Below, piece by piece: positions 1 through 33,024 of a stretch of DNA of 33,024 nucleotides. How positions within the stretch are numbered: position 1 is the first letter of the stretch; each line of letters opens with the position of its first letter. The notes beneath the pieces are model-generated. The model did not search any database and had not been told where the DNA came from. It saw only the letters and a program-made list of their open reading frames with translations. This stretch comes from an uncultured cyanobacterium (GTDB taxonomy: Bacteria; Cyanobacteriota; Cyanobacteriia; Cyanobacteriales; Microcystaceae). The DNA is taken from assembly GCA_903869185.1 (NCBI GenBank), contig CAIPYC010000199.1, positions 1-33,024 of the forward strand, given 5' to 3'. A program made the position numbers and the translations under genes.

Positions 1-100
1 TGATGTGAAATAATTTAGCAGACTGGCAAATCTTTAGACCATCTATTTCAATTGACTCTATTACTTTTGTCCGTAAGTCGTAACCATAAGTTTTGGGCAT
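1..100 (-). mobile_element. IS630-type transposase, N-terminal part, cut by window edge
   Basis: Read on the minus strand, an ATG at 100-98 opens MPKTYGYDLRTKVIESIEID and continues through a KICQSAKLFHI-like segment to the window edge. This is the usual beginning of IS630/Tc1-type transposases, whose first ~60 residues form a helix-turn-helix that binds the element ends. The 33 codons visible are open, so the element may be intact beyond the edge. The stretch 101-231 upstream of the start has no ORF and probably holds the outer end of the element; I could not define its inverted repeat. Confidence 0.7.
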
Positions 101-231
101 TCTTCTATCTTACCTCTTTGTAAGGTCCGACTTCAGCTATAGTTGGTCTTCAAGAGCTGAGATAAACCACGAGAGAAAAGGGCTTTCAGGAATTGCCTAT
201 CCCGAACTCAGATTAAATAATTTAACCAAAA

Positions 232-264
232 AATAAAATGGGAGCTACAAACTCCCACTTTTTT
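232..264. terminator. Intrinsic terminator after psbB
   Basis: A 6-bp GC-containing stem (TGGGAG at 239-244 pairing with CTCCCA at 252-257) is flanked by an A-rich tract on the left and a T-rich tract on the right. On the minus strand the hairpin is followed by a T-rich run, so it ends psbB transcription about 35 bases past the stop codon. It looks usable in both directions. Confidence 0.75.
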
Positions 265-296
265 AAGATTTCGATAGATTTAATACAGGGTTTAAA

Positions 297-1823
297 TCAA
301 GTTTCGTTTTTACGTGTAGAGAAGTCCCCAAGTTTTTGGAAGAGTCCCCATTCAACCTGCTCTTGCATATCTTCCTCAACACCAGCAAAGACATCTCGAA
401 AGAGAGTTCGAGAGCCATGCCAAATATGACCAAAGAAGAACAAGAGAGCAAATACAGCATGACCAAAGGTAAACCAACCTCTTGGTGAAGTACGGAATAC
501 ACCATCAGACCCTAAAGTCTCACGATCAAATTCAAACACTTCTCCCAATTGGGCTTTACGGGCAAATTGCTTAACAGTGGGAGCATCAGTAAATGTCTTG
601 CCATCTAAAGCACCGCCGTAAAAACTAACAGATACTCCGTTTTGTTCGATACTAAGTTTTGATTCAGAACGACGGAAAGGAATATCGGCCTGTACTGTGC
701 CTTGTGCATCGGTTAGGAGCACTGGGAATGTTTCAAAGAAGTTTGGCATGCGTCGTACATTTAGTACTTTTCCAGCCTTATCCTTGAAAACAGCGTGACC
801 GTTCCAACTCTTGGCTATACCATCACCACTATCCATCATGCCAACACGGAAAAGTCCGCCTTTGGCTGGACTATTGCCAATATAGTCATAGAAGGCGAGT
901 TTTTCAGGTATTTCTGACCAAGCATCTGAGATAGATTCTCCTTGGGCTACTCCTGCTTCTACGCGACGCTGAATCTCCTGTTGGAAATAACCCTTATCCC
1001 ATTGATAACGAGTAGGTCCAAATAGCTCGATTGGTGTGGTTGCACTACCATACCACATGGTTCCCGCAACTATGAAAGCAGCAAAAAAAACTGCCGCGAT
1101 ACTGCTAGAAAGAACCGTTTCAATATTTCCCATTCGCAGAGCCTTGTAGAGGCGCTCAGGTGGACGTACAGTCAAATGAAAGAGTCCAGCTATAATGCCG
1201 ACAATACCTGCTGCGATGTGATGGGCGACAACACCTCCAGGATTGAAAGGATTAAAACCTTCCGGTCCCCATTCCGGTGCTACCGGTTGAACATGTCCAG
1301 TCAATCCATAAGGATCGGATACCCACATACCAGGACCCCAAACTCCAGTTAAATGGAACGCTCCAAAACCAAAGCAAAGAAGTCCTGATAAGAATAGATG
1401 AATTCCAAACATTTTGGGTAAATCTAGGGCAGGCTCACCAGTACGTGGATCTACAAACAGCTCCAAGTCCCAATAAACCCAATGCCAAACAGCAGCCAGG
1501 AAAAGCAATCCAGAAAGAATTATGTGGGCTGCAGCTACTCCCTCAAAAGACCAGAAGCCTGGATCGACTCCTGTTTCTCCAGTTACGCTCCAACCTCCCC
1601 AAGAACTGGTAACCCCTAGTCTGGCCATGAAAGGAAGTACAAACATTCCTTGTCGCCAGATTGGATTGAGAACAGGATCGCTTGGATCCACCGTTGCCAA
1701 TTCGTAAAGCGCCATTGATCCTGCCCAACCTGCTACCAAAGCGGTATGCATTAGGTGAACCGAAATAAGTCGTCCTGGATCATTGATGACGACTGCGTGA
1801 ACTCTATACCAAGGCAGTCCCAT
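297..1823 (-). CDS. psbB: Photosystem II CP47 chlorophyll-binding core antenna protein
   Basis: CP47 is the inner antenna of photosystem II. It binds chlorophyll a in the thylakoid membrane and passes excitation to the D1/D2 reaction centre. The 508-residue length matches the family, and the start [20 protein letters not shown] is the canonical CP47 N-terminus. Histidine-containing membrane helices (for example [11 protein letters not shown] and [16 protein letters not shown]) supply chlorophyll ligands, and a large lumenal loop lies between the fifth and sixth helices. A GGAGG-type ribosome site lies just upstream (around 1829-1834). It appears monocistronic: a terminator follows directly and no psbT reading frame lies between the stop and that terminator. 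Confidence 0.98.
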
Positions 1824-1954
1824 TGACTACTTTGCCTCCAAAAATTAAGTAAGGTTTTATGTCTGTTGTTTTTTGTAATTGACTTTTAGAGCTTATTTTG
1901 ATGTAATGAGCACCCAAGAGAGAGCTGTTACCCTCTAAAAAGGTAGTATTACAG

Positions 1955-1960
1955 ATTCTA
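1955..1960 (-). promoter_or_regulatory. Candidate -10 element for psbB
   Basis: On the minus strand a TAGAAT hexamer lies about 130 bases upstream of the psbB start, in an otherwise gene-free leader (1824-2037). The region 17 bases further upstream matches a -35 box poorly (TTCCTG-like), so the promoter may need an activator or lie elsewhere. The long leader would fit a regulated psb transcript, but this is inference from spacing only. Confidence 0.3.
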
Positions 1961-2037
1961 CCCCAATTAAAGGACATCAGGAAGATGATCTGAAGTTTTT
2001 TCGGAAGTTTAAAAACTGCAAGCTAAATATACATTGC

Positions 2038-2559
2038 CTAGGACTCTAAAACTTCCTGTTCATCTGTTCGCTCCAAGATTGTTTCAGCTACTTCTACTTC
2101 TATCTCTACCTCTATCTCCTTCACCGCAATTTTGGGTGGAGGAAGAACCTTGACCTTTCGTGATAGGGGAGGCAGAATTTTTTCATTTTTTTTGGGTTCT
2201 GTTGAGATCGTCGGGTTAGTTAAAATCTTACCAATTCGATCTTTATTAGACTTAAAACTTTCTGAAGAATCTTGGTTTCTCTTGTCTGTTCTGGCTTTAC
2301 GGTTTGTTTCGGTTGAAATATTGATTCGGGGTGATTCCCATTGCTGCCCCTTCTCTGTAATCTTTTTGGGCTGTCCTGCGACTTCTTCTAGCTCGACTTC
2401 TATTTCGTTGAGTTCGGCTAGTTTCTTTGCTTTTTTTTCCATCAGGGGCGCAGAGAGCTCTGATTCCTTGATATTAAAACTAACCTCTTTTCCATTTGCA
2501 TTACAAAATTTTACCTGTAATGTTTTTTTGTTGATAACTACCAATTGGCCCTCAATCAC
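2038..2559 (-). CDS. Hypothetical charged protein
   Basis: Function not recognised. The start is set by an AGGAGG ribosome site at 2569-2574 on the minus strand, 9 bases before a GTG at 2559-2557. A longer frame beginning with TTG at 2577 would put that ribosome site inside the gene, so the 173-residue GTG version is preferred. The first ~45 residues look like a small folded beta domain (IEGQLVVINKKTLQVKF). The rest is highly charged and low-complexity: a Lys/Glu-rich middle, a Pro-rich segment (KVLPPPK) and alternating Glu-Val near the C-terminus (EVEIEVEVAE). No signal peptide or membrane segment is visible. It stands alone between psbB and the divergent pyrH. Confidence 0.6.
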   Translation of the reverse strand: MIEGQLVVINKKTLQVKFCNANGKEVSFNIKESELSAPLMEKKAKKLAELNEIEVELEEVAGQPKKITEKGQQWESPRINISTETNRKARTDKRNQDSSESFKSNKDRIGKILTNPTISTEPKKNEKILPPLSRKVKVLPPPKIAVKEIEVEIEVEVAETILERTDEQEVLES

Positions 2560-2848
2560 AATTTTGATCCTCCTCAAATCTAGAAAATGAATAAAAAAAA
2601 TAGACCAATGTCTGGTTGCATTCTTTTGTATTAGATAAATTATTCTGCAATCGTATCAATTAATTCTCCCAAAGTTAGATTATTTAATCAGATTCTGAGA
2701 GACCTGAAACATCATATCACCAAAAAATAGTCCGCTTTATATTTTTGTGATGCACATTAAAGCTCTCTGGCGACACTGAGGAAGACTAAGACCCGAGATG
2801 ATGTAAAGTAAATGTGAGACTGTTAGAACAAATTATTACGGTTGCAAC

Positions 2849-3571
2849 ATGGCTTATCGGCGAGTGTTACTTAAATTAAGTGGTGAGGCCCTGATGGGGG
2901 ATTTGGGTTATGGAATCGATCCTAAAATTGTCGATGAGATTGCCGAGGAGATTTCCGAAGTTGTCGGACTAGGTATTCAACTTGCCATAGTTGTAGGAGG
3001 CGGTAACATATTTCGAGGAGTCAAAGCCTCAGCCGAGGGAATGGACAGGGCAACTGCTGATTATATTGGTATGATTGCAACAGTTATGAATGCTATGACT
3101 CTTCAGGATTCACTGGAACGTCGAAAAATACCCACTCGAGTACTTACTGCTATTGCAATGCAAGAAGTAGCTGAAACTTACATTCGTCGTCGGGCAATTC
3201 GCCATCTAGAGAAAGGCCGTGTTGTGATTTTTGGCGCTGGATCAGGTAATCCGTTTTTTACAACTGATACCACGGCCGCTTTGCGGGCTGCAGAGATTGA
3301 TGCAGAAATAGTATTTAAGGCTACCAAGGTTGATGGTATTTATGACAGTGATCCTAATAAAAATCCAGACGCACGACTATACAAAAGTCTCAACTATGCA
3401 CATGTCTTAAGTCATGATCTTAGGGTTATGGATGGGACAGCTATTGCTCTTTGCAAAGAACAGAGTATCCCCATTCTGGTTTTTAATTTATCTGTGCGGG
3501 GAAATATAGTCCGTGCCATCAAAGGTGAAAATATTGGTACAATTGTAGGAGGGGTTTGTGAAGTTAGCTGA
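2849..3571 (+). CDS. pyrH: UMP kinase
   Basis: Phosphorylates UMP to UDP with ATP in cytoplasmic pyrimidine nucleotide synthesis; the bacterial enzyme is a hexamer of the amino-acid-kinase fold. The 240-residue product begins [17 protein letters not shown], the family's nucleotide-binding start. It carries the glycine-rich [10 protein letters not shown] segment, the [14 protein letters not shown] helix and the [12 protein letters not shown] and [13 protein letters not shown] segments typical of bacterial PyrH. The last 14 bases overlap the start of frr, the usual pyrH-frr translational coupling. It heads a five-gene plus-strand run to pth. Confidence 0.97.
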
Positions 3572-4106
3572 AGTTAAAAATAATATGCAAAAAAGTATTG
3601 AGTCTACTCAACGCAGCTTCAATACTATAAGAACCGGTAGGGCCAATGCCTCTTTATTGGATAGAGTTGTCATTGATTACTATGGGAGTGAGACACCCCT
3701 TAAATCGCTGGCGAATATTAGTACTCCGGATTCAACCACCATCTCCATCCAGCCTTACGATAAGGGCAGTATGGCTCAGATTGAGAAAGCCATTTCCATG
3801 TCCGACCTTGGGCTTACACCCAACAATGATGGTCAGACAATCAGATTGAATATTCCACCTTTAACCGAGCAACGACGTAAAGAATTAGCTAAACAAGCAT
3901 CCAAATTGGCCGAAGAGGGAAAAATTGCTTTGCGTAATATCAGGCGTGATGCAGTTGATGCGGTTCGTAAACAAGAGAAAAATCGAGAAATTTCTGAAGA
4001 TGAGTCTAGAGATATTCAAGAGCAAGTTCAAAAAGTTACAGACCAATCTATAGAGAAAGTAGAAGAACTTCTCGCTGCTAAAGAGAAAGAGATACTGACT
4101 CTTTGA
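3558..4106 (+). CDS. frr: Ribosome recycling factor
   Basis: With EF-G, this factor splits the post-termination ribosome. The 182-residue length and the segments [20 protein letters not shown] near the N-terminus and [13 protein letters not shown] near the C-terminus are family hallmarks. The start is a GTG at 3558 inside the last codons of pyrH, preceded by an AGGAGGGG ribosome site. The next ATG would lose conserved N-terminal residues, so GTG is preferred. The overlap implies that translation is coupled to pyrH. Confidence 0.97.
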
Positions 4107-4151
4107 TAAAAAATTAAACCAGGATGACAGTACGGGAGGATTTAAAGCAAT

Positions 4152-4616
4152 TTGTATTGTGCTATCGCTCTTGGAAGTAATTTAGGAGACTCATTAAACT
4201 ATCTAAATAGTTCTCTTCAAGAACTAAAGAGAGACTCTGAGATAGAATTAGTACTTTGCTCCAGGTGGTACAAGACAACAGCAGTTGGTCCTCCTCAGCC
4301 AGACTATCTCAATGGTTGTGCTATTTTGAGAGTTCATTTGTCACCGAATGAATTGCTTCGTAGGCTATTGGAGATAGAAAGGCAGCTTGGCCGAGTTAGA
4401 AACATTTACTGGGGTCCCAGAACGCTAGATCTTGATCTTTTACTTTATGAAGATATCATTCTGGATTCTCCGGATTTACAGATTCCTCATCCTCGTATGA
4501 AAGAACGGGCTTTTGTTCTAGTTCCATTAAGCGAGATAGTTCCTAACTGGATTGAGCCTATCACTGGTCAGACAATCAAAGAGCTCCTACAATGTCTATA
4601 TCTCAATAACAGCTAA
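4152..4616 (+). CDS. folK: 2-amino-4-hydroxy-6-hydroxymethyldihydropteridine pyrophosphokinase
   Basis: HPPK transfers pyrophosphate from ATP to 6-hydroxymethyl-dihydropterin in folate synthesis. The product begins YCAIALGSNLGDS, the family start, and contains LGRVRNIYWGPRTLDLDLLL with the metal-binding DLDLLL aspartates, then IPHPRMKERAFVLVPL. It is 154 residues, normal for the family. No ATG is available at the right position: a TTG at 4152 lies 10 bases after GGGAGGA and is taken as the start. The gene lies 45 bases after frr, and a NUDIX gene starts 4 bases after its stop, so all appear co-transcribed. Confidence 0.93.
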   Translation: MYCAIALGSNLGDSLNYLNSSLQELKRDSEIELVLCSRWYKTTAVGPPQPDYLNGCAILRVHLSPNELLRRLLEIERQLGRVRNIYWGPRTLDLDLLLYEDIILDSPDLQIPHPRMKERAFVLVPLSEIVPNWIEPITGQTIKELLQCLYLNNS

Positions 4617-4620
4617 AATC

Positions 4621-5181
4621 ATGAGAGATTGCGAAGAAACACCCGAATTACTCCAAGAACGTCTATTTTATCGAGGACGTAAGTTTGAATTTGCTGTCGA
4701 TCGTCTCCGTCTTCCAAACGGGATTGAAGGAGAGTGGGAATATATCAAGCATCCAGGAGGGGCACTTGCCGTTCCGATTACCTCCGATGGCAAACTGGTT
4801 TTAGTTAATCAGTATCGCTTCACTCTAAAGACCAGAATTTTGGAATTTCCAGCAGGTACCATAGAGCCCCAAGAAACTCCTGATAAAACCATAGCTCGTG
4901 AACTAGAAGAAGAAACTGGCTATAGATCTCTTCACTGGAGGTTCTTAGGTAAATTTGCCTTAGCTCCTGGTTATTCTGATGAATATATCTATGCCTTTTT
5001 GGCTGAAGAACTAGAACAACTGGATCATCCACCTTTGCAGGATGAAGATGAAGACATTGATGTGATTTTAATGACACCAGAAGAGCTAGAGCAAGCTATC
5101 CTAATCGGTGAAAAAGTTGATGCTAAAACGATTACAGCTTTTTACTTGGCAAGGCCGTTTTTAAGATTAACAAATCTTTAA
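4621..5181 (+). CDS. NUDIX hydrolase, ADP-ribose pyrophosphatase-like
   Basis: Contains a complete NUDIX box (G-x5-E-x7-RELEEETGY) starting at GTIEPQE, which binds the metal and cleaves a nucleoside diphosphate linked to another group. The preceding KHPGGALAVPI and QYRFTLKTRILEFPAGTIEP segments resemble ADP-ribose pyrophosphatases, so ADP-ribose or ADP-sugar is the likeliest substrate, but specificity cannot be read directly. The ATG at 4621 gives 186 residues. The frame is open further upstream inside folK, but that extension is the shadow of folK codons. Stop-to-start spacing from folK is 4 bases. Confidence 0.88.
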   Translation: MRDCEETPELLQERLFYRGRKFEFAVDRLRLPNGIEGEWEYIKHPGGALAVPITSDGKLVLVNQYRFTLKTRILEFPAGTIEPQETPDKTIARELEEETGYRSLHWRFLGKFALAPGYSDEYIYAFLAEELEQLDHPPLQDEDEDIDVILMTPEELEQAILIGEKVDAKTITAFYLARPFLRLTNL

Positions 5182-5218
5182 CGACAATGATCTTTACCTT
5201 TGGAGTCAAACTCGGCAA

Positions 5219-5803
5219 ATGAGCCTAATCATTCCCCAATTGATTGTGGGGCTAGGTAACCCTGAAAGCAAATATGAGCGAACAAGGCATAATATAGGTT
5301 TTACAGCGGTTGATCGTATTGCTTTAAAGTGGCATTGTTCATGGCAGGAAAGCCGTCGCTTTTCAGGTTTAATTGCTGAAGGAGTTGCACCTAATAAAAA
5401 TAAGATTCGTCTTCTCAAGCCGTTGACTTATATGAACCTTTCGGGACAATCAGTCAGAGCGGTCATTGATTGGTATAAGTTCTGTTCAGATTCTGTTTTA
5501 GTTATCTATGATGATATGGATTTATCAGTGGGTAAATTGCGTATGCGTTTAGCGGGTTCCGATGGTGGACATAATGGCATGAAGTCGATTATTGCCCATA
5601 TTGGAACCCAAAAGTTTCCACGTTTACGAATAGGGATAGGCCGAGGCAATAGGGAATCAATAAACCATGTTTTGGGGTGTTTTAGTCAAACAGAAGAGGC
5701 GGTAATTTCTAGAGTTTTGGACGAAACGGTCAATTGCGTAGAGACCAGCCTGTTTGAAGGAGTAGAAAAAGCAATGAGTCTTTATAACGGTAAAGTAATA
5801 TGA
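5219..5803 (+). CDS. pth: Peptidyl-tRNA hydrolase
   Basis: Releases peptides from prematurely dropped peptidyl-tRNA. The 194-residue product has LIVGLGNPESKYERTRHNIG (with catalytic His in RHNIG), LLKPLTYMNLSGQSV, the DDMDLSVGKLRMR segment with its Asp, and SDGGHNGMKSI, all Pth motifs in order. The ATG overlaps the TGA of an 11-codon frame (5187-5222), which may be a chance ORF or a tiny coupling leader. The gene is last in the pyrH-frr-folK-NUDIX-pth run and converges with the glycosyltransferase gene, 8 bases away, with no terminator hairpin between them. Confidence 0.96.
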   Translation: MSLIIPQLIVGLGNPESKYERTRHNIGFTAVDRIALKWHCSWQESRRFSGLIAEGVAPNKNKIRLLKPLTYMNLSGQSVRAVIDWYKFCSDSVLVIYDDMDLSVGKLRMRLAGSDGGHNGMKSIIAHIGTQKFPRLRIGIGRGNRESINHVLGCFSQTEEAVISRVLDETVNCVETSLFEGVEKAMSLYNGKVI

Positions 5804-5811
5804 AATAGCCA

Positions 5812-6891
5812 TCACATATAGTTCTGGAGAACTTCTAGTGTTTTCTTACCAGTTGTTTGCCAGTTGAATTTGGCGCTAGTCTCAAGTCCGCGTCTACTCA
5901 TTTGGGCGCGCAATACTGGATCGCTTATAACATCCTGGAGAGCTTTGGTAATAGATTCAATGCTGTAAGGATCAACCAAGATACCAGCATCACCAACGAT
6001 TTCAGGCAAAGCTGAAATATTGGAGGTAATCACAGGTGTACCACAGGCCATGGCTTCAAGAGCTGGAATACCAAATCCCTCCCAAAGGCTAGGAAAAACC
6101 AAGGCCAATGCCCCACTATAAAGCAGAGGTAGCTCTTGATAGGAAACATAATTTAAAAACTTGACCTGTTCTTGTACACCGTGAGCCTTGGCTATTTCCA
6201 GCAAAGTGGGACTGTATCTAGGATCTTGCGTACCAACCAAATATAGCTGATAATCTTTCCTCTTGGGCAAAGCCGCAAATGCAGCAATCAGACGATGTAG
6301 GTTTTTATAAAGATCCTGGCGTCCAACATAGAGGAAATAGGAGCCTGCAGATACAGATGGGTTGGGTTTAAAATGAGTGGGATCATAGCCAAGATGAATT
6401 GGGGTGATCTTCTTTGGCTCTATATGATAGTAATCCACTATGTCTTTGGCTGTTGATTCTGAATTACAGATAATATGCAGAGCATTTTTTAATACATGTC
6501 CCGCATAGTGACGAAAGTAATGTGAAAGAGGAGAGGTTAATCTGGGAAAACGCAGGGGAATCAAATCATGCACCATAACCACCGTTCGACATTTCGAGCC
6601 CAGGGGAGCTTCTGGCACGGGAGAAAACAGCAAAGATCCTTGTAGTTCTTGATAAATTTTTGGTATTTGGAATTGAGTCCAGAGCAAACGCGAGAAATGT
6701 CCAATCTTTCCCTGGACGGGAGTGAGATTAGATGGAATCTGATAACAACTAAAGTCGGGATATATCCGACTAGTCAATAATGTGGGGTTGAGTGGCTTAA
6801 GTTGATGTGTTATTTGTTCTGCATAAGTAGCAATACCAGTGGGACGATCAAAGAGAACAGAAAGATTGACAATTAAATGTTGATTCACCAC
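5812..6891 (-). CDS. GT4-family glycosyltransferase
   Basis: A 359-residue enzyme of the GT-B fold. The C-terminal half has the nucleotide-sugar binding signature EGFGIPALEAMACGTPV followed by LPEIVGDAGILVDP, typical of retaining GT4 enzymes (mannosyl- or glucosyl-transferases for cell-surface polysaccharide). The N-terminal half has GIATYAEQITHQL near the acceptor site and a VMVHDLIPLRFP segment. Only 3 bases separate its start from the end of the hmpF-like gene upstream, so the two probably share a transcript. Donor and acceptor cannot be named; a role in exopolysaccharide or pilus-related glycan is inference from the neighbour. Confidence 0.88.
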   Translation of the reverse strand: MVNQHLIVNLSVLFDRPTGIATYAEQITHQLKPLNPTLLTSRIYPDFSCYQIPSNLTPVQGKIGHFSRLLWTQFQIPKIYQELQGSLLFSPVPEAPLGSKCRTVVMVHDLIPLRFPRLTSPLSHYFRHYAGHVLKNALHIICNSESTAKDIVDYYHIEPKKITPIHLGYDPTHFKPNPSVSAGSYFLYVGRQDLYKNLHRLIAAFAALPKRKDYQLYLVGTQDPRYSPTLLEIAKAHGVQEQVKFLNYVSYQELPLLYSGALALVFPSLWEGFGIPALEAMACGTPVITSNISALPEIVGDAGILVDPYSIESITKALQDVISDPVLRAQMSRRGLETSAKFNWQTTGKKTLEVLQNYM

Positions 6892-6894
6892 AGG

Positions 6895-8484
6895 TTAATT
6901 GTTGCCAAGCCATTGATTGAAAGAATGCAAATTTTTACGCATAATATTGATGCTATCTTGCAGAGGCTCTAGCACCTCTTCACCGATAGAGATTTTGGTA
7001 CGAATAACATTGAGCTCAATTTTTAAACGTTCTAGGTTAAGTTCTTGTTCTTCAATTTCTTTCTGTTTGTCTGCTCTTTTCTCTATTTCGGCTTGATACT
7101 TAGCGTGAAAAAATCCTATAGATTGAACCAAATTGGCTATATCCTGTTCTATCTTGCTCCAATATTGCCTCAGACTCTTTTGTCTGTCGGTTAATTGAGA
7201 TAGGACAGATGCTAAGGAGATTTTCTCTTGATATTTACTGCCTTCTGGCTGTCTTATATTGTGTAAGTATTGGATTAAACTATAGTATTTCGCTCTGACT
7301 AGATCCTGTTGACCTAAAAGTGTTTCCTGCAGCATCTTCTTACTATCTTCGCGATCTAGTATTTCCTGCTCTATCAAGTCTTTTTCTGAGCCAATTGAGT
7401 TAACAAATCTCAAGTAAAGCTCTTCGAGCGATTCAGACTTGCTTAGCAACTCATCTTCTTTATCCTTTACAAAAAGCTCTAGAGATTTCAGTTCAATTTC
7501 CAAATCCTTGACGATTTTCTCTAACTGTTCTGGATTCTTGCTTTCAACGATTGTTGGATCTATGTTTGGCTCAGAAATTTCAGCTAAAGGGTAACCAATG
7601 TTGGCTAGTATATATTTTATACTGAACTGCGCTTTTGTGAGGGTTTGAACTTGGATGTGGATACGACCAAATGACTGCTGTTTGGACATCAATAAAACCT
7701 TTTGCTCTCCTATATTGATCTTGAGCTCTTCAATGGTTTTTTCGATTGAGTATAGATTTTGTCTTTCTTGATGAATTAGTTCTTCTTGTTGAGCAATACG
7801 AGCAGAGAACTCATGCAGCTCCTGTTTTTTTTGATTCAGTTCGTATAGCTGTCCATTCAAAATAACTTGAGATCGTTCCAAAACTGCCAGCATTTCTGGC
7901 GCAGTACTCCAGGGATCATTTCCGTCCGTATTATCCCTGTTTATAGAGCTTTCAACAAGCTTGCGTATTTTATCTTCGTATGGTGATACCTCATGCCTCT
8001 GATGCTTTTCAATATCTTCCCGCAGCTGCCTCAATTGTTCCCATTGTCTTTCTATTTCATTTCGCTCATCGACAATAGTTTGGTATTTCTCTGCTAAATG
8101 CTCCAACTGCTCGTACTGAGAATCTAACGCAATTTCTCTTTCAGAGAGCTCTTGGCTTTGGATTTCCAGAGAACTCTTCCATCGATCTATTTCTTCTTGC
8201 TGTTGTCTTGATTTTTCCAAAAGACGAGAGAGCTTTTGCAACTGCTGAACTATTCCCTTACTGGCTAATTCGGCTGATCCCTGGATTTGTCGATTGTTGT
8301 TGAGGTTGACAAGAAGCAGAACGTTTCCATCGAAGCGATCCAAAGCATCTGTGATCAGGATATCTTCATTGGCTATATTACTCCAAGTTTGATCATTGTT
8401 CTGACGCACAAGAAGCCTTAGTTCTGTCTTCCAACCCGATATAAACCCTCGAGTCTGTTTTCTGATTTCTACCAGATAAAGCAT
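6895..8484 (-). CDS. hmpF: HmpF-like pilus motility taxis protein (long coiled coil)
   Basis: A 529-residue protein with a small conserved head (residues 1 to about 70, MLYLVEIRKQTRGFISGWKT onward) followed by almost continuous heptad-rich coiled coil rich in Glu, Gln, Lys and Leu (about 80-520). The head and architecture match HmpF, a cyanobacterial polarity protein that gathers at cell ends and drives type IV pilus gliding and phototaxis. No membrane segment or signal peptide is visible, so it is cytoplasmic. The assignment rests on the N-terminal head and domain layout; the coiled-coil part alone would not be diagnostic. It is followed directly by a glycosyltransferase gene. Confidence 0.75.
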   Translation of the reverse strand: MLYLVEIRKQTRGFISGWKTELRLLVRQNNDQTWSNIANEDILITDALDRFDGNVLLLVNLNNNRQIQGSAELASKGIVQQLQKLSRLLEKSRQQQEEIDRWKSSLEIQSQELSEREIALDSQYEQLEHLAEKYQTIVDERNEIERQWEQLRQLREDIEKHQRHEVSPYEDKIRKLVESSINRDNTDGNDPWSTAPEMLAVLERSQVILNGQLYELNQKKQELHEFSARIAQQEELIHQERQNLYSIEKTIEELKINIGEQKVLLMSKQQSFGRIHIQVQTLTKAQFSIKYILANIGYPLAEISEPNIDPTIVESKNPEQLEKIVKDLEIELKSLELFVKDKEDELLSKSESLEELYLRFVNSIGSEKDLIEQEILDREDSKKMLQETLLGQQDLVRAKYYSLIQYLHNIRQPEGSKYQEKISLASVLSQLTDRQKSLRQYWSKIEQDIANLVQSIGFFHAKYQAEIEKRADKQKEIEEQELNLERLKIELNVIRTKISIGEEVLEPLQDSINIMRKNLHSFNQWLGNN

Positions 8485-8515
8485 CCCTTTACTATCCTCT
8501 TGAACAATAATAAAG

Positions 8516-8547
8516 AAAGCTTACCCTAAAATTTTCAGGTTAAGCTT
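8516..8547. terminator. Hairpin between psaM and hmpF
   Basis: AAAGCTTACCC at 8516-8526 pairs with GGTTAAGCTTT at 8538-8548, with one mismatch and an AT-rich loop. T-rich DNA follows on the plus strand and a weaker T-rich run follows on the minus strand. The hairpin lies just past the psaM stop and just ahead of the hmpF-like start, so it most likely ends the psaM transcript. Confidence 0.55.
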
Positions 8548-8577
8548 TTTGTCTATTTTTTTTGGTTTATTTATTAA

Positions 8578-8673
8578 CTACTTATATAGTTCACTGGCTA
8601 GGCGAAAAGCCAAAATTCCGGGAAAAAGAGCGATTACAAGAGCTGTGAGAATTTGGGTTTCTGTGATAGGCAT
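8578..8673 (-). CDS. psaM: Photosystem I reaction centre subunit XII (PsaM)
   Basis: A 31-codon gene, easily missed by gene callers. The product begins [20 protein letters not shown] and ends [10 protein letters not shown]. This is the whole of PsaM: a single transmembrane helix with a short charged C-terminal tail ending in LYK. PsaM lies at the trimer-forming side of cyanobacterial photosystem I. An AGGAGTC-type ribosome site sits about 8 bases upstream. The gene appears monocistronic, with a hairpin after it and about 108 bases of upstream DNA before the prenyltransferase gene. Confidence 0.95.
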
Positions 8674-8781
8674 AGGTTAACGACTCCTTTTAAAAGAAAG
8701 TACCAAACTAATTCTCTGCCATTATAGACAATTAATCCAGTCTCTTGTTACAAGTTGAAACAATTATTGGGTAGATCCAAA

Positions 8782-9651
8782 CTAGAAGAGCGAGCCTGTG
8801 AGCATTCCAAGCATAAGAACAAAGCCAATGGTCACATTTTGTCCAAACATGCTTCCATAATCTAGAGAAGCTATCTGAGGAGACTTAATCCGTAGATAGT
8901 GCCATGCCCAGATTGCAGAAGAAACAATCCAGGTTAGCCAAAAACTCCAATTAAGTCTTAGCAAGATCGCCAGTATTGCCAGAAGAATTGCTGTCAGGAC
9001 ATAAAAGAAAATAATAGCTTCTGGAGCATATTTACCAAAAAACAGTGCGCTGGATTTAACTCCTATTTTGCAATCATCATCCCGATCGGCCATTGCGTAA
9101 AGTGTATCAAAGCCCAACGTCCATGTAATGGTGGCTAGCCATAACAACATGGTTGAGCCTTCTATTGTGTTCGTGACGGCGCTCCAACTGATCAATACTC
9201 CAAATCCCCAGGCCAAGCCCAAAACCAGTTGAGGCAAAGGAAAAACCCTTTTGGCAAGTGGATAAGCCACAATCACAGGAACCGCTAAAACCGATAGCCA
9301 GAAACTCAGTGGATTAAGATAAAAAGCAAATAAGGCTGCGCAGATTAAAGATAGCAAACCTACTCCAATGGCCACTTTAAGAGAAAGACTTCTAGATGCC
9401 AGGGGACGATTTTTCGTTCGCTCTACCAGCGGATCCAGGTTGCGATCCCAAATATCGTTGATCACACAGCCTGCCCCACTAATTGCCAGGGTTCCCAATA
9501 TGATCACGCAAACCAGTTGCCAAGGGGGCTTGCCACCTGTAGATAAAATCACTGCCCAGAGCGCAGGTATCATCAGGATCAAGCGTCCAGCCGGCTTATC
9601 CCAGCGAAGGAGTCGGATGATAGTTAACCAAACCGGTTGGGGGGAAATCAT
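8782..9651 (-). CDS. UbiA-family 4-hydroxybenzoate polyprenyltransferase
   Basis: A membrane prenyltransferase of 289 residues. Both Asp-rich metal sites are visible: NDIWDRNLDPLVERTKNRPL near residues 65-85 and YAMADRDDDCKIGVKS near 185-200, within about eight hydrophobic helices. In cyanobacteria this subfamily attaches a solanesyl chain to 4-hydroxybenzoate, the first committed step to plastoquinone-9. It is often annotated ubiA or plqA. It is divergent from the exopolyphosphatase gene, sharing a 150-base intergenic region. Specificity for the ring substrate is inferred from lineage, not from a residue. Confidence 0.92.
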   Translation of the reverse strand: MISPQPVWLTIIRLLRWDKPAGRLILMIPALWAVILSTGGKPPWQLVCVIILGTLAISGAGCVINDIWDRNLDPLVERTKNRPLASRSLSLKVAIGVGLLSLICAALFAFYLNPLSFWLSVLAVPVIVAYPLAKRVFPLPQLVLGLAWGFGVLISWSAVTNTIEGSTMLLWLATITWTLGFDTLYAMADRDDDCKIGVKSSALFFGKYAPEAIIFFYVLTAILLAILAILLRLNWSFWLTWIVSSAIWAWHYLRIKSPQIASLDYGSMFGQNVTIGFVLMLGMLTGSLF

Positions 9652-9801
9652 AAGGCAACTAGTTAGAGATTGGTTTAGAGATTGGAGTGCGAATAAATAT
9701 TATAATTGGTCTGGGTTTTAACCGATTTATTTATCAAGATCTCAATTATCCTTCCATCAACCAGTTGTTTGGCAAAATAATTTAACATCAGTCTGTTCTT
9801 C

Positions 9802-11445
9802 ATGATTAATACTCTACAGCTATCCCAGATCAAGAATCTACATGGTACCAATGACTGTCTTGTTCTAGCCGCTATTGACATTGGTACTAATTCAGTCCAC
9901 ATGATTGTTGTACGTATTGATCCGTCTCTTTCGGCTTTTAGTACTATTGCAAGAGAAAAGGAAACTGTAAGATTGGGAGATAGGGACCCTAAGGGCAATT
10001 TGACCAAAGAAGCTATGGACAGGACTATAGCTGCGCTGCAGAGATGTTGCGATCTAGCTCATTCCCTAGATGCCAATAACATAGTTGCAGTTGCAACCAG
10101 TGCCACTAGGGAGGCGCCTAATGGTAAAGAATTTCTTCAGGAAATTGTAGATAAGGTAGGTATTAATGTAGATCTAATCTCCGGACAGGAAGAGGCCAGA
10201 AGAATATATTTGGGAGTTCTCTCTGGTATGGATTTTAACGAACGACCCCACATCATTATTGATATAGGTGGAGGTTCAACTGAGCTAATCCTGGGGGATA
10301 GTGAAGATTCCAGATTTTTAAGCAGTACCAAGATAGGTGCTGTACGATTGACTCAAGAATTTGTCAAAAATGATCCAATTACTCCAACCGAGCAGATCGC
10401 TATGCGTGGTTATATTAAGGGGATGCTAGAAAGACCCATGGATGAACTAAAGTCAAAAATACCTTCTGGATTGGATTTGGGACTAATTGGCACCTCTGGT
10501 ACTATTGAAACCCTATGTGCTGTTCATGCCATGAGTAAACTTGGCTATATTCCTAACCCGCTCAATGGCTATCAGATGAAGCGTCGCGATATCCAAGAGA
10601 TAGTGCGCAAATTTGCCAGTTTTTCTTGCAGTGATAGAGCTATGATTCCGGGAGTTTCCGAACGGCGTAGTGAGATCATTTATGCTGGTTCACTAATCCT
10701 ACTAGAAGCAATGAACATGTTGGAAATTCAAACTATCACTCTGTGCGAAAGGGCGTTGAGAGAAGGAATCATTGTAGATTGGATGCTTGCTCATGGCTAC
10801 ATTGACAGTCGTCTTTGCTATCAAAGCGAAGTTCGTACTCGCAGCGTCATGAAAATCGCGCGCAAGTACAATACAGATCTTGACCATGCGAAACATGTGA
10901 CCAGTTTTGCACTTTCTCTTTTTGAACAAACCCAAGGCATTCTTCATTCTTGGGGTTCAGCAGAAAAAGAATTGCTTTGGTCGGCATCTATTCTTCATAA
11001 TTGTGGAGTACACATAAGTCATTCAGCTCACCATAAGCATTCCTACTATCTTATTCGCAATGCTGAACTACTAGGATATACCGAAATAGAATTGGAGCTC
11101 ATTGCCAATATTGCTCGGTACCATAGACGCAGTAAGCCTAAACGCAGACACGATTCCTATGGACTATTGAGTGATCATCAGAAACAAATAGTGCGGGAGC
11201 TCAGTGCTATTTTACGGCTTGCCGTTGCCCTTGATCGCCGCCAGACCGGAGCGATAGCCCAAGTTGACTGCAAATATGATCCCGAATATCGTTCTCTTCA
11301 CCTGCACCTATTCCCTCAACTTTTTGATGACGACTGTTCTCTGGAATTATGGAGCCTCAACTACAAGAAACCTGTTTTCGAAGAAGAGTTCAAAATCAAA
11401 TTGGTGACTACATTAGCTAGAATTCCCATTGAATCTCATAACTAG
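9802..11445 (+). CDS. ppx: Exopolyphosphatase / pppGpp phosphohydrolase (Ppx/GppA)
   Basis: The 547-residue protein has the sugar-kinase/actin-like N-terminal half (AAIDIGTNSVHMIVVRIDP near residue 28, ATSATREAPNG, and the second phosphate loop IIDIGGGSTELILGD) and a C-terminal HD-like domain (ASILHNCGVHISHSAHHKHS, then IARYHRRSKPKRRH). It would trim phosphate from polyphosphate and perhaps hydrolyse pppGpp. The length is that of the long two-domain form. The first ~25 residues precede the conserved fold and could be a start-site overextension. The 3' end overlaps the convergent TPR gene by 29 bases. Confidence 0.95.
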   Translation: MINTLQLSQIKNLHGTNDCLVLAAIDIGTNSVHMIVVRIDPSLSAFSTIAREKETVRLGDRDPKGNLTKEAMDRTIAALQRCCDLAHSLDANNIVAVATSATREAPNGKEFLQEIVDKVGINVDLISGQEEARRIYLGVLSGMDFNERPHIIIDIGGGSTELILGDSEDSRFLSSTKIGAVRLTQEFVKNDPITPTEQIAMRGYIKGMLERPMDELKSKIPSGLDLGLIGTSGTIETLCAVHAMSKLGYIPNPLNGYQMKRRDIQEIVRKFASFSCSDRAMIPGVSERRSEIIYAGSLILLEAMNMLEIQTITLCERALREGIIVDWMLAHGYIDSRLCYQSEVRTRSVMKIARKYNTDLDHAKHVTSFALSLFEQTQGILHSWGSAEKELLWSASILHNCGVHISHSAHHKHSYYLIRNAELLGYTEIELELIANIARYHRRSKPKRRHDSYGLLSDHQKQIVRELSAILRLAVALDRRQTGAIAQVDCKYDPEYRSLHLHLFPQLFDDDCSLELWSLNYKKPVFEEEFKIKLVTTLARIPIESHN

Positions 11446-12127
11446 AATGATTTTTTTGAAGTTTTGCCAATTCCTGTTGAGCAGCTTGGTATACTTCCGG
11501 ATTATGTTGATCGGCGGCTAGAGTCATTGCTTTGCGGAAATTGACAATGGCATTTTCTTTTTGACCAAGTTCTTCCAGAAGCAGGGCTTGGTTAAAGTAG
11601 GCATCTAGATAATCAGGCTGTAGCTTTATAGCAGAATTAAAAAATTTTTTTGCCTGATTGTACTCACCCAGATTCATATAGACCAATCCCAGATTATTAA
11701 AAGCCAAGTAATTGACCGGATCGATTTCCAAAACTTTTTGATAGTCACCCACAGCCTTGGAATACTCCTCGAGTTCGAGGTAGATATTGCCGCGATTCAC
11801 GTAGGCTTCCACAAATTGCTTGTTCAAGAAGATCGCTGTACTGAAATCTTCAATGGCTCTCTCCTTTTGATGTAGATGATAATAGGTCAACCCCCTATTG
11901 AAGTAAGCATCAACTGCCTGTGCATCCAGCCTTAATGCCTCGGTCAAGTCGTTTAAGGCCTGAGTGTATTCTCCCTTGTTGTTCTTCTCCAGGGCCTGTT
12001 GAACTAAAATTTTAGAAGAATTCTTTTCGCTCATTGGTATAGGACTGCTTAGACCATTTGAGGAGTAAACCGCTAGTTGTCCCAAATTGATAACCAATCC
12101 AAGCAGTAAAACTTTTTTTAAAGACAT
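11417..12127 (-). CDS. Exported TPR-repeat protein
   Basis: 236 residues. The N-terminus (MSLKKVLLLGLVINLGQLAV) is a signal peptide or signal anchor. Residues about 40-220 are tandem 34-residue tetratricopeptide repeats: recurring A-Y-x-N-R-G/N-L-x-Y pairs such as AVDAYFNRGLTYYHL, FVEAYVNRGNIYLEL and YLAFNNLGLVYMNLGEY. Such proteins scaffold complexes in the periplasm or at the thylakoid; partners cannot be predicted. A GGAGAC-like ribosome site precedes the ATG. The last 29 bases overlap the convergent exopolyphosphatase gene, so the two 3' ends can form antisense RNA. Confidence 0.9.
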   Translation of the reverse strand: MSLKKVLLLGLVINLGQLAVYSSNGLSSPIPMSEKNSSKILVQQALEKNNKGEYTQALNDLTEALRLDAQAVDAYFNRGLTYYHLHQKERAIEDFSTAIFLNKQFVEAYVNRGNIYLELEEYSKAVGDYQKVLEIDPVNYLAFNNLGLVYMNLGEYNQAKKFFNSAIKLQPDYLDAYFNQALLLEELGQKENAIVNFRKAMTLAADQHNPEVYQAAQQELAKLQKNHSSYEIQWEF

Positions 12128-12202
12128 GTCTCCTCAACAATCACTTTTTTTGTGCTAGGGATGAATTTTAAATAACAATATAATAAACAATAACATTGCA
12201 TC

Positions 12203-12403
12203 ATGAGCAGATATAAAAAACTTGGAATGGGCTCTCGAATCGGCTATCTTTTTTTAATAAGCCTTCTGGCTACATTAATCATTTACATTTTGAGAGGAAT
12301 ACAAGTTCTGACTTTTTTGTCGGGAGGAATATTGTTATTTCTGGTCTTACTAACTACGATTCTGGGGTTGATCTATTTTTTTGAGATTACCAAGAGATTT
12401 TAG
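12203..12403 (+). CDS. Small two-helix membrane protein, unknown
   Basis: 66 residues, not recognised. A short basic start (MSRYKKLGMGSR) is followed by two hydrophobic stretches (about residues 14-31 and 36-60) and a basic end (EITKRF). This predicts a two-pass membrane hairpin with both ends cytoplasmic. No strong ribosome site precedes the ATG. The stop overlaps the stop of the convergent amidohydrolase by 4 bases. It is supported as a gene by its composition and by filling the gap exactly, but not by a known family. Confidence 0.6.
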   Translation: MSRYKKLGMGSRIGYLFLISLLATLIIYILRGIQVLTFLSGGILLFLVLLTTILGLIYFFEITKRF

Positions 12404-13617
12404 TGAAATGTTTTTCCAGTGTAACGTTCTATAAAGCGGACAAACATCTCGACTCCCATACTCAAAGATGCTTCATCAAAATCAAAACGTGGATGATGGT
12501 GAGGATAATCAAGTCCTCTTGTTTGGTTAGCAGATCCCAATAAAAAGAAACAACCCTGAACCTCCTGCAAGAAAAACGACATATCTTCTCCCCACAGTAT
12601 TTGGCATTGCGAGACTACTGAGTGCTCATTTTCCACTACATCTAAAGCTATCTCACTGACTATTTTGGTTATTTCTGAATCATTGATTACAGGTGGATAG
12701 TACCTTTTGTAGTCAAGTTCATAGCTTGCCCCTTGCCCCTGACAGATACCTGAGACTATTGCAGCAATTCTTTTGTCAAAGTAATTCTGATATTTTGGGT
12801 TAAAGTAGCGGACTGTTCCACTGATTTTGGCCTCATCAGCAATCACATTAGGCGCCGAACCAGCTTGAAAGCTTCCAATAGTAACTACCGCTGATTCAAT
12901 GGGATCGACATTGCGTGAAACAATTGTCTGCAAAGCGGTTACAATCTGTGCACCAACAACAACACTGTCAACAGTTTGATGTGGAAGCGCGCCATGTCCG
13001 CCTTTTCCCTGAATTTTTATATGGAATATGTCTGCAGCCCCTAAGATAGGACCGCTTCGCACCCCAACTACCCCCAATGGAAGGTTATTGGAAAGATGTA
13101 GCCCAAGTATGACATCTACGTCTGGATTCTTGAGAACACCCTGCTCAATCATTGGTTTTGCTCCGCCTGGCCCCTCTTCGGCCGGCTGGAAAATTATTTT
13201 GATCCTACCAGAAAGGCGATTACGATTAGCCGCCAGGTAATAGGCAGTTCCCAAAGCGATTGCTGTATGTCCATCATGTCCGCAAGCATGCATCCTTCCA
13301 CGATGTAGTGAACGATAAATAACATCGTTTTCTTCCTGGATGGGCAATGCGTCCATATCTGCCCTTAAGGCAATTGTAGGACCTGGCAAATCTCCTTCGA
13401 TAAGAACTGAAAGTCCAGTTTTAGCGATCCCGGTCTGGGGTTCAAGTCCTATTTCTCTGAGCTTTTGCTCAACAAATTGCCCTGTCAAAATCTCGAGAAA
13501 GCCTAATTCTGGATATTGATGTAAATGACGTCTCCAGTCGATTATTGTTTGTTCTAACTGCTTAATCTCAGGACGAATTTTACGGGATTCAATATCAGTT
13601 TCGGCGATGGTGCTCAT
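12400..13617 (-). CDS. M20-family amidohydrolase (N-acyl amino acid / peptide deacylase type)
   Basis: 405 residues. Metal-binding and catalytic motifs are clear: LRADMDALPIQEE near residues 85-97, HACGHDGHTAIALG near 112-125, FQPAEEGPGGAKPMI near 142-155, and a closing PHHHPRFDFDE. These mark the metal-dependent M20 hydrolases that include IAA-amino acid hydrolase, hippurate hydrolase and N-acetyl-diaminopimelate deacetylase. A dimerisation domain lies between them. The exact substrate is undetermined. The gene is downstream of rplY-purA but separated from them by a hairpin terminator, so it is probably expressed from its own promoter in 13618-13662. Confidence 0.9.
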   Translation of the reverse strand: MSTIAETDIESRKIRPEIKQLEQTIIDWRRHLHQYPELGFLEILTGQFVEQKLREIGLEPQTGIAKTGLSVLIEGDLPGPTIALRADMDALPIQEENDVIYRSLHRGRMHACGHDGHTAIALGTAYYLAANRNRLSGRIKIIFQPAEEGPGGAKPMIEQGVLKNPDVDVILGLHLSNNLPLGVVGVRSGPILGAADIFHIKIQGKGGHGALPHQTVDSVVVGAQIVTALQTIVSRNVDPIESAVVTIGSFQAGSAPNVIADEAKISGTVRYFNPKYQNYFDKRIAAIVSGICQGQGASYELDYKRYYPPVINDSEITKIVSEIALDVVENEHSVVSQCQILWGEDMSFFLQEVQGCFFLLGSANQTRGLDYPHHHPRFDFDEASLSMGVEMFVRFIERYTGKTFH

Positions 13618-13662
13618 GGACTAAACCTTTGGATATCTTAATTCTTAATCAATATATCAATT

Positions 13663-13712
13663 AAAATGAAAAGAGGAGACTATAAAACAAACAGCCTCCC
13701 TCTCTTCATTTT
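13663..13712 (-). terminator. Terminator after rplY
   Basis: A long inverted repeat: AAAATGAA-AGAGGAG on the left pairs with CTCCCTCTCTTCATTTT on the right, around a short A-rich loop. On the minus strand the outer A/T arms supply the T-run. It lies 13 bases past the rplY stop and ahead of the amidohydrolase start. Confidence 0.7.
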
Positions 13713-13724
13713 ATGATCTATTTC

Positions 13725-14018
13725 TCAAGCTTGATAAAAAAAGCTTAAATGGTAAAGGGTTTGTTTCCAAGGGTGAGCCTGAATTTCTCTGATTACAGTT
13801 TGACCATTCCACGAGAGATCTGGAATATTTAGATCTATTTTTGTTTTATTGACGAAAGCATGTCTTAAGAGAGCATATGCTTCTTTTTCTGGTAGGACTA
13901 AAGAAACAGATTCAGTTCCTTTATGTCCGTAGAGAGTAGCCGGAATGAGTCCCTTTCTTCTTAAAGCATTAGGCTTAATGTTTTCGGGTCTTTTCTGGCA
14001 TTCAAGTGCGATGGTCAT
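13725..14018 (-). CDS. rplY: Large ribosomal subunit protein bL25 (short form)
   Basis: 97 residues, the single-domain L25 that binds 5S rRNA rather than the two-domain CTC form. The motifs LRRKGLIPATLYGHKGTESV and VIREIQAHPWKQTLYHLSFF fit the family's beta-barrel core. The start is 10 bases downstream of the purA stop, so the gene is cotranscribed with purA. A hairpin terminator follows. Confidence 0.85.
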   Translation of the reverse strand: MTIALECQKRPENIKPNALRRKGLIPATLYGHKGTESVSLVLPEKEAYALLRHAFVNKTKIDLNIPDLSWNGQTVIREIQAHPWKQTLYHLSFFYQA

Positions 14019-14028
14019 CGTCAGTCTC

Positions 14029-15390
<1,362 letters not shown>

Positions 15391-15559
15391 TTATTTTTAA
15401 TATTGACACAAACTAATACTTATAGCAAAGTTCAACATGATTGTCAATGCCACCTAAGACATGTTAAGAAAAGCTACCAAGTTTAACGCTTGATTGCAGG
15501 ATCTTTTAACAAGACCATGGAAGTGTTATCGTCTGACCAAATTAGTTTATTAGTCCATC

Positions 15560-15721
15560 ATGAAAAAAGATGTTTTAACGGCCGGATTAACCGCAGCATT
15601 AGGAGCTGGAATAGTAACATCCTGGTGTGTCGGGCAGGGACAAAATCCTTTTTTAGCTCTCTTGATTACCTTGGTGGCAGGATGTTTTGGGGCTCTTTGT
15701 CATCAGGCTGATTTAATTTAA
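15560..15721 (+). CDS. 53-residue membrane protein, unknown
   Basis: The frame from ATG 15560 begins MKKDVLTAGLTAALGAGIVT and ends GALCHQADLI: two Gly/Ala-rich hydrophobic segments around a short polar turn (WCVGQGQNP), so probably a membrane hairpin. It is not recognised. A longer frame in another phase over the same DNA (15490-15711) gives an Arg/Ser-rich product with no family look and is taken as a shadow. The 3' end overlaps the convergent RNase Z gene by 9 bases. No good ribosome site is visible, which lowers confidence. Confidence 0.5.
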   Translation: MKKDVLTAGLTAALGAGIVTSWCVGQGQNPFLALLITLVAGCFGALCHQADLI

Positions 15722-16648
15722 TTGCCTTGGCACTTCTACGCTCATGAAATCATGTGCAAGGATTGTATTGGGGAAAATTGTTCTAGCCTCTTCAAGTAAG
15801 TGATTTAACTGTATTGAATTACCGGGAGCATAACGGGGACTAAAGTGGGTCATTATTAGTTGTTTCACCCCTGCATTGAGTGCCACCTGAGCGGCCATGG
15901 TAGAGGTCGAGTGGAGTCTTTCAAAAGCCAGAGAAGCATCCTGGTGAGAAAAGGTCGCTTCATGGATGAGAATATCGGATCCACTCGCTAATTCAACTGC
16001 TGAATCGCAATAGACTGTGTCAGTACAATATACTACCTTACGACCTGCTTCGGTTGGTTCGCAAAGATCTTGACCTCTAATTCTACGTCCATCCTCTAAT
16101 GTTATGGTCTGTCCGTTCTTGAGTTTGCCGTAGAGTGGTCCTGGGGAGATGCCAAGAGATTTCGCCTGCTCAACCCTAAAACGACCAGGCCTATCTTTTT
16201 CTTTTACTGCGTAGCCGAAAGCCGGTATGCGGTGTTTGAGTGGTAAGCATCTTACGGAATATTCCTCATCTTCGTAAAGCAGCCCCGAACCGGATACATG
16301 GATCTTAAGGCGATGACTGAAGTGGGTATGGGAATAACGAGTACAGGCTTTAAGGTAGTCTTCCAAGCCGGGTGGTCCGTAAATCTCTATATGCTGACCG
16401 TTGCCTGCCAATCCGCAACTAGCAAGCAAGCCCATCAATCCAAAAATATGATCCCCGTGCATATGAGTGATAAAAATCTTGCTCAACTGCGATACTTTAA
16501 CCTCAGATCGGAGAATTTGGTGCTGCGTTCCCTCTCCGCAATCAAATAACCAGACCTCGGCCCTTTGAGACAAACGCAAAGCTAAACTAGAAACATTGCG
16601 AGCTCTCGTGGGTACTCCTGAACTTGTACCTAAGAATGTGATTTCCAC
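15713..16648 (-). CDS. rnz: Ribonuclease Z
   Basis: Endonuclease that trims the 3' trailer of tRNA precursors. The 311-residue short form has the metallo-beta-lactamase zinc motif ITHMHGDHIFGLMG near residues 60-75, LFDCGEGTQHQ before it, and later zinc ligands in YCTDTVYCDS and MTHFSPRYA. The SSGVPTRARNVSS N-terminus is typical. It is downstream of, and on the same strand as, the ABC binding-protein gene, 68 bases away. Confidence 0.96.
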   Translation of the reverse strand: MEITFLGTSSGVPTRARNVSSLALRLSQRAEVWLFDCGEGTQHQILRSEVKVSQLSKIFITHMHGDHIFGLMGLLASCGLAGNGQHIEIYGPPGLEDYLKACTRYSHTHFSHRLKIHVSGSGLLYEDEEYSVRCLPLKHRIPAFGYAVKEKDRPGRFRVEQAKSLGISPGPLYGKLKNGQTITLEDGRRIRGQDLCEPTEAGRKVVYCTDTVYCDSAVELASGSDILIHEATFSHQDASLAFERLHSTSTMAAQVALNAGVKQLIMTHFSPRYAPGNSIQLNHLLEEARTIFPNTILAHDFMSVEVPRQLN

Positions 16649-16716
16649 CTTATTATTTAAATTATTTAGACTGTCAGAAATCTTTTGCCGAGTTAATATT
16701 TTCTACCACTATACAG

Positions 16717-18306
16717 TTATTTCCTCTCTAAGGTCCAAAAAGGAAAAGTTTGGTTCGGGTTTATTGCGACACCGTGCAGATTATTTTGAGCAAAGGCGTA
16801 ATCTTTGCTTTGCCAAAGAGGAATATAGGGGACATCATGAGCAATGAGTTTCTGAATTTGTATGAAAGTTTTCTGGCGTAATTTGGGATCTTGCTCCTTT
16901 CTTTCTCGATTAAGTAATTCGTTCATCTTGCTACTGTAGTAAAAAGAGCCTTGACTCTGGGATCCACCTTTTTGACATCCGTTTACAGATGAGCCACTAG
17001 AACAGAATAAAAAAGGATAGACATAATTATCTGCATCCAGAAAATCAGGATACCAATTAGCTATAGAGCTACTGTAGATACCTTCGGATATATTATGAAA
17101 AAATGCTGCTGATGCTATACTTTTAGGCTCAAAAATGAGCATTCCTTCTAAATCTTTTTTGGCCAAGGCTCTGAGCAAGGCGGCTAAAAGACTTGAATTA
17201 AGTGAGCCGGAACTATACCATATCTCAACATTGGCAGGTTCACTACTGGAAAAGCCTGCTTCAATTAGCAGTTTTCGGGCTAAAGCAATATTTTGTTTGC
17301 CAAAGACGGCTCTAGAGACTCCAAAGCTATCAGGAATCAGACTGTATACTGGCTCGCCCTGTCCTTGCAGGATCCGTTGAACCAAGAAAGGTCGATCAAT
17401 CATTGCCCCAATAGCCTGTCGAACCTTAAGAGCTTTTAGTGGGTTCATAAGCAGATTGAGACTGAGATAATTGATTGCAGAACCTCTACCTTCAATGATT
17501 TGCAATTTTTTATTCTTTGAATAATCAGACTGTAGTTTTGCTACCTGCTGGGTTGCTAGGGCTTGATAGGCAACATCGACTGTACCAGTTATTAGGGCAT
17601 TGTAGAGATTTGCAGGATTACCTGGGTAAATCTGCACCAATAATTTTGTATTTTTTGGTTTTCTACCCCAGTATTTAGCAAAGGCTTCTAGACGTATATG
17701 ATCACTGGTAATCTCCAAAAGCCTATAAGGGCCAGTACCAACAAACTTAGCGGGATTGAACTTTCCTTCCCCTATTTGATAGGCAATTGGTGAAATTGCA
17801 CAAGTACCTGGAAAAGCCAATAGGGCCGGGAAAGCGGCAAAGGGTTGTTTCAGTCGAAGTGTCAATTCATAGGGGCCAGTCGGCTCTATCTTTTCCAATG
17901 TTTCTGAGAGAAGAAATGAAGGAGCTCCTCCATTTTTGATAAAGCGCCGAAGACTAAAAGCCATAGCCTTGGCGTTGAAGGCAGTTCCATCATGAAAAAG
18001 CACTCCTTTTCTAAGTTTTATCCTATAGGTCAATCCGTCATCGCTGACCTCTGGGAAATTTTCAGCCAATTGTGGCTTAAGTTTTGTAGTGCCCAGTTCG
18101 TAGGTATAAAGAGTATCTCCCAAATTGTAGATGATCATAAGACTGGCTAGATCATAGCTATCAGCAGGGTCGACTCCTCGGGGGCTCAGTGTAGTACCTA
18201 AAGTGATGGGGCGATTAAGGCTCTTTGGTCCCGGCTGAGACTGACAACCTACCAGCAACAATGGTACTAATAACAGGAAAATACCAGAACTTCTCATTTT
18301 TGACAT
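16717..18306 (-). CDS. ABC transporter substrate-binding lipoprotein, peptide/nickel (family 5) type
   Basis: 529 residues. The N-terminus is a lipoprotein signal ending in the lipobox LLVGC (Cys 21 acylated), so the protein is tethered in the periplasm. The body shows the family-5 solute-binding pattern: SPRGVDPADSYD early, LTYRIKLRKGVLFHDGTAFNA near 95-115, PTGPYELTLRLKQPFAAFPA, FNPAKFVGTGPY, and IAHDVPYIPLWQSKDY at the end. Ligands in this family include oligopeptides, nickel and glycosides; the ligand here is not decided. No permease or ATPase gene is nearby. The start overlaps the methyltransferase gene by 13 bases, so translation is coupled. Confidence 0.93.
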   Translation of the reverse strand: MSKMRSSGIFLLLVPLLLVGCQSQPGPKSLNRPITLGTTLSPRGVDPADSYDLASLMIIYNLGDTLYTYELGTTKLKPQLAENFPEVSDDGLTYRIKLRKGVLFHDGTAFNAKAMAFSLRRFIKNGGAPSFLLSETLEKIEPTGPYELTLRLKQPFAAFPALLAFPGTCAISPIAYQIGEGKFNPAKFVGTGPYRLLEITSDHIRLEAFAKYWGRKPKNTKLLVQIYPGNPANLYNALITGTVDVAYQALATQQVAKLQSDYSKNKKLQIIEGRGSAINYLSLNLLMNPLKALKVRQAIGAMIDRPFLVQRILQGQGEPVYSLIPDSFGVSRAVFGKQNIALARKLLIEAGFSSSEPANVEIWYSSGSLNSSLLAALLRALAKKDLEGMLIFEPKSIASAAFFHNISEGIYSSSIANWYPDFLDADNYVYPFLFCSSGSSVNGCQKGGSQSQGSFYYSSKMNELLNRERKEQDPKLRQKTFIQIQKLIAHDVPYIPLWQSKDYAFAQNNLHGVAINPNQTFPFWTLERK

Positions 18307-18917
18307 TGGATTACCTGTAGACTGCCGCCAGCATATAGTTTTTCTCTTATCTCGCGATAACCAGTTGACTCGAGCAATTGCTTTAAATCAGTATTGAGAA
18401 ATTGCCTGGCGGTTTCTGTTTCAAATAAAAAAATAAATAGACTTAAAGCCGGCCAGACAAGAGAATTTATAGGGCGGTGAAGATCTAGAAAGACAAAATA
18501 TCCTCCAGGTCTTAAAACTCGATAAACTTCCCTAAATATCTGTTCCAATTCGACCAAATCCATCTCGTGCATAGCAACACTACTGTGGACAATATCAAAG
18601 CTGGAATCATCAAATGGTATATCCTGAGCCAGAGCTTCGACATATTTGGCTAAAGGCACCAATCTAGCTGCCCTCTCAAGAGCTCTAGCAGATGCATCTA
18701 GCCCTGTTACATTAGGAAAACTCTGTATTAGGTATTGAGTGGCCTGACCACCTCCACAGCAAAGATCTAGAACCCGACTCTCTCTAGAAAGTCTTAGCTC
18801 TTGGAATGGCAAAAAGTGAAATAGCTTTTCTCCCCCTATCATGGAGGCAGCGACAAAGGAGATACCGTTATAAAGAGCAGGAAACTGATAGCTCCATTTT
18901 CTTAGAATCGTAGCCAC
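18294..18917 (-). CDS. Class I SAM-dependent methyltransferase
   Basis: 207 residues with motif I VLDLCCGGGQATQYL near residue 50, acidic motif LDASARALERA, and FDIVHSSVAMHEMD and VLRPGGYFVFLDLHRP for motifs III-IV. This resembles methyltransferases of the UbiE/type-11 kind. Substrate unknown. The GTG start at 18917 is supported by an AGAGGA ribosome site 8 bases upstream. It overlaps the ABC binding-protein gene by 13 bases, an odd pairing. A hydrophobic stretch (VWPALSLFIFLFE, near residue 160) could dock it to the membrane. Confidence 0.88.
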   Translation of the reverse strand: MATILRKWSYQFPALYNGISFVAASMIGGEKLFHFLPFQELRLSRESRVLDLCCGGGQATQYLIQSFPNVTGLDASARALERAARLVPLAKYVEALAQDIPFDDSSFDIVHSSVAMHEMDLVELEQIFREVYRVLRPGGYFVFLDLHRPINSLVWPALSLFIFLFETETARQFLNTDLKQLLESTGYREIREKLYAGGSLQVIQCQK

Positions 18918-19011
18918 AAATAAGTCCTCTTGTTCGGGTCTTGTGTTGTTGGCAAGCCTTGATTTAGATATTCATTTTACCGAAAAGATCCCAAGATATG
19001 TCACTGTATTT

Positions 19012-19170
19012 TTCATCTGTTGTGGAGAGAAATTGACAGGAATTGACCATAACCCCCATCGTCATCAAGTGGTAGAGATACCTCCAACACAAGGTTCCCT
19101 ATATTCTCTGATATTTACCGGGATAAGTGGGACAATTTTGTTGAGAGCTTTGGATTTACCGACTGGATAG
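19012..19170 (+). pseudogene. IS66-type transposase relic (zinc-finger segment)
   Basis: An in-frame stretch reads FICCGEKLTGID, RHQVVEIPP, then GTILLRALDLPTG before a stop. This matches the order of the N-terminal zinc-finger region of IS66 transposases (CxxCG..L.GI, then RQVxxIPP, then GT..RA.LPxG). The rest of the transposase is absent and part of the Cys pattern is lost, so it is a decayed fragment. It ends 64 bases before the NOS promoter. The flanks 18918-19011 and 19171-19233 hold nothing else I can identify. Confidence 0.6.
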
Positions 19171-19233
19171 CGCAATGGACTTTTAAGCATATAAGCAGTA
19201 AGTCAATCTAGAGCGAATATCATTGTATATTAA

Positions 19234-19263
19234 TTGACAGGTATAATAATTCTTTGTTATTAT
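19234..19263 (+). promoter_or_regulatory. Sigma70-type promoter of the NOS gene
   Basis: A perfect TTGACA at 19234-19239 is followed, after 18 bases, by TATTAT at 19258-19263, one base off consensus. It sits about 57 bases before the preferred ATG at 19321. This also argues that the in-frame TTG at 19234 is the -35 box rather than a start codon. Confidence 0.6.
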
Positions 19264-19320
19264 AGTATTGCCTTATGTTTATTTAAAGCACAAGCAATTT
19301 CAATTAATCGATGTTTTTCT

Positions 19321-20499
19321 ATGAAATTCGTAAAAATAAACTTTAATTTCTCAAAAAATAGAAGTTTACTTTCTGAAAGTTTAGAGCTACTATCATTACT
19401 AGAAACTGAATCTTTATTAAAAATCCCTAAATTTAAACGTTTTTCAGAAATAAAAAATCAAGTTAATAATACTGGAACTTATTGGCAAACTGTTGATGAA
19501 TTATCTTATGGAGCTAAAATAGCATGGCGAAATAGTACCAGATGTATTGGACGAAACTATTGGCAATCCCTAGAAGTTCGAGATCGTCGAGATTTGAACA
19601 ATCCACATGAAATATTTGATGCTTTGGTAGAGCATTTAGAATTAGCTACAAACAATGGACGAATCCGTCCGTTTATGACTGTCTTTAGACCTCAAAAACC
19701 TAATCATCCAGGTATCAGAATTTGGAATGAACAATTAATTCGCTACGCAGGTTATAAACAATCTGATGGTTTTGTAATTGGTGATCCAAAAAATATAGAA
19801 TTTACCAAAATGGTTAAACAAATGGGATGGAAAGGTGCTCAAGGTACTCCTTTTGATATTTTGCCAATTGTTATCCAAATGCCTAGTCAAGAACCTGAAA
19901 TGTTTGAGTTACCTCCGAGTGTAGTACTTGAGGTGCCAATTCAGCATCCTGAATATCCTTGGTTTGCTGAATTAGAACTGAAATGGCATGCAGTACCGTT
20001 GATAAGCAATATGATGCTTGATGTTGGCGGAATAAAATATACGGCAGCCCCTTTCAATGGCTGGTATATGGGCACTGAAATTGGATCACGGAACTTTGGA
20101 GATAAATCCCGTTATAATCTATTACCTATTATTGCAAAAAAAATACATTTGAATAATTTTCAAAATCATCGGACATTGTGGATAGATCGATCTTTAGTAG
20201 AATTAAATATTGCCGTTCTATACTCATTTCATCAAGCTGGCGTAACTATCGTTGATCATCACACAGAAAGTTACAATTTTATAAAATTCGAGAAAAAAGA
20301 AAATTCAAATCAGAGAACTGTTTATGCAGATTGGTCTTGGATTGTACCTCCAATGTCTGGTTCTGCAACTCCGGTTTTTCATCGTACTTATCAAAACATT
20401 GAACTAAAACCCAATTTCTTCTATCAACCTGACCCTTGGCTACCATATGACTCTCAATATAAATCCAAATCTTCTTGTCCTTTTAAATTTAAACTTTAA
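19321..20499 (+). CDS. nos: Stand-alone bacterial nitric oxide synthase oxygenase
   Basis: A 392-residue NOS oxygenase domain, which would oxidise L-arginine through N-hydroxyarginine to citrulline and NO. The haem-thiolate site is AWRNSTRCIGRNYW, with Cys 75 as axial ligand. The arginine-binding Glu is E253 in NGWYMGTEIGSRNFGDKSRY. The pterin-side DWSWIVPPMSGSATPVFHRT closes the domain. No calmodulin site, reductase or globin domain follows, so electrons must come from a separate flavoprotein, as in Bacillus NOS. The frame is open back to a TTG at 19234, but that region is a promoter. Codons are heavily A/T at third positions (TTA, AAA, AAT), more so than the neighbours, and an IS66 relic lies upstream; both suggest acquisition by transfer. 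Confidence 0.95.
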   Translation: MKFVKINFNFSKNRSLLSESLELLSLLETESLLKIPKFKRFSEIKNQVNNTGTYWQTVDELSYGAKIAWRNSTRCIGRNYWQSLEVRDRRDLNNPHEIFDALVEHLELATNNGRIRPFMTVFRPQKPNHPGIRIWNEQLIRYAGYKQSDGFVIGDPKNIEFTKMVKQMGWKGAQGTPFDILPIVIQMPSQEPEMFELPPSVVLEVPIQHPEYPWFAELELKWHAVPLISNMMLDVGGIKYTAAPFNGWYMGTEIGSRNFGDKSRYNLLPIIAKKIHLNNFQNHRTLWIDRSLVELNIAVLYSFHQAGVTIVDHHTESYNFIKFEKKENSNQRTVYADWSWIVPPMSGSATPVFHRTYQNIELKPNFFYQPDPWLPYDSQYKSKSSCPFKFKL

Positions 20500-20547
20500 A
20501 CCTTTATCATTTATCATTTTTATATTTGAAAATTCCTAGCTCAATAC

Positions 20548-21027
20548 ATGGCCAATATATATAATCTAGAGCAGCTCAATGAGATCATTCGAAAAGATCC
20601 CCAACATTGGCGTCCATTGGTTTTTACCAACGGTTGCTTTGATCTTTTGCACCTGGGCCATATAAGATATCTAGAAACTGCAAAAAGCTTAGGTAATAAA
20701 TTGATTGTAGGAGTTAACAGTGACCAATCGGTAAATCAGATTAAACCGAACAAAGGACGTCCCATTATACCTGAACTACAAAGGTTAGAAGTTCTAGGTT
20801 CCTTGCGCTGTGTCGATGGTGTTGTCCTCTTTGCGCAAAAAACCGCAGATGAATTGATTAAGGTGTTGCAACCTGATATCTATGCCAAAGGAGGCGATTA
20901 CAATATCCAAACCCTGCCTGAAACCTCTAGTGTTGCTAAATATGGCGGAAAAATAGAACTGATCAACATAGAAGTTCCCACCTCCACCAGTAAAATCATC
21001 GAAAAGATCCGTGACGCTTGTTTTTAA
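20548..21027 (+). CDS. Heptose-phosphate adenylyltransferase-like protein (RfaE2/HldE C-domain type)
   Basis: 159 residues of a cytidylyltransferase-fold nucleotidyltransferase: VFTNGCFDLLHLGHIRYLE contains the HLGH nucleotide site, followed by GVNSDQSV, GRPIIPELQRLEVL and YAKGGDYNIQTLPE. This corresponds to the C-terminal domain of HldE, which activates D-glycero-beta-D-manno-heptose 1-phosphate with ATP. The stand-alone form is common where the kinase is separate. No other heptose genes are in the window. The gene resumes normal codon use after the AT-rich NOS gene. Confidence 0.88.
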   Translation: MANIYNLEQLNEIIRKDPQHWRPLVFTNGCFDLLHLGHIRYLETAKSLGNKLIVGVNSDQSVNQIKPNKGRPIIPELQRLEVLGSLRCVDGVVLFAQKTADELIKVLQPDIYAKGGDYNIQTLPETSSVAKYGGKIELINIEVPTSTSKIIEKIRDACF

Positions 21028-21074
21028 ACCCCTAAAACAGCTAATATGCAGAATGAATATCTAGTTCAAAACTG

Positions 21075-21767
21075 ATGCTTGACCTTGCCCAGCTTGAAAA
21101 TCAACTCGCCCAGGAGTCAGAAAAAAATCAACTTCAATTGATTGCCAAGTTAGAAACTCTTGATTCATCTGGCTTGGATGTTTTGGGCAAATTTCTTCTG
21201 TCTCAGAAAGATAAGGGATCCAATCCCGCTATTGGCAAGGCCTATCAAATACTTTACCAAGCTCAAACACCCGAAACCTTGACCCTTCTATCAGAAAATT
21301 TTCCCTGTGGCATTGTGCCGCTTGTTTCTGAGCGGGGTATTGATTACCTTGAATTGCAAAGGTTTTTGGCCGATAGGGATTTTCAACAGGCCGATACCCT
21401 TACTAGGATTAAAATGTGTGAATTGGCTGGAGAGGGAGCTATCAAACGAAAATGGGTCTATTTTACCGAGGTCAAGCAATATCCTGCAGCTGATCTCAAT
21501 ACTTTAAATTCTCTCTGGTTGAACTATTCAGAAGGTAAGTTTGGCTTTTCAATTCAGCGTAATCTCTGGATATCGGTCGGTAGAGACTATAACAAGCTCT
21601 GGCCTAAGATCGGTTGGAAAAACGGTAATAGCTGGACCAAATACCCCCATGGGTTTACTTGGGATTTATCTGCTCCAGTAGGACATCTCCCTCTGCTCAA
21701 TCAACTTAGAGGAGTCAGGGTAACTGATGCCATTTTTACACACCCACTATGGTACCAAAAAGTATAG
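21075..21767 (+). CDS. gun4: Mg-chelatase activator Gun4
   Basis: 230 residues, close to the ~233 of full-length cyanobacterial Gun4. The N-terminal helical domain (1 to about 80) precedes the porphyrin-binding domain, which has GIDYLELQRFLADRDFQQAD, TRIKMCELAGEGA, RKWVYFTEVKQYPAADL, LWPKIGWKNGNSWTKYP and GHLPLLNQLRGVRV. Gun4 binds protoporphyrin IX and Mg-protoporphyrin and stimulates the ChlH/I/D chelatase. The match over both domains and length sets it apart from the many other proteins that merely carry a GUN4 domain. It lies just upstream of two vipp1-like genes. Confidence 0.93.
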   Translation: MLDLAQLENQLAQESEKNQLQLIAKLETLDSSGLDVLGKFLLSQKDKGSNPAIGKAYQILYQAQTPETLTLLSENFPCGIVPLVSERGIDYLELQRFLADRDFQQADTLTRIKMCELAGEGAIKRKWVYFTEVKQYPAADLNTLNSLWLNYSEGKFGFSIQRNLWISVGRDYNKLWPKIGWKNGNSWTKYPHGFTWDLSAPVGHLPLLNQLRGVRVTDAIFTHPLWYQKV

Positions 21768-21878
21768 TAATTCTAAATCAATAAGATGTACGCGATAAAG
21801 TCATCTAGAACAAAAATTGGCTAGAATTCTATTTAGAACATTAAATTAATACCCAATCAAAGGATATCAGTAAAAGTT

Positions 21879-22634
21879 ATGACTCTTTTTGATCGCATCA
21901 GTCGAGTTCTCCGCGCTAACATTAACGACCTCGTCAGTAAAGCTGAAGATCCCGAAAAAATCCTTGAACAAGCTGTAACGGATATGCAAGAGGATCTGGT
22001 ACAACTGCGCCAGGCAGTAGCCAGAGTCATTGCCGAACAGAAAAGATCCCAGATGCAATATGATCAAAACCAGGAAGAAGCGCAAAAATGGCAGGAAAGA
22101 GCGCAATTGGCTATTACCAAAGGAGACGAATCTCTAGCTAGAGAAGCTCTGGTACGTAAAAAAACTCATGCCGATACTGCTGGAATCTTGAAAACCCAAT
22201 TAGAACAGCAAACCTCTCAGGTTGATACATTAAAGCGCAATTTGATTGCCTTAGAGGGTAAAATTCAAGAAGCCAAAACCAAAAAAAGTATGCTCCAAGC
22301 GAGATCTCAAGCCGCTAAAGCATCAGAAGCTCTTCAGAATACTCTTGGTAATATTGGAACCAGCAGCGCAACGGGAGCTTTTGAGAGAATGGAGAACAAG
22401 GTCATTGAAGCTGAAGCACGTTCTCAAGCCGCAGCTGAATTGGGTGGCGTAGGAATCGAGCGACAATTTGCTGAATTAGAAGGCTCTGATGACGTCGAGA
22501 AAGAATTGGCTCAGCTCAAAGCCGCATTGGTGCAGCCAAGCTTGCCGCCGGCAGAAACCAAGACTCATGAGGCATCTGGTCCAGTAATCGATAGTGAACT
22601 TGATCAATTGAAAAAAGCGCTTAAAGACTCCTAA
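21879..22634 (+). CDS. vipp1: Vipp1/IM30 membrane-remodelling protein, copy 1
   Basis: 251 residues of the PspA/IM30 fold: amphipathic helix 0 (MTLFDRISRVLRANINDLV) that inserts into membranes, then the long coiled-coil hairpin (about 25-145) with EDPEKILEQAVTDMQEDL, then FERMENKVIEAEARSQAAAE. After a flexible linker it keeps a C-terminal helix (DSELDQLKKALKD) characteristic of Vipp1, which forms rings and rods and is needed for thylakoid maintenance. A second paralogue starts 39 bases after the stop. Together with gun4 upstream this forms a thylakoid-biogenesis cluster. Confidence 0.93.
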   Translation: MTLFDRISRVLRANINDLVSKAEDPEKILEQAVTDMQEDLVQLRQAVARVIAEQKRSQMQYDQNQEEAQKWQERAQLAITKGDESLAREALVRKKTHADTAGILKTQLEQQTSQVDTLKRNLIALEGKIQEAKTKKSMLQARSQAAKASEALQNTLGNIGTSSATGAFERMENKVIEAEARSQAAAELGGVGIERQFAELEGSDDVEKELAQLKAALVQPSLPPAETKTHEASGPVIDSELDQLKKALKDS

Positions 22635-22673
22635 AGACCATATCCATTATCCAAATCAGAAAACTGAAAGAAT

Positions 22674-23435
22674 ATGTCATTATTCGATCGTATTGGGAGA
22701 ATCTTTCGAGCCAACGTCAGTGATCTAATTAGCAAAGCTGAAGATCCCGAAAAAATTCTGGAACAAGCTGTGATGGATATGCAAGATGACCTGGTTAAAC
22801 TGCGCCAGGCAGTGGCCAGGATCATTGCTGAACAAAAGAGATCTCAAATGCAATATAGCCAGAATCTGGAAGAATCTCAAAAATGGCAACAAAGAGCTGA
22901 GCTGGCTTTGGGTAAAGGAGATGAGACACTTGCTAGAGAAGCGCTGATCCGTAAGAAGACATATAACGATACGGCTCTAGCATTCAAGAGCCAACTAGAA
23001 CAGCAAGGCACTCAGGTTGATAGTCTCAAGCGCAGTTTGATTTCTCTAGAAAGTAAAATTCAACAGGCCAAGACTAAAAAAAATCTCCTCCAAGCGAGAT
23101 CTCAAGCCGCCAAGGCTTCTGAAGCATTGCAGAATACCTTGGGTAACATGAGTACTGGTAGTGCTACTGCTGCTTTTGAGAGAATGGAAAACAAGGTCAT
23201 CGAGTCCGAATCACGCTCTCAAGCTGCTGCCGAATTGGCTGGACTGGGGTTAGAACAGCAGTTTGCCTCACTCGAAGGCTCTAGTGAGATTGAGGATGAA
23301 TTAGCCAAGATGAAAGCCACTCTTTCGGGAAGTTCCCCTGACCAGCAAGCCTTAAATGCCTACAATGAAAAAGCTGGTTCTAATCCGAGATATGATGAGT
23401 TCAAATCCAGCAAAGATAATCCAAAAGATCTCTAG
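22674..23435 (+). CDS. Vipp1/PspA paralogue, copy 2
   Basis: 253 residues, closely similar to the preceding gene through the helical core (EDPEKILEQAVMDMQDDL, AKASEALQNTLGNMSTGSAT, FERMENKVIESESRSQAAAE). The two are a tandem duplication. The C-terminus differs: after the core it ends in a polar tail (AGSNPRYDEFKSSKDNPKD) with no ELDxLKKxL helix. It therefore resembles PspA in length of conserved core but with a novel tail. It could co-assemble with copy 1 or act as a separate stress-response form. Cotranscription with copy 1 is likely from the 39-base gap. Confidence 0.92.
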   Translation: MSLFDRIGRIFRANVSDLISKAEDPEKILEQAVMDMQDDLVKLRQAVARIIAEQKRSQMQYSQNLEESQKWQQRAELALGKGDETLAREALIRKKTYNDTALAFKSQLEQQGTQVDSLKRSLISLESKIQQAKTKKNLLQARSQAAKASEALQNTLGNMSTGSATAAFERMENKVIESESRSQAAAELAGLGLEQQFASLEGSSEIEDELAKMKATLSGSSPDQQALNAYNEKAGSNPRYDEFKSSKDNPKDL

Positions 23436-23514
23436 GCGATTAGGATTATCCTAAAATAGTTGAGCTTGAGAGTCTGTTTCAGGGTAATCTGATTGTTATT
23501 GATTAAAAAAAATT

Positions 23515-23841
23515 ATGAGTTCAGTTTTAGAAATCACTGATAAAGAATTTGCCAAAGAGGTTTTAGAAGCCCCTGGTAATGTTCTGGTTTACTTCTGGGC
23601 AGGTTGGTGTGGACCATGTCGTCTCGTTTCGCCATCAATTCAATGGGCAGCAGATACCTACAGCGATCGCCTCAAAGTCGTCAAGTTAGAAATTGATCCC
23701 AATCCTAATTCGGTAGGCCATTGTAAGGTTGAAGGTGTGCCTGCTTTAAGATTATTTAAAGATCATGAGATTTTTAGTACTTTTGAAGGTGCTCTCAGCC
23801 GAAAGCAGTTAGAAGAATTCCTCAATTCCAATCTTGCCTAA
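23515..23841 (+). CDS. Thioredoxin
   Basis: 108 residues of the thioredoxin fold with the active site FWAGWCGPCRLVSP (Trp-Cys-Gly-Pro-Cys) near residue 31 and the cis-proline segment VEGVPALRLFKD. Asp/Glu positions differ from m-type thioredoxin, and the usual buried Asp before the first strand is not obvious, so the class is left open. It lies 79 bases after the second vipp1 copy and 13 bases before the aminotransferase gene, so it is probably cotranscribed with the latter. Confidence 0.92.
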   Translation: MSSVLEITDKEFAKEVLEAPGNVLVYFWAGWCGPCRLVSPSIQWAADTYSDRLKVVKLEIDPNPNSVGHCKVEGVPALRLFKDHEIFSTFEGALSRKQLEEFLNSNLA

Positions 23842-23854
23842 TTGATTTTTTTTC

Positions 23855-25033
23855 ATGCAATTTGCTCAAAGATTGACTAATTTTAAAAGCAATGTTTTTG
23901 CAGATATGAGCATGGCTAAAACAAGAGCCAAAAAAACTGGCAAGGAGATCATAGATCTTTCTGTAGGCTCTAGCGACTTACCGGTAGACCCCCATATTGC
24001 TAAAGCCATAGCGCAATCTCTAGAAGACCCTGCAACTTATGGTTATCTTTTGCATGATGGAACTAGAAAATTCAGAGAGGCAATAGCCCAGTGGTATATC
24101 AAGCGTTATGGAATTGAAGTTGACCCTGAAACAGAGATTTTGACACTGATCGGCTCTCAGGAAGGGACTGCTCATCTGCCATTGGTGATTCTTGATCCGG
24201 GAGATTATGCTCTGTTGCTCGATCCTGGCTATCCTTCTCATGCTGGAGGCGTTTATTTAGCCAGTGGAAAAATATATCCTTTGATTTTGAGAGTACAAAA
24301 TAAGTTTTTGCCGGATTTTAGTGAAGTCCCCACTGCAATTCTGGAACAAACAAAATTGATGATCCTCAGCTATCCTCACAATCCAACAACAGCAACAGCA
24401 ACCAGGACTTTTTTTGAGAATGCACTGGAGTTTTGCCAAAAATGGGGAATAGTCTTGGCACATGATTTTCCCTATATGGATATGGTCTACGAAGGAATAG
24501 AAGCCCCTCCATCAATCTTACAGATTGACCACCAGAAAAAGCTCTCTATCGAGTTTTTTACTTTTTCTAAATCCTACAATATGGGTGGATTGCGAATTGG
24601 TTTTGCTATAGGCAACTCCCAATTGATTGATGGATTAAGGCAGGTTAAAGCAGCTATAGATTTCAATCAATACGTGGGGATAATCAATGGAGCAATTGTA
24701 GCTCTCGATAGTCCCGTTCAAAATATCAGAAAAACTGTAAGTATTTTCCAACAGAGACGAGATAAATTATTAACTACTCTTTCTGGGCACGGCTGGCATA
24801 TCCCAGTTCCCACATCAACAATGTATGTCTGGGCAAAGATTCCAGAGAATATATCTGCAAGTTCTTTGGAATTTTGCCTACAATTGGTAGGATCGACCGG
24901 AGTAGCTATTTCCCCGGGCAGTGGATTTGGCAGGACAGGAGAGGGATATGTGCGTTTTGCTCTGGTTAGAGATAGCGATACTTTAGAGTTGGCAGCCCAG
25001 AAAATCGCTACTTTTCTCACTGGAATGGGTTAA
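23855..25033 (+). CDS. Class I/II PLP aminotransferase, LL-diaminopimelate/alanine type
   Basis: 392 residues of fold-type I aminotransferase. The PLP lysine is K239 in FTFSKSYNMGGLRIGFAIG; LSYPHNPTTATA and AHDFPYMDMVYEG carry the Asn and Asp/Tyr cofactor contacts, and GYVRFALVRD the substrate Arg. The overall look (IDLSVGSSDLPVDPH, YGYLLHDGTRKFREAIAQWY) is that of the AlaC/DapL-like branch. The precise amino donor is not assigned. Its stop codon overlaps the ATG of the next gene (TTAATG), so the two are translationally coupled. Confidence 0.9.
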   Translation: MQFAQRLTNFKSNVFADMSMAKTRAKKTGKEIIDLSVGSSDLPVDPHIAKAIAQSLEDPATYGYLLHDGTRKFREAIAQWYIKRYGIEVDPETEILTLIGSQEGTAHLPLVILDPGDYALLLDPGYPSHAGGVYLASGKIYPLILRVQNKFLPDFSEVPTAILEQTKLMILSYPHNPTTATATRTFFENALEFCQKWGIVLAHDFPYMDMVYEGIEAPPSILQIDHQKKLSIEFFTFSKSYNMGGLRIGFAIGNSQLIDGLRQVKAAIDFNQYVGIINGAIVALDSPVQNIRKTVSIFQQRRDKLLTTLSGHGWHIPVPTSTMYVWAKIPENISASSLEFCLQLVGSTGVAISPGSGFGRTGEGYVRFALVRDSDTLELAAQKIATFLTGMG

Positions 25034-25770
25034 TGCGCTTAAAGTTGTTATTGAGCTTTCTGCTAAGTATTTTGTTGATCTCGATTCCATTGGTCAACAT
25101 GGCCAAGGCAACCAATTATCTCTTCTATGATCCAAACAGGCAGCCAGTAACCCTTGATCGCTTTGTTCCGCAATGGTTGATTTATGCTAATACGGGAGGA
25201 GACCAATCTTGGCACAAATCCCCCCCAGCGACGGTATTAGATACTTTGGCTGAACTTGATATTGTCGATGGTTACAGTAACTATGGTGGACTGAGGATTG
25301 CCAATAAAGAATTCCCCAAACTCTCTCGTTCAAATGGCTATACTCTCAGCTTTAATGTGGAAATCGTTAAAGAAGTACATACTCGACCAGAAAGAGCGGG
25401 CTTTAGTGTAATCATACTGAGCCAAGATGTAAAAAACAAAACTTATACTAGTTTAGAAATTGGTTTTCAACAAAATAGAATCTTTCTACAAAATGATCAA
25501 CCATTATTTGGCCGCCAGGCAGCTCAAGAAAATCTAAAATTTAATCCCGTTGGAACAGGTACAATTGAGTATCAAATTAAAGTAAAAGATGATCGTTATG
25601 TTCTTTGGAGTGGGAATCGACTGTTATTAGAAGGTAAACTGCGAGACTATACCAAATTCATTGGATTACTTAATCCTTACCGCTTTCCCAGTTTTATCTT
25701 TCTAGGTGATGATACAACTTCGGCAGGAGCCAAAATCAATCTAGGCAAAGTGGTTTTGCAAGTAAACTAA
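25033..25770 (+). CDS. Secreted protein, unknown (possible jelly-roll fold)
   Basis: 245 residues with a clear Sec signal peptide (about residues 1-26, MRLKLLLSFLLSILLISIPL then an alanine-rich cleavage zone near AKA). The mature part is rich in alternating beta-type sequence, with segments such as YTLSFNVEIVKEVHTRPERA and YTSLEIGFQQNRIFLQNDQ that recall concanavalin-like or laminin-G-type sandwiches; that is inference from pattern only. No catalytic motif is visible. The start overlaps the aminotransferase stop by one base. It ends 8 bases before the stop of the broken, convergent nucleosidase gene. Confidence 0.75.
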   Translation: MRLKLLLSFLLSILLISIPLVNMAKATNYLFYDPNRQPVTLDRFVPQWLIYANTGGDQSWHKSPPATVLDTLAELDIVDGYSNYGGLRIANKEFPKLSRSNGYTLSFNVEIVKEVHTRPERAGFSVIILSQDVKNKTYTSLEIGFQQNRIFLQNDQPLFGRQAAQENLKFNPVGTGTIEYQIKVKDDRYVLWSGNRLLLEGKLRDYTKFIGLLNPYRFPSFIFLGDDTTSAGAKINLGKVVLQVN

Positions 25771-25777
25771 ATAATCC

Positions 25778-26050
25778 CTAGCAAAGCTCCTTTAGCTTCT
25801 CAATGAAAAGCTTCTCTCCCAAGTACTCATCCTTTTTCCACTGATCTATTGAATCATTATCAGTGGCATCATCTGATATATATTTGTAGCAAGTCCACTC
25901 AATTCCAAATGAATAGGCTACAGCAGCTATGGCAAATAATTCCATATCGACTAGGTCAACGTGATTATCTATAAGCCAATCATCCTTACCCTCAACAAAG
26001 CTATCACCAGTTGCACATAATATTAGTTTTTCTGAAGTTTTTTGAAAAAT
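25778..26050 (-). pseudogene. mtnN: MTA/SAH nucleosidase, 3' part of a broken gene
   Basis: Read on the minus strand, an open frame with no start codon of its own gives CATGDSFVEGKDDWLI, VDLVDMELFAIAAVAYSFG and CYKYISDDATDND, ending IEKLKELC. These are the substrate-binding Met-Glu and catalytic Asp (SDDATD) motifs of 5'-methylthioadenosine/S-adenosylhomocysteine nucleosidases. It supplies exactly the part missing from the 5' fragment at 26680-27042. Upstream of it the frame shifts at a run of A/T near 26035-26045 and meets stop codons, so it cannot be translated with the other half. Confidence 0.8.
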
Positions 26051-26149
26051 TCATCAGAAAGTCTCATGTATTTTGCCCCTCTCCCCCCTGTACAGTTTTC
26101 GATATATACGCTATTATATTTATATAAGCCGATTTAGGAGTGGACAGCA

Positions 26150-26197
26150 ATGGCTACAGTAGTTGGACTCGACACCCAGCTAGCGATTTTCAATTAA
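26150..26197 (+). CDS. 15-residue leader peptide (putative)
   Basis: ATG at 26150, 9 bases after an AGGAG ribosome site, encodes MATVVGLDTQLAIFN and stops at 26197, 5 bases before the terminator hairpin. The good ribosome site and the position before a hairpin and a second ribosome site suggest a translated leader. It has no run of a single amino acid that would identify a controlling tRNA. Confidence 0.4.
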   Translation: MATVVGLDTQLAIFN

Positions 26198-26202
26198 ATA
26201 CC

Positions 26203-26236
26203 GACAAGCCTCTCCGATGAGAGGGGTTTTGTCATA
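26203..26236 (+). terminator. Terminator or attenuator hairpin inside the cassette
   Basis: GACAAGCCTCTC at 26203-26214 pairs with GAGAGGGGTTTTGTC at 26219-26233 with a 4-base loop (CGAT) and a T-rich right arm. It lies between the 15-codon leader and the ribosome site (TAGGAGG) of the 125-codon gene, so it could cut transcription of that gene unless bypassed. Confidence 0.65.
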
Positions 26237-26256
26237 TCCTTATAGGAGGAAGCGAT

Positions 26257-26634
26257 ATGAACGAATCAGAACGACAGCAGGTGGCAGAAGCGGCCGAGAT
26301 TATTATCCGAGGCATTGCTCACCAAGTACCTTTTGGCGCATTATATGTCCAGGCTGCCAAGGCGATCAAATTCTGGGCTGTGTTGGATACCCAAGGATGC
26401 AATACCAGGGAGATCGCCAATCGTGTATTGGAAAAGTACGGGCAGTCAGTGACACCCAGTAAAATTTCCAATATCAACGAATACCTGAGCATCCTGAAAG
26501 AAAATGGCGTAGAGCTGATATCTGAATCCGCCCACGACAATACAAGGTCAAGGATATGGAGCGTACCTGCCACCAAGCCAAAAGCTCCAGAAATAATTCC
26601 TGAAGCTCCTCTGTATCAAATTGTCAAAAGCTAG
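26257..26634 (+). CDS. 125-residue protein, possible winged-helix DNA-binding
   Basis: Starts at ATG 26257, 7 bases after a strong AGGAGG. Not recognised. Residues about 1-45 form one or two helices with a hydrophobic patch (IIIRGIAHQVPFGALYVQAA). Residues about 50-105 (CNTREIANRVLEKYG, VTPSKISNINEYLSILKENG, then a beta-like TRSRIWSVP) have the helix-turn-helix plus wing spacing of small regulators. The tail is Pro/Ala-rich. Codons are GC-richer than in flanking genes, supporting transfer. Regulation of its own transcript through the upstream hairpin is possible but unproven. Confidence 0.65.
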   Translation: MNESERQQVAEAAEIIIRGIAHQVPFGALYVQAAKAIKFWAVLDTQGCNTREIANRVLEKYGQSVTPSKISNINEYLSILKENGVELISESAHDNTRSRIWSVPATKPKAPEIIPEAPLYQIVKS

Positions 26635-26679
26635 CTCAGCAGCATTTTTTGAGCAGTCTGGCAGTTGAGGACGCGAGCG

Positions 26680-27042
26680 CTAGGGCAATTGCCAGCCATC
26701 ACCAAAGATAGTTCCATTATACTGCCCAGATTTTGAATAAAATTCGTTGGGATTATTCGAAAATGGTACAATACCTCTTGGTGCCATAGATCCAGTAATC
26801 ATATCACGTTGTATTGTTTTTTTGACTTGTACCAATCCTGACAAGCCCGAATTAATTTTACCGGCAGTGCCATAGTTGATAATCAATTGTGGTTGATATT
26901 TTTGAATAGCCTTGAAAACAGCCAAGGCCGCATTGATTTTTCCCATGCCCGAATATATTACCGGTATCTCAGCAGATAATGACTGAGGATTTAATTCACT
27001 TTCCAGGGCAACTATGATCACTATAGGGGTTGTGTTGGTCAT
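26680..27042 (-). pseudogene. mtnN: MTA/SAH nucleosidase, 5' part of a broken gene
   Basis: From ATG 27042 the frame reads TPIVIIVALESELNPQSL, VIYSGMGKINAALAVFKAIQ, LIINYGTAGKINSGLSGLVQ and RDMITGSMAPRGIVPF, then loses similarity (IFGDGWQLP) and stops at 26680. These are the N-terminal phosphorylase-fold motifs, including the catalytic-region Glu and the GTAG loop, of 5'-methylthioadenosine/S-adenosylhomocysteine nucleosidase. About 120 of an expected ~190-230 residues are present. The Met-Glu and Asp motifs lie in the separate fragment at 25778-26050. The truncated product should be inactive. Confidence 0.85.
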
Positions 27043-27154
27043 AATATTAGTATTTTGATTGATTTATTCTTTTTTATCAAAGAAAGATTTAAGATCTATA
27101 TTAGGGTGATTAGGGTGTTTCCCGATATAGTTTTTCTAAGTTTAAACTGCAATC

Positions 27155-28537
27155 ATGACTACCAATGAAAATATTGAAAACGTAGTAATTATAGGCTCAG
27201 GACCTGCCGGTTTAACAGCTGCTATCTATGCCGCCAGGGCTAATCTTAAACCTGTTGTTTTGGAAGGTTTGAGCGCTGGCGGATTGCCTGGTGGTCAGTT
27301 GATGACCACAAATGAGGTTGAAAATTTCCCAGGTTTTCCAGAGGGTATCACTGGACCTGATTTGATGCAGAGGATGAAAACTCAAGCTCAGCGGTGGGGA
27401 AGCCAATGCTACCTTGAGGATGTAATTAGCGTTGATCTCAAGCAAAGGCCATTTATAATTAAAACTGCTGAAAGAACTATCAAAACCCACGGACTTATTG
27501 TAGCCACTGGAGCTACCGCTAAGCGTTTGCAATTGCCAAGCGGCGAACTCTACTGGAACAATGGGATTTCAGCTTGTGCTATTTGTGATGGTGCTACCCC
27601 TTTCTTTAGGGGTGTAGAATTGGCAGTTATCGGAGGAGGAGATACAGCGGCAGAAGAGGCAGTATATCTTACCAAATACGGCTCAACAGTTCATTTAATA
27701 GTCAGAAGAAATGAAATGCGCGCCAGCAAGTCGATGCAAGAAAGAGTGCTGCAAAATCCCAAAATTATAGTGCATTGGAATAAAGAAATTCTTGATGTTT
27801 ATGGAGATGGATTGCTACTCAAGGGAATCAAGCTACTCGATAAAGAGACTCAACAACAACAAGATCTCCCGATTGCAGGACTTTTCTTTGGTATCGGACA
27901 TACCCCCAATACTGCTATATTTAACAATCAACTGGAATTAGACCAAGGTGGCTATCTAATTGTCAAGCCCGGTACAGTAGAAACTTCAGTCGCTGGGGTC
28001 TATGCAGCAGGAGACATACAAGATTATTATTATCGTCAAGCTGTTACTGCAGCAGGCACCGGATGTATGGCAGCACTTTCGCTTGAGCGTTGGTTATCAG
28101 AACATAACTTAATCCAAGAATATCAGCAAGTTCAAACAAATCCCCAAGAATCATCTGGTCAAGCTAAAAAACAAAGCGAACAAGTTGAATTCGATCCAAG
28201 AGAAACTAATTACTATGGAGGTTATGCCTTGCGTAAGCTCTTTCATGATAGTGAACGATTGTTAATAGTCAAGTATATTTCGTCTTCATGCGGTCCTTGC
28301 AAAGCTCTTAAACCCATACTGGAGAGACTTGCCCAAGAATATCAAGGCAAGATACACCTGGTGGAAATTGACATAGAAGCCGATCCCGAAATAGCTCAGA
28401 TGGGGCAGGTCACAGGAACTCCGACGGTGCAATTTTTCCAAAATAAAGAATTAATTAAAGAAATCAAAGGTGTCAAAGGAAGTAACGAGTTCAAAGAAAC
28501 AATAGACGCGCTTCTTACGTCCTATGCCAAAACTTAG
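27155..28537 (+). CDS. ntrC: NADPH-thioredoxin reductase with fused thioredoxin domain (NTRC)
   Basis: 460 residues. Residues 1 to about 320 are a low-molecular-weight thioredoxin reductase: FAD site [16 protein letters not shown], redox pair C141/C144 in [17 protein letters not shown] site [16 protein letters not shown], and the second FAD motif [12 protein letters not shown]. After a Gln/Ser-rich linker (about 325-345) residues ~355-460 form a thioredoxin with [11 protein letters not shown] (C379/C382) and GTPTVQFF. The fusion is the NTRC type that reduces 2-Cys peroxiredoxin and tunes photosynthetic enzymes in cyanobacteria and chloroplasts. The symbol here means NTRC, not the nitrogen regulator. 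Confidence 0.95.
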
Positions 28538-28694
28538 ATCGTATTTTATTTAAGTTTGTCCTGAACAGATTTTTAGCTTTCTAGACAAATTAAAATATAC
28601 TGTAGTGAAACAACATATGACTCCTTTTGCATTTCTAGGTAGAATGTCCAAGGATTAGTAAAGGGGTTTAGTGTTTGTGTGAGGAGTTAAGTGA

Positions 28695-29504
28695 ATGAAT
28701 TTTCGTGACGATGCCCTGGAAGTTCTCGAGCGAACAAGTAGAACTTTCTATATACCTATTAGTCGTCTACCTGGACAACTACTGGATTCAGTTGCCTCAG
28801 CCTATCTTTGTATGAGGGCTATTGATGAAGTTGAAGATCATCCAGATATTGACAACTCAACCAAGGCAAGGATACTACGCCAAATGAGTGCCGACCTTCA
28901 ATCAGGAGTTGGAGGTATTGCCCCAGATGATTTCTGTAGAAGAATACTCAAATACGAGCATATCTTACCTGAAGTATCTTTGCGTCTGGGGGAGTGGTCT
29001 CTTTTGGCACCTGAGTCTATTGCTCCTAGGATTTGGGATTCTACTGCTGCCATGGCAGACCGCATGGCCTATTGGTCTGAACAAAACTGGAAAATTCAAA
29101 CCCAAACCGATCTTGACCATTACACATTCAGTGTAGCTGGGGCAGTCGGCTTGCTTCTATCAGATTTATGGGCTTGGTATGATGGAACTCAAACTAACCG
29201 TTCCCAGGCTATTGGTTTTGGACGTGGTCTGCAAACGGTCAACATCCTGCGCAATCAATCAGAAGATCAAATCCGTGGAGTTACATTCTTTCCTGAGAAC
29301 TGGACTACCAAGGAAATGTTTGTCTATGCCAGAGCTAATCTGCATTTGGCTGACCAATATACCAAATCCCTACCTGAAGGACCGGCTTTGGATTTTTGTA
29401 AAATTCCCCTAGCTCTAGCCCATGGAACTTTAGAGGTTCTATCTTTGGGTAAAGAAAAACTCTCTCGCTCTGATGTTATGGCTCTGGTGGAACGGACTAG
29501 TTAA
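28695..29504 (+). CDS. Squalene/phytoene synthase-family protein with altered second metal motif
   Basis: 269 residues of the all-helical head-to-head prenyltransferase fold. First Asp-rich motif: MRAIDEVEDHPDI, with D44 and D48, close to squalene synthase. Second motif: LQTVNILRNQSEDQIRG. In squalene and phytoene synthases the residue after LR/IR is Asp (RDxxED); here it is Asn (N187), while E190 and D191 remain. The protein is also shorter than typical squalene or phytoene synthases (about 300-350). It may be a divergent synthase or, like Bacillus YisP, act as a prenyl-diphosphate phosphatase. A GAGGAG ribosome site precedes the ATG by 8 bases. It lies between ntrC and psbK and appears monocistronic. 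Confidence 0.85.
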   Translation: MNFRDDALEVLERTSRTFYIPISRLPGQLLDSVASAYLCMRAIDEVEDHPDIDNSTKARILRQMSADLQSGVGGIAPDDFCRRILKYEHILPEVSLRLGEWSLLAPESIAPRIWDSTAAMADRMAYWSEQNWKIQTQTDLDHYTFSVAGAVGLLLSDLWAWYDGTQTNRSQAIGFGRGLQTVNILRNQSEDQIRGVTFFPENWTTKEMFVYARANLHLADQYTKSLPEGPALDFCKIPLALAHGTLEVLSLGKEKLSRSDVMALVERTS

Positions 29505-29615
29505 AATATTTCTTCTCTAGATGATAACTTCTGCCATAAAATGTTGTAGTTAATCAGTAGCATTCTATAATTAACATTAACTACCTCAATGAAAATCAAA
29601 ACATAAATAAAGCTT

Positions 29616-29753
29616 ATGTACTTAGATCTACTTTTAGCAAAACTACCCGAAGCCTATCAAGTCTTTAGTCCATTAATAGATGTGCTGCCAGTGATTCCAA
29701 TATTCTTTTTGCTCTTGGCCTTCGTTTGGCAGGCAGCTGTCGGATTCAGGTAG
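29616..29753 (+). CDS. psbK: Photosystem II reaction centre protein PsbK
   Basis: A 45-residue gene. The product contains [20 protein letters not shown], the start of mature PsbK after a short N-terminal propeptide (MYLDLLLA), then one transmembrane helix ending [13 protein letters not shown]. PsbK sits at the CP43 edge of photosystem II. The conserved KLPEAY and AxVGFR ends make the identification firm. A strong terminator follows 38 bases downstream. Confidence 0.96.
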
Positions 29754-29790
29754 GATATTTTATTTTCTGTTCTTTGTAAATGCTTTGATT

Positions 29791-29823
29791 AAAAGGGTGC
29801 CTGCGAAGGTACCCCTTTTTTTG
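29791..29823 (+). terminator. psbK terminator
   Basis: GGGTGCC at 29795-29801 pairs with GGTACCC at 29808-29814, with one G-T wobble, followed by an unbroken T run to about 29822. This is a typical factor-independent terminator for psbK. The A-rich left side may let it also serve the convergent gene that ends at 29838. Confidence 0.88.
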
Positions 29824-29837
29824 TATAGAATTGATTT

Positions 29838-30446
29838 TTAAAGGGGAATTAACTCAGGAAAGTTGGGAAGTATTTGATCATTAGTGAGTTCATCACCAAG
29901 CTTGCTGGGAGAAAAGTAAACTCCAATAGCTTCTAGTTTGCCTTGATAGTGGAGATTTATCAAGACCTTGAGGGCAGTAGTGAGCGCATCTCTTGCGGCC
30001 AGGTTGGTTTCAAGTTCGGGAACCTCACCAATATAAGCAACAGAGATCATTACTACTATATTGCCGGTTACTGGAATAGTCAAGGGTGATTCTTGTAGAT
30101 CCTCTACTGTAGATTCAAGTTCAGAGCCACTTTTGAAACGACTGATTGAATCGGTTGATAGGCTATTGAAATAATCACCCGCTTCGCCCTCATCCCAAAA
30201 AACATCTCCTTCGTTGTGGGCAGACTGCCAAAAAGCATCCATCTGAAGAAGATTTTCACAGATAGTAACTAGGCTTTCTCCTACGCTCTCTAAATCTCCT
30301 TGAGATTCTATGGCAGATCTTCCTGCTTGATTGAGGATTCCAAGCAAAGGAGCTATTTCTTTGCCGGTTAAATGCAAAAAGATACGGCATACAACATAAC
30401 GGTTTTTGCCAGTAAATTTATTGAGGCGGTCTCTCCAAGAAGTCAT
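29838..30446 (-). CDS. DUF1517-like cytoplasmic protein
   Basis: 202 residues. The C-terminal half has PLTIPVTGNIVVMISVAYIG and AARDALTTALKVLINLHYQGKLEAIGVYFSPS, resembling the conserved part of DUF1517 proteins, a cyanobacterial and plastid family of unknown function. Unlike many members it lacks an N-terminal signal or membrane segment, starting MTSWRDRLNKFTGKNRYVVC. The ATG is 10 bases after the queD stop, so both are cotranscribed. The family name is a moderate-confidence call. Confidence 0.7.
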   Translation of the reverse strand: MTSWRDRLNKFTGKNRYVVCRIFLHLTGKEIAPLLGILNQAGRSAIESQGDLESVGESLVTICENLLQMDAFWQSAHNEGDVFWDEGEAGDYFNSLSTDSISRFKSGSELESTVEDLQESPLTIPVTGNIVVMISVAYIGEVPELETNLAARDALTTALKVLINLHYQGKLEAIGVYFSPSKLGDELTNDQILPNFPELIPL

Positions 30447-30456
30447 GATTTTTTAG

Positions 30457-30840
30457 TTATTTTAAAATTTTATAAATGCAACCAGAAGTACAAGTCTCCA
30501 GAATTTCTACCGCTTCTAGTCCTGGCAGTCCTGCAAGTTCTAGTTTTTCATAGATCCAGCGGGCTAATTCTTCACTAGTGGGGTTTTCTAGTTGGGTTGA
30601 TTCATTAAGGTAAAAGTGATCTAAGTAATTCTGCCTTATCGGCTCTATATAGGATTTAATCAAGCCAAAATCCATCAACATTCCCTCTTGGGGACCTGAT
30701 GATTGAAGTTGATTTCCCTTGATATAGACCCTGCCCACCCAGCTATGTCCATGTAAGCGACGACATTTGCCGTCATATTTGGGCAGTATATGTGCTGCCT
30801 CAAAACGAAATTCCTTGTATATACTCCACTGCGATTGCAT
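30457..30840 (-). CDS. queD: 6-carboxytetrahydropterin synthase (QueD) family
   Basis: 127 residues of the PTPS/QueD T-fold. Zinc-binding histidines are in FEAAHILP and LHGHSWVGRVYI; the catalytic Cys is in GKCRRLHGH; LMDFGLIKSYIEPI and the ENPTSEELARWIYEKL segment with its Glu follow. QueD makes 6-carboxytetrahydropterin for queuosine in tRNA; paralogues act in tetrahydrobiopterin synthesis. It is followed after 10 bases by the DUF1517-like gene. Because the window also encodes a pterin-dependent NOS, the choice between QueD and PTPS deserves attention, but no residue seen here decides it. Confidence 0.88.
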   Translation of the reverse strand: MQSQWSIYKEFRFEAAHILPKYDGKCRRLHGHSWVGRVYIKGNQLQSSGPQEGMLMDFGLIKSYIEPIRQNYLDHFYLNESTQLENPTSEELARWIYEKLELAGLPGLEAVEILETCTSGCIYKILK

Positions 30841-30898
30841 AATCCTAATTCTAGCAATTTAGTTGACATCCTCTGACGCCTAGAGGGACAAGATTCCT

Positions 30899-31036
30899 TT
30901 AGAACAAACTCAACTGACAAAGTTTAAAGGGGGTTGACGCTTCATAGGAAACAGCTTGTTTTGTCACAAGACCAACATTTCCTCCACTTCCGTTTAAAGT
31001 TAGTGAAGGAGTTACCCTCCTGACTGCCCTGACACA
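30899..31036 (-). pseudogene. TnpB (IS200/IS605-type) C-terminal remnant
   Basis: A minus-strand frame with no start reads AVRRVTPSLTLNGSGGNVGL, then TKQAVSYEASTPFKLC, and stops at 30899. This is the C-terminal tail of cyanobacterial TnpB-like proteins of IS200/IS605 elements. The nuclease domain is absent. The DNA just past the stop (30841-30898), with a GACGCCTAGAGGGAC segment, resembles the right end of such elements. Confidence 0.55.
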
Positions 31037-31046
31037 TCTAACTAAA

Positions 31047-31349
31047 TTACGCACAGGTTAAGAAACGAATGCAAGAGAACCAAATTCGATTAAAGAACTC
31101 TTGCTCAGTCCGCTTAGAAGCAAAAACTGGTTCGGGATCTTTGGGGAGAAGAAGAATAGGCATAAGAAGTTCTCGTCCCTTATGAAAAAACACTTGGAGA
31201 CAACGTAAACCAATTTCAAGATAACTAATACCACATCGCCAATGAGGATCAACTTGCTCTCTTAAACCAGGAACACTCACAGCCATACCTTGAGTAGTAC
31301 CAAAAAGAAGTGCAATAGCGGCAATGAAATATAAGCGTTGATTGTGCAT
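31047..31349 (-). pseudogene. Transposase C-terminal fragment
   Basis: The 100-residue frame contains TTQGMAVSVPGLREQVDPHW, then GISYLEIGLRCL, LLLPKDPEPVFASKRTEQ and FFNRIWFSCIRFL. This is the C-terminal portion of a transposase found widely in cyanobacteria (I believe IS4-like, family not certain). The catalytic part is missing, and the apparent ATG at 31349 is internal to the original gene. It is a decayed relic next to two others. Confidence 0.6.
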
Positions 31350-31413
31350 CGAATAAACGTGGAATGATAATACAACAAGTGAGTATTTTACTTGTTATAG
31401 CAATAGCCAGAGC

Positions 31414-31539
31414 TTATAGAGAAGAAACCATAAGAATATGCTCGATAGCATCTCGAAGGCTATTAAATTGATCAAGACATTTACGAATGCGACTTTTGAG
31501 CCAAGACCAACATTGTTCTATCTTGTTAAAGTCAAGAGA
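31414..31539 (-). pseudogene. IS630-type transposase C-terminal remnant
   Basis: The minus-strand frame reads LDFNKIEQCWSWLKSRIRKC, then LDQFNSLRDAIEHIL, and stops at 31414. The NKIEQCWSWLK segment with its Glu is the last acidic position of the DDE/D domain of IS630/Tc1-type transposases. Everything upstream is lost (a stop lies just before it). It could be the same family as the N-terminal piece at 1-100, but the two are far apart and not one element. Confidence 0.7.
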
Positions 31540-31637
31540 TTATAGAAGGTTAAAAAAAGCTTAACCGTATCTTATCTTGAATTTAACCTCTCCTCATTAG
31601 GATTGAGAGTGATTATGTAAATTCAATTGGCAATTCT

Positions 31638-32780
31638 ATGATCATCAAGACAGTTTTTTCGCTCTCACTAGCTGCTGCCGCTTCTCTATTGGCCAGTCCA
31701 ATCTTGGCGGCTAACTCCACCGAAGGAATTCCCTATTTCGATCACCAGTTTGTAATTATGATGGAAAATCATGGTTACAGCCAGATCATTGGCAGTCAGT
31801 ATACTCCTTATATCAATCAATTGGCTACCACGGATAACTTGGCTACAAATTATTACGCAGTAACCCATCCCAGCTTGCCCAATTATATTGCTGTAGTAGC
31901 TGGGGATACTTTTGGCAATGGTGCCCCTTATAACAATGGATATCCCGATCCCAATGGCGGAAACGACAATCCTCCTGCTTGGTCTACTGGGACTCCCGGC
32001 ACAAGCTCTACTACCACTTATGATTCAAATATCACTGCCCCAACTATTGCTAGTCAACTAGTTGATGCTGGTAAGAGCTGGAAAACCTATCAAGAAAATA
32101 TACCTTCTGTTGGATCTAATTGGGCTAGCTCCACCTCTAATGGTCTTCCCACTGGTACGGTTGACAAACTCTATGCAGTCAAGCATAACCCTTTTGCCTA
32201 CTTTGCTTCAGTACAAAATGACCCTACTCAAAGGGCAAACATGGTTGGTTTTGATCAGTTGACTGCTGATTTAGCTAGCGGAAATGTTCCCAGCTACAGC
32301 TTCATAGCCCCTAACCAATGTAATGACATGCACGGGGATCCTGCCGGTGGCTGTCCTTACGGTAATACAACTATTCCTGATGCCAATGAACAGGCTAATT
32401 TAACTAAAGGAGACAATGAAGTAAAATCTCTTGTTACGCAGATCACTAGCTCTTCGATCTGGTCCCAGGGTAAAAACATAATTTATGTTCTTTGGGATGA
32501 GAACGACTATGGTACTAGCTCCAACCAAGAGCCGGTAATTGCCATCCCCAACAGTGGACCATTGGGACTTAGGGATAATACCTATGCTAATTCTTATTCT
32601 TTCTTGAGAACCACTGAAGATGCTGCTGGAATTACTAGCTATCTTGGCAATGCAGGTACTGCCACGCCTATGGTTGGTCTTTTCTCCTCGGAAGTCCCTG
32701 AACCAGTCAATATGCTCGGGGTAGGGTTTGCCGGTTTGGTTGGGCTGTTTTTCAAAAGAGCTCTAAGCAAAAAAAGTTAA
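31638..32780 (+). CDS. Exported phosphoesterase with PEP-CTERM sorting signal
   Basis: 380 residues. Signal peptide about 1-24 (cleavage near ILA-AN). The catalytic domain starts with FDHQFVIMMENHGYSQI, metal-binding Glu-Asn, then YAVTHPSLPNYIAVVAGDTF, SYSFIAPNQCNDMHGDP and VLWDENDYG. This is the phosphoesterase (phospholipase C/acid phosphatase-like, PF04185) pattern. The C-terminus has the PEP-CTERM signal: VPEP, a hydrophobic helix, then basic residues (FFKRALSKKS). An exosortase would process it and place it at the surface or in an exopolysaccharide matrix. The substrate (phospholipid or phosphomonoester) is open. Three transposase relics lie immediately upstream. Confidence 0.9.
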   Translation: MIIKTVFSLSLAAAASLLASPILAANSTEGIPYFDHQFVIMMENHGYSQIIGSQYTPYINQLATTDNLATNYYAVTHPSLPNYIAVVAGDTFGNGAPYNNGYPDPNGGNDNPPAWSTGTPGTSSTTTYDSNITAPTIASQLVDAGKSWKTYQENIPSVGSNWASSTSNGLPTGTVDKLYAVKHNPFAYFASVQNDPTQRANMVGFDQLTADLASGNVPSYSFIAPNQCNDMHGDPAGGCPYGNTTIPDANEQANLTKGDNEVKSLVTQITSSSIWSQGKNIIYVLWDENDYGTSSNQEPVIAIPNSGPLGLRDNTYANSYSFLRTTEDAAGITSYLGNAGTATPMVGLFSSEVPEPVNMLGVGFAGLVGLFFKRALSKKS

Positions 32781-32800
32781 TATTTTTCTTAGAGATTAAA

Positions 32801-32830
32801 AAAAAGGATCCCCGTTTGGGGATCTTTTAG
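32801..32830. terminator. Shared bidirectional terminator
   Basis: A near-perfect hairpin AAAAGGATCCCC / GGGGATCTTTT with a 4-base loop (GTTT) lies 20 bases past the phosphoesterase stop and 23 bases past the psbD stop on the other strand. A-rich and T-rich arms on both sides let it act for both convergent genes. Confidence 0.88.
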
Positions 32831-32852
32831 TTATGGATTTGACTTTTAATAC

Positions 32853-33024
32853 TTAGAGAGCGTTACCGCGGGGTAAAACTTCTTCAGGGAAGACAAATCT
32901 TTCGTGAATCTGATCTTGGGGCGACATCCAGGCTCTCATCCCCTCGTTTAGGAGAATGTTTTTAGTATAGAAGGTCTCAAATTCTGGATCTTCTGCTGCT
33001 CTCAATTCTTGAGATACAAAATCA
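32853..33024 (-). CDS. psbD: Photosystem II D2 protein, C-terminal part (window edge)
   Basis: The last 56 codons of psbD on the minus strand: [20 protein letters not shown], then [20 protein letters not shown] and [10 protein letters not shown]. These are the conserved D2 C-terminus, including the lumenal segment near the manganese cluster. In the usual psbDC operon the psbC start lies within the end of psbD. Here no reading frame continues and a terminator follows at once, so this is probably a free-standing copy such as psbD2. The remainder lies beyond the window. Confidence 0.95.

Follow-up and report, generated by a model that had tools for sequence, protein, structure and literature searches.

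The nitric oxide synthases (NOS) of Bacillus are oxygenases without a reductase and are reported to take electrons from flavodoxins, perhaps from several unspecific partners (PMC3005942). A globin–oxygenase–diflavin reductase enzyme, SyNOS, is known from Synechococcus PCC 7335 (PMC6104048; PMC12922734), with a Val-to-Ile change at the gate residue noted in the first of these sources, and NOS with a fused N-terminal [2Fe-2S]/FNR reductase are known from Microcoleus and Crinalium (PMC3701330). Oxygenase-only cyanobacterial NOS were described as cluster I by Correa-Aragunde et al. 2018 (PMC6104048), where Calothrix PCC 7103 appears among the cyanobacterial NOS bearers; the membership of its NOS in cluster I may be inferred from its stand-alone frame.

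The gene considered here lies on a 33,024-nucleotide stretch (the window), the entire contig of a 2.76-Mb genome (205 contigs, 96.6% complete) from an uncultured member of the Microcystaceae, and the contig is taken to be cyanobacterial because its other genes include, by profile searches, those for CP47, HmpF, GUN4 and two PspA/IM30 proteins. A sequence-only reading of the window had proposed a stand-alone NOS oxygenase and called NOS uncommon in cyanobacteria. The novelty was overstated, the oxygenase-only kind having been known since 2018 and stand-alone-sized frames being present in seven of 388 sampled genomes of the order, although the difference from the multi-domain PCC 7335 enzyme stands; the window gene adds an apparently transferred case to a kind already known.

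The oxygenase, its active site and its relatives

The 392-residue protein read from ATG was assigned to Pfam NO_synthase (PF02898) at E 1.1e-161, covering profile positions 5–361 of 362, with no other domain in the Pfam scan, and the frame stops after the oxygenase domain with no fused reductase; NCBIfam returned no family for the protein at E 0.001. Among solved structures, 81 distinct sequences match at E ≤ 0.001, the top one being 2flq (E 2.6e-128), a bacterial NOS that we take to be from Geobacillus. An AlphaFold model built on a 21-row alignment (mean pLDDT 84.1), the modelling that the earlier reading had proposed, found B. subtilis NOS 4d3i as its first-ranked structure (TM 0.87/0.94). 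With its best hits inside the NOS family, the gene is confirmed, at the level of sequence and modelled fold, as a genuine, intact stand-alone NOS oxygenase, and it is the single copy found in the genome.

The residues Cys75 (haem ligand), Trp69 (haem-stacking), Glu253 (substrate-binding) and Trp340 (pterin-stacking) are all present, their roles presumably being as in other NOS, with Trp340 taken as the equivalent of nNOS Trp678. Cys75 and Glu253 had been named and correctly numbered from the letters alone, and neither varies in the 119 other NOS aligned after removal of duplicates and fragments; the pterin Trp, left by that reading for an alignment or model to confirm, is Trp340. Of 67 columns conserved at ≥95% in this set (columns with at least 80 rows filled), the window protein keeps 66, with one deviation. 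The gate position is occupied by Ile228, presumably equivalent to B. subtilis Ile218 and nNOS Val567, and Ile at this gate slows NO release in bacterial NOS. As in zinc-less bacterial NOS, residues 1–38 of the window protein hold no Cys, the zinc pair of animal NOS therefore being absent.

In common with Bacillus and Geobacillus NOS, the window protein has the fold, the active-site residues, the Ile gate and the absence of a reductase, at 48% identity to B. subtilis NOS by structural alignment and 50–55% to nine Bacillota rows. SyNOS likewise has a NOS oxygenase domain and an Ile gate (PMC6104048), the latter present in 16/16 SyNOS-like rows, whereas its N-terminal globin and C-terminal diflavin reductase are lacking in the window protein. 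Sorangium-type NOS, in which a reductase is fused in frame, shares just the oxygenase domain, the N-terminal [2Fe-2S]/FAD/NAD reductase of that type being lacking here.

The NOS phylogeny proposed by the sequence-only reading was run with 77 rows and with 42, the latter being the same set without its long rows; both trees omit duplicate loci, short fragments and some of the loci from actinobacteria and elsewhere, the larger still contained two identical pairs, supports are ultrafast bootstrap/SH-aLRT, and roots are midpoints. In both, the window NOS pairs with that of G339, another genome of the order, and the two are next joined by those of Nostoc sp. C052 (plasmid pC052_E) and Calothrix sp. 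PCC 7103, forming a fully supported stand-alone cyanobacterial group (100/100 with 77 rows, 100/99 with 42) that places the window NOS with the oxygenase-only cyanobacterial enzymes, cluster I. The nearest relative is 70.8% identical in protein sequence; the Calothrix and Nostoc NOS, likewise of a single oxygenase domain, are 63–64% identical. That the stand-alone cyanobacterial NOS all form a single group was not supported, the nine such rows standing together at 75/62 in the 77-row tree and at two changes, with p-AU 0.08, in the 42-row tree. SyNOS-like rows form a separate 100/100 group, and the cyanobacterial rows with a fused FNR fall beside those of Sorangium and Polyangium, at a distance from the window NOS.

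Of 388 genomes sampled from the order, 42 have NOS, as do 17 of 386 sampled from the phylum, with 13 of these 17 above cut-off; the two samples overlap, count fragments and include the genome studied here. Stand-alone-sized frames (390–455 residues) occur in the seven genomes mentioned above, namely that of the window (G000), G339, G174 (two copies), G327, G238, G050 and G186, a count that excludes G006 (481 residues, two internal stops), fragments (G191, G261, G298 and the second places in G366 and G240) and five frames of 638–838 residues, judged by length to be cut or partial multi-domain genes. A second class, in which the NOS domain is C-terminal in the rows examined, comprises frames of 1,175–1,221 residues and a single shorter one of 1,093; one long frame of this class, scanned fully, holds EF-hand, FNR-like and NOS domains, with a BFD-type [2Fe-2S] match just under cut-off. 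A third class, of about 1,430–1,740 residues, has about 470–500 residues before the NOS domain and at least 500 after it in the rows examined; ‘SyNOS-like’ is used here as a label by frame length, PCC 7335 being absent from the named rows. Taken together, the frames suggest that NOS comes in three size classes within one cyanobacterial order.

Several features were observed at the other NOS loci. In four stand-alone NOS (L040, L042, L043 and L045, from G174, Desmonostoc, G238 and G186) the pterin Trp is replaced by Arg (three) or Met (one), and the gate position holds Val (three) or Ala (one); this Trp is kept in 85/85 rows outside the three cyanobacterial NOS classes, and its loss suggests a changed pterin site. 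G174 carries an MFS transporter–NOS unit of 2,764 bases twice on one contig, the two units being 99.9% identical, and its NOS looks mobile. A small protein of 164–185 residues lies beside NOS of two architectures, with another of the same kind about 7 kb from NOS in G174; GAF matches were obtained in all three of these small proteins that were scanned, and a role as NO or redox sensor is possible. In G050 a separate globin gene directly follows the stand-alone NOS, like a split SyNOS globin–NOS fusion. NOS is also encoded on three putatively viral IMG/VR contigs of 125–165 kb (L136, L137 and L138).

Genomic setting and signs of transfer

The features of the window and of the compared loci are collected in the table. 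The TTG from which the open frame can also be counted coincides with the start of the −35 hexamer in the best promoter-like site, and because of this overlap ATG is the likelier true start. That site, with a TG, scores highest between 18900 and 21100, a scan which returned nine sites against 8.4 expected by chance, and is suggestive without being proof. Palindromes of the motif that we took to be NtcA-type number five in the window, a count at chance level, with none near NOS.

Table. Coordinates of the NOS gene, its neighbourhood and features at compared loci (window positions unless a locus is named)
Feature	Position	Strand	Basis or remark
Class I SAM methyltransferase, upstream neighbour of NOS	18294–18917	−	profile searches
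Apparent insertion scar	18918–20547		see text
IS66-family transposase remnant, 23 residues	19018–19086	+	plasmid-record matches
D12-class DNA adenine methylase N-terminal remnant, about 41 codons	19068–19190	−	plasmid-record matches
Promoter-like site TTGACA-18-TATTAT, with TG	19234–19263	+	upstream of ATG; 11/12 positions
Open frame counted from TTG	19234–20499	+	
NOS oxygenase from ATG	19321–20499	+	Pfam, structure match, model
Haem-ligand Cys75 codon	19543–19545	+	alignment; Cys in 119/119 other NOS
Gate residue Ile228 codon	20002–20004	+	alignment, structure match
Substrate-binding Glu253 codon	20077–20079	+	alignment; Glu in 119/119 other NOS
Pterin-stacking Trp340 codon	20338–20340	+	alignment
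rfaE2-type D-glycero-beta-D-manno-heptose 1-phosphate adenylyltransferase, downstream neighbour	20548–21027	+	profile searches; congener match
GUN4-like protein	21075–21767	+	Pfam; after rfaE2 in congener G271 too
Tandem PspA/IM30-family genes, perhaps vipp1 and pspA	21879–23435		
Thioredoxin reductase joined to thioredoxin, one frame, NTRC-like	27155–28537		
PTPS gene	30457–30840		NCBIfam, QueD
Nostoc sp. C052 plasmid pC052_E NOS cluster	L031 10807–25044		
Calothrix sp. PCC 7103 NOS cluster	L056 2900–9086		
MFS transporter–NOS units (G174)	L040 7878–10641; L041 9390–12153		
Small protein beside NOS	L042 8836–9381; L043 8400–8894; L048 8874–9431		
Small protein of same kind (G174)	L040 18017–18523		
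Stand-alone NOS followed by globin gene (G050)	L044 14469–16535		

Third-position G+C of the NOS gene is 0.209, compared with 0.299–0.441 for the 24 further frames of the window that were treated as genes; it is similarly low in the G339 gene (0.236) and not low in the Nostoc (0.485) and Calothrix (0.433) genes, and a low value can have causes other than transfer. Upstream of the gene, the IS66-family remnant matched seven plasmid records at E ≤ 1 (best E 5e-7), five of them annotated as IS66, and was also compared with a complete IS66 protein, Pfam finding nothing on the 75-residue frame that carries it. The D12 methylase remnant matched nine plasmid records, all cyanobacterial, at 46–59% identity (best E 3e-8), its Pfam MethyltransfD12 match (E 0.028) lying below cut-off; Pfam alone would miss the first remnant and leave the second sub-cut-off.

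NOS is absent from both congeners searched (one of three genomes of the genus has it) and present in three of 50 genomes of the family, the NOS of the other two grouping with the SyNOS-like rows in the tree. In G271, a congener without NOS, an rfaE2-type protein is 81–82% identical to that of the window and the rfaE2–gun4 order is kept; DNA similarity between the two genomes begins at 20557, just inside rfaE2, and upstream of NOS synteny is lost. G337, the second congener, was searched for rfaE2 without a match. The window and G339 NOS genes are 78.6% identical in DNA over 1006 bases, with the window flanks (403 bases before the gene, 201 after) unmatched in the 20-kb G339 stretch. The interval between the two direct neighbours of NOS is read as a probable insertion scar, no empty site having been seen in G271 or G337.

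The window NOS looks to have been acquired by gene transfer, because of its low third-position G+C, its absence in congeners, and the IS66 and D12 methylase remnants upstream. Carriage by phage was rejected, as just two phage records match the NOS, both labelled Staphylococcus and at about 45% identity. The proposal of the sequence-only reading that NO made among thylakoid genes acts near photosynthetic electron flow is weak: the gene sits in the apparent insertion scar, its direct neighbours encode a methyltransferase and a heptose adenylyltransferase, G271 has rfaE2–gun4 without NOS, and the neighbourhood says little on function since the gene looks transferred.

Electron supply and the likely role of the enzyme

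The same reading had held that NOS must use a shared flavoprotein as its redox partner, a claim weakened by the gene content of the genome. The single match to Flavodoxin_1 (PF00258) is a 590-residue flavodiiron-type protein and the single match to NAD_binding_1 (PF00175, FNR-family) is of PetH type and carries a CpcD domain; with these families neither a stand-alone flavodoxin nor a diflavin reductase was found, and the direct donor may consequently be a [2Fe-2S] ferredoxin and no flavoprotein, Fer2 (PF00111) giving six matches. Globins (PF01152 and PF00042) were likewise not found in the genome. Synechococcus elongatus, searched as a control, was positive for PF00258, PF00175 and PF00111 and negative for both globin families, for which other controls were positive; the genome-wide search took in PF00258 for flavodoxins and PF00175 for FNRs, as distinct from thioredoxin-reductase-type FNRs, and, at 96.6% completeness and with 205 contigs, the assembly could lack a flavodoxin or globin by chance. 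With flavodoxin and diflavin reductase not found, elimination leaves a [2Fe-2S] ferredoxin, with photosystem I or PetH as its reductant, as the likeliest donor, the thioredoxin reductase–thioredoxin of the window being a possible alternative. Flavodoxins reported as support for Bacillus NOS (PMC3005942) set that system apart from this genome, where PF00258 revealed none of the stand-alone kind. The PTPS gene of the window was rejected as a pterin gene for NOS, the NCBIfam match above cut-off being QueD, and a tandem PTPS lies elsewhere in the genome.

It is probable that the gene encodes a functional bacterial-type NOS oxygenase of cyanobacterial cluster I and was gained horizontally along with fragments of mobile DNA, the donor probably being a different cyanobacterial lineage. 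The protein would act as a haem-thiolate homodimer, its reduced pterin being tetrahydrobiopterin-like or tetrahydrofolate, and would oxidise L-arginine via N-hydroxyarginine to citrulline and NO; electrons would be drawn from carriers of general use in the cell, of which [2Fe-2S] ferredoxin, reduced through photosystem I or PetH, is the most likely. Release of NO would be slow because Ile228 narrows the exit, and, given that no globin was found, the NO would not be converted to nitrate as proposed for the PCC 7335 enzyme. By analogy with bacterial NOS, the likeliest use of the NO would be a stress-protective or signalling dose.

The sister genes in Nostoc and Calothrix stand in a shared multi-gene setting, whereas the window NOS lacks those genes and has mobile remnants upstream. 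Over the stretch compared for both, six genes in common order, encoding an SDR of the male-sterility/NAD_binding_4 type, NOS, a second SDR, a desaturase, a class III aminotransferase and an SRPBCC protein, are 76–86% identical between the two, and the Nostoc cluster continues with genes for a GNAT, an acyl-CoA dehydrogenase, a glycosyltransferase, a formyltransferase and a DevBCA-type exporter; from its gene content this looks to be a NOS-fed biosynthetic cluster, and NOS may feed a specialised pathway there. Actinobacteria offer established cases of NOS-fed biosynthesis (PMC10831120; PMC7109123), the former source being a genome-mining paper on actinobacterial clusters in whose available text the word stem ‘cyanobacter’ is absent. 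No literature on such a cyanobacterial cluster was found among the matches listed, subscription journals being mostly outside the scope. As a marker in the order, the cluster SDR proved uninformative, since generic SDRs match it in 197 of 388 genomes at E 1e-60, with 40–45% identity among the matches listed.

That the window NOS was orphaned from such a pathway, and supplies NO or a nitrogen oxide to a product whose remaining genes have been lost or sit elsewhere, would fit the setting of its sister genes and the actinobacterial precedent and is nevertheless unlikely: no linked biosynthetic genes are present in the window, just NOS among its frames matches the Nostoc or Calothrix stretch, the G339 and Nostoc stretches have nothing in common beyond NOS and, distantly (25%), an ABC ATPase, and the second SDR of the cluster is unmatched in the genome at E 1e-60, in a test that mostly detects generic SDRs. 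Slightly less probable again is a transferred gene that is unexpressed or without selected use; the deviant codon use, the mobile remnants and the absence from the two congeners searched are what it would predict, but the gene is intact at 70.8% protein identity to its nearest relative, 66 of 67 conserved positions are kept, and the best promoter-like site of the scanned stretch lies just upstream. Least probable is scavenging of nitrogen from arginine to nitrate as proposed for PCC 7335, where the reaction is the same, SyNOS-bearing E. coli grows on arginine (PMC6104048) and some other stand-alone cyanobacterial NOS adjoin MFS-family transporters, a role made less likely here because no globin domain was found in the protein or, with PF00042 and PF01152, in the genome, and disfavoured also by the want of an NtcA-type palindrome near NOS.

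For the preferred reading of a horizontally gained cluster I oxygenase, a possible, if rather doubtful, extension is that the acquired enzyme is driven directly by photosystem I-reduced [2Fe-2S] ferredoxin, with neither flavodoxin nor NOS-type reductase. Were this the case, NO output would track light and the redox state of the acceptor side. With or without this extension, the old question of the reductant of bacterial NOS becomes testable in one small genome in which no flavodoxin was found.
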